From Acidimicrobiia bacterium (GTDB lineage: Bacteria > Actinomycetota > Acidimicrobiia > IMCC26256 > PALSA-555): a stretch of 64,000 bases of DNA. Positions 1 to 64,000 of the stretch are shown here, piece by piece. The notes under the pieces are model-generated. The model made no database searches, was not told the DNA's origin, and worked only from the letters and a program-made list of their open reading frames with translations. The stretch is taken from positions 1 to 64,000 of the forward strand of contig DASZJD010000054.1 in assembly GCA_035948415.1 (NCBI GenBank), written 5' to 3'. The translations under genes and the position numbers were made by a program. Within the stretch, counting starts at the first letter, position 1, and the number at the start of each line of letters is the position of its first letter.

Positions 1-1214
1 CGCTCGCCCCGGCGGTCGAGCACCCGCAGCAGCGCCTGCACGCACGACTCGTCGAACTGGCGTCCGGCGTTGCGGTACAGCTCGGCGACCGCCTCCTCTT
101 GCGGCATGGCCCGCCGGTAGGCGCGGCTCGACGTCATGGCGTCGAACGCGTCCGCGACGTGGATGATCCGGGCCTCGAGCGGGGCGCCGAGGCCGTGGCT
201 CTCAGCGCCGATCGCCGCCGCGCAGGGGGCCAGCGCCTCGATGCGGCGCACGAGCTGGACGCTGATCTCCTCGTGCCGGCGAACCGCGGCGTACTCGGAC
301 GCGGTGAGACGGCCGGGCTTGTTCAGGAGGCGGTTCGGGACCGTGAGCTTCCCGATGTCGTGCATGAGCGCCGCGTCACGGAGTCGTCGCAGGCGGGACG
401 CGGAGAAGCCGAGCTCAGCGCCGACGTACGTCGCGAAGCGGGCCACGCGGGCCACGTGCCCGCCGGTGTAGGGGTCCTTGGCCTCGAGGGCCTGGACGAG
501 CACCGCCAGCGTCGCCTCGTGCTGGTCGTTCACGGCGAGGTACGAGGCGAAGGCCTGCCGGGCCGCGAGGATCGGGGTGATGAAGAGCGCCACGATCAGC
601 GCCCCGTGGGCCTCGTACAGCCGGCCGAGGAAGACCCCGAGGATGGCGAACACCACGATCTCGAAGTCGGCGAACCCCCACAGATCGCTGATCTGGCGCC
701 GCAGCGACCCGCCGTCGCGCAGGCTGATCGTCACGCTCAGCAGCGCGATGTCGACGAGCCAGTACGCGACCGCGGCGGCGACCGCGCCGGCCAGCTCGAG
801 CACGACGCTGTGCGCCGAGCGGGCGACGAGCGAGAACGCCCCGGCGGCGGCGAGCGTCGCCAGCCCGAGCGTCCCCATGTTGAAGGCCAGGCGCCGCCAG
901 TCCCGTTGCCGCAGGTGCGGCCAGTAGATGCCGCCCGCCATGCCGACGAGCAGCGGCCCGAGCAGCGGCGCGCTGTCGCGGAAGACGAACACGGCGGCGA
1001 GCGAGATCATCACCGACGCCGACACCGACGAGCCGTTCGGGAGGTGCACCACGATGTGCTCGGCGAACGCGCAGAGCGCGGCGAGCAGGAGCAGCGGCGC
1101 CACGGCCGCGGTCTCGCCGCGGGCGGCGAACGCGGCGGCGAGCGCGACCGCCACCGCGAACACCGCGGTGCACCAGGCGCTGAGCGCCCGCGGGTGGGCG
1201 AGCTGGATGTCCAT
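1..1214 (-). CDS. Membrane HD-GYP-like protein (3' end outside window)
   Basis: The frame opens at an ATG at 1214, with an in-frame TAA about 45 bp upstream, and runs off the left edge. The N-terminal half is a chain of about six hydrophobic segments (roughly residues 10-210). The C-terminal half is an HD domain with a clear MHDIGK motif near residue 285 and a later VADAFDAM motif. HD-GYP proteins usually degrade cyclic di-GMP. Here the stretch that normally holds the HHE..DG.GYP signature is short and reads AAIGAESHGLGAP, so the second metal-ligand cluster seems to be missing and the protein may be inactive or a sensor. A 30-codon gene lies 57 bp upstream in the same direction and may be co-transcribed. 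The HD domain call is firm; c-di-GMP activity is doubtful. Confidence 0.8.
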   Translation of the reverse strand, partial: MDIQLAHPRALSAWCTAVFAVAVALAAAFAARGETAAVAPLLLLAALCAFAEHIVVHLPNGSSVSASVMISLAAVFVFRDSAPLLGPLLVGMAGGIYWPHLRQRDWRRLAFNMGTLGLATLAAAGAFSLVARSAHSVVLELAGAVAAAVAYWLVDIALLSVTISLRDGGSLRRQISDLWGFADFEIVVFAILGVFLGRLYEAHGALIVALFITPILAARQAFASYLAVNDQHEATLAVLVQALEAKDPYTGGHVARVARFATYVGAELGFSASRLRRLRDAALMHDIGKLTVPNRLLNKPGRLTASEYAAVRRHEEISVQLVRRIEALAPCAAAIGAESHGLGAPLEARIIHVADAFDAMTSSRAYRRAMPQEEAVAELYRNAGRQFDESCVQALLRVLDRRGE

Positions 1215-1270
1215 TGGGGCGGTGCCGGTCCTCGGGGGCAGGATCCCGGGGGATTAGGTGTGGGTCGGGT

Positions 1271-1363
1271 CTACTTCCAGGTCCGGCCAGCTCCCCCGGC
1301 AAGCACCACCGCAGCAATGCTCGATCCGATGAGAGCGACGCGGGCAATTGCACGCTTGCTCAC
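1271..1363 (-). CDS. Small 30-residue hydrophobic peptide
   Basis: A GTG at 1363 opens a 30-codon frame closed by TAG at 1271. About 10 bases upstream is a very strong ribosome binding site, GGGGAGGAGGGGG. The product starts MSKRAIARVALIGSS, continues with a hydrophobic stretch IAAVVLAGGAG and ends RTWK. It looks like a single short membrane-associated helix with a basic start. It is the first gene upstream of the HD-GYP-like protein and on the same strand. Codon use is less GC-biased than its neighbours (GCA, ATT, CTT). I do not recognise a family. The strong Shine-Dalgarno and sensible composition make it more likely real than chance. Confidence 0.55.
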   Translation of the reverse strand: MSKRAIARVALIGSSIAAVVLAGGAGRTWK

Positions 1364-1644
1364 GCCACACCCCCTCCTCCCCTTGGAGCTGGTGCCGACC
1401 AAGCGCTACTGAGGCGGCACCGCGATGCGCTCCGCTAGAAGCAGGGGCTATGCCCTCTGGTTCGTGACCCGGGACCCTGCCCTCGAGGCCCGGCGTGGAC
1501 TCCCTTCGTCACAGCAACAACACGGGCCACCAATTCTCACGCACTCGGGCAGGTTCGGCAACTCCCCGGGTCGGTGCTGCCACCGTGAGCGCGCGAATCC
1601 GGGGTCGGCACGGGGTTCCCCAGGGCCCGCCGGCTGCGACCGGG
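1364..1644 (-). promoter_or_regulatory. 281-bp untranslated leader/intergenic region with hairpin
   Basis: No convincing gene lies between the pirin stop and the 30-codon gene. Reading leftward, the region holds an inverted repeat GGTGCCG (1421-1415) / CGGCACC (1397-1391) with a 17-nt loop, ending 28 nt before the GTG at 1363. The strong ribosome binding site sits between the hairpin and the start. I compared it by eye with the cyclic di-GMP and cyclic di-AMP riboswitch consensus and found no convincing match. It could be a structured leader for the small gene and the HD protein, or simply promoter DNA. Confidence 0.35.
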
Positions 1645-2607
1645 CTACCGGGCGGCCGTGGTGGGGGGGACCGTCCCCATCCGCCCGGCCTCGAAGTCCT
1701 CGAAGGCCTGGGCGATCTCGGCTCGGGTGTTCATCACGAACGGGCCCTGCCACGCCACCGGCTCGCGGATCGGCCGCCCGCCGAGGAGGAGCACCTCGAG
1801 GTCGCCGGCCTGGTCCTGGCGCGCCGCCGCGCCCAGCGTGACCGAGTCGCCGGGGCCGAACACGGCCAGCTGCCCGGTCGAGACCGGCCGGCTCTCGGGA
1901 CCGACGCGGCCGCGGCCCGCGAGCACGTACGCGAGGGCGTTGAAGTCGCGGGGCCACGGCAGCGCGAGCTCGGCGCCCGGGCTGAGCGTGGCGTGGACGA
2001 GCGCGATCGGCGTGCGCGTGGTGCCAGGGCCGCGGTGGCCGGCGACTTCGCCCGCCACGACGCGGACGAGCGCCCCACCGTCCTCGGACCGGAGCAGCGT
2101 GACGCGCCCGGCGGGGATGTCCTGATACCGCGGTGGCACCCATTTCTGGGCCGAGGGCAGGTTGACCCACAGCTGGACGCCGTGGAAGAGCCCGCCGCGC
2201 GCGACCAGGTCCTCGGGCGGCGTCTCGATGTGGAGGATGCCGGCGCCGGCGGTCATCCACTGCGTGGCCCCGTCGGTGATGACCCCGCCGCCCCCGGTCG
2301 AATCGTGGTGCTCCATCGTCCCGTCGATCATGTACGTGACCGTCTCGAAGCCTCGATGCGGGTGCCACGGGGTGCCCTTCGGCTCGCCGGGCGCGTACTC
2401 GATCGCGCCCATCTGGTCCATGTGGACGAAGGGGTCGAGCGCGCGCGGCTCGACGCCTGCGAACGCCCGGCGCACGGGGAACCCGAGACCCTCGAAGCCC
2501 GGCGGCGCGCTCGTGACCGACAGGACCGGACGCGGGGTGGTGCGGCGCGGGTCGGGGCGCGTGATCGTGGGGAGCGTCAGCGGGTCCTCGACCGTGACCG
2601 CTGGCAT
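1645..2607 (-). CDS. Pirin family protein (cupin dioxygenase-like)
   Basis: Pirins are two-cupin iron proteins; bacterial members include quercetin 2,3-dioxygenases and redox-responsive regulators. The metal site is visible as HPHRG, a later histidine and MTAGAGILHIE, the usual three His plus Glu set, in the N-terminal cupin. The conserved core QLWVNLP follows. The start at 2607 is chosen because GGGAGGG lies 7 nt upstream; an in-frame ATG 16 codons earlier has no such site. The length of 320 residues is normal. It stands alone, divergent from the luciferase-like gene at 2726. The family call is firm; the substrate is unknown. Confidence 0.88.
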   Translation of the reverse strand: MPAVTVEDPLTLPTITRPDPRRTTPRPVLSVTSAPPGFEGLGFPVRRAFAGVEPRALDPFVHMDQMGAIEYAPGEPKGTPWHPHRGFETVTYMIDGTMEHHDSTGGGGVITDGATQWMTAGAGILHIETPPEDLVARGGLFHGVQLWVNLPSAQKWVPPRYQDIPAGRVTLLRSEDGGALVRVVAGEVAGHRGPGTTRTPIALVHATLSPGAELALPWPRDFNALAYVLAGRGRVGPESRPVSTGQLAVFGPGDSVTLGAAARQDQAGDLEVLLLGGRPIREPVAWQGPFVMNTRAEIAQAFEDFEAGRMGTVPPTTAAR

Positions 2608-2725
2608 GGCGCCCTCCCTTCTCGTGCGTGGCAACCGGCCCGGGCCGGCTCGCATTCCGTGCCGAGGCCAGCCGACTGCCGGCGGTCACCAGCCCGAGGC
2701 GCCGGGGACGTGGTAGAAGCAGGCG

Positions 2726-3571
2726 ATGCGCTTCGGCTTCAAGACTGCGCCCCAGAACACGACCTGGGCCGACATGCGGGCGGTCTGGGAGGCGGCGGAC
2801 CGGATCGAGCTCTTCGAATCGGGGTGGACGTTCGACCACTTCTATCCGATCTTCTCGGATTCGCGGGGGCCGTGCCTCGAGGGGTGGGTCACCACGACGG
2901 CCCTGGCCCAGGCGACGCGTCGGCTGCGGATCGGCGTGCTCGTCACCGGGATGCCGTACCGGCATCCCGCGGTGCTCGCCAACATGGCGGCCACCCTGGA
3001 TGTCGTCTCCGACGGTCGACTCGAGCTCGGGATCGGCGCGGGATGGAACGTCGAGGAGGCCACCGCCTACGGCATCGACCTGCACGCGTCCCTGACGGAT
3101 CGCTTCGACGCCTTCGACGAGGGCTGTGCCGCCATCGTCAGCCTTCTGACGAAGGAGACCACGACGCTCGGAGGTCGTTTCGTCCAGCTGCAGGAGGCCC
3201 GCTGCGAGCCGAAGCCGGTGCAGCATCCCCACCCGCCGATCTGCATCGGGGGCACGGGGGAGCGGCGCACGCTCCGGTCCGTGGCCCGCTTCGCGCAGCA
3301 CTGGAACTTCCCCGGCGGGGACGTGGCGACGTTTCGAGGCAAGCTCGACGTGCTGCGCGGGCACTGTGCCGACCTCGGACGTGATCCGGCCGAGATTCTC
3401 ACCTCGACGCACCTGCGCCTCCCCGAGAGCGGTGACACCGGCCCGCTCGTCGAGCAGGCCGAGCGGTTCGGCGACGCCGGGCTCGACCTGGGGATCGTGT
3501 ATCTGCCGCCGCCCCACTCGGCGTCGGTGCTCGAGCCGGTCGCGGCCGCGCTCCAGCACCTCCGCGGCTGA
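2726..3571 (+). CDS. LLM-class (luciferase-like) oxidoreductase, probably F420-dependent
   Basis: This 281-residue protein is a bacterial luciferase-like monooxygenase of the TIM-barrel type. It shows the family features: start MRFGFKTAPQ, WTFDHFYPI, LRIGVLVTGMPYRHPA, the LDVVSDGRLELGIGAGW block and PPICIGGTGERRTL. Actinobacterial members with this pattern mostly use F420 or FMN; the sequence alone does not decide. It is divergent from pirin across a 118-bp gap. The ATG is preceded by TAGAAG 6 nt upstream with no Shine-Dalgarno, suggesting a leaderless start. The substrate cannot be inferred. Confidence 0.87.
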   Translation: MRFGFKTAPQNTTWADMRAVWEAADRIELFESGWTFDHFYPIFSDSRGPCLEGWVTTTALAQATRRLRIGVLVTGMPYRHPAVLANMAATLDVVSDGRLELGIGAGWNVEEATAYGIDLHASLTDRFDAFDEGCAAIVSLLTKETTTLGGRFVQLQEARCEPKPVQHPHPPICIGGTGERRTLRSVARFAQHWNFPGGDVATFRGKLDVLRGHCADLGRDPAEILTSTHLRLPESGDTGPLVEQAERFGDAGLDLGIVYLPPPHSASVLEPVAAALQHLRG

Positions 3572-3605
3572 CGATCGTCGGCGAGCTGGTCGGCGGCGAC
3601 CCTCG

Positions 3606-4040
3606 CTAGGACACCCGCGTCCCTCGGGCTCGGCGCCGGCGAGCCGGGGCGACGCCGACGCTGGCGATCACCACGCCGGCGGCCAGGGCCAGCAGCGAGA
3701 CGTCGGTGCCCGGCGCGACGACGGCGACGACCGCGGCCAGGGCTCCGAGGAGCACGCCGGCGACGTTCGATCGGCGCACGGCGCGCGGCGTCGCGCCGGC
3801 ATCACCTTGGGCGGAGCCTCGCTGACCCTGCCCGCGACGCGCCCGGCGACAGCCGGCGACGACGATGGCCGCCCCTCCGACGAGGAGGGCGGCCACCACG
3901 AGCCATTGGACCACCGCGTTCGGTGCACAGCCGCATCCCGCCGCGAGCACGCCGAGCACCTGCCTTTCGCCGACTGGCGCGCCGAGTATCGCGCCCGGAG
4001 GCGGCGGCCCGGCGCGAGGGCGGCGCCAGGACGCCGTCAC
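3606..4040 (-). CDS. Hypothetical small membrane protein
   Basis: A 144-codon frame begins with GTG at 4040. It encodes a basic, proline-rich N-terminus, a hydrophobic segment around NAVVQWLVVAALLVGG, a basic linker rich in Arg and Gly, and a second hydrophobic region (LLGALAAVVAVVAPGTDVSL and on) before a basic tail ending RGTRVS. Two to three membrane helices are likely. I recognise no family. The opposite strand is also open here, as is common at this GC content, so the case rests on the membrane pattern and on the fit between the neighbouring genes. The true start may be internal. Confidence 0.5.
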   Translation of the reverse strand: MTASWRRPRAGPPPPGAILGAPVGERQVLGVLAAGCGCAPNAVVQWLVVAALLVGGAAIVVAGCRRARRGQGQRGSAQGDAGATPRAVRRSNVAGVLLGALAAVVAVVAPGTDVSLLALAAGVVIASVGVAPARRRRARGTRVS

Positions 4041-4108
4041 CGCGGGCAGACTCGGTGCCCGAGCGCCGGGGCCCAGCCGAATCCCCGCCGCCGAGGCCGG
4101 AGGGCCGG

Positions 4109-5074
4109 ATGAGCGTCGCAGCGTCGGGGCGGACCGGTCCTCGCCTCGCCGTCGGCGCCGGCGTCGTCCGGGTCGGCACCTGCTCGTGGGCCGACTCGAC
4201 GCTGGTCAAGGACACCCACTGGTATCCCCGCCGCTCGATGAGCGCCGCCGACCGCCTGGCCTTCTACGGCGAGCACTTCCCCCTCGTCGAGGCCGACAGC
4301 ACCTACTACCGGCCCCCGTCGGAGCCCTTGACCCAGGGATGGGCCGAGCGATCACCGGCGGGGTTCGTGTTCGACATCAAGGCCTACTCGCTCTTCACGC
4401 ACCACCCGACCCGCCCCGAGACGCTGTGGCCCGACGTCCGCGACGGGATCCAGGCCAACTTCGCCGGCAAGCGCACCGCCTACGTCGAGCATCTGACCTC
4501 GACCGCACTCGACGCGGCCTGGGCGCACTTCGTCGCCGGGCTCCGGCCGCTCCAGGAGGCCGGCAAGCTCGGCGCCGTCCTCTTCCAGTTCCCGCAGTGG
4601 TACCCGCCGAACCGCGCCCACCGGGAGGAGCTCGCGGCCCTGCCGGCGCGCCTCCCCGGCGTGCGGATCAGCGTCGAGTTCCGTTCCCCGCGCTGGCTGG
4701 CGGAGGGAGACCGCGACCGGACGCTCGAGACGCTCGAGGCCGCCGGGCTGGCGCTCGTGGTCGTCGACGCTCCCGCGCGTTCGGGGCTGACGACCGTCCT
4801 TGCCGCGACCCGCCCCGACCTGGCCGTCGTGCGGCTCCACGGTCGCAACGACGAGGCCTGGGACCAGCGCGGCGGGACCGCCGCCGAGCGCTTCCAGTAC
4901 CTCTACCGACGGGACGAGCTCGAGCCGTGGGCCGAGCGGGCGGCCCAACTGGCGGGCGAGGTGGACGAGGTGCACATGCTCTTCAACAACTGCTACCAGG
5001 ACTACGGCGTCCGCAACGCCCAGGACCTCGTCGAGCTGCTCGTCGAGCAGGGCGCCCGCCCGGAACGTTCCTGA
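4109..5074 (+). CDS. DUF72 family protein (YecE-like TIM barrel)
   Basis: The product carries the DUF72 signatures VGTCSWADSTLVKDTHWYP at the start, FPLVEADSTYYRPPS, FVFDIKAYSLFTHHP, LGAVLFQFPQWY, ISVEFRSPRWL and, near the end, MLFNNCYQDYGVRNAQ. DUF72 proteins are TIM-barrel folds of unknown function, sometimes next to nucleic-acid or repair genes. The start at 4109 is preceded by GGAGG at 4099-4103, whereas the frame stays open further upstream without a ribosome site. The length of 321 residues is slightly more than the usual 240-300 because of an N-terminal extension. It converges with the dehydrogenase at 5085. Confidence 0.85.
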   Translation: MSVAASGRTGPRLAVGAGVVRVGTCSWADSTLVKDTHWYPRRSMSAADRLAFYGEHFPLVEADSTYYRPPSEPLTQGWAERSPAGFVFDIKAYSLFTHHPTRPETLWPDVRDGIQANFAGKRTAYVEHLTSTALDAAWAHFVAGLRPLQEAGKLGAVLFQFPQWYPPNRAHREELAALPARLPGVRISVEFRSPRWLAEGDRDRTLETLEAAGLALVVVDAPARSGLTTVLAATRPDLAVVRLHGRNDEAWDQRGGTAAERFQYLYRRDELEPWAERAAQLAGEVDEVHMLFNNCYQDYGVRNAQDLVELLVEQGARPERS

Positions 5075-5084
5075 CGGCGCACCC

Positions 5085-6155
5085 TCAGTAGCCGCGGCCC
5101 AGGTCGACCTGGTTCAGCAGCGGCTCGCCCGCGAGGAACCGAGCCAGGTTGTCCCGGAACAGCCGGTGCAGGTTCACGAAGAGCGCCGTCGGCGCCGACG
5201 CCGAGTGGGGCGACAGGAGAAGGTTCGGTGCCGACCAGAGTGGATCGTCGGGCGGCAGCGGCTCGACGTGGGCGACGTCGAGCGCCGCGGCCCGGAGGTG
5301 TCCCCGCTCGAGGGCGGCGATGAGCGCAGCCTCGTCGAGGAGGGACCCCCGTCCGACGTTGCAGAAGAACGAGCCCGGCTTCATGGCCGCGAAGGCCGCC
5401 CCGTCCATCAGCCCCGTCGTCTCCGGAGTCTCCGGGACCGCGGCGACGACCGCGTCGCACTGCCCGAGCATTCTGTGGAGCTCGCTCGGCGGGAACACCT
5501 GCTCGACGTTGGCGGCCCGGGAGCCGGGTGTCGCGGACCGTCGGGTGGCCAGGACACGCAGTCCGAAGGCGGCGGCGCGCGACGCGACGGCCGAGTTGAT
5601 CGCGCCGAGTCCGAGCAGCCCGAGGGTGCTGCCCTCGAGCTGACGCCCGTACAGCGGCTCCCAGTCATGGCGGGCCTGCAGCTCGTCGAGGGCGCGGAAC
5701 CGCTTCCACTCCTGGAGGACGCGGGCGAGCGCGAACTCGGCGATCGCCACCGCGTTCGCGCCGGCCGCGGTCGTGAGCCGGATGCCGGCCTCCGCCAGCC
5801 CCGCGGACTGGAGCTGGCCGGTGCCGGCGCCGACCGCTTGGACCCACCGGAGCCGCGGCGCGACCCGGCCCACGTCGAACGGCAGGTCGATCGCGAGCGC
5901 GACGTCGAGACGCGCCAGCGCCGACCGTTGGGCGTCGGTCAGCGGCGGGGCCTGCTCGTGCAGCCGATCCGCGCCCGGCTTGCCGCGGGCGCTCCGCAGG
6001 TCGTGCGGCTCGACGTAGGTCTGGACCACGACCTCGACGCCACCGAGGTCCTCGAGGTCCGCGACCGCGGCTCCGAACCGCTCGACGTCGCCGTACCACT
6101 CGGGTGGGTACAAGATGCCGACCACGAGCGGGGTGGGAGCAGTCGGATCGGACAC
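5085..6155 (-). CDS. D-2-hydroxyacid dehydrogenase family protein
   Basis: This NAD(P)-dependent D-2-hydroxyacid dehydrogenase reduces 2-keto acids or the reverse. The nucleotide-binding motif reads GLLGLGAIN, with Asn where the last Gly of GxGxxG is usual. The catalytic trio is complete: Arg in CNVGRGSLLD, Glu in DVAHVEPLP and His in LLLSPHSAS. The length of 356 residues is normal. The start is a GTG at 6155 without an obvious Shine-Dalgarno. It stands alone on the minus strand; substrate unknown. The Gly to Asn change is seen in some relatives that still bind the cofactor, so I would not call it inactive. Confidence 0.87.
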   Translation of the reverse strand: MSDPTAPTPLVVGILYPPEWYGDVERFGAAVADLEDLGGVEVVVQTYVEPHDLRSARGKPGADRLHEQAPPLTDAQRSALARLDVALAIDLPFDVGRVAPRLRWVQAVGAGTGQLQSAGLAEAGIRLTTAAGANAVAIAEFALARVLQEWKRFRALDELQARHDWEPLYGRQLEGSTLGLLGLGAINSAVASRAAAFGLRVLATRRSATPGSRAANVEQVFPPSELHRMLGQCDAVVAAVPETPETTGLMDGAAFAAMKPGSFFCNVGRGSLLDEAALIAALERGHLRAAALDVAHVEPLPPDDPLWSAPNLLLSPHSASAPTALFVNLHRLFRDNLARFLAGEPLLNQVDLGRGY

Positions 6156-6254
6156 GGGTGGCCCCAGTTCGTCGACGTCGGTGCGGCGTGAACCTACGCG
6201 AGCTCGTGCCGGGCCGGGCCAGCAAGCGGGCCTCCCGCGGCGCGGGACGACCGA

Positions 6255-6806
6255 CTACGCGATGTGCCGCCTGCGGTCGGAGGTCGGGCCGCGATCGTGC
6301 TCGCCCCGCCGGTCCGTTTCCGACGACGCCTCGTCGTGCGCACGCGCGGAGTCGGCCGGACGGCGCAGCGTGGTGTGCCGCTCAACGAGGGCCTGAGCCC
6401 ACTCCTCGAAGTCTCCCCAGCGGGACGACCAGTCGTCCGGCCAGTGGTACTGGAGCGCGGGGTGCTGCTCGATGAAGGCCCGGGCCCGAGCGCGCGCGGC
6501 GCGCCATCGGGGCGTCCAGGCCGCTCGCAGCGCGTGGCGGCCGGCCGTGACGCCGCGTCCGAAGGCGCGGCCGAGGGCGCCGACGCCGGCGACGGCACGG
6601 GCGCGAGGCGAGCGTCGAGCGCGAGCCGCTCGACCGGGTCGCGGCGTCGCCCGCGCCGCGGTGCCGCGACCGGACAGCCGGGCGTCGGCGCGGACGATGA
6701 GGGTGACCGCGAGCACGGTCACCCCCGCAGCCACGAGCACCAGCACGAGCGCGAGCACGAAGCCATTCTCTACCCTCCCGGCGGGCCGAGAAAAACGTCG
6801 GGGCAC
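6255..6806 (-). CDS. Hypothetical protein with one N-terminal membrane helix
   Basis: The frame encodes up to 183 residues. A single strong hydrophobic helix, FVLALVLVLVAAGVTVLAV, lies near the N-terminus, followed by a long Arg/Ala-rich linker and a more conserved-looking patch, QHPALQYHWPDDWSSRWGDF. The start may be the GTG at 6806 or the GTG at 6758, which has GGGAGGG about 14 nt upstream and would begin directly with the helix. I do not recognise the family. It faces the cytoplasm or the outside as a single-pass protein. It is divergent from the CoA transferase gene at 6885. Confidence 0.6.
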   Translation of the reverse strand: MPRRFSRPAGRVENGFVLALVLVLVAAGVTVLAVTLIVRADARLSGRGTAARATPRPGRAARARRSPRARAVAGVGALGRAFGRGVTAGRHALRAAWTPRWRAARARARAFIEQHPALQYHWPDDWSSRWGDFEEWAQALVERHTTLRRPADSARAHDEASSETDRRGEHDRGPTSDRRRHIA

Positions 6807-6884
6807 TCAGGCGGTCCTCAGCCGGGCGGCGGCCCGGTCGCCGGTGTCGCGGCCAGGCGGCGGGGTCGTAGGATCCGGCGCTGC

Positions 6885-7970
6885 GTGTCCGGACGAAGCG
6901 CGTCCGCCGCGGGCCTGCTCGACGGCGTGCGCATCCTCGACCTCAGCATCTGGCGCCCGGGTCCCTACGCGACGCAGCTGCTCGCCGACCTCGGGGCGGA
7001 CGTGCTGAAGGTCGAGCCGCCGGGTGGGGATCCGATGCGGATCTTCCCGGAGCTCTTCGCGACCCTCAACGCCAACAAGCGCAGCGTCGTGTTGAACCTC
7101 CGCGACGGCAGCGATCGGACCCGGGCGCACGAGCTGGTGGCGGACGCTGACGCGCTGGTCGAGGGCTTCCGCCCCGGCGTCGCGGCCCGGCTGGGGATGG
7201 GTGAGGCCGACGCCCGCGCCATCAACCCCGCGATCGTGTACTGCTCGGTCTCGGGGTACGGCCAGGACGGCCCGCTCGCGACCGCGCCCGGGCACGACCT
7301 GAACTACCAGGCCTACGCCGGCGTCCTCGCGCCCGAGGGTGGCCCGCCGGTCCAGTGCGCGGTGCCCATCGCCGATCTCGGCGGCGGCCTCGCCGCGGCG
7401 ATGGGGGTGTGCGCGGCGCTGCTCGGACGGGCCCGCACGGGCGAGGGCGAGCACGTCGACGTGGCCATGGCCGACCTCCTGGCCTCCTGGACCGGCCCGC
7501 TCACCGGCCTGCGAGTGGGCGAGACCGGAGCCCGGCTCGGGCGGCTGCCGTCGTACGGCTCGTTCCGCACCGCGGACGGGTCGTGGCTGACGATGGGGGT
7601 CATCGACGAGCAGCACTTCTGGACCGCGGTGTGCGACGGCCTCGGCCTCGACGACCTGCGCGGCCTCGACCTGGCCGGCCGAACTGCCCGCCACGACGAG
7701 ATCCGGGCTCGGCTCACCGCGGCCATCGCCGCCCGACCCCGCGACGAGCTCGTCGAGGTGCTCGGCCGCGACGCCCCGGTGGCGCCGTCGCTGACCCGCG
7801 AGGAGATGCTGCGACACCCGCAGTTCGTGCACCGCGGCATGTCCGGCGGTGCCACCCCCGACGGGTATCCGTCCATGGGCTACCCCGTGCGGTTCGCGCG
7901 GGCGCCGGCCCGGCCGCCGGCGCGGGCGCCGGCGCTCGGCGAGCACCAGACCGAGGGCTTCGGCCCCTGA
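6885..7970 (+). CDS. CaiB/BaiF family CoA transferase
   Basis: Class III CoA transferases move CoA between carboxylic acids through an aspartyl-CoA intermediate. The hallmark N-terminus GLLDGVRILDLS, the LLADLGADVLKVEPPGGDP block, NLRDGSD and the catalytic Asp region APGHDLNYQAYAG are all visible. The GTG at 6885 gives the standard N-terminus of the family; the frame is open for 200 codons upstream but that part has no homology pattern. A TAGGAT hexamer lies 10 nt upstream. The length of 361 residues is normal. Two more members of the family are encoded at 9520-11873. The acyl substrate is unknown (alpha-methylacyl-CoA racemase-type enzymes share this fold). Confidence 0.87.
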   Translation: MSGRSASAAGLLDGVRILDLSIWRPGPYATQLLADLGADVLKVEPPGGDPMRIFPELFATLNANKRSVVLNLRDGSDRTRAHELVADADALVEGFRPGVAARLGMGEADARAINPAIVYCSVSGYGQDGPLATAPGHDLNYQAYAGVLAPEGGPPVQCAVPIADLGGGLAAAMGVCAALLGRARTGEGEHVDVAMADLLASWTGPLTGLRVGETGARLGRLPSYGSFRTADGSWLTMGVIDEQHFWTAVCDGLGLDDLRGLDLAGRTARHDEIRARLTAAIAARPRDELVEVLGRDAPVAPSLTREEMLRHPQFVHRGMSGGATPDGYPSMGYPVRFARAPARPPARAPALGEHQTEGFGP

Positions 7971-8024
7971 GCCACTCGGGCGCGTGGACCTCGACGCCGG
8001 CGCGCGCCAGCGCGGGCGTCGGGC

Positions 8025-8858
8025 TCAGGACGACCGGTAGATGTGGCGGGTCGGCACGACGCCGCCCCGGCGGACCTTCCGGACCGCGGCGCGGAGCGCA
8101 GCGTCGACGCGAAGGACCGTGTCCTTCACGAGCTCGTCCGGGAAGCCGCGGAAGCTCGTCGGGTGGAAGTACTCCTGCCCCGGTGGGTCACGCTCGTCGA
8201 GGAGCGGGCGCGGGGCGAAGTAGTAGTTCGAGAGGCAGCAGCGGGCACCGTCGTGGGTCACCGGGCTGACGGAGTGCCACGACCGTCGAGTGGTTCCCAT
8301 CAGCACCAGGTGGTTGAACCGGCTCGGGATCGTGCGGCCGCCGGGCCGTCGAGGTCCGTCGTCCCAGAGCTGGAGGCTGCCGCCGTACTCGGGCCGCCAG
8401 TCCGGCGTGACGTAGTAGAGGAGGTTCAGCACCCGGTACGCCGAGCGGTCGTGGTCGTGCGAGTTGTCGACGTGCGGGTTCAGGAAGTTGCCCCGTCGCA
8501 TCACGCTGATCCCGCCCGCGTACAGGTGGGGGTCCGGCATCAGCCCGCGAACGTCCGAGATCGCCCGGAGCTGGTCGAGGACCGGCGGCTCCTGGAACGC
8601 GTACACGGCCTCTTCGAGCAGCGGGGGGTACCGGTCCATCTGCGCCGACACGTACTTCCGCTCGCGCAGGGTCCGTCGCTCCATCATGTGGTCGGGCGCC
8701 GGGAAGGCGGCGTGGATCGCCTGGCAGGTCTCGACGTCGAGGGCGCCGGGGAGCACGCAGGCGTGGATGCGGCCCGTCTCGTGGAACTGCGCCCGAAGGG
8801 CGGCCTGGTGGCGTCGGAGCCGGTCGGCGATCACCGTGCCGAGGCTCACACGGTCCAT
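8025..8858 (-). CDS. 2-oxoglutarate/Fe(II)-dependent oxygenase (prolyl-4-hydroxylase-like)
   Basis: A double-stranded beta-helix oxygenase. The iron ligands can be read as His and Asp in FLNPHVDNSHD and the distal His in SWHSVSPV; the 2-oxoglutarate-binding Arg is in GARCCLSNYYF. The N-terminal half includes the typical VMRRGNFLNPHVD approach and YGGSLQLWDD. It resembles the 2OG-Fe(II) group PF13640 that acts on proteins or small molecules. The length of 277 residues fits. The ATG at 8858 has TAGCCT 9 nt upstream. The gene is divergent from the MntP-like transporter at 8956; a functional link is not evident. Confidence 0.83.
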   Translation of the reverse strand: MDRVSLGTVIADRLRRHQAALRAQFHETGRIHACVLPGALDVETCQAIHAAFPAPDHMMERRTLRERKYVSAQMDRYPPLLEEAVYAFQEPPVLDQLRAISDVRGLMPDPHLYAGGISVMRRGNFLNPHVDNSHDHDRSAYRVLNLLYYVTPDWRPEYGGSLQLWDDGPRRPGGRTIPSRFNHLVLMGTTRRSWHSVSPVTHDGARCCLSNYYFAPRPLLDERDPPGQEYFHPTSFRGFPDELVKDTVLRVDAALRAAVRKVRRGGVVPTRHIYRSS

Positions 8859-8955
8859 CGGGGCTGGAGGCTACAACCGGCCAGCGTCGGCCCTCGGCGG
8901 CACCGGCGCCCCGACCGCCCGCCGCGCCGGGGGCGGCGCGTTAGCGTCCGGGCCG

Positions 8956-9498
8956 ATGGTCCGGCTGCTCGCCGTGGCCGCGCCGCTCGGGCTCTCCAAC
9001 TTCGCCGGCGGCGTCGCCATCGGCCTCGACGGCCTCGCGGCGCGTCGGCGGCTGGAGGCGGCGCTCGTGTTCGCGGCCTTCGAGGCCGGCATGCCGCTCG
9101 CGGGGCTCGCCGTCGGGCGCGGCGTCGCCACGCTGGTCGGGGACTCGGCCGCGGTTTTGGGGGGCCTGGTGCTGGTCGGTCTCGGCGCCTGGCTGCTCCT
9201 CCAGGCCGCCCGCGCCACGCGGGGGACGCGGCCTCGTCGCACGTGGAACCGCGGTCGGCTCGTCGTCGTCGCCGCCGCGCTCAGCGTCGACAACCTGGTC
9301 GCCGGCTTCGCGTTGGGCGCCTTGCAGGTCTCGGTGCTGGTGGCCGCCCTCGTCATCGGCGCCGTCAGCGCGGTGCTGGGCTTCGCCGGCCTCGAGCTCG
9401 GCCACCGGGCCGGGCGGCGGCTCGCGGGGTACGCGGACGCCTGCTCGGCGGCCGGCCTGATCGCGGTGGGGGCCCTCGCCGCGCTCCGAATCCTGTGA
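8956..9498 (+). CDS. MntP-like membrane transporter (putative manganese efflux)
   Basis: A 180-residue, six-helix protein with an internal duplication. Each half starts with the MntP-type motif: LGLSNFAGGVAIG in the first and LSVDNLVAGFALG in the second, and a FEAGMPLAGLAVG block follows the first. MntP exports Mn2+ and uses an acidic residue in each of these motifs. The first Asp is replaced here by Ser, while the second is kept, so ion specificity is uncertain. The start codon follows TAGCGT (8942-8947) by 8 nt and has no ribosome site, matching a leaderless pattern. It is divergent from the oxygenase gene. Confidence 0.75.
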   Translation: MVRLLAVAAPLGLSNFAGGVAIGLDGLAARRRLEAALVFAAFEAGMPLAGLAVGRGVATLVGDSAAVLGGLVLVGLGAWLLLQAARATRGTRPRRTWNRGRLVVVAAALSVDNLVAGFALGALQVSVLVAALVIGAVSAVLGFAGLELGHRAGRRLAGYADACSAAGLIAVGALAALRIL

Positions 9499-9519
9499 CG
9501 GGCGGACGGCGGGCCGACG

Positions 9520-10680
9520 TCACCACCGCCACGGGTACGCGTCGTCGGGCCAGGTCACGACCCCGGCGCGGCGGAGCTCGTCGATCTCGGCCCGGTCGCA
9601 GCCGAGCTCCTCGAGGATCTCCTGGGTGTGCTCGCCCACCCGCGGCGGGGGTCCCTGGATCCGCCCCGGCGTCTCGGAGAAGCCGACCGTGTGCCCGAAC
9701 TGGCGCAGGGTCCCGAGCGTCGGGTGCTCGTACTCGGCGACCAGGCCGAGGCGCTCGGCGTCGGCGTCGAACAGCGCGGCCTCGCCGCCCTTGACGTCGA
9801 CCGCGACCTCGTTCGGCACGCCGACGTCGTCGAGGACGTGCGACCACATGACCGCGGTCTGGGTCCGGAACGCCGCCTCGAGCTGCGGGACGGCGGCGGC
9901 GCCGTCGTCGACGCCGGTCGCAGCGCAGAGCTCCGACCAGTCGCGGTCACGGATCGCCGCCACCTGGATCCAGCCGTCGTTTGTCTCGTACAGGCGGTAG
10001 CCAGGGTCGAAGCCGCGCTGGTCGGCGTCGAGCTTCGGGCGCGACGTCGGGGTCCCGTCCGCCCGCAGCAGCACGTCGGAGGAGAACACCGCCCCGCCGT
10101 CCATGAGCGACGTCCAGAGCTCCTGGCCGGCTCCGGTGCGGCGCCGGTGATAGAGGGCGGCGAGCACGCCGACGACGGACAGCATCGCGTTCGACGTGTC
10201 GCACATCCCGTAGCGGTAGTACAGGGGGTCGTGGCCGTGGGGCACCGCGCCGGCCTCGTGCTCGAGCCCGGCCGAGGCCTGGTAGAGCGGGTCGAGGCCG
10301 CCGAACTCCGAGAGCGGCCCGTCGAGCCCGTAGGCGTAGGTGTTGCAGTAGACGAGGTCGGGCTTGACGGCGCGACAGGCGTCGTAGTCGAGGCCCAGCC
10401 GGCTGGCGGTCCCCTTCGTCATGTTGTGGTGCACGACGTCGGCGGTGGCGACGAGCCGCAGCGCCAGCTCGTGCCCGGCTGGGTCCTTCACGTCGAGCGC
10501 GATGTCACGCTTGCCGCGCTGGCAGCCCAAGAAGGGCGCGCCGGCCATGCGCATCCCGTCTCCCCGGACCGGCTCGACCTTGATCACGTCCATCCCGAGG
10601 TCGGCCAGGATCATGGGGCCGAACGGGCCGGCCAGGTACTGCCCGAAGTCGATGAGGCGGAGCCCCTCGAGGGCGTGCAT
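9520..10680 (-). CDS. CaiB/BaiF family CoA transferase (second of a pair)
   Basis: A 386-residue class III CoA transferase. It opens MHALEGLRLIDFGQYLAGP and has LADLGMDVIKVEPVRGDGM, LALRLVATADVVHHN and the presumed catalytic Asp in FGGLDPLYQASAG. Its ATG shares one base with the TGA of the upstream family member (TGATG), so the two are translationally coupled and may form a hetero-oligomer. The family is known to act on carnitine, succinate/benzylsuccinate, oxalate, mesaconate and branched-chain acyl groups; which one applies is not shown by the sequence. The divergent aldehyde dehydrogenase at 11970 suggests an acid or aldehyde catabolic role. Confidence 0.86.
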   Translation of the reverse strand: MHALEGLRLIDFGQYLAGPFGPMILADLGMDVIKVEPVRGDGMRMAGAPFLGCQRGKRDIALDVKDPAGHELALRLVATADVVHHNMTKGTASRLGLDYDACRAVKPDLVYCNTYAYGLDGPLSEFGGLDPLYQASAGLEHEAGAVPHGHDPLYYRYGMCDTSNAMLSVVGVLAALYHRRRTGAGQELWTSLMDGGAVFSSDVLLRADGTPTSRPKLDADQRGFDPGYRLYETNDGWIQVAAIRDRDWSELCAATGVDDGAAAVPQLEAAFRTQTAVMWSHVLDDVGVPNEVAVDVKGGEAALFDADAERLGLVAEYEHPTLGTLRQFGHTVGFSETPGRIQGPPPRVGEHTQEILEELGCDRAEIDELRRAGVVTWPDDAYPWRW

Positions 10681-11873
10681 CAGGCGCGGCTCCGGGCCGC
10701 GGCGCGGGTGGCGCCGCCGGTGATGGCAGGGATGTCGTCGGCGCCGTACCCGAGCGCGCCCCACACCTCGTCGTCGTCGGCGCCCACCGGGGGCTGCGGA
10801 CCCGCGATCGCGCCCGGGGTGCCGAGCAGGTGGATCGGGACGCCGATCTGGGTCGCGGGCCCGAGGTCCGGGTCGGCGACGGTGGCGACCATGTCGTTCG
10901 CGATCAGCTGCGGATGCGCGAACTGCTCCTCCGGCGCGACGACGGCCTCGGCGATGTGGTTGTGGGCCACGAGCTCGGCGATGAGCTCGCCCCGGCGGCG
11001 GGTCTTGAACGCGTCGCGCCGGCGGTCGTTCATCCGGTTCTGCTGCTGCAGCGGCAGGAGGCCCTCGAGGTCCTCGGGCGGCGGCGCCGTGACGCCGAGG
11101 ATCTCGTCGAGCGACTTGGTCGGGGTCTTCCCGCTCATCACCGAGACGTGGACGTACTCGCGGTCGGCGCACTCGAAGATCATCGGCTGGTGCACGCCCG
11201 GCGGGTGGCTCTTCGCCATGAGGCCGTAGTAGGCGGCGTCGCCGTGCTCGGCGTGCTGCCAGATCTGGGTGGTGTAGAGGAACACCCCCTGGAGCAGGCT
11301 CGTCTGCACGTGCTGACCCCGGCCGGTCGTCTCCCGGGCGAGCAGCGCGGCGAGGACGCCGCTGGCCACGAGGTAGATCGCGCCCATGCTCGGCATGGGC
11401 ATGGCGAGGAAGATCGGCCCCGGGCGCCACCCCGGCTGCTCCCACTGCTGGCCGGACGCCGCCTGCACGAGCGCGTCGTAGCCCGGCCGGGGCGCGAGCC
11501 GATGACCCGGCGGGTAGGCGGGCACCGAGCAGTAGACGAGCCGAGGGTTCGTCGCCGCGCAGGCCTGGTAGCCGACGCCGAGCCGGTCCGTGACGCCGGG
11601 CCGGAACGACTCGACGAGGACGTCGGCGGTGGCGACGAGGCGGTGGAACGCCTCCCGACCCGCGTCGGCCTTGAGGTCGACCTGCACCGCTCGGCGCGAG
11701 CGCGTCCACACCTTGTAGCCGTCGTAGCACCGGAAGGGGTCGCCGCCCGGCGGCTCGACCTTGATCGTGTCCGCGCCCTGCTCGGCCAGGAGGAGGACGC
11801 CGAGCGCCCCGGCCGCGCCCCAGCTGAGGTCGAGGATGCGAACGCCGTCGAGCGCGCCGGGCACGCCCGGCAT
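10680..11873 (-). CDS. CaiB/BaiF family CoA transferase (first of a pair)
   Basis: A 397-residue class III CoA transferase opening PGALDGVRILDLSWGAAGA, with LLAEQGADTIKVEPPGGDP, ADVLVESFRPGV and the catalytic-Asp region RPGYDALVQAASG. It is the upstream partner of the gene at 9520, joined by a one-base overlap. The residues after the active site include a long central domain ending IAGPQPPVGADDDEVW, as in the family. The start at 11873 follows GGAAGG by a few bases. A perfect CCTGAC-N6-GTCAGG inverted repeat lies just upstream (11885-11902) and may control this pair and the divergent dehydrogenase. Confidence 0.86.
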   Translation of the reverse strand: MPGVPGALDGVRILDLSWGAAGALGVLLLAEQGADTIKVEPPGGDPFRCYDGYKVWTRSRRAVQVDLKADAGREAFHRLVATADVLVESFRPGVTDRLGVGYQACAATNPRLVYCSVPAYPPGHRLAPRPGYDALVQAASGQQWEQPGWRPGPIFLAMPMPSMGAIYLVASGVLAALLARETTGRGQHVQTSLLQGVFLYTTQIWQHAEHGDAAYYGLMAKSHPPGVHQPMIFECADREYVHVSVMSGKTPTKSLDEILGVTAPPPEDLEGLLPLQQQNRMNDRRRDAFKTRRRGELIAELVAHNHIAEAVVAPEEQFAHPQLIANDMVATVADPDLGPATQIGVPIHLLGTPGAIAGPQPPVGADDDEVWGALGYGADDIPAITGGATRAAARSRA

Positions 11874-11884
11874 CCTTCCACGGG

Positions 11885-11902
11885 CCTGACGCGGGTGTCA
11901 GG
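11885..11902. promoter_or_regulatory. Perfect inverted repeat, candidate operator
   Basis: CCTGAC-GCGGGT-GTCAGG is a perfect 6-6-6 dyad in the 96-bp gap between the divergent CoA transferase pair (start 11873) and the aldehyde dehydrogenase gene (start 11970). It is 12 bp from the transferase start and about 30 bp upstream of a TAGCGT hexamer (11935-11940) that could be the dehydrogenase -10 box. The spacing fits an operator for a dimeric regulator. No regulator gene is adjacent, so the cognate protein is unknown. Confidence 0.45.
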
Positions 11903-11969
11903 TGGCCGTGGGCCGGGCCGACCGCGACGCACTAGCGTCGGCGCCGCGACGCCGACCTCGGGAGGAACC

Positions 11970-13415
11970 GTGCAGGCCTACGACAAGCTCTACATCGGCG
12001 GCGAGTGGGTCGAGCCCGTGGGCACGGGCACGATCGACGTCATCTCCCCCCACACCGAGGCGGTCATCGGACGGGTGCCCGACGCCGCGCCGGCCGACAT
12101 GGACCGCGCCGTCACGGCGGCTCGCCGCGCCTTCGACGACGGGCCGTGGCCGCGGATGACGCCCGCCGAGCGGGCCGAGGGCATCAAGCGCCTCTCGGGC
12201 GCGCTGCAGTCGCGGTCCCAGGAGCTGGCCGACACCATCTCCTCGGAGAACGGCTCGCCGAAGTCCTGGTCGCTGATGGGGCAGGTCTTCTCGGCCACGA
12301 TGGTGCTCGACACGTACGCCGGGCTCGCGTCCGGGTACGGCTGGGAGGACCGGCGCACCGGCGCCCTCGGCGCGCCGGTCATCGTCCGGCGCGCGCCGGT
12401 CGGCGTCGCCGCCGGCATCATCCCCTGGAACGTGCCGCTGTTCATCAGCGCCCTGAAGCTCGGGCCCGCGATGGCGGCGGGCTGCCCGATCGTGCTGAAG
12501 CCGGCGCCCGAGACGCCGCTCGACGGCTACCTGCTCGCCGAGGCCGTCGCCGAGGCCGACCTGCCGCCGGGCGTCGTGAACGTGGTCGCCGGGGGTCGCG
12601 AGACCGGCGAGCACCTCGTGCGGCACCCCGGGATCGACAAGGTCTCGTTCACGGGCTCGACCGCCGTCGGCAAGCACATCGGCGAGCTGTGCGGCGGGAT
12701 GCTGAAGCGGCTCACGCTGGAGCTCGGCGGGAAGTCGGCGGCGATCGTCCTCGACGACGCCAACCTCGACGAGGCGATGCTCGGCAACCTCGTGATGTCC
12801 GGCCTCATGAACAACGGCCAGGTCTGCGGCGCGCAGAGCCGAGTCCTCGTGTCGAAGCGGCGCTACGGCGACGTCCTCGACGCGCTCGGCACCGCGGTCG
12901 GCGCCTTGAAGGTCGGCGACCCGCTCGACGACACGGTCCAGGTCGGGCCGCTCGTCGCCGAGCGCCAGCGGACCCGGGTCGAGGGCTACCTCGAGGCCGG
13001 GAAGGCCGCGGGCGCACGACCGGTCGTCGGCGGCGGCCGCCCCGCCGACCTGCCGACCGGCTGGTACGTCGAGCCGACGGTGTTCGCCGACGTCAGCAAC
13101 GACATGAAGATCGCGCGCGAGGAGATCTTCGGGCCGGTGCTGTCGGTGATCCCGTACGACGACGAGCGGGAGGCGATCGCGATCGCCAACGACTCGGACT
13201 ACGGGCTCTGCGGCTCGGTGTGGACGGCGGATCCCGAGCACGGCGCCGCGGTGGCCGCCCAGGTGCGGACCGGCGTCGTGGCCGTCAACTCGTCGATGAT
13301 CCTCGACTTCAACGCGCCGTTCGGCGGGTTCAAGCAGTCGGGGATCGGGCGCGAGCTCGGCCCCGAGGGCATCGACCCCTACACCGAGTACCAGACGATC
13401 ATCCTGCCGGCCTGA
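11970..13415 (+). CDS. Aldehyde dehydrogenase family protein
   Basis: An NAD(P)-dependent aldehyde dehydrogenase oxidising an aldehyde to its acid. Motifs in order: YIGGEWVEP at the start, the PWNVPLF nucleotide-site block, VSFTGSTAVGKHI, the catalytic general base Glu in LELGGKSA, the nucleophile Cys in NNGQVCGAQSR, and EEIFGPVLSVIPYDD and PFGGFKQSGIGRELG near the end. At 481 residues the length is typical. The GTG at 11970 is chosen because GGAGG lies 5 nt upstream. It is divergent from two CoA transferases with a shared dyad in between, so joint use in catabolism of an acyl/aldehyde compound is likely but the substrate is unknown. Confidence 0.92.
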   Translation: MQAYDKLYIGGEWVEPVGTGTIDVISPHTEAVIGRVPDAAPADMDRAVTAARRAFDDGPWPRMTPAERAEGIKRLSGALQSRSQELADTISSENGSPKSWSLMGQVFSATMVLDTYAGLASGYGWEDRRTGALGAPVIVRRAPVGVAAGIIPWNVPLFISALKLGPAMAAGCPIVLKPAPETPLDGYLLAEAVAEADLPPGVVNVVAGGRETGEHLVRHPGIDKVSFTGSTAVGKHIGELCGGMLKRLTLELGGKSAAIVLDDANLDEAMLGNLVMSGLMNNGQVCGAQSRVLVSKRRYGDVLDALGTAVGALKVGDPLDDTVQVGPLVAERQRTRVEGYLEAGKAAGARPVVGGGRPADLPTGWYVEPTVFADVSNDMKIAREEIFGPVLSVIPYDDEREAIAIANDSDYGLCGSVWTADPEHGAAVAAQVRTGVVAVNSSMILDFNAPFGGFKQSGIGRELGPEGIDPYTEYQTIILPA

Positions 13416-13428
13416 GCCGGGGCGCCGG

Positions 13429-14379
13429 TCAGCTGGCGAGCGCCTCGCCGGCGTCCACGCCGGCCATCGACGGGTGACGCAGCTTCGAGAGGATTCGCGC
13501 CTCGATCTGGCGGACGCGCTCGCGGGTCACGCCGATCTCCTTGCCGACCTCGGCCAGGTCGCGCGGGCCGCCGCCGTCGAGGCCGTACCGCAGCTCGACG
13601 ATCCGCCGCTCCCGGTCGTCGAGGAGGCCCAGCATGGTCTGGACCACGTGCACCCGCGCCTCCCGGTTGGCGATGTCGTCGGCGAAGGGGGTCTCGTCGT
13701 CGGCGATGGTGTCGCCGAGGAGCAGGTCGTCGCTGTCGCCGTCGCCGATCGGGGCGTCGACGCTCGCCATCCGGGTCGGGAACCGGCGGACCTCGCCGAC
13801 GCGGGCGGCGTCGACGCCGCTGGCGGCGGCGATCTCCTCGTCGGTCGGGGTGCGCCCGAGGCGCGCCTCCAGGTCGTCGGAGACCCGGGCCACGAGGCGG
13901 TAGGTGTCCTCGGCGTGGGCGGGGAGGCGGATGAGGCGAGCGGTGTCGGCGTAGCCGCGGGTGATGGCCTGGCGGATCCACCACGTGGCGTAGGTGGAGA
14001 ACTTGAAGCCCTTCCGGAAGTCGAACTTCTCGACCGCGTGCATGAGCCCGAGGTTGCCGAGCTGGATGAGGTCGCCGAGCGGCAGCCCGGTGCTCTGGTA
14101 GCGGCGGGCGATCGAGACGACCAGCCGCAGGTTGGCGACGACGAACTCGTCGCGGGCCCGCTGGCCGGCAGCGACGGCCTCGTGGAGGCGGCGACGCTGG
14201 GTGGGCGAGAGTCGTCCGGGCGACTCGAGGCGCTCGAGCGCGGCGAGGCCGTCCATGACGAGGCGGCCGAGGCGCGCCTCGTCGTCCTTCGTCAGGAGGT
14301 CGTGGCGTCCGATCGCCTCGAGGTAGGCGCCGACCGCGTCTTGCTGCTCCGAGTTCTGCCTACGAACCCGCGTCGCCAT
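13429..14379 (-). CDS. RNA polymerase sigma-70 family factor (group 1/2)
   Basis: A 316-residue sigma factor of the HrdB/SigA/SigB group. Region 1.2 reads DAVGAYLEAIGRHDLLT, region 2 contains NLRLVVSIARRY, LPLGDLIQLGNLGLMHAVEKFD and FSTYATWWIRQAI, and region 4 ends in GVTRERVRQIEARILSKLRH. It lacks the long N-terminal extension of the main vegetative factor, so it is likely an alternative group 2 sigma. The ATG at 14379 is preceded by GGGAGG. Upstream lies a GGGAACG-N17-CGTT motif that resembles ECF promoters, suggesting stress control. The methyltransferase gene ends 75 bp upstream on the same strand. Confidence 0.9.
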   Translation of the reverse strand: MATRVRRQNSEQQDAVGAYLEAIGRHDLLTKDDEARLGRLVMDGLAALERLESPGRLSPTQRRRLHEAVAAGQRARDEFVVANLRLVVSIARRYQSTGLPLGDLIQLGNLGLMHAVEKFDFRKGFKFSTYATWWIRQAITRGYADTARLIRLPAHAEDTYRLVARVSDDLEARLGRTPTDEEIAAASGVDAARVGEVRRFPTRMASVDAPIGDGDSDDLLLGDTIADDETPFADDIANREARVHVVQTMLGLLDDRERRIVELRYGLDGGGPRDLAEVGKEIGVTRERVRQIEARILSKLRHPSMAGVDAGEALAS

Positions 14380-14408
14380 GGGCGCCTCCCTGGTGTTTCG
14401 CCACTGAC

Positions 14409-14436
14409 AACGCTCGCGGATGCCTTGGACGTTCCC
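14409..14436 (-). promoter_or_regulatory. Candidate ECF-type promoter for the sigma-70 gene
   Basis: Reading leftward, GGGAACG (14436-14430), a 17-nt spacer and CGTT (14412-14409) lie about 30 nt before the sigma gene start. The same arrangement is found before the ECF sigma gene (34993-35020) and a WhiB gene (38013-38039). ECF factors of the SigE/SigR type recognise GGGAAY...GTT promoters. The call is by pattern only. Confidence 0.4.
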
Positions 14437-14454
14437 ATGTGACGTCCGCCACAC

Positions 14455-15210
14455 TCACCCGGCCGTGGCCGCCTCCAGCCGGGCCCGGGCGGCGCCGGCG
14501 TAGCCGGGGTCCAGCTCGAAGCCGACGAACCGGCGGCCCAGCTCCACGGCCGCCACCCCCGTGGATCCGACCCCCATGAAGGGGTCGAGGACCAGGTCCC
14601 CGGGCCGGCTGGCCAGCTCGACCAGGCGGCGGAGCACCGACAGCGGCTTCTGGGTCGGGTGCTTGGGGTCTCGGACCCGTTCGTGGCCGCCGCAGACCGG
14701 GGCCTCGAGGAAGTTGTGCATGTCCCGCTGGCGCCCGAAGTTCCAGGTGTGGCCCTGGTCCCAGCAGCACACCACGAGCTCGCAGGAGTTCAGGAACCCG
14801 GCCCGGCGCAGCTTCGGGGGCGGGTTCGTCTTGTGCCAGACCAGGAACTGGAAGGTGTCGAAGGCGGGGTCGAAGACCTCGTGCCAGCGCCCGAGCAGGT
14901 TGTACGAGGTGAAGGCGAAGAGGTTGCCGTGGGGGGCCAGCACCCGCCGGATCTGGTCCAGCCAGTCCTTCGGGTCGAAGGTCACCTGGTCCCAGGGCGC
15001 GAGGTCGTTGTTGAAGTCGGACCGCCATGACATGGCGATGTTCCCCCGCGAGTACGACGCCAGGTTGTAGGGGGGGTCGGTGCAGACCAGGTCGACGGAC
15101 TGGTCCGGGACGGCGCGGATCAGGTCGCGGGCGTCCCCAGCGTGGACCTCGAACGGGCACCGGCCCCGCCCGCCAACGGGCACCGGCCCATCGAAGCAGA
15201 TGCGGGCCAC
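14455..15210 (-). CDS. Orphan DNA methyltransferase (DPPYN type)
   Basis: A site-specific amino-methyltransferase using S-adenosylmethionine. The catalytic motif IV is TDPPYNLASYSRGN near the N-terminus and the SAM-binding motif I comes later, as DPFMGVGSTGVAAVELGRR. This order is that of the beta class (CcrM/HinfI-like N6-adenine or N4-cytosine enzymes). HPTQKPLSVL is the usual motif just before. I take the GTG at 15210 as start, which gives 251 residues; upstream sequence has no family pattern. No restriction endonuclease lies nearby, so it looks like an orphan methylase. It is transcribed toward the sigma factor gene. Confidence 0.87.
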   Translation of the reverse strand: MARICFDGPVPVGGRGRCPFEVHAGDARDLIRAVPDQSVDLVCTDPPYNLASYSRGNIAMSWRSDFNNDLAPWDQVTFDPKDWLDQIRRVLAPHGNLFAFTSYNLLGRWHEVFDPAFDTFQFLVWHKTNPPPKLRRAGFLNSCELVVCCWDQGHTWNFGRQRDMHNFLEAPVCGGHERVRDPKHPTQKPLSVLRRLVELASRPGDLVLDPFMGVGSTGVAAVELGRRFVGFELDPGYAGAARARLEAATAG

Positions 15211-15360
15211 CGCCGGTGACCACCGGGCCCGGCGCCATACTGGCCCGCTCGTCGAAGCGTCGGAGCGGGAGGGGTGCGTGGAGCTGCGGAGTGATGGGGC
15301 GGGCCCCGCCCGGGGGTGGCGGGGCCGGTCGGCCGGGGGGGCCGGGCCGAGGGCGGCGCC

Positions 15361-16695
15361 GTGACCGAGCAGCCGTCGCTGCTCGACGGGGACGTCGGGT
15401 CGGAGCCCACGCTCGGCGTCGCCGAGCTCAACGCCGCGATCAACGCCTCGCTGAGCGCGGCGTTCCCGGACTCGGTCTGGGTGCGGGGCGAGGTCCAGGC
15501 GCTGCACGTCTCGCGCAACCAGCACTCCTACTTCGAGCTCGTCGAGCCCGACGAGCGTCGAGACCGGGTCCGGGCGGCGATCCGAGTGGCGCTGTTCCGG
15601 GACGATCGACCCCCGGTCAGCCGGGCCCTGCGAGCGGCCGGGCTTCGACTCGCGGACGGCGTCGAGGTCCGCATCCGCGCCCGCGTCGACTTCTGGCCTC
15701 CCGCCGGCCGGCTCCAGCTCGTCATGTCGGGCATCGACCCGGCGTTCACGGTCGGGCGGCTCGCCGCCGACCGGGACCGGGTCGTGCGGACGCTCGCCGC
15801 CGAGGGCGTGCTCGGCCGCAACGCCACGCGACCGCTGCCGATGGTGCCCCTCCGGATCGGGCTCGTCACCAGCGGCGGCAGCGCCGCGTACCGTGACTTC
15901 CTCCAGGGGCTCGAGGGCAGCGGCTACGCGTTCCGTGTCGCGCACTGCGATGTGCGGGTGCAGGGGGCGGCCGCGTCTCGGCGGGTCGTCTGGGCGCTGC
16001 GACGGCTCGCGGCCCTCGACCTGGACGCCGTCGCGGTCGTCCGCGGCGGCGGGGCTCGCAGCGATCTGGCCCCGTTCGACAGCGAGCTCGTCGCGCGGGC
16101 CATCACGGAGATGCCGGTGCCGGTTCTGACCGGGATTGGCCACGAGACCGACCGGACGGTCGCCGACGAGGTCGCGCACACCTCGGTGAAGACGCCGACC
16201 GCCGCCGCCGCGGTGCTCGTGGAGGCCGTCGACGCCTACGTCGAGCGCCTCGCCACGGTGGCACACCGGGTGTCCCTCCGTGCCCGTGGCGTCGGCGCGC
16301 TCGCGCAACGCGAGCTCAGCGGGATCGCCGGTCGGCTGCGCCGCGCCGTCCCGGCCGCGCTCGAGCGCGAGCGCCGAGCCCTGGACGGGCGCCAGCGCCG
16401 GGCCGTGCACGCCGGCCGACGCGGGGCGCTCGAGGGCACGCGGGCCCTGGCGAGCCGGCACGCGGCCGTCGTGGTCGCGTCCCGCCACGGCCTGGCCGCC
16501 GAGCGCGGACGCGTCGACGGCGCCGCGGCGCGGCTCCGCGCCTTGGACCCGCGCCGGGTGCTCGAGCGCGGCTACACCATCACGCGGGACGAGCAGGGCG
16601 CGATCGTGCGTGCCGCCGACGCGGTGGCGGGCGGCTCGCTGCTGGTGACCGAGACGGCCGACGGGCGGCTGCGCAGCCGGGTGGAGGACGAATGA
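15361..16695 (+). CDS. xseA: Exodeoxyribonuclease VII large subunit
   Basis: ExoVII degrades single-stranded DNA to oligonucleotides in repair. The N-terminal OB fold (LNAAINASLSAAFPDSVWVRGE) is followed by the conserved block IGLVTSGGSAAYRDFLQGL, the VVRGGGARSDLAPFDSELV motif and GIGHETDRTVADEVAHTSVKTPTAAA split over two lines of the core. A long helical region follows, and the protein ends with the usual LERGYTI motif. The GTG at 15361 gives 444 residues. Its stop overlaps the xseB start by 4 bp (ATGA), so the two subunits are coupled. Confidence 0.95.
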   Translation: MTEQPSLLDGDVGSEPTLGVAELNAAINASLSAAFPDSVWVRGEVQALHVSRNQHSYFELVEPDERRDRVRAAIRVALFRDDRPPVSRALRAAGLRLADGVEVRIRARVDFWPPAGRLQLVMSGIDPAFTVGRLAADRDRVVRTLAAEGVLGRNATRPLPMVPLRIGLVTSGGSAAYRDFLQGLEGSGYAFRVAHCDVRVQGAAASRRVVWALRRLAALDLDAVAVVRGGGARSDLAPFDSELVARAITEMPVPVLTGIGHETDRTVADEVAHTSVKTPTAAAAVLVEAVDAYVERLATVAHRVSLRARGVGALAQRELSGIAGRLRRAVPAALERERRALDGRQRRAVHAGRRGALEGTRALASRHAAVVVASRHGLAAERGRVDGAAARLRALDPRRVLERGYTITRDEQGAIVRAADAVAGGSLLVTETADGRLRSRVEDE

Positions 16696-16937
16696 CGGCG
16701 AAGGCGTCCGAGCCCGGGTACGGGGAGGCGATGGCCGAGCTCGACGCCATCCTCGTCGAGCTGGAGGGCGACGAGCTCGACGTCGACGTGCTGGCCGAGC
16801 GGGTGCAGCGGGCGAGCGAGCTGCTGAAGCTCTGTCGGGCCCGGATCGTCCGGGCCCAGCGCGACGTGGACCGGATCGTCGCCGACCTCGAGGACTTCGA
16901 CGGGGCCGACGACGCCGCGGACGCCGAGCCCGGCTAG
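16692..16937 (+). CDS. xseB: Exodeoxyribonuclease VII small subunit
   Basis: An 81-residue protein with the XseB pattern GYGEAMAELDAILVELEG, then a run of helix residues LDVDVLAERVQRASELLKLC, ending in an acidic tail. Each ExoVII large subunit binds several copies of this protein. It overlaps xseA by 4 bp at its start and overlaps the convergent DUF4234 gene by 4 bp at its end. Confidence 0.93.
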   Translation: MTAKASEPGYGEAMAELDAILVELEGDELDVDVLAERVQRASELLKLCRARIVRAQRDVDRIVADLEDFDGADDAADAEPG

Positions 16938-17665
16938 GCGCTCGCCGCCACGGCAGCGACGACCGCGTCCTCGAACGGCCAGTTCCCCTCGACGTGGCGG
17001 TTGCCCTCGACCTGCATGTCGCGCAGCCACCAGAACAGGTAGACGCCACACGTGAAGACGCTGGCGATCACCCGCCCCGCGTAGTTGTGCTTGCCCTTCA
17101 CCCGGGCCGGATCCGGGGAGGGGAGCGTGAGACCGAGCCGGGCGTACACCTGGGCCAGGTCGGCCTCGATCGCGACCTCGGCTCGATCGTGGGCGTCGAA
17201 GTCCTGGTCGATGAAGATGAACCCGACGAGCTGGGCGATGCCCGGAAAGATCAGGTTCACGCTGCCGCCGACGACGTCGATGACCACCCAGACCGTCGGG
17301 TCGCGGAACTCGCGGGTCAGCCGCTGCATCGTGCCGAGCGAGCCCGCGACGCGATCGAAGGCGGGGCGCAGCTCGTCGACCAGGCCGCGCTCGGAGGCCA
17401 GCTCCCAGGCGTAGACGTTCGCGGCCTCGAGGAACTCGAGCCGGCGCTGGTTGTGGTCGCGGTCGCGCCGCATGAGTTGGTAGAAGAGGTAGAAGCCGAA
17501 GATCCCGCAGGTGATGATCGTGAGGAAGATGTTCAGCCCGGGGCCGGTGAACACGTAGTCGGTCTGGGCGCGGCGGTCGTAGGCAGCGCGGATCCGGGCC
17601 GGCGGCGTCATCGCGGGTTGGCTCGGCCACGACGCCGCGGGCATCGGCGGCGGTGGCGTGCTCAC
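16934..17665 (-). CDS. DUF4234 domain membrane protein
   Basis: A 243-residue protein with a Pro-rich N-terminus and two similar membrane segments, NIFLTIITCGIFGFYLFYQL and GRVIASVFTCGVYLFWWLRD. The repeated TCGxxxF(Y/W)xxY/W pattern is the mark of DUF4234. A third hydrophobic patch, VGFIFIDQDFDAHD, lies between them. The function of the family is unknown. The GTG at 17665 follows TAGGGT (17678-17673) by 7 nt, another leaderless-type start. It converges with xseB and is divergent from the FGGY kinase. Confidence 0.8.
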   Translation of the reverse strand: MSTPPPPMPAASWPSQPAMTPPARIRAAYDRRAQTDYVFTGPGLNIFLTIITCGIFGFYLFYQLMRRDRDHNQRRLEFLEAANVYAWELASERGLVDELRPAFDRVAGSLGTMQRLTREFRDPTVWVVIDVVGGSVNLIFPGIAQLVGFIFIDQDFDAHDRAEVAIEADLAQVYARLGLTLPSPDPARVKGKHNYAGRVIASVFTCGVYLFWWLRDMQVEGNRHVEGNWPFEDAVVAAVAASA

Positions 17666-17715
17666 GCGGCGGACCCTATCGTGGCCCTTGGCGTTTGGAT
17701 GGGAAGCGGGGACCC

Positions 17716-19155
17716 ATGCCGCTCGTGCTCGGCATCGACTCGGCGGCCGGCGCGACGACGGTCGAGATGCGCGACGCCGACGACGGGCGCGTGTACGCGG
17801 CGGGTCGAGCGCCCCATCGAAACCCGGGGGCCGCCGACGGCGAGGTGGACCCGAGCGTGTGGTGGCACGCGCTCGTCGACGCCCGACACGCGCTCGGCGG
17901 CGCGCTGGGCGTGGCCGCGGTGGCGGTGGCCGGCCAGCAGCCGGGTCTGATCGTCCTCGACGAGGCGCGCGAGGTGCTCCGGCCCGCCAAGCTCGCGGCG
18001 GCGAGCGACGCCGTCCGCCAAGCCGAGGCGCTCGTCGACGATCTCGGCGGCCCGGCGGAATGGGTCGGCGAGGTCGGGCTGGTGCCGGACGCGTCGTCGC
18101 CGATCGCGCAGCTGGCCTGGCTCAAGCGCGCCGAGCCCGAGCAGTGGGGGCGCGTCGCCTCGGTGCTGACGCCGCACGACTGGCTCACGTACCGGCTGAG
18201 CCGGGCGCTCGTCACCGACCGCGGCGACGCGTCGTGGACCGGCTACTGGTCGCCCCGTGAGAACCGCTGGCGAACCGACCTGCTCGCGTACGTCGACGAG
18301 GAGAAGGACTGGTCCCGCTGCCTGCCCCGCGTGTGCGGGCCGCGCGAGCCGGCCGGCGACCGCGCCGGCGTGCTGATCGCCGCCGGCACCGGTGAGCCGA
18401 TGGCAGCGGCGCTCGGGCTCGGGCTCGGTCCCGGCGACCTGGCGGTGGCGCTCGACCGCACGGTCCGGGTGTTCACGGTCCGCGAGCGTCCCACCGACGA
18501 TCCCAGCGGCGCGGTGGCCGGGTTGGCCGACGCGGCCGGGCGGTTCCTGCCGACGGTCAGCCTGCGCAACGGCATGAACGCGATCGGCGCGGTCGCGCGG
18601 TTGCTCGGGGTCGACGCCCACCGCTTCGACCAGCTGGCGCTGGCGGCGCCCCCCGGCGCCGGCGGGGTCACGGTCCTGCCGTACTTCTCGGCCGAGCGGC
18701 CGGCGGCGGACCTGCCGAGCACAGGGCAGATCCTGGGGCTCCGGGCCGACGTGACCGCCGAGGAGCTGGCCCGGGCGACGGTCGAGGGGGTCGTGTGCTC
18801 GGTGCTCGACGGACTCGACGCCCTCCGCGCCGCCGACGTGCCGCTCGGCGGGCGGATCACGCTGGTCGGCGATGGGTCCCGCTCCCACGCGGTGCAACAC
18901 GTGCTCGCCGACCTGTCGCAGCGAGCCGTCTCCGCGTCGGCCGGGGACAGCGCCGCCGCCACCGGCGCCTGCGTCCAGGCCGCGGCCGCGCTCCGCGGCT
19001 GGCCTCCGCACGAGCTGGCGGAGGCGTGGCGCCTGGCGCCCACCCGCGAGGTCGAGCCGGACCCAACCGGGGACCCCGAGGGTGTCCGGGGGCGCTTCCG
19101 GGCGGCGCGAGACCGCGCCCGCCGCGGGGACGACGGGCGCGGCGCGGGGAGCTAG
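17716..19155 (+). CDS. FGGY-family carbohydrate kinase (xylulokinase-like)
   Basis: A sugar or polyol kinase with two actin-like domains. The N-terminal phosphate motif is LVLGIDSAAGATTVEM; ASSPIAQLAWLKRAEPEQW and TPHDWLTYRLS are xylulokinase-like, and LVGDGSRSHAVQHVLADL is the C-terminal adenosine motif. In xylulokinases the catalytic base Asp lies in a GGGDN-like motif; here the matching stretch is IAAGTGEPMAAALG, with Glu in place. The enzyme may therefore be altered or inactive. Length 479 residues, usual for the family. No transporter or isomerase gene is nearby, so the substrate is unknown. Confidence 0.8.
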   Translation: MPLVLGIDSAAGATTVEMRDADDGRVYAAGRAPHRNPGAADGEVDPSVWWHALVDARHALGGALGVAAVAVAGQQPGLIVLDEAREVLRPAKLAAASDAVRQAEALVDDLGGPAEWVGEVGLVPDASSPIAQLAWLKRAEPEQWGRVASVLTPHDWLTYRLSRALVTDRGDASWTGYWSPRENRWRTDLLAYVDEEKDWSRCLPRVCGPREPAGDRAGVLIAAGTGEPMAAALGLGLGPGDLAVALDRTVRVFTVRERPTDDPSGAVAGLADAAGRFLPTVSLRNGMNAIGAVARLLGVDAHRFDQLALAAPPGAGGVTVLPYFSAERPAADLPSTGQILGLRADVTAEELARATVEGVVCSVLDGLDALRAADVPLGGRITLVGDGSRSHAVQHVLADLSQRAVSASAGDSAAATGACVQAAAALRGWPPHELAEAWRLAPTREVEPDPTGDPEGVRGRFRAARDRARRGDDGRGAGS

Positions 19156-19218
19156 CCCGGGGCGTTGCACGACCACCCGCCGCGCCCGAGCGTTCGCACC
19201 GGCGCGGCGAGCGCGGGC

Positions 19219-19974
19219 TCAGCCGTACATGAGCGACCCCGGCGTCGTGAGCAGCTCGCCGGTCTCGAGCAGGGTCTTCAGGCCCGAGAGGATCATCGGC
19301 CAGCCGCCGTAGAGCTCGTCGTTCGCGCCCTCGCGGAGCTGGTCGTGGGTGACGGTCAGGCGGGAGGAGTCGTCGCTGATCGGCTCGATCTCCCAGGTGA
19401 CCCGCGAGGTCCCCTCGCGCTTCACGTCGTCGCTCCAGAGCGCCCGCATGGTCTGCACCAGCCGGCGGGGCGGGTCGACCTCGAGGACCTCGCCCTCCCC
19501 GAGCGGCACGGTGCCGTCGCGGGCGCTCATCTCGAGGCGCGACCCGGGGGTCCAGTCCGACGTGACGCGGGCACCGAAGTTGTACTTGCTGCGCAGGTCG
19601 GGGTCGGTGATCGCCTCCCAGATTCGCTCCGGGGTGGCGCGGATGTAGATCTCGAATACCTTCTCCATGCTTTCCTCCAGTCGGCTCTTGAGCCCGCTCA
19701 GCGCCGCGGCCCAGGGTTCGGCGTACTTGCTCACCCACCGGTCGTGGACCAGGCGGATCGGGACCGGGTTCAGGAAGTGGAGCTTCTCCCGCCCGCGCCG
19801 CTTGGCCACGACGAGCCCGGCCTCCTCGAGCTGCTTCAGGTGCTTCATCACCCCGAAGCGGGTCATCGAGAAGCGCTCCTCGAGTGCGCTCAGCGTCTGG
19901 CCGTCCTCGCGGTACAGCGCGTCGAGCAGGGCCCGGCGGGTCGGATCGGCGAGCGCCCTGAACACCTCGTCCAC
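19219..19974 (-). CDS. ArsR-type HTH fused to SRPBCC/AHSA1 domain
   Basis: The N-terminal 90 residues form an ArsR winged helix (FRALADPTRRALLDAL, LSALEERFSMTRFGVMKHL, recognition-helix region). From about residue 105 an activator-of-Hsp90-ATPase-like SRPBCC domain follows (YIRATPERIWEAITDPDLR, LVQTMRALWSDD, TWEIEPISDDSSRLTVTHD). This fusion is known in actinobacteria and probably senses a hydrophobic ligand. The GTG at 19974 is chosen because TATAGT lies exactly 6 nt upstream with TTGACG 18 nt further, a strong leaderless promoter. A perfect dyad sits in the spacer, so the gene is very likely self-repressed. A TTG at 20010 would extend the frame through the operator and is less likely. Confidence 0.87.
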   Translation of the reverse strand: MDEVFRALADPTRRALLDALYREDGQTLSALEERFSMTRFGVMKHLKQLEEAGLVVAKRRGREKLHFLNPVPIRLVHDRWVSKYAEPWAAALSGLKSRLEESMEKVFEIYIRATPERIWEAITDPDLRSKYNFGARVTSDWTPGSRLEMSARDGTVPLGEGEVLEVDPPRRLVQTMRALWSDDVKREGTSRVTWEIEPISDDSSRLTVTHDQLREGANDELYGGWPMILSGLKTLLETGELLTTPGSLMYG

Positions 19975-19980
19975 GCCCCG

Positions 19981-20010
19981 ACTATAGGTGACCGTTTGGT
20001 CACTCGTCAA
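19981..20010 (-). promoter_or_regulatory. Promoter with ArsR-type operator in the spacer
   Basis: Leftward, TTGACG (20010-20005), an 18-nt spacer and TATAGT (19986-19981) form a good sigma-70 promoter whose start falls at or next to the GTG at 19974. Within the spacer is the perfect dyad TGACC-GTTT-GGTCA (19989-20002, top strand). A repressor bound there would block polymerase. Since the gene starts with an ArsR domain, autoregulation is the simplest reading. Confidence 0.75.
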
Positions 20011-20074
20011 CGGGCCGAGCGTCGCCGAGTGCGGCGCGACGGCACGCTGCCGACCGGGGTTGCCCGGCGCGCGG

Positions 20075-20281
20075 TTACCGCGCCAGGGCGCGGTCGGTCG
20101 ACGACGAGGCTGCGACCGGCGCCGGCGATGGGCCCGGGCGGAGCTCGCCGTCGTCTCGGGTGGCCTCGAGGGCCCGGAGTCGCCGGTCCCAGCGGTCGCG
20201 TCGTCGGAGCCAGGTCAGGCCCGCCTCGGGGTCGGCGCCGGCTACCCTCGAAGGGTCAAGGTACCGATTAGTACGTTGCAT
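20075..20281 (-). CDS. Small 68-residue hypothetical protein, leaderless
   Basis: The ATG at 20281 opens a 68-codon frame (MQRTNRYLDPSRVAGADPEA, then a WLRRRDRWDRRLRALE stretch rich in Arg and Trp, then a Pro/Ala/Ser tail) ending in TAA at 20075. The case for a gene is its promoter: TTGACA-N17-AATACT ends 7 nt upstream of the ATG, so the RNA should start at the start codon. I do not recognise the protein. It lies upstream of the ArsR-SRPBCC gene on the same strand and divergent from the TetR gene, whose candidate operators overlap its promoter. Confidence 0.45.
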   Translation of the reverse strand: MQRTNRYLDPSRVAGADPEAGLTWLRRRDRWDRRLRALEATRDDGELRPGPSPAPVAASSSTDRALAR

Positions 20282-20315
20282 ACCGATGAGTATTCCGCAT
20301 ACTTCTCCGTATGTC
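20259..20315. repeat. Three inverted repeats at exact 19-bp spacing (TetR operator array)
   Basis: Three 14-bp dyads of the form RTAC-N6-GTAY start at 20261 (GTACCGATTAGTAC), 20280 (ATACCGATGAGTAT) and 20299 (ATACTTCTCCGTAT), each 19 bp from the last. The flanks are also alike (GC before, TYC after). The second overlaps the -10 box and the third the -35/spacer of the leftward promoter; the first lies inside the 68-codon gene. A TetR gene starts 15 bp beyond the third. This looks like a cooperative multi-site operator for that TetR protein. Confidence 0.7.
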
Positions 20316-20317
20316 AA
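20289..20317 (-). promoter_or_regulatory. Strong leftward sigma-70 promoter
   Basis: TTGACA (20317-20312), a 17-nt spacer and AATACT (20294-20289) match the consensus closely. The predicted RNA start is at about 20282, directly before the ATG at 20281. A weaker rightward pair, TTGCAT (20276-20281) and CATACT (20298-20303), could serve the TetR gene. The candidate operators overlap both. Confidence 0.65.
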
Positions 20318-20326
20318 GGGGAGCCC

Positions 20327-20983
20327 GTGGTCCTCGACCCGCTGACGCCGCAGCGCCGCCGGGAGCTCACCCGCCAGCACCTCATCGAGGCGGCCGCGGC
20401 CGTGTTCGCCCGGGAGGGCTTCTACGGGGCCTCGCTCGACGAGGTCGCGGCCGCGGCCGGGTTCACGAAGGGAGCCGTCTACTCGAACTTCAAGAACAAG
20501 GAGGACCTGTTCGTCGCCGTGCTCGAGGACCGGATGGCGACGCAGATCGCCTCCATCCAGCGGCTCCTCGACGAGGACTCTCGCCCTCCGGACGAGCAGC
20601 TGCCCGAGATCCTGAACCTGATCTCGACGTCTGAGTTCCAGCCGGACTGGACCGTCCTGTTCCTCGAGTTCGCGCTCTACGCGGCGCGCAACCCGGCGGC
20701 GCGCGAGCAGATCGCGGCCCAGCTCCACCGCTCCCGCGACGCCGTCGAGCGGATGGTGGCGATCGAATACGCCCGACGGGGGGTCGGCCCCGCCATCGCG
20801 CCGCGGAGCATGGCCACGATCGCGCTGGCCCTGTTCGCCGGCCTCGACCTGCACCGGCTGCTGGACCCCGAGGAGGTGACGACCGAGACGCTCGACGAGG
20901 TGTTGGTCCTCTTTGCCCTCGCGGCTCGAGGGATGGCTGCCGGCCGCGGCGCCGGACCGGAGGCGGGCGCGCCGCCGTCGTAG
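20327..20983 (+). CDS. TetR/AcrR family transcriptional regulator
   Basis: A 218-residue TetR repressor. The N-terminal helix-turn-helix is clear: RRELTRQHLIEAAAAVFARE, then GFYGASLDEVAAAAG and FTKGAVYSNFKNKEDLF. The C-terminal part is the ligand and dimer domain. The GTG at 20327 has GGGGAG 6 nt upstream. Upstream lies the triple RTAC-N6-GTAY array, so it probably controls itself and the divergent 68-codon gene. The ligand is unknown; nearby SRPBCC domains hint at hydrophobic compounds, but this is weak. Confidence 0.88.
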   Translation: MVLDPLTPQRRRELTRQHLIEAAAAVFAREGFYGASLDEVAAAAGFTKGAVYSNFKNKEDLFVAVLEDRMATQIASIQRLLDEDSRPPDEQLPEILNLISTSEFQPDWTVLFLEFALYAARNPAAREQIAAQLHRSRDAVERMVAIEYARRGVGPAIAPRSMATIALALFAGLDLHRLLDPEEVTTETLDEVLVLFALAARGMAAGRGAGPEAGAPPS

Positions 20984-21003
20984 CCGGCGGCCGCGGGCGC
21001 GGG

Positions 21004-21507
21004 CTATCCCGGCGAGGAAGCGCGGCGCCGACGCCGGTGCCAGGCCAGCCCGCCCTCGAGCGCGGCCAGGATGGTGTCGTTGTCACGCGACAGCCGCCGG
21101 TGCACGTAGCGCTCGAGGCCCAGCCGGCGCATCCACGGGTTGAAGGTCTCGTAGGTCTCGTGGAAGTGGACGCGCGTCCGCCCCCCGCCGAGGTCCTCGA
21201 GGCGGGTGTGGCCGGTCGCCCTCGACCACAGCGGCTTCCCGATGGCGTCGTAGCGCCACGACTGGACCGGTCGGACCTTGGTCAGCCACTCCCAGGACTG
21301 GCCCACGCCGCCGGACAGGAGGAACCGCGGGACCGGGAACCAGCAGTGGCGGACGAGGCCTTCGCCGGTCTCGTCCCCGGGGTGCAGGATCTCGATGCGG
21401 GTCTTGACGTCGCGCGGCTGTGGCCGATCCGGCGCTCGGTACCAGAACATCTCCCACACCTCGTCGCGCGGTGCGTCGAGGTCCACTGCGAACGAGTGCT
21501 CCTGCAT
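21004..21507 (-). CDS. SRPBCC family protein
   Basis: A 167-residue START-like (SRPBCC) protein: MQEHSFAVDLDAPRDEVWEM at the start, GQSWEWLTKVRPVQSWRYD in the middle, TRVHFHETYETFNPWMRRL near the end, and a basic C-terminus HRRRRRAS. The fold makes a deep hydrophobic pocket used for lipid or polyketide ligands. The ATG at 21507 has AGGAG about 7 nt upstream, whereas the longer open frame does not. It converges with the TetR gene. Ligand unknown. Confidence 0.78.
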   Translation of the reverse strand: MQEHSFAVDLDAPRDEVWEMFWYRAPDRPQPRDVKTRIEILHPGDETGEGLVRHCWFPVPRFLLSGGVGQSWEWLTKVRPVQSWRYDAIGKPLWSRATGHTRLEDLGGGRTRVHFHETYETFNPWMRRLGLERYVHRRLSRDNDTILAALEGGLAWHRRRRRASSPG

Positions 21508-21700
21508 CCTCCGCTCCTGGCGTCCGCCGGTCGGGTCCCCGGGTCGGCGCTCCGTCGTCGGTGACCGGGCGGCGATCCGCGAACGCCCGGAGCGTAGAGG
21601 AGCGCTGCCGCCAGCACCGACGACGACGGCGTCACGACCGCGCGCGAGCGCCCGCGAGCGGCCGGTGGTTGCGTTCCGGGCCGGCAGTACGCTCGGCGTC

Positions 21701-23125
21701 GTGTCGGCCGTGCCCGTCTCGTCCGACCCCGCGGGCCCCGAGCAGATCGCCGACTCGCTGCTCGCGCTGATCGGGAACACGCCGTTGGTGCGGCTGCGGC
21801 GGGTCGGGCGCGATCTGGCCTGCGACCTCGTGGCGAAGCTCGAGATGCTGAACCCGGGTGGCAGCGTGAAGGACCGGCCCGCCGTCGCCATGATCGACGA
21901 GGCCGAGCGCCAAGGCCGGCTGAAGCCCGGCGGCACGATCGTCGAGCCGACCTCCGGGAACACCGGCGTCGGGCTCGCGATCGTGGCGGCCCAGCGCGGC
22001 TACCGGTGCATCTTCGTGATGTCCGACAAGATGTCGGACGAGAAGGTGGCGCTCCTGCGCGCGTACGGGGCCGAGGTCGTGGTGTGTCCCACGGCCGTCC
22101 CGCCGGAGCATCCCGACTCCTACTACTCGGTCGCAGACCGGCTGACCCGCGACACGCCGAACGCCTTCCGGCCCAACCAGTACTTCAACCAGGCCAACCC
22201 GGACGAGCACGAGCGCTCGACCGGCCCCGAGATCTGGCGGGACACCGGGGGACGCGTCACGCACTTCGTCGCCGGCGTCGGCACCGGGGGCACGATCACC
22301 GGCGTGGCCCGCTACCTCAAGGCCCAGAACCCCGCGGTGCAGGTGATCGCCGCCGACCCGGAGGGCTCGGTGTTCTCGGGTGGCACCGGCCGGCCCTACC
22401 TCGTCGAGGGCGTGGGCGAGGACTTCTGGCCGCCCACGTACGAACCTGGGCTCGTCGACCGGACGGTCATGGTGACCGACGCCGAGTCGTTCGCCGCGGC
22501 CCGGCGGGTCACCCAGGAGGAGGGCCTGCTCGTCGGGGGGTCGTGCGGCACCGCGGTGCACGCCGCGCTCGTCGTCGGGGCCGAGCTCGGCCCCGAGGCG
22601 CTCGTCGTGGTCCTGCTCCCGGACTCCGGGCGCGGCTACCTCTCGAAGGTGTTCAACGACGAGTGGATGAGGCGGTTCGGCTTCCTGACGCAGGACGGAC
22701 CGACGGCCGGCGACGTGCTGGCCGCGAAGCGGGTCGGCGGCGAGCGCCCGATCCCCGACCTCGTGCTCATCACGCCGGAGGAGCCGGCGCGGCGCGGCTT
22801 CGCCCTCATGCGCGACCTCGGGGTCAGCCAGCTTGTGGTGAGCGTCACGAAGGAGCTCCCGCTGGCGGCCAAGGAGGTCTCCGGGACGCTGAGCGAGCTG
22901 CAGCTGATGGACAAGGCCTTCCGCGACCCGTCGGTGCTCGACCGACCGGTCGGCCAGGTGATGGAGCCGGCGATGCCGATGATCGGCGTGGGGGAGACGG
23001 TGAGCGACGTCGTGGACCGCCTCGACACCGGCACGTCGGTGCTGGTGCTCGACGGGGGCCACCCGATCGGGGTCCTCACCCGTCAGGACGTGCTGCAGTT
23101 CCTCGCCTCGCGCGCTCCGGGATGA
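21701..23125 (+). CDS. cbs: Cystathionine beta-synthase
   Basis: A pyridoxal-phosphate enzyme that condenses serine and homocysteine to cystathionine. The catalytic domain carries the PLP lysine in NPGGSVKDRPAVAMI, the substrate loop EPTSGNTGVGLA and the phosphate-binding GVGTGGTITG. The C-terminal 120 residues form two CBS domains (PIPDLVLITPEEPARRGFAL and VGQVMEPAMPMIGVGETVSD), as in full-length Cbs rather than O-acetylserine sulfhydrylase. Length 474 residues. The GTG at 21701 is 7 nt after TACGCT, a leaderless-type start. The stop overlaps the next gene by 4 bp, making a transsulfuration operon. Confidence 0.9.
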   Translation: MSAVPVSSDPAGPEQIADSLLALIGNTPLVRLRRVGRDLACDLVAKLEMLNPGGSVKDRPAVAMIDEAERQGRLKPGGTIVEPTSGNTGVGLAIVAAQRGYRCIFVMSDKMSDEKVALLRAYGAEVVVCPTAVPPEHPDSYYSVADRLTRDTPNAFRPNQYFNQANPDEHERSTGPEIWRDTGGRVTHFVAGVGTGGTITGVARYLKAQNPAVQVIAADPEGSVFSGGTGRPYLVEGVGEDFWPPTYEPGLVDRTVMVTDAESFAAARRVTQEEGLLVGGSCGTAVHAALVVGAELGPEALVVVLLPDSGRGYLSKVFNDEWMRRFGFLTQDGPTAGDVLAAKRVGGERPIPDLVLITPEEPARRGFALMRDLGVSQLVVSVTKELPLAAKEVSGTLSELQLMDKAFRDPSVLDRPVGQVMEPAMPMIGVGETVSDVVDRLDTGTSVLVLDGGHPIGVLTRQDVLQFLASRAPG

Positions 23126-24276
23126 CCAGCGGCGACGGTTTCGAGACCCGGGCCGTCCACGCCGGTCAGGACCCGGACCCGGTGACGGGCGCGGTGGTCA
23201 CGCCCATCACCTTGGCCACGACGTTCGCGCAGTCCGGTGTCGGGGACCACGGCGGCTACGAGTACGCCCGCTCCGCCAACCCGACGCGCGCGGCGCTCGA
23301 GTCGTGCGTCGCCTCCCTCGAGGGGGCCGCGCACGGGCTCGCCTTCGCCAGCGGCATGGCCGCTGAGGACGCGGTGCTCCGGGCGCTGACGCGCCCGGGC
23401 GACCACATCGTGCTGCCCCGCGACGCGTACGGCGGGACGTTCCGGCTCGTGGCCCGGGTCCTCCGCGAGACCGCCGGGGTGACGTGCAGCGCCGCCGACC
23501 TCACCGCCGCGGGATCGCTGGAGGAGGCCTGGCGCGACACGACGAAGGTCGTCTGGGTCGAGACGCCGACCAACCCCATGCTGAGCTGCATCGACATCGG
23601 AGCCGTGGCGACGGTCTCGCACGCCCGCGGCGCCACGGTGGTCGTCGACAACACGTTCGCGACCCCGTACCTGCAGCAGCCGCTCGACTGCGGCGCCGAC
23701 GTCGTCGTGCACTCGACGACGAAGTACCTCGGCGGCCACTCGGACGTCCTCGGCGGCTTCGTGGCCCTCGACGACGCCGGATTGGCCGAGCGGACGGCGT
23801 TCGTGCAGAACGCCGCGGGCGCCGTGCCCTCGCCGTTCGACTGCTACCTGGTCCTCCGGGGGGTTAAGACCCTGGCCGTGCGCATGGAGCGCCACTGCGC
23901 CAACGCGCGGGCGGTCGCGGTGATGCTGCGCGACCACCCGGCCGTCGCCCGGGTGCTGTACCCGGGTTTCGCGGACCATCCCGGCCACCGGGTCGCGGCC
24001 CGACAGATGCGGGACTTCGGTGGGATGGTGAGCTTCTTCGCCGCAGGGGGCGAGGCGGCGGCGCTGGCGCTGGTGTCGAAGACGAGGCTCTTCACCCTCG
24101 CCGAGTCGCTCGGTGCGGTGGAGAGCCTCATCGAGCACCCGGCTCGGATGACGCACGCGTCGGTCGTGGATTCGCCGCTGGCCGTCGACCCGGCGCTCGT
24201 GCGGCTCTCGGTCGGCCTCGAGACCGCCGAAGACCTCGTCGCCGACCTGCGCCAGGCGCTCGACCAGGTGTCCTGA
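23122..24276 (+). CDS. Cystathionine gamma-synthase/lyase family PLP enzyme
   Basis: A Cys/Met-metabolism PLP enzyme of 384 residues. Family marks are FETRAVHAGQDPDPVTGAVV, YEYARSANPTRAALE, the PLP lysine in VHSTTKYLGGHSDVLGG and the C-terminal LAESLGAVESLIEHPA. Its ATG lies in an ATGA overlap with cbs. Together the pair can link homocysteine and cysteine: after cbs, a gamma-lyase giving cysteine is the natural partner, but gamma-synthase (metB) cannot be excluded from sequence alone. Confidence 0.9.
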   Translation: MTSGDGFETRAVHAGQDPDPVTGAVVTPITLATTFAQSGVGDHGGYEYARSANPTRAALESCVASLEGAAHGLAFASGMAAEDAVLRALTRPGDHIVLPRDAYGGTFRLVARVLRETAGVTCSAADLTAAGSLEEAWRDTTKVVWVETPTNPMLSCIDIGAVATVSHARGATVVVDNTFATPYLQQPLDCGADVVVHSTTKYLGGHSDVLGGFVALDDAGLAERTAFVQNAAGAVPSPFDCYLVLRGVKTLAVRMERHCANARAVAVMLRDHPAVARVLYPGFADHPGHRVAARQMRDFGGMVSFFAAGGEAAALALVSKTRLFTLAESLGAVESLIEHPARMTHASVVDSPLAVDPALVRLSVGLETAEDLVADLRQALDQVS

Positions 24277-24296
24277 CGCAGCCGTGCCGAGGTGGC

Positions 24297-25061
24297 TCAG
24301 GCGCGCTGACCGGCGAGGCGACGCTGCTTGAACTGCGCCTTCACGTAGTCGCGGTTCAGGAGGGCGATGAAGTCGATCGAGATCTCCTTTGGGCACGCCG
24401 CCTCGCACTCGCCGTGCATGGTGCACGACCCGAACCACCGCTCCATCTCGGTGACCATGTTGACGACCCGATCCCAGCGCTCGGGCTGACCCTGGGGAAG
24501 CAGATTGAGGTGCTGGACCTTGGCCGCGGTGAAGAGCTGCGCGGCGCCGTTCGGGCAGGCGGCGACGCAGGCCCCGCAGCCGATGCACGCCGCCGCGTCC
24601 ATCGCGGTGTCGGCGGCGGGTTTCGGGACCAGGGTGAGGTTGGCCTCCGGCGCGCCTCCCGTCGGCGCCGTGATGTAGCCGCCGGCCTCGATGATCCGGT
24701 CGAAGGCGGACCGGTCCACGCAGAGGTCCTTGATGATCGGGAACGCCGCCGCCCGCCACGGCTCGACGGTGATGTGCGCGCCGTCGGGGAACTTGCGCAG
24801 GTGCAGCTGGCAGGTGGCCGTGCCCCGCTCGGGGCCGTGGGCCCGACCGTTGATCATCATGGCGCACGAACCGCAGATGCCCTCTCGACAGTCGTGGTCG
24901 AAGGCGACCGGCTCCTCGCCGGCCGCGATCAGGCGCTCGTTCAGAACGTCGAAGAGCTCGAGGAACGACATGTCCGGGCTCACGTCGTCCATCCGGTGGG
25001 TCTCGAACCCGCCCGACGCCAGCGGGCCGGCCTGGCGCCACACCTGGAGGATGATCTGCAA
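24297..25061 (-). CDS. sdhB: Succinate dehydrogenase/fumarate reductase iron-sulfur subunit
   Basis: The 254-residue electron-transfer subunit. All three clusters are visible: [2Fe-2S] ligands in DCREGICGSCAM, [4Fe-4S] in CIGCGACVAACP and [3Fe-4S] in CTMHGECEAACPKEI. The start is a TTG at 25061 with AGGAG 7 nt upstream. It is the last gene of sdhC-sdhA-sdhB, 16 bp after sdhA. The complex passes electrons from succinate to quinone in the membrane. Confidence 0.95.
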   Translation of the reverse strand: MQIILQVWRQAGPLASGGFETHRMDDVSPDMSFLELFDVLNERLIAAGEEPVAFDHDCREGICGSCAMMINGRAHGPERGTATCQLHLRKFPDGAHITVEPWRAAAFPIIKDLCVDRSAFDRIIEAGGYITAPTGGAPEANLTLVPKPAADTAMDAAACIGCGACVAACPNGAAQLFTAAKVQHLNLLPQGQPERWDRVVNMVTEMERWFGSCTMHGECEAACPKEISIDFIALLNRDYVKAQFKQRRLAGQRA

Positions 25062-25077
25062 CGCGGGCTCCTGCTCG

Positions 25078-27003
25078 CTACTTGTACGACCGCTGGGCGA
25101 GGTGGACGGCCTCGAATCCGAGCGGCTCCCGATGCAGACGCGGAGCAGCGGTGTCGCCCGTGTACTCCCAGGCGGCCACGTAGGCGAAGTGCTCGTCGTC
25201 GCGGAGCGCCTCGCCCTCCTCGGTCTGGTGCTCGACCCGGAAGTGGCCGCCGCAGCTCTCCTCGCGGTGGAGGGCGTCCCGGCACATGAGCTCGCCGAAC
25301 TCGAGGAAGTCGGCGACGCGCCCGGCCTTCTCGAGCGACTGGTTCAGCGATTCCCCGTCCCCGAGCACGCGCACGTCCTTGTGGAACTCGTCTCGCAGGG
25401 CCGGGATCTCGGCGAGGGCCTTCTCGAGGCTGGCCTGGCTGCGCTCCATGCCGCAGTCGTCCCAGAGCACCTTGCCGAGCTCGCGGTGGAAGTGGTCGAC
25501 GGAGTGGCTGCCGCGCACGCTCAGCAGGGCCCGGACCCGCTCGCTGACCTCCGTCTCGGCGTCGAGGAAGGCGCGGTGGTCGGTGGGGATCGGGTCGCTG
25601 CCGAGGAGCGGGGCGAGGTAGTCGTTGATCGTCGCCGGCAGCACGAAGTAGCCGTCGGCGAGGCCCTGCATGAGGGCGCTGGCGCCGAGCCGGTTGGCGC
25701 CGTGGTCGGAGAAGTTCGCCTCGCCCAGCACATAGAGGCCCGGCACCGTCGACATCAGGTTGTAGTCGACCCAGAGCCCACCCATCGTGTAGTGCACGGC
25801 CGGGTAGATGCGCATCGGCACCGTGTAGGGGTCCTCGCCGGTGATGCGCTCGTACATCTGGAAGAGGTTTCCGTAGCGCTCCTCGATCACGTCTCGCCCG
25901 AGCCGGGTGATGGGCTCGGAGAAGTCCAGGTACACGCCGTTCTTGATGGGACCGACACCCCGTCCGGCGTCGACCTCGCGCTTGGCGGCGCGGGAAGCGA
26001 CGTCGCGCGGGACGAGGTTGCCGAAGGCCGGGTAGCGGCGCTCGAGGAAGTAGTCGCGATCGGCTTCGGGGATCTGGTCGGGTGGACGCTCGTCGTCGGG
26101 GCGCATCGGGACCCAGATGCGGCCGTCGTTGCGCAGCGACTCGCTCATGAGGGTGAGCTTCGACTGGAAGTCGTCGCTGGCCGGGATGCAGGTCGGGTGG
26201 ATCTGCGTGTAGCAGGGGTTCGCCATGAGCGCGCCGCGTCGATGCGCCCGCCAGATCGCGGTCACGTTGGAGTTCTTGGCGTTCGTCGACAGATAGAAGG
26301 CGTTGCCGTACCCGCCCGTTGCCAGCACGACGGCGTGCCCGGCGTGGGAGACGACGTCCCCGGTGATGAGGTCCCGGGTCACGACGCCGACGGCCCGTCC
26401 CTCGTGGATGACCACGTCGAGCATCTCGGTCCGGGGAAGGAGGCTGACGGTCCCGAGGTGCACCTGGCGCATCAACGCCTGGTAGGCGCCCAGCAGCAGC
26501 TGCTGACCGGTCTGACCGCGGGCGTAGAACGTGCGGGAGACCTGCGCGCCGCCGAAGGAGCGGTTGTCGAGCAGCCCGCCGTACTCGCGGGCGAACGGCA
26601 CCCCTTGCGCGACGCACTGGTCGATGATGTTCACGCTCAGCTGGGCGAGGCGATAGACGTTCGCCTCGCGCGAGCGGTAGTCGCCGCCCTTGATCGTGTC
26701 GTAGAAGAGGCGGTAGACGCTGTCGCCGTCGTTGCGGTAGTTCTTCGCCGCGTTGATGCCACCCTGCGCGGCGATGCTGTGGGCACGACGCGGCGAGTCG
26801 TGGAAGGTGATCATCGTCACCTCGTAGCCGAGCTCACCGAGCGTGGCCGCGGCCGCGGCCCCCGCGAGCCCGCTGCCGATCACGATGACCTTGAACTTGC
26901 GCCGGTTCGATGGGTTCACGAGCTTGACGGCGAACTTGTGCTCGTCCCACTTGTCGGTGATCGCGCCGCTCGGGATCCGCGCGTCGAGGTCGATCGGGCT
27001 CAT
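25078..27003 (-). CDS. sdhA: Succinate dehydrogenase/fumarate reductase flavoprotein subunit
   Basis: A 641-residue flavoprotein. The FAD site begins [16 protein letters not shown]; the covalent-FAD histidine region is [15 protein letters not shown]; the active-site regions include QIHPTCIP and [15 protein letters not shown], and [18 protein letters not shown] is the usual late FAD block. The start overlaps the sdhC stop by 4 bp (ATGA). The sdhCAB order and three-subunit set match the actinobacterial/Bacillus type B enzyme. Confidence 0.95.
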
Positions 27004-27794
27004 CGGGTCACCGCGCCCGTCGTGATGAGCAGCGGCATGCTGACGTTGCCGACGATGATGACGCCGGCGAAGGCAGACGCGAACCATCGCCGCCACCGGT
27101 TGAACCGAGGGTTGTTCCAGCCCAGGCTCTGGAACATCGACCAGGCGCCGTGGAAGATGTGGACGCCCAGCGCGACGTTGGCGACGATGTAGACGATGGC
27201 GACGGGGACGCGATCAAAGCTGTAGAACATGTTGTCGTAGGGGTCGCCGCGCACGAAGTGCGGGTTCGCCGGTCCCCACGTCAGGTCGAGGAGGTGGAAC
27301 ACGACGAACAGGCCGACGATCACGCCGGTCCACCGCATGGTGCGGGAGGCGTAGTTGGCGGCGACGTAGTCGCGCTTCGACCGGTACCGCTGGGGTCGCG
27401 CCCGCTGGTTCATCCGGGTGAGCTGGGCCGCGGCGACGATGTGCACGAAGAAGGCCGCGATGAGCCCGGTGCGCAGCGCCCAGAGGACGACCGTGCGCGG
27501 GAAGGCCGGCTCGCCGAGGGTGCGGAGCCAGTCGGCGTAGGTGTTGATCTCGTGGCGACCGAGGAAGACCTTGAGGTTGCCGATCATGTGGGCCAGCACG
27601 TAGGAGAGCAGCACGATGCCGGTCACGGCCATGGCCCACTTCTTGCCGATCCCCGAGCGCCAGAACTGCAGCGGGAACGGGGCCGGGCGGCGGGTCGGGG
27701 GGACCGGCGGTCCGGTCCAGCGCAGGAGCCGGTCGGCGGCGTCGGCGCCCTCTCGCTGATCCTCGGTCGAGAGGGTTTCGTCGAGCCTCGTCAT
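27000..27794 (-). CDS. sdhC: Succinate dehydrogenase cytochrome b558-type membrane subunit
   Basis: A 264-residue membrane subunit with about five helices, including [34 protein letters not shown] and [17 protein letters not shown]. The several membrane histidines (for example in LAHMIGN, FVHIV, FHLLD and GVHIFHGAW) fit binding of two hemes in the single-polypeptide b558 type. The ATG at 27794 is chosen over a GTG six codons earlier because GGAGG lies just upstream. A TAGCGT about 35 nt upstream could be its -10 box. First gene of sdhCAB. Confidence 0.92.
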
Positions 27795-27989
27795 GTCCTC
27801 CTCCGCGGTCACTCGACGCTAGCCCCGCGGGGTTGTGATGGGCCCAACCGGGCTTCGATGGGCGGCTCCGGTGTCGGCGTGCACGCGGGCGCCCGCGATC
27901 GATGTCGGGATCGGAGAACCGTCCCGGCGACGGGACGCCGAAGCACTCTTGGTACGCTGCCGCGCGTTTCCCCGTCCCCGGAGGCCTGC

Positions 27990-29390
27990 ATGACCCGTCC
28001 CGGCACCCTCGGCGAGCTGCGATCGAGCGGGTGGACGTCACGACCCGTGAAGCTCGAGGTGCGAGACAACGCCATGCGTCGCATCGCGGCGGGGGAGCCG
28101 ATCGTCGACGGTGTCGTCGGCTTCGACGACACCGTGCTGCCACAGCTCGCGAACGCGCTCCTGGCCGCGCACGACGTCATCTTCCTCGGTGAGCGCGGGC
28201 AGGCGAAGACGCGCATGATCCGCTCCCTGGTCGGGCTGCTCGACGAGTGGCTGCCGATCGTCGCCGGCAGCGAGATCAACGACGACCCGTACCATCCGGT
28301 CTCGCACCACGCCCGCGTGCTCGTCGCCGAGCGCGCCGACGAGACACCGATCGAGTGGGTGCACCGCGAGCGTCGCTACGGCGAGAAGCTCGCGACCCCG
28401 GACACGTCGATCGCCGACCTCATCGGCGAGGTCGACCCGATCAAGGTCGCGGAGGGCCGCTACCTCTCCGACGAGCTGACGATCCACTACGGGCTGGTGC
28501 CCCGCACGAACCGAGGGATCTTCTCGATCAACGAGCTGCCCGACCTGGCGGAGCGGATCCAGGTCGGCCTCCTCAACGTCCTGGAGGAGCGCGACGTCCA
28601 GATCCGCGGCTACAAGATCCGGCTCCCGCTCGACCTCATGCTCGTCGCCTCCGCCAACCCCGAGGACTACACGAACCGCGGACGCATCATCACGCCCCTG
28701 AAGGACCGCTTCGGCGCGCAGATCCGCACCCACTACCCACTCGACGTCGAGGTCGAGATGGACGTCGTGGACCAGGAGGCCCGACCCGTGGCCGGGGACG
28801 GCCTGGCCGTGACCGTCCCCGACTTCATGACCGAGATCGTCGCTGAGATCAGCCAGCAGGCTCGTCGCTCGCCGCACGTCAACCAGCGCTCGGGGGTGTC
28901 GGTTCGGCTCTCCATCACGAACTACGAGACCCTGGTCGCCAACGCGACGCGGCGGGCGCTGCGCGGCGGCGAGCAGGAGGTCGTCCCCCGGGTGAGCGAC
29001 CTCGAGGCGCTCGTGGCCAGCACGGCCGGGAAGCTCGAGTTCGAGACCGTCGAGGACGGGCGGGAGGAGCAGGTGCTCGACCGCATCGTGAAGGCGGCGA
29101 CCCTCGACACCTTCCGGGCTCGATGCCGCCCCGACCGGCTCACCGCGCTCGTCGGCGCCTTCGAGAACGGGCTGGTGGTCCACACCGGCGCCGACGTGCC
29201 CTCGGTGCAGTACGCCAACCTCCTGCCGCAGCTGCCCGGGCTCAAGGACACCCTCGTCGACCTCGAGGTGGGCGAGACCCCGGCCGCGGTCGCCTCGGCC
29301 CTGGAGTTCGTGCTCGAGGGCCTCCACCTCTCGAAGCGGCTGAACAAGGACGCCGTCGGCGCCCGAGCGACCTACCGCGGGCGGGGCTAA
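27990..29390 (+). CDS. MoxR-type AAA+ ATPase (Rv0958-like)
   Basis: A 466-residue AAA+ ATPase, often annotated as magnesium chelatase-like. Walker A is FLGERGQAKTRM, followed by SEINDDPYHP, the sensor/Walker B region GIFSINELPDLAERIQVGLL and LMLVASANPEDYTNRGRII. Such ATPases work as chaperones with a VWA-domain partner, and the VWA gene lies at 29880 on the same strand, as in the M. tuberculosis Rv0958-Rv0959 pair. The ATG at 27990 follows GGAGG by 5 nt. A small lipoprotein gene on the other strand lies between the two partners. The target complex is unknown. Confidence 0.85.
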   Translation: MTRPGTLGELRSSGWTSRPVKLEVRDNAMRRIAAGEPIVDGVVGFDDTVLPQLANALLAAHDVIFLGERGQAKTRMIRSLVGLLDEWLPIVAGSEINDDPYHPVSHHARVLVAERADETPIEWVHRERRYGEKLATPDTSIADLIGEVDPIKVAEGRYLSDELTIHYGLVPRTNRGIFSINELPDLAERIQVGLLNVLEERDVQIRGYKIRLPLDLMLVASANPEDYTNRGRIITPLKDRFGAQIRTHYPLDVEVEMDVVDQEARPVAGDGLAVTVPDFMTEIVAEISQQARRSPHVNQRSGVSVRLSITNYETLVANATRRALRGGEQEVVPRVSDLEALVASTAGKLEFETVEDGREEQVLDRIVKAATLDTFRARCRPDRLTALVGAFENGLVVHTGADVPSVQYANLLPQLPGLKDTLVDLEVGETPAAVASALEFVLEGLHLSKRLNKDAVGARATYRGRG

Positions 29391-29393
29391 CGC

Positions 29394-29777
29394 CTACATC
29401 CCTTGCGGCTGCTGGTTGAAGAAGCCGCACTTCTGGGAGGCGTAGCGGTTCACGTTGTCGGCGGCGACGTGCGCGGGCTTCGTGACCGCCGGGTCGCGGC
29501 TGACCTGAGGATTGCGCTGGGCCTGCTTGAGCGCGCTCAGGAACGTCTCCGCGTCGGCTCGGACCGCGGGCGGGGCGCTCGCCGCGATCTGCTGGACGAT
29601 CGACACCTGCCTCGTGGCGTCGACCTTGCCGTTCGTCGCCTCCCGCTCGAGCTCGGTCTCGTAGCGGCTCGCCGCTTCGCAGAACGGCCGCAGCCCGGCG
29701 CCCGAGCTGCTGCCCCCGCTGCAGCCGGCCACGAACGCGGCGAGAGCCAGCGAGCACATGACGAGCCGGCCGCGCAC
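29394..29777 (-). CDS. Small secreted lipoprotein
   Basis: A 127-residue protein starting at GTG 29777: VRGRLVMCSLALAAFVAGC with basic n-region, hydrophobic core and lipobox FVAGC, so it is probably exported and lipidated. The mature part starts SGGSSSGAGLRPFCEAASRY and is helical and polar, with two more Cys (FCEA, SQKCGFF). The ATG at 29759 is an alternative but would remove the basic n-region. It lies inside the MoxR-VWA pair on the other strand, its stop only 3 bp from that of the ATPase gene. Function unknown. Confidence 0.72.
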   Translation of the reverse strand: MRGRLVMCSLALAAFVAGCSGGSSSGAGLRPFCEAASRYETELEREATNGKVDATRQVSIVQQIAASAPPAVRADAETFLSALKQAQRNPQVSRDPAVTKPAHVAADNVNRYASQKCGFFNQQPQGM

Positions 29778-29879
29778 GGGGCCATTGTGGCGCCGCGCCC
29801 CTGCCGGCCGGGCTCGGGGCGGCCGCGCCGGTCCGGGACGGGCGAGAGCCAGCGGCGCGCCCGCGGGTACGGTGGCCGG

Positions 29880-31904
29880 GTGCTGGGCCGCCGTCGTCGA
29901 GATCGGGAAGCCCGCGGGTTCCAGTACTCGCGTTGGGACGGGACGCAGCGCGGCTTCGACCTCGACGCCGACGCGCTGCTCGACGAGATGACCGACGACC
30001 TCCTCTACCACGGAGACCTCCACGCGAGCCTGCGCCGGCTGCTGCAGCAGGGGATGCGCGACCGCAACGGCGAGCAGCTCATGGGCCTGCGCGAGATGCT
30101 GCAGCGCCTCCGCGAGCAGCGCCACGAGATGCTCGACCGCTACGACCTCGGCGGCGTCTACGAGGACATCGCCGAGCAGCTGCGCGAGATCGTCGAGCAG
30201 GAGCGGGAGGGGATCGAGCGACGGGTCGACGAGGCCCGCCAGTCCGGCGACCAGCGTCGCCAGGAGATCGTCGACGAGCTGGCCCAGCAGCGTCGGGAGC
30301 AGCTCGACCGGCTGCCGCCGGACCTCGCCGGCCGCGTGAACGAGCTGCAGGCGCACGACTGGATGGACGACGGGGCCCGACAGCGCTTCGAGGAGCTCAT
30401 GGAGCGGCTGCGCGAGCAGCTCATGCAGAGCTACTTCAACCAGATGTCCGAGGGCATGCAGAACCTGTCTCCCGAGCGGATGCAGCGGATGAAGGACATG
30501 CTCGCCGAGCTCAACCAGATGCTCGAGCAGCGAGAGCGCGGGGAGGAACCCGACTTCGACGGGTTCATGTCCCGCTACGGCGACTTCTTCCCCGGCAACC
30601 CGCGGACCCTCGACGAGCTGCTCGAGCAGATGGCCCAGTCGATGGCCCAGATGCAGCAGCTGATGAACTCCATGACCCCCGAGCAGCGGGCCCAGCTCCA
30701 GGCGCTCGCCGAGTCGCTGCTCGAGGACATGGACCTGCGCTGGCAGGTCGACCAGCTGGCTCGGAACCTCCAGGGCGCGTTCCCGAACCTGCCGTGGGAG
30801 CGCTCGATGCCGTTCCGCGGCGAGAACCCGCTCTCGATGGGCCAGATGCCCGGGCTCCTCGACGCGCTCGGCGACATGGACGACCTCGAGCACCTCTTGC
30901 GGCAGGCGACCCAGCCGGGCGAGCTGGCGGAGGTCGACCTCGACCGGGCCCGGGAGCTGCTCGGTGACGACGCCGCCCGCTCGCTGGAGCGGCTGGCCGA
31001 GCTCGCCCGCCTGCTCGAGGAGGCCGGGCTCATCGAGCAGCGCGAGGGCCGGCTCGAGCTCACCCCTCGCGGGATCCGGGCCATCGGGCAGAAGGCGCTC
31101 GGCGACCTGTTCCGAAAGCTGATGAAGGACCGGGCGGCCAGGCACGAGTCCGAGCGGACCGGCGTCGGCCACGACCCCGCGTACGAGCACAAGCCGTACG
31201 AGTGGGGCGACCCGTTCCACCTCAACGTGGAGCAGACGGTCAAGAACGCCATCTGGCGCCAGGGCGCGGGCACGCCGGTGCGCCTGGCCCCGGCGGACTT
31301 CGAGGTGGAGCGCACCGAGCTGACGACCCGGAGCGCGACCGTGCTGGCGCTCGACGTGTCGCTGAGCATGCCGATGCGGGACAACTTCCTCTCGGCGAAG
31401 AAGGTGGCGATGGCGCTGCACGCGCTGATCACCAGCCAGTTCCCCCGCGACTACATGGGGCTCGTCAGCTTCGGCCGGGTCGCCCGCGAGGTCGCGCCGG
31501 AGCGCCTCCCCGAGATGAGCTGGGACTTCGAGTGGGGGACCAACATGCAGCACGCGCTGCTGCTGGCGCGTCGCATGCTCAGCCGCCAGACCGGGACCAA
31601 GCAGGTGATCATGGTCACGGACGGGGAGCCGACCGCCCACATCGAGGGCGGCGAGGCCTACTTCCAGTACCCGCCGTCGCCGGTGACGATCGAGGAGACC
31701 TTGAAGGAGGTCATGCGCTGCACCCGCGAGGGCATCCGCATCAACACCTTCATGCTCGACGAGACCTACTACCTGCGCAGCTTCGTCGAGCGGATGATGC
31801 AGCTGAACCGGGGCCGCGCGTTCTTCACGACGCCCGACACGCTGGGCGACTACGTGCTCGTCGACTTCCTGGAGCAGCGCCGCCACCACCGTCGGGCGAG
31901 CTGA
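29880..31904 (+). CDS. VWA domain protein, partner of the MoxR ATPase (Rv0959-like)
   Basis: A 674-residue protein. The N-terminal 400 residues are Gln/Glu/Arg-rich and strongly helical (for example LREMLQRLREQRHEMLDR), with coiled-coil character. The C-terminal 200 residues are a von Willebrand A domain with a full metal site: DVSLSMPMRDN (DxSxS), the Thr in WGTNMQHALLL and VMVTDGEP-like MVTDGEPTAHI. The GTG at 29880 follows TACGGT by 6 nt with no ribosome site, so it seems to have its own leaderless promoter despite following the ATPase gene. It may recruit the ATPase to a membrane or metal-dependent target. Confidence 0.85.
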   Translation: MLGRRRRDREARGFQYSRWDGTQRGFDLDADALLDEMTDDLLYHGDLHASLRRLLQQGMRDRNGEQLMGLREMLQRLREQRHEMLDRYDLGGVYEDIAEQLREIVEQEREGIERRVDEARQSGDQRRQEIVDELAQQRREQLDRLPPDLAGRVNELQAHDWMDDGARQRFEELMERLREQLMQSYFNQMSEGMQNLSPERMQRMKDMLAELNQMLEQRERGEEPDFDGFMSRYGDFFPGNPRTLDELLEQMAQSMAQMQQLMNSMTPEQRAQLQALAESLLEDMDLRWQVDQLARNLQGAFPNLPWERSMPFRGENPLSMGQMPGLLDALGDMDDLEHLLRQATQPGELAEVDLDRARELLGDDAARSLERLAELARLLEEAGLIEQREGRLELTPRGIRAIGQKALGDLFRKLMKDRAARHESERTGVGHDPAYEHKPYEWGDPFHLNVEQTVKNAIWRQGAGTPVRLAPADFEVERTELTTRSATVLALDVSLSMPMRDNFLSAKKVAMALHALITSQFPRDYMGLVSFGRVAREVAPERLPEMSWDFEWGTNMQHALLLARRMLSRQTGTKQVIMVTDGEPTAHIEGGEAYFQYPPSPVTIEETLKEVMRCTREGIRINTFMLDETYYLRSFVERMMQLNRGRAFFTTPDTLGDYVLVDFLEQRRHHRRAS

Positions 31905-31911
31905 GGCCCGC

Positions 31912-32403
31912 TCAGGGCAGCCGCTCCTGGTAGGCGGCGAGCGTGCGGTCGTCGAAGCAGACGAAGCGCACGAGTTCGAGCGACGACGGGGCGTCGCGGA
32001 CCGTCGCCACGGCCACGTCGGTGGCGCCCGCGAGCGGGTACCCGTAGATCCCGGTCGAGATGGCGGGGAAGGCGACGGACCGGGCCCCCAGCTCGTCGGC
32101 GACGGCGAGGGAACGCCGGTACGCGGTGGCGAGCAGCTGGGGCTCGCCGTGGTCGCCGCCCTGCCAGACCGGGCCGACCGCGTGGATGATCCACCGGGCG
32201 GGCAGGGCGAAGCCGGGCGTGGCCCGGGCGTCGCCGGTGGCGCACCCGCCGAGCGCCGCGCACGCGGCGTCGAGCCCAGGGCCGGCGGCGGCGAAGATCG
32301 CCCCGCACACGCCCCCACCCCGCCCCAGCGCCGGGTTGGCGGCGTTCACGACGGCGTCGACCGACTCCCGCGTGATGTCGCCGCGGACGGCTTCGAGTCG
32401 CAT
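31912..32403 (-). CDS. Macrodomain protein (ADP-ribose deacylase type)
   Basis: A 163-residue macrodomain. ADP-ribose-binding marks are [43 protein letters not shown] and [14 protein letters not shown]. This is the MacroD-type pattern ([16 protein letters not shown]), which removes acetyl or ADP-ribosyl groups from O-acetyl-ADP-ribose or proteins. It converges with the VWA gene (7-bp gap) and is divergent from WhiB. Confidence 0.92.
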
Positions 32404-32519
32404 CAGGGGTGACGGCGGCGAGAATCCCCGCCCGCGAACCCGGGCGAATCGGACAAAACTCGCGGCACGACCAAAGTTCCGCTTGCGTCCACCCGCTGGT
32501 CCCCTTCAGAGTACCACCA

Positions 32520-32852
32520 ATGGAATTCCATCGATGTGATTTCGAGGGGATGCCGGTGCAGGTGCAAGAGTTCATCCAGCTGGTGCGAGGCCTGCCCGAG
32601 GGCGACGGCCGGCGGTGGCAGGAGCGGGCCAACTGCCTGGGGGTCGACCCGGACCTGTTCTTCCCCGAGCGTGGCGCCTCGACCCGGGAGGCCAAGGCCG
32701 TGTGCCGGAGCTGCGAGGTCCGAGCCGACTGCCTCGAGTACGCCCTGGACCACGGCGAGAAGTTCGGCATCTGGGGCGGCCTCTCGGAGCGTGAGCGCCG
32801 CCGGGTGCGCCGGCAGCGGGCGCTCGAGCGCCGCCGCCTGGCCTCGGCCTGA
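32520..32852 (+). CDS. WhiB family iron-sulfur regulator
   Basis: A 110-residue WhiB-like protein. The four Cys are in ANCLGVDP and VCRSCEVRADC, binding a [4Fe-4S] cluster that senses NO, oxygen or redox. The turn GIWGGLSERERRRVRRQR is followed by a basic DNA-binding tail. The ATG at 32520 is supported by TTGCGT (32483-32488) and CAGAGT (32507-32512), 7 nt before the start; an internal ATG at 32550 is possible. The 100 bp upstream are AT-richer than their surroundings. It stands alone between macrodomain and formimidoyltransferase genes. Confidence 0.9.
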   Translation: MEFHRCDFEGMPVQVQEFIQLVRGLPEGDGRRWQERANCLGVDPDLFFPERGASTREAKAVCRSCEVRADCLEYALDHGEKFGIWGGLSERERRRVRRQRALERRRLASA

Positions 32853-33707
32853 TCACCGGCGCGGCGCGGCGGCCAGCCGGGCCTCGACGGTCCGGGACCG
32901 GTCGAGCCCGCTCCAGGTCAGGAACTCGGGACTGCACCGCGCCACCTCGGCCTCCGGCACCAGGCCGACCCACTCGACCCGGTCGACGGCTGCGCCCGCC
33001 GCCGCGGCCCGCTCGCGGACGGCCGTACACGCCGCCTCCACCCCCGTGGCCTCCAGGTCGGTGACGTTCAGCGAGACCTGCACCCCGTCGCGGGAGCCGA
33101 GCGGGAAGGCCAGCGCCCGCACCCCGGGCAGGCCGCCGTCCCGGCCCCGGACCCCCGCCGCGATCGAGCGGGCGAGGTCGACGTCGGCCGGCGCGAGCCA
33201 GCAGTTCACGGCCACCAGCGGGGCGCGGGCGCCGACCGCGGCCGTACCCAGGCTCGGGTGGGGCCGAGCCGGGCCGACGTCGGCGGCCTGGCCGCCCGCC
33301 GCCGCCCGCCGCACCTCGGGGAGGGACCGCCCGGCCGGGTCGGCGGCGTCATAGAGGAAGGCGGGCACGCCCAGCTCGTGGGCGAGCCAGGCCGCGAAGG
33401 TCCGGGCCGCCTCGACGGCGGCCGCCGGGGGCTCGTCGAGGGCGACGAACGGCACGACGTCGAGCGCGCCGAGGCGGGGGTGGACGCCCTCGTGGCCGGT
33501 GAGATCGAGTCGCGCGCTGACGGCACGGGCCAGCGCCCGGGCCGCCTCGCTGGCGTCGCCCGGCCCCGGCCCGGCCAGCGTGAACACCGACCGGTGGTGG
33601 TCGGCGTCGACGTGCAGGTCCAGGAGCGACGGCCCGCACGCGGCGGCGAGCTCCTCGAGCACGGCGCGGTCCCGCCCTTCGGCCACGTTGGCGACGCACT
33701 CGAGCAC
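32853..33707 (-). CDS. ftcD: Glutamate formimidoyltransferase
   Basis: This enzyme transfers the formimidoyl group of N-formimidoyl-glutamate (histidine breakdown) to tetrahydrofolate. The family block LECVANVAEGRDRAVLEEL, LDLHVDADHHRSVFT, HEGVHPRLGALDVVPFV and SLNVTDLEATGVEAA are all present. The length of 284 residues matches the transferase domain only, with no cyclodeaminase fused. The GTG at 33707 follows TACCTT by 6 nt. No hut genes are in view. It is divergent from the luciferase-like gene. Confidence 0.87.
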   Translation of the reverse strand: MLECVANVAEGRDRAVLEELAAACGPSLLDLHVDADHHRSVFTLAGPGPGDASEAARALARAVSARLDLTGHEGVHPRLGALDVVPFVALDEPPAAAVEAARTFAAWLAHELGVPAFLYDAADPAGRSLPEVRRAAAGGQAADVGPARPHPSLGTAAVGARAPLVAVNCWLAPADVDLARSIAAGVRGRDGGLPGVRALAFPLGSRDGVQVSLNVTDLEATGVEAACTAVRERAAAAGAAVDRVEWVGLVPEAEVARCSPEFLTWSGLDRSRTVEARLAAAPRR

Positions 33708-33779
33708 GCGTCCAAGGTAGGAGCGCCGGCGGCCGTCGCGGCCCGAGCCCGCGGCGGCCCGAGAAAATAGGGTTCGGCG

Positions 33780-34787
33780 GTGCGCATCGGCCTGGCGCTG
33801 CCCCAGTACGACTACTCCGTGCCCGGAGAGTCGCCGCTCCGGTTCGCCACCGTCGCCGACCACGCTCGGCGGGCCGAGGCGCTCGGGTACGACTCGTTGT
33901 GGCTGTCGGACCACCTCTTCTTCGACCTGGCGAAGTACGGCGGCGGTCCGACGCGGTACGGCGTCTACGAGCCGATCGCGACCCTCGCCGCCCTCGCCGG
34001 CATCGTCCGTCGGCCCCGGCTCGGGACGCTCGTCCTCTGCGAGGCGCTCCGACCCCCCGCGGTGCTCGCCAAGGCGCTCGCCACCCTCGACCGTCTCGCC
34101 GACGGCCGGCTCGACGTCGGGCTGGGCGCGGGCTGGTACGAGCCCGAGTACCAGGCGCTCGGCGTGGCGATGCCGACCGCGGGCACGCGGGTGGCGCGGC
34201 TCGGCGAGGCCACCGACATCGTCGCCGGGCTCCTCGGCGGGGAGCCGCTCACGTACGCGGGCACCCACTACCAGACCCGTCACGCCATCCTCGACCCGCC
34301 GGCGCTGCAGGTCCCGCGCCCGCCGGTGTTCATCGGCGGGAAGGGCGACCGCGTGATCCGCACCGCGGTCGACCGCGCCGACGGGTGGAACACGTGCTGG
34401 GTCTGGACCGCCGACGCGTACCGCGAGCGGCTCGCGGTCCTCGAGGCCGCGTGCGAGGACGCCGGCCGTGACCCCGGGTCGGTGTGGCGGTCCGTCGGCC
34501 TCTACGCCCTCGCCGGAGAGGACGAGCGCGACCTGGCCCGGCGCTTCGAGCGCCTGCGGGCCGTCACCCCGCGAGGGGTGCTCGACGGGGTGACGCTGGA
34601 GGAGTGGCGGGTCGGCCGGCTGGTCGGCACGGTCGAGCAGGTGCGAGAGCAACGAGCCGCGTGGGACGAGCTCGGGGTCGAGACCATCGTCGTCGGGGCC
34701 GGAGCGGTGCCGTTCCAGGTCGGCGCCCTCGACGACGTGGAGCTCCTGGCCGAGGCCCTCCTCGGCGCGCCGGGCGGACCCCGTTAG
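33780..34787 (+). CDS. LLM-class (luciferase-like) oxidoreductase, probably F420-dependent
   Basis: A 335-residue luciferase-like flavin enzyme. It has MRIGLALPQYDYSV, YDSLWLSDHLFFD, the LDRLADGRLDVGLGAGWYEP block and RPPVFIGGKGDRVIRTA. It is distinct from the gene at 2726. The GTG at 33780 comes 6 nt after TAGGGT, a leaderless start. F420 use is inferred from the actinobacterial context, not shown. Substrate unknown. Confidence 0.87.
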   Translation: MRIGLALPQYDYSVPGESPLRFATVADHARRAEALGYDSLWLSDHLFFDLAKYGGGPTRYGVYEPIATLAALAGIVRRPRLGTLVLCEALRPPAVLAKALATLDRLADGRLDVGLGAGWYEPEYQALGVAMPTAGTRVARLGEATDIVAGLLGGEPLTYAGTHYQTRHAILDPPALQVPRPPVFIGGKGDRVIRTAVDRADGWNTCWVWTADAYRERLAVLEAACEDAGRDPGSVWRSVGLYALAGEDERDLARRFERLRAVTPRGVLDGVTLEEWRVGRLVGTVEQVREQRAAWDELGVETIVVGAGAVPFQVGALDDVELLAEALLGAPGGPR

Positions 34788-34820
34788 GGTGACCGGTCCC
34801 GCTCCGGAGGTCTTCCAGGC

Positions 34821-34961
34821 GTGTCGTTCGGTCCCGCCGTCCTGCTCGCCGTCCTCGCCGTCGTGGTGGCGCTGCTGGCCGGGAGCCGGTGGGCCGCCCG
34901 CGCCCGAGGCCGTCGGGCCGGCCGCGACGACGGGGCTCCTCCCCCTGGGGCCGCCCCCTAG
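34821..34961 (+). CDS. Small 46-residue single-helix membrane peptide
   Basis: A GTG at 34821 with GGAGG 10 nt upstream opens a 46-codon frame ended by TAG at 34959-34961. The product is MSFGPAVLLAVLAVVVALLA followed by a strongly basic stretch (WAARARGRRAGR) and a Pro/Ala/Gly tail. This is a type of one-helix protein with positive-inside charge. It lies directly before the ECF sigma gene and on the same strand. I know no family. TTAGGGT about 30 nt upstream could be its -10 box. Confidence 0.5.
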   Translation: MSFGPAVLLAVLAVVVALLAGSRWAARARGRRAGRDDGAPPPGAAP

Positions 34962-34992
34962 GTGCCGGCCGGGCCGGCCGGCGAGCGGGGCC

Positions 34993-35020
34993 GGGAACCG
35001 AACCCCCGGGCCGCGTCGTT
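34993..35020 (+). promoter_or_regulatory. ECF-type autoregulatory promoter
   Basis: GGGAACC (34993-34999), a 17-nt spacer and CGTT (35017-35020) lie just before the ECF sigma gene, with 7 nt from CGTT to the ATG at 35028. This is the classic SigE-like promoter and predicts a leaderless message. It also tells which ATG is the start. Related motifs occur at 14409-14436 and 38013-38039. Confidence 0.65.
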
Positions 35021-35027
35021 CTTGCTA

Positions 35028-35534
35028 ATGGCCGACGGCGTCCCGACGTGGGAGGAGGTCGCCCGCGACCACGGGCGCTTCCTCTACAGCGTGGCGTACC
35101 GCCTGGCCGGCAACGCCGACGACGCGCAGGACCTCGTGCAGGAGGCGCTGGTTCGGGTCCGCCGGGGGCTCGAGCGCTACGAGCCGGGGTCCCTGGAAGG
35201 CTGGCTGGCCCGCATCGTGACGAACGTGTTCCTGGACGAGGTCCGGCGGCGACGTCGACGCCCCGCCGACGCCCTCCCCGACGACCCGGAGCGGGTGCTG
35301 CCGACGGCGCCGGCCGCCGACGAGGCCAGCCAGGAGCTGTCCGCCGACGTGCAGCGGGCCCTGGCGTCGATCCCCGAGGACTTCCGGGTCCCCGTCGTCC
35401 TCTGCGACGTCGCCGACCAGTCCTACGACCAGATCGCGGCCACCCTCGGCGTGCCGGTCGGAACCGTGCGGTCACGGATCCACCGGGGCCGGCGACTGCT
35501 GCGGGCCGCCCTCACCGGCGAGGAGGTGACGTGA
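35028..35534 (+). CDS. ECF sigma factor (SigE-like)
   Basis: A 168-residue extracytoplasmic-function sigma factor. Region 2 reads FLYSVAYRLAGNADDAQDLVQEALVRV and GSLEGWLARIVTNVFLDEVRRRRRR in two blocks; region 4 contains LASIPEDFRVPVVLCDVAD and YDQIAATLGVPVGTVRSRIH. The ATG at 35028 is placed by the ECF promoter just upstream; an in-frame GTG at 34962 would precede that promoter. Its stop overlaps the anti-sigma start by 4 bp. The following anti-sigma, RseB-like protein and HtrA protease mark it as an envelope-stress factor. Confidence 0.93.
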   Translation: MADGVPTWEEVARDHGRFLYSVAYRLAGNADDAQDLVQEALVRVRRGLERYEPGSLEGWLARIVTNVFLDEVRRRRRRPADALPDDPERVLPTAPAADEASQELSADVQRALASIPEDFRVPVVLCDVADQSYDQIAATLGVPVGTVRSRIHRGRRLLRAALTGEEVT

Positions 35535-36013
35535 ACCCGAGCGACCTGCCCGAGGACCTGCTGTCCGCCTACGCCGACGGCGAGCTCGACCCCGACGGCC
35601 GCGCCGCGGTCGAGGCCGCGCTCGCCGACTCCCCGGCGTGGCGACACGCGCTCGCCGACGTGACCGCCGCCCGTGACGCCGTCCGCGCCCTCCCGCCGGT
35701 GGACCTGAGCCCCGAGGCGTGGCGCCGGCTCCTCGCCCGGGTCGAGCTCGACGAGCTGCCCGCGACCCGCGTCGCGGGCCGCGCCGCGAGGCTCCGGCGT
35801 CGGGCACGGGCGCAGCCGGCCCGCTGGATCGGCGCCGCGGCCGCCGCGGCCGCGGTTGCGGTGGTGGTCGCCGCGCTGGTCGTGCCGAGCCGGCAGCGCG
35901 TCACCCCGAAGGTGGCGACCTTCAGCACCGAGCAGCAGGCCCGGGCGTCGGTCGTCGGCGACCCCGTCAGCGCCCTCGCCGGGATCGGGCTCATGCGCGG
36001 GATGGGGCGATGA
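35531..36013 (+). CDS. Membrane anti-sigma factor
   Basis: A 160-residue protein: an N-terminal sigma-binding part (LPEDLLSAYADGELDPDGRA) in the cytoplasm, one membrane helix (WIGAAAAAAAVAVVVAALVV) and a short outer tail. The N-terminus has the layout of anti-sigma domains but no HxxxCxxC, so it does not bind zinc. The GTG at 35531 sits in a GTGA overlap with the sigma gene and has AGGAGG upstream; the stop overlaps the next gene (ATGA). It should hold the sigma factor at the membrane until a stress signal. Confidence 0.85.
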   Translation: MNPSDLPEDLLSAYADGELDPDGRAAVEAALADSPAWRHALADVTAARDAVRALPPVDLSPEAWRRLLARVELDELPATRVAGRAARLRRRARAQPARWIGAAAAAAAVAVVVAALVVPSRQRVTPKVATFSTEQQARASVVGDPVSALAGIGLMRGMGR

Positions 36014-37020
36014 GGACGGGGCGGTGGGCCTTGGGCCTGGTCGCCGCGGGGGCGGCCGCCGTCCTCGGGCTCGGCGGCGCCGCGCCCGCACAGCCGTCGA
36101 GCGACGCGGAGGAGCTCTTGAGCGCGGCCCGCACCGCGCCGGAGCACACGTCCTACGCCGGGGTTCTCGCGGTGACGTGGCGAGACCACGGGCACACCCA
36201 CCGCACCGAGACCTACGCGCACGTCGGCAACGGCGTCGTCGAGGTTGGTGGCGGGAGCTCGCGGGTCGTCTCGCGGGGCGAGCAGCGGTGGGTCGGCGCC
36301 CCGGGTGACTGGTCACTCGTCCTCGGCCCCGAGGTCCCCGTGGGGGCGCCGCCGCCGGTCGACGCGCACTGGGAGCTCCGAACCGCGGCCGGTCCCGACG
36401 TCGCCGGCCGCGCCACCACGATGGTGGCGGCGATCGACCCGCGCACGGACGCGACGCGAGCCCGGTTCTTCATCGACCGGGCCACCGGCACGATGCTGCG
36501 GCGCGACGTGCTGGACCCCGACGGCAGCCTCGTCCGCGCCGTCAGCTTCGAAGCCGTCGTGCCGCTGGCGCCGACGGCCGAATCCCGGCAGGCGCCGGTG
36601 GCCAAGCCCGACGAGCCCCGGGCCGTCCGAACGGTACCGAGCGGGTTCCCGGCTCCCGGCGCCGTCGGCCGCGGCTACCGCCTCCTCGGGCGCTACCGCC
36701 AGCCGGACGGGTCGGTGCAGCTCTACTACGGCGACGGCCTCTTCACCCTGTCGCTGTTCGAGCAGCGGGGCACGGTCGACTGGGCCTCGGTGCCGGCGGG
36801 CACGCGGCACGACGTCCACGGCGTCCAGACCCGCGCCCTCGCGACGCCGACGACGAGCGCGGTCGTGTGGGGCGCGCACGGGGTCGTCGTCACCTGCGTG
36901 TCCGACGCGCCGCCCGACCAGGCGATGCTGGCCGTGCGCGACGTCGTGGCTGGCGGCGCGACGAGCACCTTCGGCGCCGACCTGGCGCGTTTCGTGCTCG
37001 GTCCGTTCGGCTGGGACTGA
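36010..37020 (+). CDS. RseB/MucB-like periplasmic or extracytoplasmic regulator
   Basis: A 336-residue exported protein with signal peptide WALGLVAAGAAAVLGLGG ending near APAQP. The first half resembles the lipid-carrier-like fold of RseB (LLSAARTAPEHTSYAGVLAV, a pattern typical of the family), and the second half the small C-terminal domain (PSGFPAPGAVGRGYRLLGRY, LYYGDGLFTLSLFEQRG). RseB shields the anti-sigma from proteolysis and senses mislocalised envelope components. It is translationally coupled to the anti-sigma gene. RseB is far better known in proteobacteria, so the role here is inferred from order and sequence pattern. Confidence 0.8.
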   Translation: MRTGRWALGLVAAGAAAVLGLGGAAPAQPSSDAEELLSAARTAPEHTSYAGVLAVTWRDHGHTHRTETYAHVGNGVVEVGGGSSRVVSRGEQRWVGAPGDWSLVLGPEVPVGAPPPVDAHWELRTAAGPDVAGRATTMVAAIDPRTDATRARFFIDRATGTMLRRDVLDPDGSLVRAVSFEAVVPLAPTAESRQAPVAKPDEPRAVRTVPSGFPAPGAVGRGYRLLGRYRQPDGSVQLYYGDGLFTLSLFEQRGTVDWASVPAGTRHDVHGVQTRALATPTTSAVVWGAHGVVVTCVSDAPPDQAMLAVRDVVAGGATSTFGADLARFVLGPFGWD

Positions 37021-37050
37021 GCCGTCACGGCGCGCGTAGCGTGCCGTGAC

Positions 37051-37737
37051 GTGTCGACGGTCCTCGCGGCCCGGCCTCGCCTGGCCTTCCTGCTCGCCGG
37101 GATCGCGGGCTTCGTGGACGCCGTCGGCTTCCTCACCCTCTTCGGGCTCTTCACCGCGCACTTGAGCGGCAACACGGCCCGGCTCGGCGTGGAGCTCGGG
37201 CGGGGCGACGCCGCCGCGGCCCTCGCGTACGCGGTCCCGATCGCGGTGTTCATCGGCGCCGTCTTTGTCGGGGCCGCCACCACGGCCGCGGCCCGAAGCC
37301 GCGGTCGCACGGCCCTCGCGCCGTTGCTGGCGGCGGAGGCGGTGCTCGTCGCCGTGTTCATGGTGCTGGGGACCTTGCTTCGCGACGCCGGCGACCTCAC
37401 GCCCCGCTCCGCCGCGTACTACGCACTAGCGGCGACGATCGTCACCGCCATGGGCCTCCAGACCGCGTCGCTGCGTCACGTCTGCGGCATCGCCGTGCAG
37501 ACGACCTTCATCACCGGGATGGTGGTGTCGTTCGCGGAGGAGCTCGTCGCCGCCGTCCGCGGCGACGACGCCGACGCGTCGCGGCGGGCCGGCGTGCACG
37601 GCCTGCTCCTCGGCGCCTACCTAGGGGGAGCGGTCGCGGGGTCGGCGCTCGACACGGCCTGGAGCCTGTGGGCGCTCACGGTCCCAGTGGCCGCGCTCGT
37701 GGCGCTCACCGCCGCCGGCGTCGAGCGGTCGGCGTGA
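37051..37737 (+). CDS. DUF1275 (YoaK-like) membrane protein
   Basis: A 228-residue, six-helix protein. The DUF1275 signature is LAGIAGFVDAVGFLTLFGLF, TAHLSGNTARLGVELGRG and later GLQTASLRHVCGIAVQTTFI and TGMVV. The function of the family is not known, though it is sometimes described as a transport protein. The GTG at 37051 follows TAGCGT by 8 nt with no ribosome site, so it seems to have its own promoter 30 bp after the RseB-like gene. It converges with the WhiB gene. Confidence 0.85.
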   Translation: MSTVLAARPRLAFLLAGIAGFVDAVGFLTLFGLFTAHLSGNTARLGVELGRGDAAAALAYAVPIAVFIGAVFVGAATTAAARSRGRTALAPLLAAEAVLVAVFMVLGTLLRDAGDLTPRSAAYYALAATIVTAMGLQTASLRHVCGIAVQTTFITGMVVSFAEELVAAVRGDDADASRRAGVHGLLLGAYLGGAVAGSALDTAWSLWALTVPVAALVALTAAGVERSA

Positions 37738-37743
37738 CGCCGG

Positions 37744-38004
37744 TCAGCGGGTCGCGAGCCGACGCTGGCGGAGGATGCGGCGCCGCTCCCGCTCCGAGCA
37801 GCCGCCCCAGACGCCGTGGTCGATCCTGAACTCGAGCGCGTACTCGAGGCACTCGGTCTGCACGCCGCACTCGGCGCAGACGCGGCGCGCCCGCTCCACG
37901 CCGACGCCGTCGGACGGGAAGAACGCGCCCGGGGCCGCGTCCCGGCAGCGGGCGTGCAGCATCCAAGATGGGGTCTGGTGATCGGGCCGGGGGAGGTCGT
38001 CCAT
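37744..38004 (-). CDS. WhiB family iron-sulfur regulator
   Basis: An 86-residue WhiB-like protein. Cysteines in HARCRDAAP and VCAECGVQTEC form the cluster site; GVWGGCSERERRRILRQRR is the turn and basic tail. A fifth Cys occurs in the WGGC turn. The ATG at 38004 is placed by the upstream GGGAACC-N16-CGTT motif, 8 nt before the start. It should therefore belong to the regulon of the ECF sigma factor encoded 2.2 kb away. It is divergent from the HtrA-type protease gene. Confidence 0.9.
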   Translation of the reverse strand: MDDLPRPDHQTPSWMLHARCRDAAPGAFFPSDGVGVERARRVCAECGVQTECLEYALEFRIDHGVWGGCSERERRRILRQRRLATR

Positions 38005-38012
38005 GTCAGTGC

Positions 38013-38039
38013 AACGGGGGCGAGTCGGGCACGGTTCCC
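38013..38039 (-). promoter_or_regulatory. ECF-type promoter for the WhiB gene
   Basis: Reading leftward, GGGAACC (38039-38033), a 16-nt spacer and CGTT (38016-38013) end 8 nt before the ATG at 38004. The -35 element is identical to that of the ECF sigma gene promoter. This predicts control by that factor and a leaderless message. Confidence 0.55.
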
Positions 38040-38180
38040 GGGAGCGCCACGGCCCGGCTCGGCTCGGGCCGGCTGGGCCCCTCCATTGTGGTCGCTGGGG
38101 CGCCGTCACCCAAGACTCGGGGGCGCCGTCCGCCGGCCGGCGACCCGACCCCGGAGCACCTGATCCGCGAGGAGGCCGCC

Positions 38181-39473
<1,293 letters not shown>

Positions 39474-39474
39474 G

Positions 39475-40350
39475 TCAGCGGCGAGCCTGCCGCGCCAGGG
39501 CCGCGAACGCCGCCGCGGCGGGCGACGACCCGCCGCGGGGTCGCACGAGCCCGATCGGGCGGCGCAACGGCGGGTTCAGGGCGGCGGTCACCGCGCCGGC
39601 GGCGGCGGCGCGTTCGGCGACCGGTCGAGTCACGAACGCCGCCCCGGCGCCGGCCAGCACGAGGGGCACGATCGCCTCGCGCTGGTCGGTCTCGACGACG
39701 ACCCGGGGCTCCACGCCGCCGGCGCGCAGCGTCCGCTCCGCCAGCCGCCGCGTCGACGTGCCGGCCGGGCTCGTGACGAGAGGCACCGCCTCGAGGTCGG
39801 CGCCCGCCAGCGGGCCCGGCGGCGGGCGGCTCCCGGGGGGGAACACGACGAGCAGCTCGTCGTCGAAGAGGTGCTCGGTGACGACGTCCGAGGCCGTCAC
39901 CGGCAGCTCGGCGAGGCCCAGCTCACAGTGCCCGTCTCGGACCAGCGCGACCACGGCGTCGGCGTGCTCGGGCTCGACGATCCGGACCGCCACCTCCGGG
40001 TAGCGCCGGCGGAACGCCCCCACGAGTGGAGCGAGGGGGTCGGCGGCCAGGGTCGGCAGCGCCACCAGGTCCAGCCGCCCGGCCCGCAGCCCCGCCACGG
40101 CCGCGACCGCCTCCCGGGCCGTCCGGGACTCCCGCAGCAGGCGGCGGGCGGGACCGAGGAAGGCCTCGCCGGCGACGGTCGGGACGACCCGGCGCCCGTG
40201 CCGGTGGAAGAGCGCCAGCCCCAGCTCGGCCTCGAGCTTCGCCACGCCCTGCGAGAGCGACGGCTGGCTGACGTGCAGGGCGGCCGCCGCCCGCCCGAAG
40301 CCGCCGTGGTCCACGACCCCGACCGCGTACTCGACCTGCCGGAGCTCCAT
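39475..40350 (-). CDS. LysR family transcriptional regulator
   Basis: A 291-residue LysR protein: N-terminal helix-turn-helix MELRQVEYAVGVVDHGGFGR, then AAAALHVSQPSLSQGVAKLE, LFHRHGRRVVPT and a two-lobed effector domain (VVVETDQREAIVPLVLAGAG). It is divergent from a TauE/SafE-type transporter with a 70-bp gap holding an ATAG-N7-CTAT dyad. LysR regulators usually control the divergent gene. The likely effector is the transported compound or a sulfur/organic anion, but that is a guess. Confidence 0.9.
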   Translation of the reverse strand: MELRQVEYAVGVVDHGGFGRAAAALHVSQPSLSQGVAKLEAELGLALFHRHGRRVVPTVAGEAFLGPARRLLRESRTAREAVAAVAGLRAGRLDLVALPTLAADPLAPLVGAFRRRYPEVAVRIVEPEHADAVVALVRDGHCELGLAELPVTASDVVTEHLFDDELLVVFPPGSRPPPGPLAGADLEAVPLVTSPAGTSTRRLAERTLRAGGVEPRVVVETDQREAIVPLVLAGAGAAFVTRPVAERAAAAGAVTAALNPPLRRPIGLVRPRGGSSPAAAAFAALARQARR

Positions 40351-40363
40351 AGGCTCTGTCTAT
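40349..40363. promoter_or_regulatory. LysR-type operator (T-N11-A dyad)
   Basis: ATAG-GCTCTGT-CTAT overlaps the first bases of the LysR start codon (ATG at 40350) and lies 58 bp before the transporter start. It contains the T-N11-A core of LysR sites with a four-base dyad, similar in shape to OxyR-type sites. A regulator bound here would block its own gene and could activate the divergent one. Confidence 0.5.
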
Positions 40364-40420
40364 CAGAGTGATCCAAACAATCAGTTGGACCTGTGGGCCG
40401 GGTCGGGTTCTCCTGGGGGG

Positions 40421-41173
40421 GTGGACGTGCTCACCCTCGCCGCCGTGGTGGCGGTCGGCGCCGCCGTCGGCTTCCTCGGCGGGCTCTTCGGGAAGGGCGG
40501 CGCCGCGCTCGCGACCCCGCTGCTGGCCGTGGCCGGGCTGCCCGCCATCGTGGCCGTCGCCTCCCCGCTGCCGGCGACGATCCCGGCCACCGTCCTCGCC
40601 GGCGCCGCGTACTGGCGAGCGGGCCTCGTCGACCGCGGCGTGGCCCGGACCTGCGTGCTCGTCGGCGGGCCCGCCACCGCGGTGGGCGCGCTCGCCACGA
40701 CGTGGGTCGGCGGCGGCCCGCTCGTCACCGTGACCGAGGTGGTCCTGGCCGGGCTCGGGCTCCGGTTCCTGCTCACGCCGCACGACCCCCACGAGGTCGC
40801 GCGCGAGCGGGCGCGCCCGACCCTGCTGGCGGTGCTGGTGGCCGTCGTGGTCGGCCTCGCCTCCGGCCTCCTCGCCAACAGCGGCGGGTTCCTCCTGGCC
40901 CCGCTGTTCGTGGTCGTGCTGCGCCTCCCCCTCAAGGAGGCGTTCGGCACCTCGTTGCTCGTGGCCGCCGCGCTCGCGGTCCCCGGCACGATCGTGCACG
41001 CCGCGCTCGGCCACATCGACTGGGCGGTGAGCGCGGCGTTCGCGGCGGCGGCGGTCCCGTTCGCGCGCGTCGGCGTCGGCGTGGCGCTGCGCGCCCCCGG
41101 TCGCCACCTCGAGCGCGCCTACGGCGCCGCGGTGACGCTCCTCGCCGTCGGCCTGCTCGCCGCCAGCGCGTAG
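40421..41173 (+). CDS. TSUP (TauE/SafE) family anion transporter
   Basis: A 250-residue membrane protein with about eight helices. The TSUP repeat motifs are visible as VGFLGGLFGKGGAALATPLL in the first half and ASGLLANSGGFLLAPLFV, LKEAFGTSLLVAAALAVPG in the second. The family exports or imports sulfite, sulfoacetate and other organosulfonates or organic anions. The GTG at 40421 is preceded by a G-rich stretch; a TTG at 40385 is possible. It is controlled, in all likelihood, by the divergent LysR protein. Confidence 0.87.
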   Translation: MDVLTLAAVVAVGAAVGFLGGLFGKGGAALATPLLAVAGLPAIVAVASPLPATIPATVLAGAAYWRAGLVDRGVARTCVLVGGPATAVGALATTWVGGGPLVTVTEVVLAGLGLRFLLTPHDPHEVARERARPTLLAVLVAVVVGLASGLLANSGGFLLAPLFVVVLRLPLKEAFGTSLLVAAALAVPGTIVHAALGHIDWAVSAAFAAAAVPFARVGVGVALRAPGRHLERAYGAAVTLLAVGLLAASA

Positions 41174-41203
41174 ACGGGGCGGACGGCCGGTAGGGTGGCT
41201 CCG

Positions 41204-41485
41204 ATGGCGATCAACGAGGACGAGCTCGAGCAGCTCCCGCCCCAGGGCCACGTCAAGCTCGTCTACCTGGGCCCGGTGTCGCCCCACTGGGACGTCCACG
41301 GCGTGTTCGGCGACGGGCGCGTCATCGACGAGTTCCGCCAGCGGGCCCTCGCCCGCCTCCAGCTGCTGCCGCCGCACGACCCCCAGTTCCGACGCAACCG
41401 CGAGCGTGTGAACCGGGACGCGGAGCGCGAGCGGCTGATCATCGAGTGGGACCTCGGGTACCCCGAGGAGGAGCCGGCGAGCTGA
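41204..41485 (+). CDS. Conserved small hypothetical protein
   Basis: A 93-residue, soluble, highly charged protein. Visible segments are VKLVYLGPVSPHWDVHGVFG, a helical FRQRALARLQLLPPHDPQFR and a C-terminal ERLIIEWDLGYPEEE. I do not recognise a named domain. The ATG at 41204 follows TAGGGT (41191-41196) by 7 nt, a leaderless start. It lies between the transporter and phoU, converging with phoU. Confidence 0.7.
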   Translation: MAINEDELEQLPPQGHVKLVYLGPVSPHWDVHGVFGDGRVIDEFRQRALARLQLLPPHDPQFRRNRERVNRDAERERLIIEWDLGYPEEEPAS

Positions 41486-41492
41486 CGCGGCG

Positions 41493-42254
41493 TCAGTCGT
41501 CGGCGCCGGGGCTGTAGTCCTCGCCGTCGCCGGCGCCGTGCAGGCCGGTGGCCACGAACACGACCCGGTCGGCCACGTTCACGGCGTGGTCGGCGATGCG
41601 CTCGTAGTGGCGGCCGACGAGCGACAGCTGGACCGACTCGAGCAGCCGTCCCTCGTCGACCGGGCCCTCCCGGCTCAAGATGTAACGGAACAGGCTCTTC
41701 GTGAGGTCGTCCATCACGTCGTCCATGTCGAACACCGCCGCCGCCCGCGACGGGTCGCTGTCGGCGAAGGCGTCGATGGCGACGCGGACCTCACTGGCGG
41801 CCTGCTCGCCCATGCGCCCGATGATCCCCCGCAGCTTTGGGTCGATGCTGTGCGGGTAGAGCTGGCGAGTCGCCTTCACGACGCTCTTCATGAGGTCGCC
41901 GCTGCGCTCGAGCTCGTGGCCGATCCGCAGCACCGCCAGCACCATCCGCAGGTCCCCGGCCATCGGCTGCTGGCGGGCGATGAGCACGAAGCACTGGTCC
42001 TCGATGGCGTAGGCGAGCTCGTCGATCGCGGCGTCCTGCTCCACGACGTGCTCCGCCGCCCCCAGGTCGGCGTCGAGGAGGGCCTGGGTGCCGGCGGCGA
42101 TGGCCTCGGTCACGAGGGCCCCGAGGCGGATCACGTCGCCCCGGAGCTCCTGGAGCGCCTCGGCGAACAGCTTCCGGGCCTCCTCGGCGCTCGGGGTGGC
42201 GGTGCTCACGGGCCCATGATGGCGTGCCTCGGCGCTGGGGGTGGCGGTGCTCAC
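41493..42254 (-). CDS. phoU: PhoU phosphate-signalling protein
   Basis: PhoU links the Pst transporter to the PhoR kinase and keeps the Pho regulon off when phosphate is plentiful. Two PhoU helical repeats are visible, with metal-binding style motifs IDELAYAIEDQCFVLIAR, IGHELERSGDLMKSVVK and the matching VGRHYERIADHAVNVADRV. The N-terminus is unusual: a 45-bp shift duplication repeats the first codons (VSTATPSAE twice), so GTG at 42254 and GTG at 42209 are both candidate starts; the annotated start is the upstream one. It is divergent from pstSCAB-phoRB. Confidence 0.9.
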   Translation of the reverse strand: MSTATPSAEARHHGPVSTATPSAEEARKLFAEALQELRGDVIRLGALVTEAIAAGTQALLDADLGAAEHVVEQDAAIDELAYAIEDQCFVLIARQQPMAGDLRMVLAVLRIGHELERSGDLMKSVVKATRQLYPHSIDPKLRGIIGRMGEQAASEVRVAIDAFADSDPSRAAAVFDMDDVMDDLTKSLFRYILSREGPVDEGRLLESVQLSLVGRHYERIADHAVNVADRVVFVATGLHGAGDGEDYSPGADD

Positions 42255-42259
42255 GGGCC
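42182..42259. repeat. Direct repeat covering the phoU start
   Basis: Two 33-nt copies (42182-42214 and 42227-42259) differ at one position and start exactly 45 bp apart. Each contains a GTG start codon for phoU and its first codons (VSTATPSAE). The offset is a multiple of three, so the reading frame is kept. It looks like a recent duplication that copied the start region. Confidence 0.85.
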
Positions 42260-42305
42260 TCATCTTGGACTGGGCGCCGCCAAGGCCGCTCCCGCGTTAC
42301 CGCAC

Positions 42306-42327
42306 GTTCACCCGCGCTTTGCCTGTT
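42306..42327 (+). promoter_or_regulatory. Candidate PHO box upstream of pstS
   Basis: GTTCACCCGCG (42306-42316) matches the 11-nt actinobacterial PHO-box unit (GTTCAYYYRCG-like), and CTTTGCCTGTT (42317-42327) follows as a weaker tandem unit. A TAGCCT at 42366-42371 could be the pstS -10 box. The response regulator encoded at 47425 is the expected binding protein. It lies between phoU and pstS and may serve both. Confidence 0.5.
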
Positions 42328-42415
42328 GGCCACGTCGTCGTCGGCGTCTCGCCAGACACGATTTCTAGCCTCCGTCCCCGAGTCAATCGTCGTCTACGAG
42401 GAGGACGAACCGATC

Positions 42416-43480
42416 ATGATTCTCCGCACGCGCCTCGCGCGCCGGGTCGCGGTGTCGACGCTGGCCCTCGGGCTCGTCGCCGCTGGCTCCGCCGGCGTCG
42501 CGAGCGCGACCACGGGCCAGAAGGGACAGCCGAAGGTGGCGGCGGCCACGCTGAACGGGTCGGGCTCGACCCTGACCGCGGCGTTCCTCCAGGCCACCAT
42601 CGCGGCGTTCAAGACCGCCCAGCCGAACGTCACCGTCAACTACGCCGGTGGCGGCTCCGGGAAGGGGCGCACCGACTTCGCGAACGGGGTGGTGCAGTTC
42701 GCGGGAACGGACGCGCCGTACGCGGCCGGTGCCGCGCCGAGCAAGGCCTTCGACTACATCCCGACCATCGTCTCGCCGGTCACCGTCTCGTACAACCTGT
42801 CCGGCGTGAAGAGCCTGCAGCTGTCGGCGGACACCATCGCGGGGCTCTTCAACGGCACGATCACCACGTGGAACGACCCCGCGGTCAAGGCTGACAACCC
42901 GAAGGCCAACCTGCCGAGCACGAAGGTCACGATTGCCCGCCGCTCGGACAGCTCGGGCACGACCCAGAACTTCACGACCTACCTCCAGGGGGCGTCCACG
43001 AAGTGGACCCTCGGCGCGGCGGCGACGGTCAACTGGCCGGCGAGCTCGGTGGGCGGCAACGGCAGCACCGCCGTGGCCACGAACGTCAAGAGCACCGACG
43101 GCGCGGTCGGCTACGTGGACTTCTCCGACGCCAAGGCCGCCGGGCTGAAGTTCGCGTCGGTCAAGAACGCGTCGGGCCAGTTCATCGCCCCGAGCGTGAA
43201 GAGCGCCACCCAGGCCCTCGTGGGCGTGAAGCAGAACCCGGACGAGACCTACAACCCGCTGAACACCAAGAACAAGGCGGGCTACGCGATCACGTCACCG
43301 ACGTACCTGCTCGTCGCCTCGACGCAGTCCGACGCCGCGGTCGGCAACGCGCTGAAGGCGTTCTTGACCTACATCGAGGACAACTCGACCAAGCTGGCCC
43401 CGGCCGTCGACTACGCGCCGATCCCCCCGGCGTTCCAGAAGGCCGCCCTGTCAGCGATCGCCAAGATCCAGGTCGGCTAA
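42416..43480 (+). CDS. pstS: Phosphate ABC transporter substrate-binding protein
   Basis: A 354-residue exported phosphate-binding protein. It starts with a signal peptide (TRLARRVAVSTLALGLVAAG, then ASA). The mature part opens with LNGSGSTLTAAFLQATIAAF and contains the phosphate-contact region RSDSSGTTQNFTTYL and the GVVQFAGTDAPY block. No lipobox is evident. The ATG at 42416 has GAGGAGG upstream. A long hairpin separates it from pstC and may set its higher expression. Confidence 0.94.
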   Translation: MILRTRLARRVAVSTLALGLVAAGSAGVASATTGQKGQPKVAAATLNGSGSTLTAAFLQATIAAFKTAQPNVTVNYAGGGSGKGRTDFANGVVQFAGTDAPYAAGAAPSKAFDYIPTIVSPVTVSYNLSGVKSLQLSADTIAGLFNGTITTWNDPAVKADNPKANLPSTKVTIARRSDSSGTTQNFTTYLQGASTKWTLGAAATVNWPASSVGGNGSTAVATNVKSTDGAVGYVDFSDAKAAGLKFASVKNASGQFIAPSVKSATQALVGVKQNPDETYNPLNTKNKAGYAITSPTYLLVASTQSDAAVGNALKAFLTYIEDNSTKLAPAVDYAPIPPAFQKAALSAIAKIQVG

Positions 43481-43486
43481 GCGCTC

Positions 43487-43533
43487 GGCACGGGAGGGGC
43501 GGGAGACTTTCCCCCGTCCGTCCCTCCCGTGCC
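43487..43533 (+). terminator. Hairpin between pstS and pstC
   Basis: GGCACGGGAGGG (43487-43498) and CCCTCCCGTGCC (43522-43533) form a perfect 12-bp stem with a 23-nt loop, just 6 bp after the pstS stop. No T-run follows, so it is not a classic intrinsic terminator. It probably attenuates transcription or protects the pstS message so that the binding protein exceeds the permease. Confidence 0.65.
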
Positions 43534-43550
43534 AGCATCCCCCAAGAGCT

Positions 43551-44537
43551 ATGGCTACCGAGACGCTCGACCCCCCGAAACCCCAGAGCCTGTCGGCGGG
43601 CCCGGTGCCGCCCGGTCGGGGCCCCGACCGCGTCTTTCGAGTGCTCACGCTCGCCGCCGGCCTGCTCGTACTGGTGATCCTGCTCCTGATCATCGTGACC
43701 ACGAGCGGGCAGGCCCAGTCGTGGTTCAGCGCCGAGGGCCTCGGCACCATCTTCAGCTCGAACTGGGACCCGGCCCACCACCACTTCGGCTCCCTCGGGC
43801 TGCTCGTCGGCACCATCGAGGTGTCGCTGATCGCGCTGCTCATCTCGGTGCCGGTGAGCGTCGGGCTCGCCCTCTTCGTGACCGAGGTGTCGCCGCGACG
43901 GCTGCGCCGGCCGATCGTGTACACGGTCGACCTGCTGGCCGCGGTCCCCTCGGTCGTGTTCGGGCTCTGGGCCCTCCAGATCCTCCTGAAGCCCCTCTCG
44001 GACGCCTACTCGTCCGTCGCCGACGGCACCGTCGGCTTCCCGCTCCTCGGCGCCCTGTTCTCGCACCCGAGCGCCTCGGGGCAGGCGATCATGACCGCCG
44101 GGATCGTCGTCGGGATCATGATCACCCCGATCGTCACCGCGATCACCCGCGAGGTGTTCGCCACCTGCCCCGCGTCCCAGAAGGAGGCCGCGCTGGCGCT
44201 CGGCGCCACCCGCTGGGAGATGATCCGCGGCGCGGTGTTCCCGCACGGCCGCAGCGGGGTCCTGTCGGCGGTCATGATCGGGTTCGGGCGCGCCGTCGGC
44301 GAGACCATCGCCGTCGCGCTCGTCGTCGGCTCGTCCCCGCAGCTCACCGCCCACATCTTCGGGCCCGGCGACACCATGGCGAGCATCATCGCCAACGAGT
44401 TCGGCGACGCCACCGGCACCTGGCGCTCGGCCCTCATCGGGCTCGGCCTGGCCCTGCTCGCGCTGACGGTCGTGATCGGGATCGTGGCGCGGACCGTGTT
44501 CGGGCGCTCCGAGCGCCGGCTCGGGGTGGTCCTGTGA
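43551..44537 (+). CDS. pstC: Phosphate ABC transporter permease PstC
   Basis: A 328-residue permease with six helices. The family motif EAALALGATRWEMIRGAVFP is the ABC permease coupling loop, and IGFGRAVGETIAVALVVG follows. It pairs with PstA. Its stop overlaps the pstA start (GTGA). Confidence 0.94.
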   Translation: MATETLDPPKPQSLSAGPVPPGRGPDRVFRVLTLAAGLLVLVILLLIIVTTSGQAQSWFSAEGLGTIFSSNWDPAHHHFGSLGLLVGTIEVSLIALLISVPVSVGLALFVTEVSPRRLRRPIVYTVDLLAAVPSVVFGLWALQILLKPLSDAYSSVADGTVGFPLLGALFSHPSASGQAIMTAGIVVGIMITPIVTAITREVFATCPASQKEAALALGATRWEMIRGAVFPHGRSGVLSAVMIGFGRAVGETIAVALVVGSSPQLTAHIFGPGDTMASIIANEFGDATGTWRSALIGLGLALLALTVVIGIVARTVFGRSERRLGVVL

Positions 44538-45442
44538 GCACGGCCACCGCCACCATCTCGGCCCCGCTCCTGCGGTCGCGCCCGGCGTCTCGGGCTCGCA
44601 AGGTGCGCAACCACGTCGCCACCGCGCTCATCGTGGGCTCGGTGCTCGTGACCCTCGTGCCGCTGATCTTCGTGGTGGCCTTCGTGGTGAACCGGGGCGG
44701 CGGGGTGTTCGGGTGGGCCTTCCTCACCCGCGACATCCCGATCCTGGACCGTGAGATCGGCGGCGGCATGAAGCCGGCGATCATCGGGACGCTCGTGATC
44801 ACCGGCGGCGCCACCGCGATGGCCGTGCCCCTCGGCATCCTCGGGGCGATCTACCTGAACGAGTACGGCCAGAGGGGCCGGCTCGCCCGCCTGATCCGGT
44901 TCCTGGCCGAGATCATGACCGGCGTCCCGTCGATCGTGATGGGCCTGTTCATCTACATCGTCTGGGTCCTGCACTTCAAGAACCAGACCGCGTTCGCCGG
45001 GTCGCTCGCGCTCGGCTGCCTCATGCTGCCGATCGTCATCCGCACGTCGGAGGAGATGCTGCGCCTGGTTCCCCACGAGCTGCGCGAGGGCAGCTACGCG
45101 CTCGGCAGCCGCAAGGTGCGCACGATCCGCACCGTGGTCCTGCCCCACGCCGCCCCCGGGATCGTGAGCGGGGCGCTCCTGGCGGTGGCCCGGGCCGCCG
45201 GCGAGACCGCCCCGCTGCTGTTCACGATCGGGATCGTGACCTCGGCGAACACCAGCCTGTTCCACGGTCCGACCACGGCGCTGTCGTTCCAGATCTTCCA
45301 CAACGCCACCTCGCCGTTCGTCGGCGCCCAGGACCGGGCCTACGGCGCCGCGCTCACGCTGATCCTGCTGGTCTTCGTCTTCACCGCGCTGGCGCGCGTC
45401 GTGACGACGATCTACGCCCGCCGCACCACGGCCGGAGCCTGA
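44534..45442 (+). CDS. pstA: Phosphate ABC transporter permease PstA
   Basis: A 302-residue permease. Helices include [20 protein letters not shown] and [19 protein letters not shown]; the coupling loop is [20 protein letters not shown] and [17 protein letters not shown] is the PstA block. The GTG at 44534 overlaps the pstC stop by 4 bp. It forms the channel with PstC. Confidence 0.94.
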
Positions 45443-45458
45443 CGTGGAGGCCGCCCAC

Positions 45459-46346
45459 ATGCCCGAGCCCCGATTTGCCGCCGCTACAGTCGACCCCGTG
45501 CTCACCCGGCCGCCGGCCGAGCGACGCGAGGTCCCGGGCGAGTCCGCCCGGCCGGAGCCGGACCAGCGCCAGATCGTCTTCGAGCTCGCCGACGTCGAGG
45601 TTCGCTACCAGGGCGTGACCGCGGTGCAAGGTGTTGACCTGCGGGTCGCTGCCCGCGAGATCACCGCCTTCATCGGCCCGTCCGGCTGTGGCAAGACCAC
45701 CGTCCTGCGGACCCTGAACCGGATGCACGACATCACCCCGGGCGCCGAGGTGCGGGGCCGGATCACGTACCACGAAGAGGACCTCTACGGGCCCCGGGTG
45801 GACGTCGCCGAGGTCCGGCGGCGGATCGGCATGGTGTTCCAGAAGCCGAACCCGTTCCCGAAGTCGATCCACGACAACGTCGCCTACGGGCCCCGGATCA
45901 ACGGCCGGAAGCGCGGCGAGATGGCCGACCTCGTCGAGCACGCGCTCCGCCGCGCCGCCCTCTGGGACGAGGTGAAGGACAAGCTGCGGCAGAACGCCCT
46001 CGGCCTCTCCGGGGGCCAGCAGCAGCGGCTGTGCATCGCCCGGGCGCTGGCGGTCGAGCCTGACGTCGTTCTCATGGACGAGCCGTGCTCGGCCCTCGAC
46101 CCCATCGCCACCGCCCGCATCGAGGACCTCATGCAGGAGCTGAAGACCGACTTCACGCTCGTGATCGTCACCCACAACATGCAGCAGGCGGCACGGGCCT
46201 CGGACCGCACCGCCTTCTTCACCTCAGACGTCGACGACGCCGGACGGCGCGTCGGGCGCCTCGTCGAGTTCGACACCACCGAGCGGCTCTTCACCCAGCC
46301 CACCGACCCTCGGACGGAGGGCTACATCACCGGGCGGTTCGGTTGA
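45459..46346 (+). CDS. pstB: Phosphate ABC transporter ATP-binding protein
   Basis: A 295-residue ABC ATPase. Walker A is GPSGCGKTT, the signature [15 protein letters not shown], Walker [14 protein letters not shown] and the switch His in [10 protein letters not shown]. The ATG at 45459 has GGAGG 10 nt upstream; a GTG at 45444 is possible. The stop overlaps the TTG start of phoR (TTGA). Confidence 0.95.
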
Positions 46347-47425
46347 GAGCACCGTCGGCCCCGGCGAGCGGCCCGGGGGACAGCGACGCAGTCCCCGACA
46401 ACGACGCCTGCCGGCGGCTCGTCCACGCCCTCGACAGCGTGCCCGACGGGGTCATCGTCGTCGACGCCGCCGGCCGCGAGGAGTTCCGCAACACCGCCGC
46501 GCTGCGGTTCCGGGACGCCCGCCACGCCGAGGCGCTGGCCGAGCACGCCGTGGCGCAGCTGGTGGAGCGGGCCCGCCAGGGCGAGGTCGCCGAGCGGGAG
46601 CTGCCGCTGTTCGGCCCGCCGCGCGAGGTGCTGGTGCTGCGCGCCCTGCCGCTCGGCGACGACGGCGACGCGCTCGGCGCGGTGGCGCTGATCCACGACG
46701 TCACCGACGCCCGCCGGGTCGAGAGCGTCCGGCGCGACTTCGTCGCCAACGTGAGCCACGAGCTGAAGACCCCGATCGGCGCCCTCGGGCTGCTCGCCGA
46801 GACCATCGCCTCGGCCGACGACGTCGAGGTCGTCCGACGCCTCGCCGAGCAGCTCGTCCGCGAGTCGGACCGGCTCGGCCGCATCGTCGACGACCTCCTC
46901 GACCTGAGCCTCATCGAGGCCCAGGCCGCCCCGACCCGCGAGCCGACCCCGGTGCACGTGCTGGTGGAGGAGGCGGTGGAGCGGCTCGGCGCGCTGGCCC
47001 TCGCCCGGGGGATCCCGCTCCGCACCGAGCCCGCCGACGAGGACCTGATGGTGCGGTGCGACCCGACCCAGCTCGTCAGCGCGATCACGAACCTCCTCGA
47101 CAACGCGGTGAAGTACTCCGACCACGGCCAGGAGGTGGAGGTCGGCGCGGTGCCGGAGGGCGACCAGGTCGTGGTGTGCGTGCGCGACCACGGCATCGGG
47201 ATCCCGTCCCGCGACCTCGAGCGGGTGTTCGAACGCTTCTACCGGGTGGACAAGGCCCGCAGCCGGGCCACCGGCGGCACCGGGCTCGGGCTCTCGATCG
47301 TGCGCCACGTCGCCGAGGCGCACGGCGGCGAGGTGACCGTCGAGTCGACGGAGGGGGAGGGCTCGACCTTCCGCCTCGCCATCCCGCTCGCCGACGCCGA
47401 GCGCCACGTGGCGGAGGCGTCCTGA
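46343..47425 (+). CDS. phoR: Sensor histidine kinase PhoR/SenX3-type, no membrane segment
   Basis: A 360-residue kinase starting with a TTG in a 4-bp overlap with pstB. An N-terminal PAS domain ([20 protein letters not shown] through [13 protein letters not shown]) is followed by HisKA with the phosphorylated His in [17 protein letters not shown] and a HATPase domain ([50 protein letters not shown]). SenX3 and PhoR normally have N-terminal membrane helices; none is present here. The protein is probably soluble and recruited by PhoU. Next to phoB as its partner. Confidence 0.9.
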
Positions 47426-48123
47426 TGGCCGAGCCCCCCACGATCCTCGTCGTCGACGACGAGCAGTCGTACCGCGACGCGCTCTCGGTGGCGCTCCAGC
47501 GGGAGGGCTTCACGGTCGAGACCGCCGCCGACGGCGCCGAGGCCATCGCCCGCTTCGACGCCGCGCGACCGGCGCTGATCCTCCTCGACGTGATGCTGCC
47601 GCACATGTCGGGCGTGGACGTGTGCCGCGAGCTGCGGACCCGATCGCAGGTGCCGATCATCATGGTGACGGCGCGGAACGCCGAGATCGACGCCGTCGTC
47701 GGCCTCGAGGTCGGCGCCGACGACTACGTCACGAAGCCGTTCCGGCTGCGGGAGCTGGTCGCCCGCGTGCGGGCGGCGCTGCGGCGGGCGCCGAACGTCG
47801 ACGGCCCGGCCCCGGCGGTCGAGGTGATCGAGATCGGGGACGTGAAGCTCGACGCCGGCCGTCACGAGGTGTTCGTGCACGACTCGCTCGTGCCGCTGCC
47901 GCTCAAGGAGTTCGAGCTGCTCGAGCTGCTGCTCCTGAACGCCGGGCGGGTCCTCACCCGCGACGTGCTCATCGACCGCATCTGGGGCCCGAACTACTAC
48001 GGCGACACGAAGACCCTCGACGTGCACATCAAGCGGCTGCGGGCCAAGCTCGAGACCGACCCCGCCAACCCGACCCGGATCGTGACCGTGCGCGGCGTCG
48101 GGTACCGGTACGAGAAGAACTGA
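47425..48123 (+). CDS. phoB: Response regulator PhoB/RegX3-type
   Basis: A 232-residue OmpR/PhoB-family regulator. The receiver domain has acidic residues in VVDDEQ, the phosphorylated Asp in LILLDVMLPHMSG and the switch Lys in DDYVTKPFRLREL. The winged helix follows (LPLKEFELLELLLLNAGRVL, TKTLDVHIKRLRAKLE, VRGVGYRYE). Its ATG shares a base with the phoR stop. It should bind PHO boxes such as the one at 42306. Confidence 0.94.
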   Translation: MAEPPTILVVDDEQSYRDALSVALQREGFTVETAADGAEAIARFDAARPALILLDVMLPHMSGVDVCRELRTRSQVPIIMVTARNAEIDAVVGLEVGADDYVTKPFRLRELVARVRAALRRAPNVDGPAPAVEVIEIGDVKLDAGRHEVFVHDSLVPLPLKEFELLELLLLNAGRVLTRDVLIDRIWGPNYYGDTKTLDVHIKRLRAKLETDPANPTRIVTVRGVGYRYEKN

Positions 48124-48132
48124 CCGCACCGG

Positions 48133-48684
48133 TCACGAGGCGCGGGGGGCACCACCCGGCCCGGCGTCCCGCGCCCCGGGTGACGACGCCGGCGCCCGGC
48201 GCAGCTCGTCCAGCCATCCGAGGACGGCGCGCTCGTAGGCGACGCCGAAGGCGAGCACCGCGGCGGTGTGCTCGTCGGGCGCCACGATGCGCTCGTACAG
48301 CGCCAGGCGCTGCTCGTGATCGGCGCGGCGGGCCTCGAGGAAGCGGTCGCGGGTGGCCGGGTCCACGTGCCTCCCGAACCAGAGGGTGACGAGCAGCGGG
48401 AACCGGATCTGCTCCGGGCCCGGGTCCTTCGTCACCCAGGCCTGGAAGGCGCGCCGCCCGGCGGCGGTGATCGTGAACGGCCGCCGGTCGCGGACGCCCG
48501 GTGGCCCCGCCTTCACGAGCTTGCGGGCCTCGAGGGCCTGCAGCTCCCGGTAGACGTGGCTCGGCGTGATGTTCCAGAAGCGGCCGAGGCCGCCCTCGAC
48601 GCGCTGCAGGAGGTCCCAGCCCGTCATCGGGCCGTCGGCGAGGAACCCGAGGAGCGAGCCCTGGGTCGGGTTCAGTGCCGCCAC
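48133..48684 (-). CDS. PadR family transcriptional regulator
   Basis: A 183-residue PadR regulator: a winged helix at the N-terminus (TQGSLLGFLADGPMTGWDLL, FWNITPSHVYRELQALEARK, GVRDRRPFTITAAGRRAFQ) followed by a helical dimer arm. The start is a GTG at 48684 with AGAAGGGA upstream. It converges with phoB and is divergent from the PhyH-like dioxygenase gene, which it may control. PadR proteins often respond to small aromatic or drug molecules. Confidence 0.87.
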   Translation of the reverse strand: MAALNPTQGSLLGFLADGPMTGWDLLQRVEGGLGRFWNITPSHVYRELQALEARKLVKAGPPGVRDRRPFTITAAGRRAFQAWVTKDPGPEQIRFPLLVTLWFGRHVDPATRDRFLEARRADHEQRLALYERIVAPDEHTAAVLAFGVAYERAVLGWLDELRRAPASSPGARDAGPGGAPRAS

Positions 48685-48743
48685 CTTGACATTCCCTTCT
48701 GGAGGGTTAGGGTCGAGCCCGGTAGTCCCTTAGGGAGGATGCG

Positions 48744-49493
48744 ATGGTAGACGCGGCCCTGGCCTCGCTCGAGCGGGACGGCTACGCCCGCATCCCGGAC
48801 GCGGTGCCGCTCGATCTCGTCGCCGCGGCCCGGGCCGACCTGACGACGATCCTCGAGCGCACGCCCACCGGCCGCGACGACTTCGAGGGTCGGCGCACCC
48901 AGCGTGTCTACGCCCTCTTCGCCAAGACGCGCGCCCTCGACGCCTTCGCGCTCCACCCGGCGGTCCTCGAGCTCCTCGACCGCGTCTTGGGTTGCTACCA
49001 GCTGAGCGCGCCGGCGGCGATCGCCATCGGCCCGGGCGAGACCGCGCAGCCCCTCCACCCCGACGACGCCATTTACCCGGTCAACCGGCCCCACGCCGAG
49101 CTGGTCGTGAACGTGATGTGGCCCCTCGAGGACTTCACCGAGGCGAACGGCGCCACGCGGATCGTCCCCGGCAGCCACCGGTGGGTCGACGAGCGGCCCG
49201 GGCCCGACACCCCGACGGTCGCGATCGACCTGCCGGCCGGTGCCGCGCTCGTCTACCTCGGCAGCGTGTGGCACGGTGGCGGCGCCAACCACACCGACCG
49301 GGCTCGGCTCGGGGTGGTGCTGCACTACGCGGCGGCGTGGCTCCGCCCGGTCGAGAGCCACCTCCTCGCCGTCCCTCCCGACGCGGCCGCGCCGCTGCCG
49401 CCGCGCCTGCAGGAGCTCCTCGGCTACAACATCTGCCCGCCGTTCATCGGCTACGTCGACGGGCGGCACCCGCGCGCGCTGCTCGGCCGGTAG
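48744..49493 (+). CDS. Phytanoyl-CoA dioxygenase (PhyH) family protein
   Basis: A 249-residue Fe(II)/2-oxoglutarate oxygenase. The iron ligands are His and Asp in QPLHPDDAIYP and the distal His in GSVWHGGGANH; the 2OG-binding Arg is in DRARLGVVLHY. The middle shows the PhyH pattern ATRIVPGSHRW. Such enzymes hydroxylate small molecules or acyl chains in secondary metabolism. The ATG at 48744 has AGGGAGG upstream, within a TCCCT-T-AGGGA dyad (48726-48736). It is divergent from PadR. Confidence 0.87.
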   Translation: MVDAALASLERDGYARIPDAVPLDLVAAARADLTTILERTPTGRDDFEGRRTQRVYALFAKTRALDAFALHPAVLELLDRVLGCYQLSAPAAIAIGPGETAQPLHPDDAIYPVNRPHAELVVNVMWPLEDFTEANGATRIVPGSHRWVDERPGPDTPTVAIDLPAGAALVYLGSVWHGGGANHTDRARLGVVLHYAAAWLRPVESHLLAVPPDAAAPLPPRLQELLGYNICPPFIGYVDGRHPRALLGR

Positions 49494-49508
49494 ACGCGCG
49501 CCGACCGT

Positions 49509-50279
49509 TCAGCGCGACGCGGGCGCGCCGGCGCGGGCGTACTCGATGGCGGCGGCGGCCGCGGTGGCGGGCGCCCCCTCGATCCCCGACAGCTCGGTGG
49601 CCGCCGCGTACCCGGCTCGCACGAGGCCGACGTCGGTGTCGGGATCGGGCTCGCCCCGGTGGCCGTCGTACACGAGCCGCAACTCGCCCGGCGCGGTCTC
49701 GGCGTGCCACCACTCGGCGAACGGAGCCGGGCGCCCGGCCCGGACCCCGCGCAGCTCCGCGAGCGGGAGGTTCGGCACGTTCAGGCTCAGGATCCGGCCC
49801 TGCAGCGCGGCGGCGGCGGGGACGGCGGCGGCGGCCAGGACCGCGGCGGTGTCCCAGTGCTCGGCGTCGCCCCAGCCGAGGCTGACCGCGACGCCGGGCA
49901 GCCCGAGCACGAGGCCCGTGAGCGCGGCGCCGACGGTCCCGGAGTGCAGGACGAGGTGACCGGTGTTCAGGCCCTGGTTGACGCCCGAGGCCACGAACTC
50001 GGGCCGGGGGCCGAAGGACCCGAGGCCGCCCGCGTACACCGCCGCCGCCGGCGACGTCGCCAGCGCGTGCACGGGCACGCCTGGGAGGTCCGGCCACTCG
50101 ATGCTGATCCGCCCGATCGGGCCCGACCGGTGCAGCCGGCCGATCCCGGCGCCGGCGCCGCTGTGCTCGCCGTCGGGGGCGACGACGACGACCTCGTAGC
50201 CGGCCTGCACCAGCGCCCGGGCCAGGGCCCGCAACCCCGGTGCCTCGACGCCGTCGTCGTTCGTAACGAGGATCCGCAC
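49509..50279 (-). CDS. surE: 5'/3'-nucleotidase SurE
   Basis: SurE is a metal-dependent phosphatase acting on nucleoside monophosphates. The N-terminal signature MRILVTNDDGVEAPGLRALA carries the metal Asp pair, followed by VVAPDGEHSGAGAGIG (substrate loop) and VASGVNQGLNTGHLVLHSGT with the Asn ligand. The length of 256 residues is usual. The GTG at 50279 follows TACCGT by 6 nt, a leaderless start. It converges with PhyH. Confidence 0.9.
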   Translation of the reverse strand: MRILVTNDDGVEAPGLRALARALVQAGYEVVVVAPDGEHSGAGAGIGRLHRSGPIGRISIEWPDLPGVPVHALATSPAAAVYAGGLGSFGPRPEFVASGVNQGLNTGHLVLHSGTVGAALTGLVLGLPGVAVSLGWGDAEHWDTAAVLAAAAVPAAAALQGRILSLNVPNLPLAELRGVRAGRPAPFAEWWHAETAPGELRLVYDGHRGEPDPDTDVGLVRAGYAAATELSGIEGAPATAAAAAIEYARAGAPASR

Positions 50280-50385
50280 CGCCGGACGGTAGCCGCTGGC
50301 CTCGTCAGGCCTGGCCGGTGCGCTCGTTGCGCGAGCGCCGGCGCGTCGGCCAGGGTGCGGCGGTGCAGCAGCCGCGGCGGCGGCG

Positions 50386-51060
50386 ATGACCGCGATCTCG
50401 CTCGCGGTCCTCGACCTCGCCGGGACGACCGTGCAGGACGACGGCGCCGTCGAGGCGGCGTTCGTCGACGCGCTCGGGGCGGTCGACGCCGGGCCGGGCA
50501 CCCCCGGGTACCCCGATCGGCTCGCGTACCTGCGGCGCACGATGGGGCGCTCGAAGATCGAGGTGTTCCGGGCCGTCCTCGGCGACGAGGCCGGGGCGCA
50601 GCGCGCCAACGTCGCCTTCGAGGCCGCCTACGGCGACCGCGTCGCGTCGGGCGCGGTCCAGCCGATCCCGGGGGCCGCGGCGGCACTGGCCACGCTGCGA
50701 CAGGCCGGCGTGCGGGTGTGCCTCACCACCGGCTTCTCGCCCGCGACCCTCGACGCCCTGCTCGGGGCGCTCGGCTGGCACGACGCGGTGGACCTAGCGC
50801 TGGCGCCCGGGCCGGGGATCCGGGGGCGGCCGCATCCCGACCTGGTGCTGCACGCGGTGCTGCGCCTCGAGATCGACGACGTGCGCGGCGTGGCGGTGGC
50901 CGGCGACACCGCCAACGACCTCCTCGCCGGCACCCGAGCCGGCGCCTCCGTGGTGGCCGGGGTGCTCACGGGCGCGCACGGGCGCGCCGAGCTGGCGGCG
51001 GCGCCGCACACCCACCTGCTCGACTCGGTCGCTGACTTCCCGGCCCTCTGCCTCGGCTGA
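50386..51060 (+). CDS. Phosphonatase-like HAD hydrolase (PhnX-like)
   Basis: A 224-residue HAD hydrolase. Motif I is AVLDLAGTTVQD (Asp nucleophile, AGT as in phosphonoacetaldehyde hydrolase), motif II the Thr in VCLTTGFSPATL, and motif IV VAVAGDTANDLLAG. The cap segment RTMGRSKIEVFRA aligns with MGLLKIDHVRA of PhnX, so the Schiff-base lysine appears kept. It belongs with the phosphonatase-like group that cleaves C-P bonds or acts as a phosphatase. It faces an HD protein of the PhnZ type across a 9-bp gap, a hint of phosphonate use. Confidence 0.8.
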   Translation: MTAISLAVLDLAGTTVQDDGAVEAAFVDALGAVDAGPGTPGYPDRLAYLRRTMGRSKIEVFRAVLGDEAGAQRANVAFEAAYGDRVASGAVQPIPGAAAALATLRQAGVRVCLTTGFSPATLDALLGALGWHDAVDLALAPGPGIRGRPHPDLVLHAVLRLEIDDVRGVAVAGDTANDLLAGTRAGASVVAGVLTGAHGRAELAAAPHTHLLDSVADFPALCLG

Positions 51061-51068
51061 CGGCCGGG

Positions 51069-51623
51069 TCAGGCCGCGGGCCGGGCCAGACGCTCGACCG
51101 CGGCCCGCCAGTAGCCGAGGCCGGGGACCCGGGCGCCGGGCACCTTGGCGGCGTCGTCGGCGCGCCGGAGCGTGAGACAGGCCTCGAGGTCCGGGAACGC
51201 GAGCAGCGCCACGCGCTCCTCGGGGTCGAGGAGCCCGCCCTGGGCGCGGAGCGTGTCGAGGCTGCGGGGGCTGAGCCGGTGGCGGTAGCGGGGGTCGGTG
51301 GTCACGAGGTAGCGCTTGGCCTCGTCGTGGCGGGCCACGAGGGCGGCGACCCGGCTGCCGAGCAGGCCGGCGACGGCGTCGGCCCCGACCGCGGCGTGGG
51401 ACTCCGGGCGGCCCGGGGTCAGGACGGTGCCGAGGTCGTGGACGAGCCCGGCGACCTGGAGCTCCGCGTCGGCGGGGGCGACCCGCTCCAGGATGGCGGC
51501 GCACTGGAGGGCGTGGGCAAGCAGGTCGACCGGCTCGTCGTCGTCGACGTCGCGACCCGCCTCGAGCGCGGCGAGGATCTCGTCGCTGGTGCGCAGCCGC
51601 ACGGTCAGCGACAACCGAGTCAC
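51069..51623 (-). CDS. HD-domain oxygenase of PhnZ type
   Basis: A 184-residue HD-domain protein. Metal-ligand candidates are the His in LLAHALQCAAIL, His-Asp in VAGLVHDLGTV, His in ESHAAVGADA, His in ARHDEAKRYLV and Asp in LRRADDAAKVPG. The block DEAKRYLVTTDPRYRHRLSP and the QGG/AAKVPG pattern match the phosphonate-operon HD proteins, whose known member PhnZ uses a di-iron site and oxygen to split 2-amino-1-hydroxyethylphosphonate. The start is set at GTG 51623; upstream codons look non-homologous. The conserved N-terminal Tyr of PhnZ is not obvious (GRDVDDDEPVD). Converges with the PhnX-like gene. Confidence 0.72.
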   Translation of the reverse strand: MTRLSLTVRLRTSDEILAALEAGRDVDDDEPVDLLAHALQCAAILERVAPADAELQVAGLVHDLGTVLTPGRPESHAAVGADAVAGLLGSRVAALVARHDEAKRYLVTTDPRYRHRLSPRSLDTLRAQGGLLDPEERVALLAFPDLEACLTLRRADDAAKVPGARVPGLGYWRAAVERLARPAA

Positions 51624-51737
51624 GCCGACGATTCTCCGCGCCCAGGCCGCGACGCCAAGGCGGAGGGGCGATCGTTCACCTGCCGCCACGGAGGCGTCAC
51701 CCCCTCGCCCGGCGCCGTTCACCCGGACCGGGCGACC

Positions 51738-52205
51738 TCAGCCGGGGGGCGGCAGGTAGGCCGAGGCGGTCAGGTCGCCGGCGTCGCTCTCGAGGACCCA
51801 GGTCGAGCCCTTCTCGAGCCGGGCCTCGCCGTTCAGTCCCCCGACCTGGCGGAAGTGATCGAGGAGCTCCTCGATCACGTCGCCGTGGGTGCACAGCACC
51901 GTGGGCTCGTCGGTGACCTTCTCGACCAGTCGGAGGGCCTCGGTGAGCGGCGTCCCCTCGGCGAGCGACGGCGACGGCTCGATCGGGAGGCCGAGGCGGC
52001 GGGCGAGCGGCTCGACCGTCTGGCCGCAGCGCACGAACGGGCTCGAGACGATCCGGGTGACGCCGCAGCCGGCGAGCAGCCCCGCGATCCCCTCGGCCTG
52101 GCGGTGACCCACCTTGCTGAGGGGCCGCTGCTCGTCGGGACCGTCCCAGCGGCTGCGGCTGCCGGCCTTGGCGTGGCGGACGAGGAAGACCGGTGTCGTG
52201 CTCAC
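51738..52205 (-). CDS. SixA-type histidine phosphatase
   Basis: A 155-residue phosphohistidine/histidine phosphatase. The catalytic His is in FLVRHAKAGS and the second in VLCTHGDVIEE; RPLSKVGHRQAEGIAGLL and IVSSPFVRCGQTVEPL are family marks. The GTG at 52205 overlaps the NUDIX stop by 4 bp. In mycobacteria these two domains form one protein (MutT1); here they are separate but coupled. Confidence 0.87.
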   Translation of the reverse strand: MSTTPVFLVRHAKAGSRSRWDGPDEQRPLSKVGHRQAEGIAGLLAGCGVTRIVSSPFVRCGQTVEPLARRLGLPIEPSPSLAEGTPLTEALRLVEKVTDEPTVLCTHGDVIEELLDHFRQVGGLNGEARLEKGSTWVLESDAGDLTASAYLPPPG

Positions 52206-52636
52206 GGTTGGTGGCGGCCCCGGGGCAGGCGGTCGAGGAGGTCTCGGTCGTGTGGGTAAGTGAGGAGTCTGGCAGCCTCGTCCGGCGCGAGCCAACGCAG
52301 CTCGTCCACCTCGGCATTGGGGGCGAAACCCTTCTCCTCGTCCGGGGCCTCGGGCTCCATGAGCCAGTACCGAACCCACTTCGGCCGGCCCCGCCGGTCC
52401 CGGTAGCGGGTCTCGCCGAGGGGGGCGACGATCCGGCACCGCAGCCCGGTCTCCTCCTCCACCTCGCGCAGGGCCCCGGCCTCGGCGCTCTCGCCGTCGG
52501 CGAGCTTGCCCTTCGGGAGGCTCCAGTCGTCGTAGGCGGGTCGATGGATGACGACGACCCGCTCGCCCCGGCGCACGACGCCGCCGGCGGCCTGCACGGT
52601 GGGGGTGGTCGGGTCCGGGTCCCCGGTCCGGCTCAC
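52202..52636 (-). CDS. NUDIX hydrolase (MutT1-like)
   Basis: A 144-residue NUDIX hydrolase with the full G-x5-E-x7-REUxEExGU box (GKLADGESAEAG, then ALREVEEETGL). The N-terminal VQAAGGVVRRGERVVVIHRP and DDWSLPKGKL fit MutT1/diadenosine-polyphosphate hydrolases. The GTG at 52636 overlaps the CYTH-CHAD stop by 4 bp. Together with the following phosphatase it should act like mycobacterial MutT1 on oxidised nucleotides or dinucleoside polyphosphates. Confidence 0.88.
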   Translation of the reverse strand: MSRTGDPDPTTPTVQAAGGVVRRGERVVVIHRPAYDDWSLPKGKLADGESAEAGALREVEEETGLRCRIVAPLGETRYRDRRGRPKWVRYWLMEPEAPDEEKGFAPNAEVDELRWLAPDEAARLLTYPHDRDLLDRLPRGRHQP

Positions 52637-54132
52637 AGCCAGTGGCGGAGCTTCTTGCGGCTGGCGTCCCGCCACGTCGACGGCCAGGCTCGACGGCCGC
52701 GGCTGGCGGCCTCCTGCTCCTGCATGGCGAGCTCGCCGGCGGCGAAGGCGACGCCCGCGTCGGCCGTCCCGGCGGCGGCGTCACGCAGCCATTGGGCGGC
52801 GACGACGGCGTCCTGGTGCTCGCCGAGCACGTCCTGCACCTCGGTCAGCGCGTGCGCCAGCGCCCGCGCCGGCTTGCCGAAGGCGGGCTCGACCGCCTCG
52901 GCCGCGTACCGTGCCCGCTTGGCCCGCTTGCGGACGGCGTGCAGCTCCTCGTCGGCGGGCTCGTCGGCGAGTCGCTCCACGGCCGCGGCCTGGTGGTCCC
53001 ACGCCCGGCGGACCAGCCCACGCAGGACGTCCTCGTCCGGTTCGCCGTCGTGGCGCGGGAGGAGGCGCGGCTGACGGGCGGCGTCGACGAGCCGGTCGAG
53101 GAGCACCGCGTAGCGGTGGCTGCGCAACGCGCCGAGCAGCGCCGTCCGGGCCCGCTCGCGCTCGGCGCGGAGGGCCTCGAGCAGCTGACCGGCCGCGGCG
53201 CGGTCGGGGCCCGGCAGGTGCGCGATCCGTTCCTCGAGCCGGTCGAGGAGCACGTCGGCGTCGCGGACGGCGCCGAGGGCGCCGCCGAGCCAGCCGAGCT
53301 CGTCGCGGAGCGCCTCGGCCCACGTCTCGTCGACGAGGGGCAGGAAGGTGCGCAGGTGGGAGCGCAGCCGGCGGGTCGCGACCCGGGCCTGGTGGACGTC
53401 CTCGGGGTCCTCGCCCCGGCGCACGCCCGGGTCGTGGGCGACGAGCCGGGCCACGGGCGTGGCCAGCGCCGCCCGCACTACGTCGCCGACGGTGCGCGCC
53501 GGGCCGCTCGCGGGGGCGATGTCGGGCGGGCCGGCGGCTCGGGGCCCGAGGGCCCGCACGATCTTCGGGGTCGGGTCGGGCGGACCGGCGCCAGCGGCGC
53601 GCAGGCGGGCCACGATCGCCGCCGCCTGGGCCTCGGGGGCGTCGTCGGCCAGCTCGAACTCGAGCTCGCGGAAGGCGCGCACCGGGCCGTCGCCGCCGAG
53701 GACGGCCACGTCGTCGTCGACGACCTCCCCGATCGGCGCCCCCGACGTCGTGCGCAGCCGGACGGCGCGCCGCGTGGTCCGCAGCCGGGCCACCGGGCCC
53801 ACCGAGGCGCTGCGCGTCAGCGCTCGCACCAGCTCGAGGGCCTCGGCCGGGGGGCTGCCGGCCTCCCCGGGGACGGCGTAGGTCGTCCGGTCGAGGCGGC
53901 CGTCGCCGCCCGCGTCGGCGCGCGGCAGCTTCACCGCCCAGCCTTCGTCGTTGCGGTGCCGCAAGGACGCCCGGGCTCGGGTCAGGCGCAGGTCGTCGGT
54001 GTCGTAGTACACCGCGAGGAGATAGAGGGTGCCGGCCGGTTCGGCGACGACGCCCGCCAGCGGGTCCGACAGCGGTGGGAGGGCGCTCGCGGGCGGGGCG
54101 GCGAGCTTGATCTCGCGTTCGACGACGGTCAC
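52633..54132 (-). CDS. CYTH-CHAD domain protein
   Basis: A 499-residue protein. The N-terminal CYTH domain begins VEREIKLA (ExExK) and continues with YYDTDDLRLTRARASLRHR and the KLPR block; these domains bind or hydrolyse triphosphates. From about residue 220 a CHAD helical domain follows (VHQARVATRRLRSHLRTFLP, VRKRAKRARYAAEAVEP), rich in His and Arg that bind polyphosphate. The GTG at 54132 overlaps the ppk stop by 4 bp. Its place after ppk supports a role on polyphosphate granules or triphosphate turnover. Confidence 0.9.
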   Translation of the reverse strand: MTVVEREIKLAAPPASALPPLSDPLAGVVAEPAGTLYLLAVYYDTDDLRLTRARASLRHRNDEGWAVKLPRADAGGDGRLDRTTYAVPGEAGSPPAEALELVRALTRSASVGPVARLRTTRRAVRLRTTSGAPIGEVVDDDVAVLGGDGPVRAFRELEFELADDAPEAQAAAIVARLRAAGAGPPDPTPKIVRALGPRAAGPPDIAPASGPARTVGDVVRAALATPVARLVAHDPGVRRGEDPEDVHQARVATRRLRSHLRTFLPLVDETWAEALRDELGWLGGALGAVRDADVLLDRLEERIAHLPGPDRAAAGQLLEALRAERERARTALLGALRSHRYAVLLDRLVDAARQPRLLPRHDGEPDEDVLRGLVRRAWDHQAAAVERLADEPADEELHAVRKRAKRARYAAEAVEPAFGKPARALAHALTEVQDVLGEHQDAVVAAQWLRDAAAGTADAGVAFAAGELAMQEQEAASRGRRAWPSTWRDASRKKLRHWL

Positions 54133-56225
54133 GCCCGGGCCTGCGCCCGCTCCGTGGCGAGGGCGCGGAGCCGGGCCTGCGCGTCGAGACCCACGAGGGT
54201 CTCCACCTTGTGCCACACGCCGTCGGCGGCCAGCTGCCAGGCCAGGACGTCGTCGGCGAGGTTCACGGTCAGGATCTCGTCGAGTCGAGCGCGGAGCGCG
54301 GGCACGTCGACCGGGCAGAGGGCCTCGACCCGGCGGTCGAGGTTGCGGGGCATGAGGTCGGCCGAGCCGATCAGGTACGTGGCCCGGGCCGGGTCGGCGC
54401 CGAAGCGGAAGATCCGCGAGTGCTCGAGGAACCCACCGACGAGCGATCGGACCCGGATGCGCTCCGACCGGCCGGGCACCTGCGGGCGGAGGCAGCAGAT
54501 CCCGCGCACGACGAGGTCGATCTCGGTGCCGGCGCCGGAGGCGGCGTAGAGCTCGTCGATGAGCTCGGGATCCACGAGGCTGTTCATCTTCATGACGATG
54601 CGCCCCCCGGGCCCCTTCGCCGCCTCGGCGCGGATCTGGTCGCGCAGCGCGGGGCGCAGGTCCTCGGGTGCCACCAGCAGTCGCCGGTAGCGCACCGACC
54701 GGCTGTAGCCGGTCAGGTGGTTGAACAGCTCGGCGAGGTCGGCGCCGAGCGCCGGGTCGGCGGACAGCAGCCCGAGGTCCTCGTAGAGGGTCGCCGTCTT
54801 CGGGTTGTAGTTGCCGGTCCCGACGTGGCAGTAGCGGCGAACGCCGTCGTCCTCCTGGCGGACGACGAGGAGGATCTTGGCGTGGGTCTTGAGCCCCACG
54901 AGGCCGTACACGACGTGGACGCCGGCCTCCTCGAGGACGCGTGCCCGCTCGATGTTCGCCTGCTCGTCGAAGCGCGCCTTAAGCTCGACGAGCGCCACGA
55001 CCTGCTTGCCCTGGCGGGCGGCGTCCACGAGCGAGCGCACGATGGAGCTGTCGGGGCCCGCGGTGCGGTAGATGGTCTGCTTGATCGCCAGGACCTTCGG
55101 GTCGCGCGACGCCTGGTCGACGAACGCCTCGACCGAGCTCGCGAACGAGTCGTATGGGTGGTGGACGAGGATGTCGCCGCCGCGCAGCAGTCGGAACAGG
55201 TTGGGGGTCTCGTCGCCCGTTTGGAGGAGCCCGGGCGGGCTCTGGGGGAGCCACGGCTCGTCCTTGAGGTCGGGTCGCTCGAGCCCGCAGATGTCGAAGA
55301 GCCCGCTGAGGTCGAGCGGCCCGTCGATGCTGACGACGGCGGCGGGCGGGATCTCGAGCTCGCGGCACAGCACGTCGAGGACCTCGTCGCTCATCGACGC
55401 GTCGACCTCGAGGCGCACCGTGTGCCCGAACTTCGTGCGCCGGTGCAGCACCGACTCGATCGCCTCGAGCAGGTCCTCGTCCTCGTCGTCGAGCTCGAAG
55501 TCGGCGTCGCGCGTCACGCGGAACGGGACGTGGTCGAGGATCTCCATGCCCGGGAAGAGGCGGCCGAGGTGGGCGGCGATGACCTGCTCGAGGGGGACGA
55601 ATCGCGCCTCGCCCGGCAGGGGCACGAAGCGGGGCAGCGCGGGCGGGACCTTGATCCGCGCGAACCGCTGCTCGCCCGTCTCGGGGTCGCGCACGACCAC
55701 GGCCAGGTTCAGCGACAGGTTGGAGATGTACGGGAAGGGGTGCGCAGGGTCGACCGCCAGCGGCGTGAGCACCGGGTAGACGCGCTCCTCGAAGGTGCGC
55801 TGCAGCTCGAACCGGTCGGCGTCGTCGAGGTCCGGCCAGCCCTCGAAGCGGATCCCGGCCTCCCGGAGGCGGGGGGCGACGTCCTTCGTGAAGGCGGTGG
55901 TGTGACGGTCGACGAGTGCACGCACCTGCTCGCGGATGGCGCGGATGGTCTCGAGCGGGTCGAGGCCGTCGGGGGAGCGAGCGCGCAGCCCGGCCAGCAC
56001 CTGCTCCTGGATGCCGGACACGCGAACCTGGAAGAACTCGTCGAGGTTCGACGAGAAGATGGCGAGGAACTTCGCCCGCTCGAGCAGGGGACGGCCCGGG
56101 TCCTCGGCCAGCGCCAGCACTCGCGCGTTGAAGTCGAGCCAGGACAACTCGCGGTTCAGGAAGCGGTCGCCGTCTCCCTCTTCGCGCGTGGTGGGAGCGG
56201 CCGGCGCACCGGTCGGCACGGCCAT
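54129..56225 (-). CDS. ppk: Polyphosphate kinase 1
   Basis: PPK1 makes polyphosphate from ATP reversibly. Motifs: FLNRELSWLDFNARVLALAE and FSSNLDEFFQVRV at the N-terminus, ILVHHPYDSF near residue 353, the autophosphorylated His in LKTHAKILL near 445 and YCHVGTGNYNPKTA near 466. Length 698 residues is standard. The ATG at 56225 follows TACCAT by 6 nt. It heads a four-gene leftward operon with three 4-bp overlaps: CYTH-CHAD, NUDIX and histidine phosphatase. Confidence 0.96.
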   Translation of the reverse strand: MAVPTGAPAAPTTREEGDGDRFLNRELSWLDFNARVLALAEDPGRPLLERAKFLAIFSSNLDEFFQVRVSGIQEQVLAGLRARSPDGLDPLETIRAIREQVRALVDRHTTAFTKDVAPRLREAGIRFEGWPDLDDADRFELQRTFEERVYPVLTPLAVDPAHPFPYISNLSLNLAVVVRDPETGEQRFARIKVPPALPRFVPLPGEARFVPLEQVIAAHLGRLFPGMEILDHVPFRVTRDADFELDDEDEDLLEAIESVLHRRTKFGHTVRLEVDASMSDEVLDVLCRELEIPPAAVVSIDGPLDLSGLFDICGLERPDLKDEPWLPQSPPGLLQTGDETPNLFRLLRGGDILVHHPYDSFASSVEAFVDQASRDPKVLAIKQTIYRTAGPDSSIVRSLVDAARQGKQVVALVELKARFDEQANIERARVLEEAGVHVVYGLVGLKTHAKILLVVRQEDDGVRRYCHVGTGNYNPKTATLYEDLGLLSADPALGADLAELFNHLTGYSRSVRYRRLLVAPEDLRPALRDQIRAEAAKGPGGRIVMKMNSLVDPELIDELYAASGAGTEIDLVVRGICCLRPQVPGRSERIRVRSLVGGFLEHSRIFRFGADPARATYLIGSADLMPRNLDRRVEALCPVDVPALRARLDEILTVNLADDVLAWQLAADGVWHKVETLVGLDAQARLRALATERAQARA

Positions 56226-56396
56226 GGCCTGATGGTAGCGGCGCCGGCTCCGACGCTCCCCGGGGCCTCGGCGCGCCGCGGGATCGCGTGACGTGTCGGT
56301 GACCGTCAGGTGAAGGTTCGACGCCGGCACGGCCGGCGCCGGGCGCTCGTCCACGCCGGGTGACCGTGGGGCCGCGCCGCTACTGTCGATGTACCG

Positions 56397-57866
56397 ATGC
56401 CTGTGGAGCGCACCTCCCTGTTCCGGGCCCTCGTCGACCGGTTCCTCGCCCTCATGCCGCCCACGCCGTTCGGGCGGCTGGTCCGGGCCCACCTCGTCAC
56501 GATGTGCGCCGACGCCTGCGTGGCCGCGTCCCTTGCGGGGTCGCTCTTCTTCCAGAAGCCGAGCAGCGGGGCGCGGGGCTCGGTCCTGCTCTACCTCTTG
56601 CTCACCATGGCGCCGTTCACGGTCGTGGCCCCGGTCATCGGGCCCGCCCTCGACCGGGTGCGGGGCGGCCGTCGGCTCCTCATCGTCGCTTCCTGCGTCG
56701 GCCGCGCCGCGCTCTGCCTGATCATGGCCTCGGTCGTGACGAAGCCGTCGCCCGAGGGCCTCCTCGTCTACCCGTTCGCGTTCGGCGTCCTCGTGCTGTC
56801 GAAGGGCTACTCGGTGGCTCGGAGCTCCCTGGTACCGGACCTCGTCGACGAACGCACGTCGCTCGTGCAGGCCAACTCGCGGCTGGCGATCATCAGCGCC
56901 GTCGCCGCCCTGCTCGGCGGCGCGCCGGCGCTCGTCGTCCAGCAGCTGTTCGGCGCGGACTGGTCGCTGCGGCTGGCCGTAGTCGTGTTCATCGTCGCGG
57001 CGTCGTACGCCCTCCGGATTCCACGCGTCGAGCGCGTCACCGGCCGCGAGGCGGCCGCCCGGGAGCGCGAGGAGCTCCACCAGCCGTCGATCCTCCTCGC
57101 CGCGTCGGCGATGGCGATCCTGCGGGGCGCGATGGGCTTCCTCCAGTTCTTCGCCGCCTTCACGTTCAAGCACGACCTCTTCGCGCTCGGGGTCGCCGCG
57201 GCCGCGGCCGGGATCGGTCTGTTCGCCGGCAACCTCCTCGCGCCCTGGCTGCGCTCCCACGTCCGCGAGGAGCTCATCCTCGCCGGGGCCCTCCTCGGCG
57301 CCGCCGCCGCCACGCTGTTCGGCGTGCTGCTCATGAAGACGCTCGGGATCCCGTTCGCCTTCCTCGCCGTCGGGCTCGGCGCCGCCGCGGGGAAGATCGG
57401 GTTCGACAGCCTGCTGCAACGCGACGGACCCGACGCGGTCCGAGGCCGCGCCTTCGCGCGTTTCGAGACCCGGTTCCAAGGCGCGTGGGTCGTCGGGGCG
57501 GTGCTCGGGATCATCCCGGTCGTCGCCCCCGCCGGGCTGGCCGTGCTCGGGATCGTCCTGGCCTTCGGCGGCGTCTCGTACCTCGCGGCGCTGCGCGCGG
57601 CCCGGACCCGGCCGCCACGGTCGAAGCTCCGACCCGAGGCGGTGGACCGGGCCCTCGGCCGGGCTCGCGACAACCTTCGGGACCGCCGTCGGCAGAGCCG
57701 AGCGGGGCGGCGCAGGGCCGCGGCGAGGCGCCGCCGCCAGCTGGCCGGCGGCGCCGCGGAGCCGCGCCGGCCCGGGCACGGTGACGACGGCCTGCCGTAC
57801 CCGCCGCCCCCGCCGGCGACCGAGCCGGCCCCGCCGCCGCCCCCGCGGCGAGCCCCGCGCCCCTGA
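56397..57866 (+). CDS. MFS transporter with long basic/proline tail
   Basis: A 489-residue major-facilitator protein with about 11-12 helices (for example LLYLLLTMAPFTVVAPVIGP and ILAGALLGAAAATLFGVLLM). The motif ALDRVRGGRRLLI resembles the MFS loop 2-3 motif. After the last helix, from about residue 405, comes a tail with many Arg (RDRRRQSRAGRRRAAARRRR) and then a run of prolines, likely disordered and cytoplasmic. TACTGT lies 10 nt before the ATG. It is divergent from ppk; substrate unknown. Confidence 0.82.
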   Translation: MPVERTSLFRALVDRFLALMPPTPFGRLVRAHLVTMCADACVAASLAGSLFFQKPSSGARGSVLLYLLLTMAPFTVVAPVIGPALDRVRGGRRLLIVASCVGRAALCLIMASVVTKPSPEGLLVYPFAFGVLVLSKGYSVARSSLVPDLVDERTSLVQANSRLAIISAVAALLGGAPALVVQQLFGADWSLRLAVVVFIVAASYALRIPRVERVTGREAAAREREELHQPSILLAASAMAILRGAMGFLQFFAAFTFKHDLFALGVAAAAAGIGLFAGNLLAPWLRSHVREELILAGALLGAAAATLFGVLLMKTLGIPFAFLAVGLGAAAGKIGFDSLLQRDGPDAVRGRAFARFETRFQGAWVVGAVLGIIPVVAPAGLAVLGIVLAFGGVSYLAALRAARTRPPRSKLRPEAVDRALGRARDNLRDRRRQSRAGRRRAAARRRRQLAGGAAEPRRPGHGDDGLPYPPPPPATEPAPPPPPRRAPRP

Positions 57867-57918
57867 GCGGCACCGAAACCGCCGCGCCGGGCGCGGCCAG
57901 CGTGCGAGCATCGACGCC

Positions 57919-59133
57919 GTGCCCGTCGAGTTCCGACCCATCGAGACCGCCGAGGTCCCCGCGTTCGCGCGCGCCGCCGCGGTCGGCTTCGGCGAGCGCC
58001 CCACCTACGCCGAGGAGCACCCGCGCTGGGTCAGCCTCGACCTGGACCGGACCCGGGCCGGCTTCGACGGGGAGGACCTGGTCGCGACGTCGCGGAACTA
58101 CTCGCTCGAGCTGTCCCTCCCGGGCGGCGCGGTGCTCCCGGCCGCCGGGGTCAGCGCCGTGACCGTCCGCCCGACCCACCGCCGCCGGGGCCTGCTGCGC
58201 TCGATCATGCGCGAACTGCTGGACGAGGCCACGACTCGCGGCGAGGCGGTCGCGATGCTGACCGCGAGCGAAGGCTCGATCTACGAGCGGTTCGGGTTCG
58301 GCATCACGACGCGCTCGATGGCGATCGAGCTCGACCGCCGCGACGTCCAGTTCGTCCGGCCTCGCCCGGAGGGGCAGCTGCGGCTTCTCGACGCCGACGA
58401 GGCGGCGAAGCTGGAGCCCGACGTCTTCGAGCGGGTTCGGCGCGCCTACCCGGGGGCGGTGTCGCGCCCGGACGCGTGGTGGAGCGACGAGCAGTGGGAT
58501 CCGCGCTTCGGGGTGCGCTTCGACGTCGCGTACGAGGCCAACGGCGTCGTCGCCGGCTACGCCTGCTACGGACTCCACGAGACGCACGACCCGAGCTCGG
58601 GCTCTGGGAGCCGGCTCGTCGTCCGCGATGTCGTGGCCGCGGACCCGGCCGCGCTCCACGGGCTGTGGCGGTACCTGTGCGAGGTCGACCTCGTGCGCAC
58701 GATCAGCGACCGGGGCGCGCCGCTCGACCTGCCCCTGGCGTGGTGGCTGGCCTCGAACCGGGCGGTGCGGGTCCGCGCCGTCAAGGACGAGGTCTGGACC
58801 CGGCTGCTCGACGTGCCGGCCGCGCTCGCGGCCCGGACCTACGCCAGCGAGGGACGCCTCACGCTCGGCGTGCGCGACGAGTCCCGCCCGGGCGGCCGGG
58901 CCGACGGGACGTTCACGCTCGAGGCCGGCCGCGACGGCGCCGACGTGCAGGAGGGCGGCCGACCTGACCTCGAGTGCAGCGTGAGCGCGGTGTCGGCGGC
59001 CTGGCTCGGCGGGGTGCGGTGGACGACCCTCGCCGCCGCCGGCCTCGTCGACGAGCGGACCGACCGGGCGCTCGCCCGGGCCGACCAGCTCTTCCCGTGC
59101 GACCCGCTGCCGTTCCCGTTCACCTGGTTCTGA
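57919..59133 (+). CDS. Eis-family GNAT N-acetyltransferase
   Basis: A 404-residue acetyltransferase of the Eis type. The first GNAT domain has the CoA-binding block VSAVTVRPTHRRRGLLRSIM and YERFGFGITTRS; a second degenerate GNAT domain and a sterol-carrier-like C-terminal domain follow, ending in FPFTWF. The carboxyl-terminal Phe is the catalytic base in Eis. Family members acetylate aminoglycosides, polyamines or protein lysines. The GTG at 57919 gives the family N-terminus MPVEFRPI. Confidence 0.88.
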   Translation: MPVEFRPIETAEVPAFARAAAVGFGERPTYAEEHPRWVSLDLDRTRAGFDGEDLVATSRNYSLELSLPGGAVLPAAGVSAVTVRPTHRRRGLLRSIMRELLDEATTRGEAVAMLTASEGSIYERFGFGITTRSMAIELDRRDVQFVRPRPEGQLRLLDADEAAKLEPDVFERVRRAYPGAVSRPDAWWSDEQWDPRFGVRFDVAYEANGVVAGYACYGLHETHDPSSGSGSRLVVRDVVAADPAALHGLWRYLCEVDLVRTISDRGAPLDLPLAWWLASNRAVRVRAVKDEVWTRLLDVPAALAARTYASEGRLTLGVRDESRPGGRADGTFTLEAGRDGADVQEGGRPDLECSVSAVSAAWLGGVRWTTLAAAGLVDERTDRALARADQLFPCDPLPFPFTWF

Positions 59134-59151
59134 GCGGCGCGCCGCGGCCGG

Positions 59152-59895
59152 TCAGGCCCAGCCGCTCGTCGCGCCCCGCACCATGCCGAACGGCCCGGCC
59201 GGCCACCGGAAGCAGTCCATCATCAGCTGGTCGACCTCCTCGGCCGACGCCACGCCCTCGGCGACGACCCGTCGGGCCTCGACGAGCATGGCGGCGTAGA
59301 CGCGGTTGGCGACGAACCCCCACTCGGTGTCGACGTCGCGCACGACGACCGGGTGCTTGGCGCACGCGCGCGCGACGCCGCAGACGACCTCGACCGTCTC
59401 CGGCGCCGTGTCGGCGGTCCGGACGATCTCGGCGAACGCCATGACCGGGGCCGGCGACGCCCAGTGCCAGCCGACGACCCGCTCGGGCCGGTCGGTCACG
59501 GCGGCCAGCGCCGCGATCGGGTAGCCGGAGGTGTTCGAGGCCAGGATCGTCGCCGGCGGCGCGACCCGGTCGAGCTCCCGGAACACCGACACCTTCAGCC
59601 CCAGGCGCTCCGGCACCGCCTCGATGACCAGATCGGTCGTCGCCGCGTCGTCGAACGACGGCGAGAAGGTGAGGCGCCGCAACGCCGCGTCGGCCTGCTC
59701 GCGCGACAGCTTCTGGCGCTCCACCCCCCGTTCGAGCCCGTACCGGCCGGTCGTCACGTGCTCGCGGCCGCGGGCGAGCGCGTCGGGGTCGACGTCGTAG
59801 CAGACGGTCGGGTAGCCGGCGGTCGCGGTGACCTGGGCGATGCCGCTGCCCATGACCCCGGCGCCCAGGACGCCGATCCGAGGCGCGTCGGTCAC
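59152..59895 (-). CDS. 3-hydroxyacyl-CoA dehydrogenase family protein
   Basis: A 247-residue NAD-dependent dehydrogenase of the 3-hydroxybutyryl-CoA type. The Rossmann motif is IGVLGAGVMGSGIAQVTATA; catalytic Glu lies in LVIEAVPERLG, Ser/Asn in ILASNTSGYPIAAL and His in VVGWHWASPAPVM. The C-terminal helical domain ends GPFGMVRGATSGWA and is shorter than usual (about 280), perhaps truncated. The GTG at 59895 overlaps the metalloprotease stop by 4 bp. Confidence 0.87.
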   Translation of the reverse strand: MTDAPRIGVLGAGVMGSGIAQVTATAGYPTVCYDVDPDALARGREHVTTGRYGLERGVERQKLSREQADAALRRLTFSPSFDDAATTDLVIEAVPERLGLKVSVFRELDRVAPPATILASNTSGYPIAALAAVTDRPERVVGWHWASPAPVMAFAEIVRTADTAPETVEVVCGVARACAKHPVVVRDVDTEWGFVANRVYAAMLVEARRVVAEGVASAEEVDQLMMDCFRWPAGPFGMVRGATSGWA

Positions 59896-61103
59896 GGCCG
59901 CTCCGGCTCGTCGAGATCGAGCTCGACGCGTGCGAGCCACAGACCGGGGGCGGCGAGCTCGGGCCCCGTCGGGACCATGGGTGGCGCCTCCCACAGGCGG
60001 TTCAGGCTCTCCGCTCCGGCGCGCTCGACGACGCCGGCGCAGAAGGCCGCACCGAGCTCGTAGTCCTCGCGCTCGAGCGTGAGGCCCAGCAGCTGCTCGA
60101 CGAACCGGGTCGCCTCGCCCCGTTCGATGCGGTGGCGCGCGATCGCCTCGTGGACGCGCGCGAACGACGGCACCAGTTTGTCCCCTACCCGCCGGAGCAC
60201 GTCGTCGGCGTAGCCCTCGAGCACGGCGTGGAAGATCCGCAGCGACTCGAGGAGCTGCTCCTGTCGGGGCGAGGTCATGGCGCCGAGCAGCTCCTCAGGC
60301 CGCTCGGCGAGGCTCTGGAGCGACTCGGGGTTCGCCGGGTCCAGGTCGCCCAGGCGCGCCCCGAGGACGGTCGGGTCCACCTCGTACGCGGAGACGTACT
60401 CGGTGGCGAGGCTCACGAGCCGCTCCCGCACCCACGGCACCGACCGGGTGGCGGCGTGCACCACCTCGTGCAGCGCCACGGTGAAGCGCAGGTCGGCCCG
60501 CTCGAGCGACCAGGCCTCCTCGAAGACGTCGAGGTTCGGCACGACGAAGCACAGCGAGGGCGCGTCCGACGCGGGGAGCGGGAGGTCGTACCGGCCCAGC
60601 GCGTGCTGGGCCAGGTAGCCGATCATCGATCCCGCCTGGACCCCGAGGAGCAGCGGGGCCAGCATCGGTAGGAGGGCGGCGAGCGGGTCCGCGCCCGGGC
60701 CGCCCGGGGCTCCGCCCGTCACCTCGCCCTCGCCGCCTCGGAAGGCCCGGCCCAACGTCGTGGCGAGGGCGTCGAGGACCGGGCGGAGCGCCTGGAGGTG
60801 GAGCTCGGCCCAGCCCTGCCGACCGGTGACGAGCGTGGAGGCGGTGAACGTGGCCGTGAGCCCGGTCTCGGCGACCACGTGGGTCTGCGCCGCCTGGGCG
60901 AGCTCCTCGAGGTTCGCGACCGCCGCCCCGTCGACGTCCCGCTCCGGCACGCCGTCGGTGGCCACGTGCCGGGCCACCTGCGCCGCGATCTCCCAGTTGA
61001 CCGGCCCGCTCGACTGCAGCATGCGCAGGAGCTGGTTCAGCTCCAGGTTCCCGAACCCGAACGGCAGTGACGGCTCGTCGCCAGGTTGAGGACCGCCGGC
61101 CAC
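59892..61103 (-). CDS. DUF2342 zinc-dependent metalloprotease family protein
   Basis: A 403-residue actinobacterial protein of the family also called 'coenzyme F420 biosynthesis associated'. The zinc motif HEVVH lies in FTVALHEVVHAATRSVPWVR (HExxH). The N-terminal region LELNQLLRMLQSSGPVNWEI and the AAQVARHVATDG block are typical. The GTG at 61103 follows TAGACT by 6 nt, a leaderless start. It overlaps the next gene by 4 bp and its start is only 11 bp from that of the divergent SDR gene. Substrates are unknown. Confidence 0.85.
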   Translation of the reverse strand: MAGGPQPGDEPSLPFGFGNLELNQLLRMLQSSGPVNWEIAAQVARHVATDGVPERDVDGAAVANLEELAQAAQTHVVAETGLTATFTASTLVTGRQGWAELHLQALRPVLDALATTLGRAFRGGEGEVTGGAPGGPGADPLAALLPMLAPLLLGVQAGSMIGYLAQHALGRYDLPLPASDAPSLCFVVPNLDVFEEAWSLERADLRFTVALHEVVHAATRSVPWVRERLVSLATEYVSAYEVDPTVLGARLGDLDPANPESLQSLAERPEELLGAMTSPRQEQLLESLRIFHAVLEGYADDVLRRVGDKLVPSFARVHEAIARHRIERGEATRFVEQLLGLTLEREDYELGAAFCAGVVERAGAESLNRLWEAPPMVPTGPELAAPGLWLARVELDLDEPERP

Positions 61104-61114
61104 GCGGCCAGTCT

Positions 61115-62179
61115 ATGAACGTGATCTCGATTGCCGTCACGGGGGCTTCGGGGGTGGTCGGGCAGCGGCTCCTGCCGGTGCTGGCCGAGGACGCGTCGGT
61201 GCGACGACTCGTCGGGCTGGACGTCCGACCGCCGCGACGTCGCGCCGCCGGTCTCGAGTTCCACCTCGTCGACGTGGCGCGCTCGGAGCTCAAGCCGCTG
61301 CTCGAGGGCATCGACGTCCTCGTGCACCTCGCGACGGTCGTGGACCCGATCGCCGACGAGGCGCTGATGGCCCGGGTGAACGTCGACGGCACCCGGCGGG
61401 TGCTCGACGCCGCCGCCGCGGTCGGGGCCCGGAAGGTGGTCCGCGTCTCGAGCGCGGCCGTGTACGGCGCCTGGGCGAGCAACCCGGTGCCGCTCACCGA
61501 GGAGTCGCCCCTCCGCCCGAACCCCGGCTTCTCGCCGGCGGTGCTGGCGGCCGAGGTCGAGCGGCTGCTCGCCGAGTGGCGCGACGACCACCCCGGCGTG
61601 ACGGTGACGACGCTGCGGAGCGCACCGGTGCTCGGCCCGGGGGCCGAGCGGCTGGCGTCGCGGCTGCTCCTCGGCCGACCGTCGCTGCGGGTCCGCGGCG
61701 CCGCGCCCCCGGTGCAGGCCGTCCACGTCGACGACCTCGTGAGCGCCCTGGCGCTCGTCGTGCTGGCCGACCACCCCGGCACCTTCAACGTGGCGTCGAA
61801 CGGCTGGCTGGCCCGGGCCGAGGCGGAGGCGCTCCTGAACCCGCCCCGCCTGCCCTCGCTGTCGCCGACGGTGCTCGAGCGGGCGCTGCGGCTGACCTGG
61901 AACGTCGGGATCGGCGACGTGCCGCCGGGCGTCGTCCCCTACCTCATCCACCCCTGGGTGGTCGCCAACGACCGGCTCCGGGGCCTGGGGTGGCGGCCGC
62001 GCCACAGCAACGAGGAGGCGCTCGTCGACGGCCTCGACTCGCTCGCACCGACGCGGTCGCCGGTCCCGCTCGTCGCGCTCGGCGCCGGCGCGCTCGCCGG
62101 CGCCGGCGTCACGGCGTGGCTGCTGGGGCGGCGCTTCCGGCGAGGTGGGCGGCGCGCCAGTCGTCCCACTCGGGCGTGA
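61115..62179 (+). CDS. NAD-dependent epimerase/SDR-like protein, catalytic Tyr/Lys missing
   Basis: A 354-residue extended SDR. The cofactor motif is IAVTGASGVVGQRLLPVL (GxxGxxG), then LVHLATVVDP and VVRVSSAAVYGAWASNP. The YxxxK motif that should precede AEVERLL is lost: the sequence is FSPAVLAAEVERLL. The C-terminal 35 residues hold a membrane helix (LVALGAGALAGAGVTAWLLG) and a basic end. It may be a membrane-tethered, non-catalytic NAD(P)-binding protein. Its 3' end overlaps the convergent AhbAB-type gene by 71 bp. Confidence 0.8.
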   Translation: MNVISIAVTGASGVVGQRLLPVLAEDASVRRLVGLDVRPPRRRAAGLEFHLVDVARSELKPLLEGIDVLVHLATVVDPIADEALMARVNVDGTRRVLDAAAAVGARKVVRVSSAAVYGAWASNPVPLTEESPLRPNPGFSPAVLAAEVERLLAEWRDDHPGVTVTTLRSAPVLGPGAERLASRLLLGRPSLRVRGAAPPVQAVHVDDLVSALALVVLADHPGTFNVASNGWLARAEAEALLNPPRLPSLSPTVLERALRLTWNVGIGDVPPGVVPYLIHPWVVANDRLRGLGWRPRHSNEEALVDGLDSLAPTRSPVPLVALGAGALAGAGVTAWLLGRRFRRGGRRASRPTRA

Positions 62180-63188
62180 AGTAGCGGACCCGCGTCTTCT
62201 TGTACTCCTTCACCGACCACAGCAGCGCGTAGTCCTCGACCCCGGTCTCGGCGCGGATCGCCGCGATCGTCGCCTCGCAGTCTCGCCCGTGCTTGCCGTG
62301 CACCATCGTGAACACCGAGTACGGCCAGTCGGGGTACGTCGGCCGCCGGTAGCAGTGGCTCACGAGCGCGAACCCGGCCATCTGGGGGCCGAGCTCCTCC
62401 AGCCGGTGCTCCGGCACCGCCCACACGCCCATGGCGTTGGCCTTGAAGCCGGCGGACCGGTGGTTCATCACCGCCGCGAAGCGCCGCATCAGCTTGCGGG
62501 CTCGGAACGAGCGGAGCAGCTCGAGCACGTCGTCCTCCGAGCAGCCGAGCTGCTCGCCTTGCGCCGCGAACGGGTGCTCGACGAGGGGCAGGTCCTCCTG
62601 CACGACGCGGATCGCCGCCACCTCGAGGTCGGAGAGGATGGGCGCCTCCATGTGGGGGCGGCGCTCAGGGCGCTCGTGCTCGGCCACGGTCGCCTTGGCG
62701 TCGGCGGCCGTCTTCCCGGTCATGTCGAGCTTGACGCCGATCTTGTAGAGCTGGAGCGTCGGCAGCTTGCGGGTGACGACGGCGCCCGAGTCGCGGTGGA
62801 GCACCTCGAGGTGCTCGTCGAGCGACTCGCCCGGCGGGACCGCGATCGTGTACCAGAGATTGAAGTTGTGGTTGCGCTTGTAGTTGTGGCTCACGCCCGG
62901 GTGCGCGCTGATCACCGCCGCCGCCTCGTCGACCCGTCCCGGGTCCATTCGGGCCGCGACGAGCGACGAGTCGTAGCCGAGGGCGCGCGTGTCGAAGATC
63001 GCCGAGAGCTGCCGCAGCACCCCGGCGGCCTTCACCGCCGCCACGCGGTCCCGGACCTCGGGCTCGCTCAGGCCGAGCCGGGCCCCGAGCGCGGCGTAGG
63101 GAGCCGGCTCCAGCGGGAAGTCCCACTGCACCGCGTTCAGCAGCTCGCGATCGCTGTCGGTGAGACCGGGCTCGCTCATCGGGTCCAT
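62109..63188 (-). CDS. Fused siroheme decarboxylase (AhbA-AhbB type, Lrp/AsnC fold)
   Basis: A 359-residue protein made of two AsnC-like halves. Each half has a winged helix (DRELLNAVQWDFPLEPAPYA; VAAIRVVQEDLPLVEHPFAA) and a ligand domain: HNYKRNHNFNLWYTIAV in the first and SHCYRRPTYPDWPYSVFTMV followed by HGK in the second. These ligand motifs mark siroheme decarboxylase (AhbA/AhbB, NirDL), which makes 12,18-didecarboxysiroheme for the alternative heme or heme d1 pathway. The start is at ATG 63188 or 63179. No other heme gene is in view. It is often misannotated as an Lrp regulator. Confidence 0.82.
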   Translation of the reverse strand: MDPMSEPGLTDSDRELLNAVQWDFPLEPAPYAALGARLGLSEPEVRDRVAAVKAAGVLRQLSAIFDTRALGYDSSLVAARMDPGRVDEAAAVISAHPGVSHNYKRNHNFNLWYTIAVPPGESLDEHLEVLHRDSGAVVTRKLPTLQLYKIGVKLDMTGKTAADAKATVAEHERPERRPHMEAPILSDLEVAAIRVVQEDLPLVEHPFAAQGEQLGCSEDDVLELLRSFRARKLMRRFAAVMNHRSAGFKANAMGVWAVPEHRLEELGPQMAGFALVSHCYRRPTYPDWPYSVFTMVHGKHGRDCEATIAAIRAETGVEDYALLWSVKEYKKTRVRYFTPEWDDWRAAHLAGSAAPAATP

Positions 63189-63216
63189 CGTGGCGGGAGG
63201 CCCCCGACCCGGCAAA

Positions 63217-64000
63217 TCATGCTGCGAGTCCGGCGAGGCTGGCGTTCCCGGCCGGGCGGCTGCCCAGCGACACCAGCCGGTTGAGGCGCCCGGGGCCGCG
63301 AACGGCGGTGATCGTGGTTGGGTCGCCGTTCGAGAGCTCCTCGACCGAGGCCACGAGGTCCCCGGCGTCGGTGACGTGCTCGGAGCCCACCGCGGTGACG
63401 ACGTCGCCGGGGACGAGGCCTGCGCCCGCGGCCGGGCTGCCCGGCGTCACCGTCGTGACCCGGGCGCCGCCACCGGGCCGCTCGATCGCGTCGACGACGT
63501 CCACGCCGAGCCAGCCGTGGCGCACCTGGCCGCTGCCCTCGATCTGCCGGACCACCTGTCGGGCCAGGGTGACGGGCACCGCCTGACCGGGCAGCGCCGC
63601 CGAGTTGATCCCGACCACCGACCCGCCGCTGTCGACGAGGGCGCCGCCGTAGGGCGTGGTGCTCGTCATCCGGACGTCGGTCTCGAGGAGGCCGGGCAGC
63701 ACGTCGCCGCCCGGCATCGTCGACACCTCGTGGAGCGCGCTCACGATGCCCTCGCCCGCCCATCGGTGCTCGCCGGTGCTCAGCCCGATCGCGATCACGG
63801 CGTCGCCGATCTGCAGCCCGTCGCTGTCCCCGAGCTTCGCCGCGGTCAGGTTGGCGCCGTCCACGGTCAAGAGGGTGAGGTCGGTCAGGGGGTCGGCGCC
63901 GAGCACGCGGGCCGAGCTCAGCCGGCCACCCGAGCTGCTGACCGTGATCACGGTCGCGGACCCGAGCAGCGAGGAGCTCGTGAGGACCCGGGTGCCGTCC
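63217..64000 (-). CDS. HtrA-like PDZ protein lacking catalytic His and Ser (5' end outside window)
   Basis: The frame runs in from the right edge and stops at 63217. It is an S1C-type trypsin fold followed by a PDZ domain (WLGVDVVDAIERPGGGARV and SPAAGAGLVPGDVVTAV). At the place of TNNHVV the sequence reads VLTSSSLLGSATVI, and at the place of GNSGGPL it reads TPYGGALVDS; only the Asp (DPLTDLTLLTV) is kept. Thus the protease triad is broken. It is probably a binding or scaffold pseudoprotease. The intact HtrA at 38181 is the contrast. Confidence 0.85.
   Translation of the reverse strand, partial: DGTRVLTSSSLLGSATVITVSSSGGRLSSARVLGADPLTDLTLLTVDGANLTAAKLGDSDGLQIGDAVIAIGLSTGEHRWAGEGIVSALHEVSTMPGGDVLPGLLETDVRMTSTTPYGGALVDSGGSVVGINSAALPGQAVPVTLARQVVRQIEGSGQVRHGWLGVDVVDAIERPGGGARVTTVTPGSPAAGAGLVPGDVVTAVGSEHVTDAGDLVASVEELSNGDPTTITAVRGPGRLNRLVSLGSRPAGNASLAGLAA

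Follow-up and report, generated by a model that had tools for sequence, protein, structure and literature searches.

Among the described systems, the closest counterparts of the locus analyzed here are the phosphonatase operons of Achromobacter, which combine PhnX with HpnW (TIGR03364) and PhnHD (TIGR03276) and contain no PhnY* (PMC11203657). PbfD enzymes, found with a phosphonatase in PbfD-phosphonatase modules, convert AEP or M1AEP to phosphonoacetaldehyde (PMC10590968). In the PhnY*/PhnZ and TmpA/TmpB pathways (PMC10574752, PMC8177086), an HD oxygenase is partnered with a 2OG hydroxylase. Stand-alone phnZ genes are present in 15 of 1186 phnWX and 24 of 75 phnWAY clusters; PhnW-PhnX deal poorly with R-HAEP, and in some cases a phnZ gene lies beside clusters of this kind (PMC8154272).

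We analyzed a stretch of 64,000 nucleotides of an Acidimicrobiia bacterium (hereafter, the window; its genome is denoted G000), in which a HAD hydrolase gene faces a gene for an HD-domain protein (hereafter, HAD and HD). The locus includes the following features:
42416..48123, forward strand: pstS-pstC-pstA-pstB-phoR-phoB
48744-49493: PhyH-family 2OG oxygenase, 0.9 kb from the pair
49509..50279, reverse strand: surE-like nucleotidase, divergent from the HAD gene across a 106-bp intergenic region
50386..51060, forward strand: PhnX-like (TIGR03351) HAD hydrolase, 224 aa, assigned by family and residues
51069..51614, reverse strand: PhnZ/TmpB-fold, oxygenase-like HD-domain protein; the TTG start at 51614 was chosen by alignment with a same-genus relative, and a GTG at 51623 is possible
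51674..51680, forward strand: GTTCACC PHO half-site upstream of HD, without a full 11-bp dimer
51717..51723, forward strand: second GTTCACC PHO half-site upstream of HD
51738..52205, reverse strand: SixA-like histidine phosphatase
52202..52636, reverse strand: Nudix (MutT-like) hydrolase
52633..54132, reverse strand: CYTH/CHAD-type protein, family assigned from its own sequence and its position beside ppk
54129..56220, reverse strand (start approximate): putative polyphosphate kinase-like gene (ppk), the first of a run of genes in one orientation, of which HD is the last
56298..56315, reverse strand: best PHO-box match of the window (CTTCACCTGACGGTCACC), between ppk and a divergent MFS gene

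The HAD and HD genes are real and, as the first-pass annotation had it, arranged tail to tail, beside surE and near the Pho genes. The gap between the stops is 8 bp (51061-51068). The two genes probably code for enzymes that cleave C-P bonds in parallel and are what remains of an aminophosphonate module under Pho control. This module shares with the Achromobacter operons a phosphonatase, a FAD oxidase replacing PhnW, and a PhnZ-like HD protein, without PhnY*, but the window hydrolase belongs to TIGR03351 rather than to PhnX proper, neither the fifth His nor the lid Tyr is present in HD, the window has lost the oxidase, and the genes are located between phoB and ppk. Given that the Achromobacter module has been published, the general combination is already known, and the window pair is a variant of it. 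As in PbfD-phosphonatase modules (TIGR03364 plus phosphonatase; PMC10590968), the oxidase gene lies directly upstream of HAD in four relatives from the same order, but here the set also includes an HD oxygenase, and the genus of the window has no such oxidase. The HD fold and the diiron ligand and pocket positions are those of the PhnY*/PhnZ and TmpA/TmpB pathways, whereas the absence of a 2OG hydroxylase partner, Y24, and H62, and the placement in a separate clade, set the window HD apart. A PhnZ homolog that accompanies a hydrolytic phosphonate cluster, presumably to act on R-HAEP, is reminiscent of the phnWX and phnWAY clusters with phnZ; in contrast to these, the hydrolase and oxidase come from other families, the setting is actinobacterial and tied to Pho and ppk, and in one genome, HD is fused to the hydrolase.

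The resemblance of HD to phosphonate-operon oxygenases, noted at first pass, is borne out by family, sequence, and fold. The best-matching families are TIGR03276, followed by PhnZ1 and TmpB, although the TIGR03276 score of 113.1 bits is below the curated cut-off of 214.6, and PhnZ and TmpB were the only matches in a sequence search of the PDB. The AlphaFold model (pLDDT 95) adopts the PhnZ/TmpB fold, and all 10 Foldseek matches with E<=0.001 are to PhnZ or TmpB (TM 0.85-0.89), the next match having E 0.016. The six diiron ligand positions (H...HD...H...H...D) are identical by alignment (H34, H58, D59, H80, H104, and D161), so that the model combines the PhnZ fold with a full set of ligand positions, as judged from aligned identities, rather than lacking the di-iron ligands. 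Further PhnZ positions retained in HD are E27, K108, S126, T129, Q133, and R158, the last five of which are, by alignment, putative pocket positions. However, two signature residues are missing: the lid Tyr of the YxxE motif (PhnZ Y24, replaced with D) and PhnZ His62 (replaced with T); Glu27 stays. Y24 and E27 are located in the mobile YxxE loop (for the roles of YxxE and the ligands, see PMC8177086), and a fifth His is treated as a hallmark of the TIGR03276 clade (PMC11203657); by alignment, this His is taken to be PhnZ H62.

In a phylogenetic tree of 109 HD proteins, two sides were apparent, one consisting of PhnZ/TmpB, mostly encoded beside PhnY*-like genes, and the other one (support 92) including the window protein along with those of Streptomyces, Nocardia, and Kribbella. 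The second side lacks the lid Tyr; the loss of H62 is confined to the ppk-locus proteins, which form a subclade, and to close relatives of this subclade, apart from isolated cases on other branches. Both the separate clade and the residues rule against HD being a PhnY*-partnered PhnZ. Some second-side HDs (L083, L084, L086, L170, L181, L192, and L200) are paired with a PhnY*-like PhyH protein, which supports oxygenase chemistry for this branch as a whole. The Tyr-less branch (L150-L194) is common in Streptomyces, Nocardia, and Kribbella, in otherwise ordinary neighborhoods, with PHO-box-like sites in several of the upstream regions. In G028 and G044, the Pho-locus HD (L067:10377-10952, L068:9288-9863) no longer has the residues corresponding by alignment to PhnZ K108, S126, T129, and Q133, and both genomes also carry a second, intact PhnZ adjoining a PhnY* homolog.

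A survey of 296 genomes of the class identified HD relatives in 79 and strong TIGR03351 matches in 15. Six further genomes from the order (G060, G064, G142, G158, G188, and G203) have the tail-to-tail pair, contrary to the possibility that neither gene is conserved beside the other, within a wider layout consisting of pst-phoR-phoB, then surE and HAD, then HD-sixA-mutT-CHAD-ppk. Much of the within-order conservation could reflect vertical inheritance of one locus. In at least 14 genomes, whether HAD is present or not, HD is the last gene of the ppk cluster, and the sixA stop abuts or overlaps the HD start in most relatives. HD without HAD is more common in the order than HD with HAD, and the firmest partners of the HD gene in the order are sixA-mutT-CHAD-ppk. 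Across the phylum, 18 sampled genomes encode both HAD and HD, and in 13 of them, the two are located within 10 kb of each other (chance probability about 0.006 each), a count in which related genomes are included separately and which corresponds to about six independent lineages. In G364, a FADox-HAD-phnDCE-dehydrogenase array is divergent from HD and a PhnF-like regulator; two Streptomyces genomes encode HD beside an AEP-type transporter, HAD, and the oxidase; and in G141 and G268, HD, an AEP-type transporter, and HAD occur together. In G492, a single 404-aa protein (L251:5383-6597, reverse strand; contig G492:C5) is a fusion of HAD and HD, with the TIGR03351 HAD part retaining DLAGTT and the cap Lys, and the HD part retaining the YxxE Tyr and H62; this gene lies behind PhnE and a TIGR03364 oxidase and is followed by a zinc dehydrogenase.

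Fusions of a different kind were detected in L222:3456-5771 (forward strand), L220, L227:3984-6284 (forward strand), and L218:3792-5909 (reverse strand), where a type I phosphodiesterase, a TmpB/PhnZ-like HD domain, and a TmpA-like TauD dioxygenase are encoded in one frame. These three-domain proteins are approximately 700-770 aa long (L220 runs off the contig) and might take a phosphonate ester all the way to phosphate within a single protein.

The tight linkage with the ppk cluster, where HD lies 0-15 bp from sixA in most relatives and is retained where HAD is absent, raises the alternative that HD no longer takes part in phosphonate chemistry and instead functions in the metabolism of polyphosphate or nucleotides within the ppk-CHAD-mutT-sixA cluster, for example, as a phosphohydrolase, its closeness to HAD being a by-product of the shared Pho island. 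The loss of His62 in the subclade found at the ppk locus and in close relatives of it, that of the lid Tyr in the whole branch, and the co-existence in G028 and G044 of a degenerate Pho-locus HD with a separate PhnY*-PhnZ pair are compatible with such a shift. We nevertheless regard it as unlikely: K108, S126, T129, Q133, and R158 are retained in all ppk-locus HDs except those of G028 and G044, the structure search sharply splits HD from phosphohydrolases, and HD and HAD recur jointly outside the ppk locus, once as a fusion.

Among all protein families, TIGR03351 ('PhnX-like') is the best match for HAD, covering its full length with 218.1 bits (E 1.3e-64), 0.8 bit under the curated cut-off of 218.9; assignment to true PhnX (TIGR01422) is not warranted, with 63.9 bits vs the equivalog cut-off of 220. 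The phosphonatase Lys and the AGT nucleophile motif, recognized at first pass, are indeed retained (D10-x-A12-G13-T14 and cap Lys57), as are all the other phosphonatase residues that we checked, namely, M53-G54, T115, R148, D174, and D178. The HADs of the conserved Pho locus form one clade (support 85/89), which implies that the pair has been inherited as a unit and lost repeatedly.

A TIGR03364 (PbfD-type) FAD oxidase is encoded directly upstream of HAD in G064, G142, G158, and G203 (the oxidase in L056 scores 331 bits) but is absent from G000, G060, and G188 at E<=1e-20, so that the usual association of TIGR03351 with a TIGR03364 oxidoreductase does not hold in the window's genome. PHO boxes were sought with a matrix trained only on the pstS/phoU/ppk/MFS promoters of relatives (GTTCACC-N4-GTTCACC, which is also the Streptomyces consensus; PMC4415409). 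The best site of the window, at 56298, is in the ppk promoter that heads the HD cluster; upstream of HD itself, there are only the two exact half-sites (51674 and 51717) and no dimer (score 4.1), and another half-site lies between pstS and phoU, at 42306. In G064, G142, and G203, the FADox/surE promoter carries a PHO box (scores 13.6-20.5, rank 1-3 in the locus), as do the HAD/surE promoter of G188 (score 17.0) and HAD in G127, and the FADox/HD promoter of G364 contains the rank-1 PHO box of its 19-kb locus. The surE-HAD type of region thus carries a PHO box in several relatives, whereas none was detected in the surE-HAD intergenic region, with the HAD promoter, of the window (best score -4.2). 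In the genus of the window, the oxidase has been lost along with its PHO box.

The absence of both from G000 and G060 could signify that HAD is a relic, its substrate source having gone with the FAD oxidase and the gene being on its way out. The HAD of G188 at the conserved locus (L060:1211-1957, reverse strand) has lost the phosphonatase Ala (DTGGTT), with the cap Lys replaced with R, changes that suggest decay or a new role after the loss of the oxidase. HAD is also absent in g2 and g3 of the same family. Against these indications, among which we count the missing A12 and Lys57 of the G188 protein and its long branch, stands the state of the gene in G000 and G060, where the catalytic positions are all intact and HAD is 77% identical, compared with 74% for surE, 73% for sixA, 71% for HD, 69% for CHAD, and 65% for mutT. 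HAD being the most conserved of these, there is no sign of its decay, and we consider it improbable that the window HAD is a relic as the one in G188 may be. A more generic assignment, an ordinary phosphoglycolate-type phosphatase, is very unlikely: the structure search also places generic HAD phosphatases high in its ranking, but the Ala at Asp+2 and the cap Lys are phosphonatase marks, and TIGR01449 scores 50.7 bits vs 218.1 for TIGR03351.

The earlier remark that PhnY and a transaminase are missing applies to the entire genome: there is no match to the PhnY* model (NF052437, E<=1e-10) and no PhnW above the cut-off. The PhnW search of G000 yielded only two class V aminotransferases, both below the cut-off. 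The better one, L241:5363-6388 (forward strand; contig G000:C68), scores 197.6 bits against TIGR03301 ('AEP aminotransferase'; cut-off 360.8) and is located among genes resembling those for polysaccharide synthesis; it could be a distant source of phosphonoacetaldehyde or something unrelated. Searches of G000 further detected no PhnJ of the C-P lyase, no convincing PhnD or AEP-binding proteins, no PEP mutase match indicative of phosphonate biosynthesis, and no dedicated gene for aminophosphonate uptake or oxidation.

Between phoB and surE, the window (48133-49493) carries a divergent PadR regulator and the PhyH-family 2OG dioxygenase; in G060, of the same genus, phoB is directly beside surE, without these two genes. 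The PhyH protein was considered as the missing PhnY and rejected, as it belongs to a different subfamily, has no PhnY* model match, and its linkage is not conserved. That HAD and HD catalyze consecutive steps on a single phosphonate, with this protein, a member of the Pfam family of PhnY* encoded 0.9 kb away, as the hydroxylase, is, even considering the HAD-HD fusion in G492, hardly credible: the best PDB relatives of PhyH are SptF, TlxJ, and AndA, its homologs are on other contigs rather than beside HD, and the PhnX-type and PhnZ-type reactions both end in phosphate release.

For the same reason, the 'small, different phosphonate route' suggested by the first-pass annotation stands only in part. 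Both proteins are of the phosphonate type by family, residues, fold, and context, but a single route is not supported, because PhnX-type and PhnZ-type enzymes each release phosphate from different substrates and would constitute parallel ends, not consecutive steps. In the fuller form of the parallel module that we favor, found in relatives, the PbfD-type FAD oxidase (TIGR03364) would deaminate 2-aminoethylphosphonate or its N-methyl form to phosphonoacetaldehyde, the probable natural substrate of HAD, which would split it, via the Schiff-base Lys57 and the nucleophile Asp10, into acetaldehyde and phosphate. In parallel, HD would act as another C-P-cleaving enzyme, with a mixed-valent diiron site as in PhnZ and TmpB, and its expected substrate is a pre-hydroxylated phosphonate, such as (R)-1-hydroxy-2-aminoethylphosphonate; we read it as a parallel arm for hydroxylated phosphonates because R-HAEP is a poor substrate for PhnW-PhnX and phnZ occurs beside such clusters. 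In G000, which lacks the oxidase, the conserved hydrolase would have to draw the aldehyde from elsewhere, and the HD gene is tied to the PHO-boxed ppk-CHAD-mutT-sixA cluster. It is from the families, residues, fold, synteny, losses, and PHO-box pattern, all of them computed, that we infer the reactions, the substrates, and the oxygenase activity of HD despite the absent lid Tyr and His62.

A bolder proposal, which we put forward as doubtful, is that the ppk/Pho-locus HDs, with no lid Tyr and with His62 replaced with Thr or Ser, form a new, hydroxylase-independent class of diiron C-P oxygenases that operates next to a TIGR03351 hydrolase. In Acidimicrobiia-like bacteria, the Pho-controlled island that stores phosphate as polyphosphate would then also free it from aminophosphonates. 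Within this proposal, and just as tentatively, the HAD-HD fusion may illustrate that both activities are kept together. Counts of 'phnZ' in metagenomes may take in proteins that lack the hallmark residues and call for caution. The findings connect the utilization of phosphonates under phosphate control with the uncharacterized TIGR03351 family and with a broad Tyr-less PhnZ-like branch that spans Streptomyces, Nocardia, Kribbella, and Acidimicrobiia-like genomes, and the natural HAD-HD fusion together with the set of gene losses makes the substrate predictions testable.
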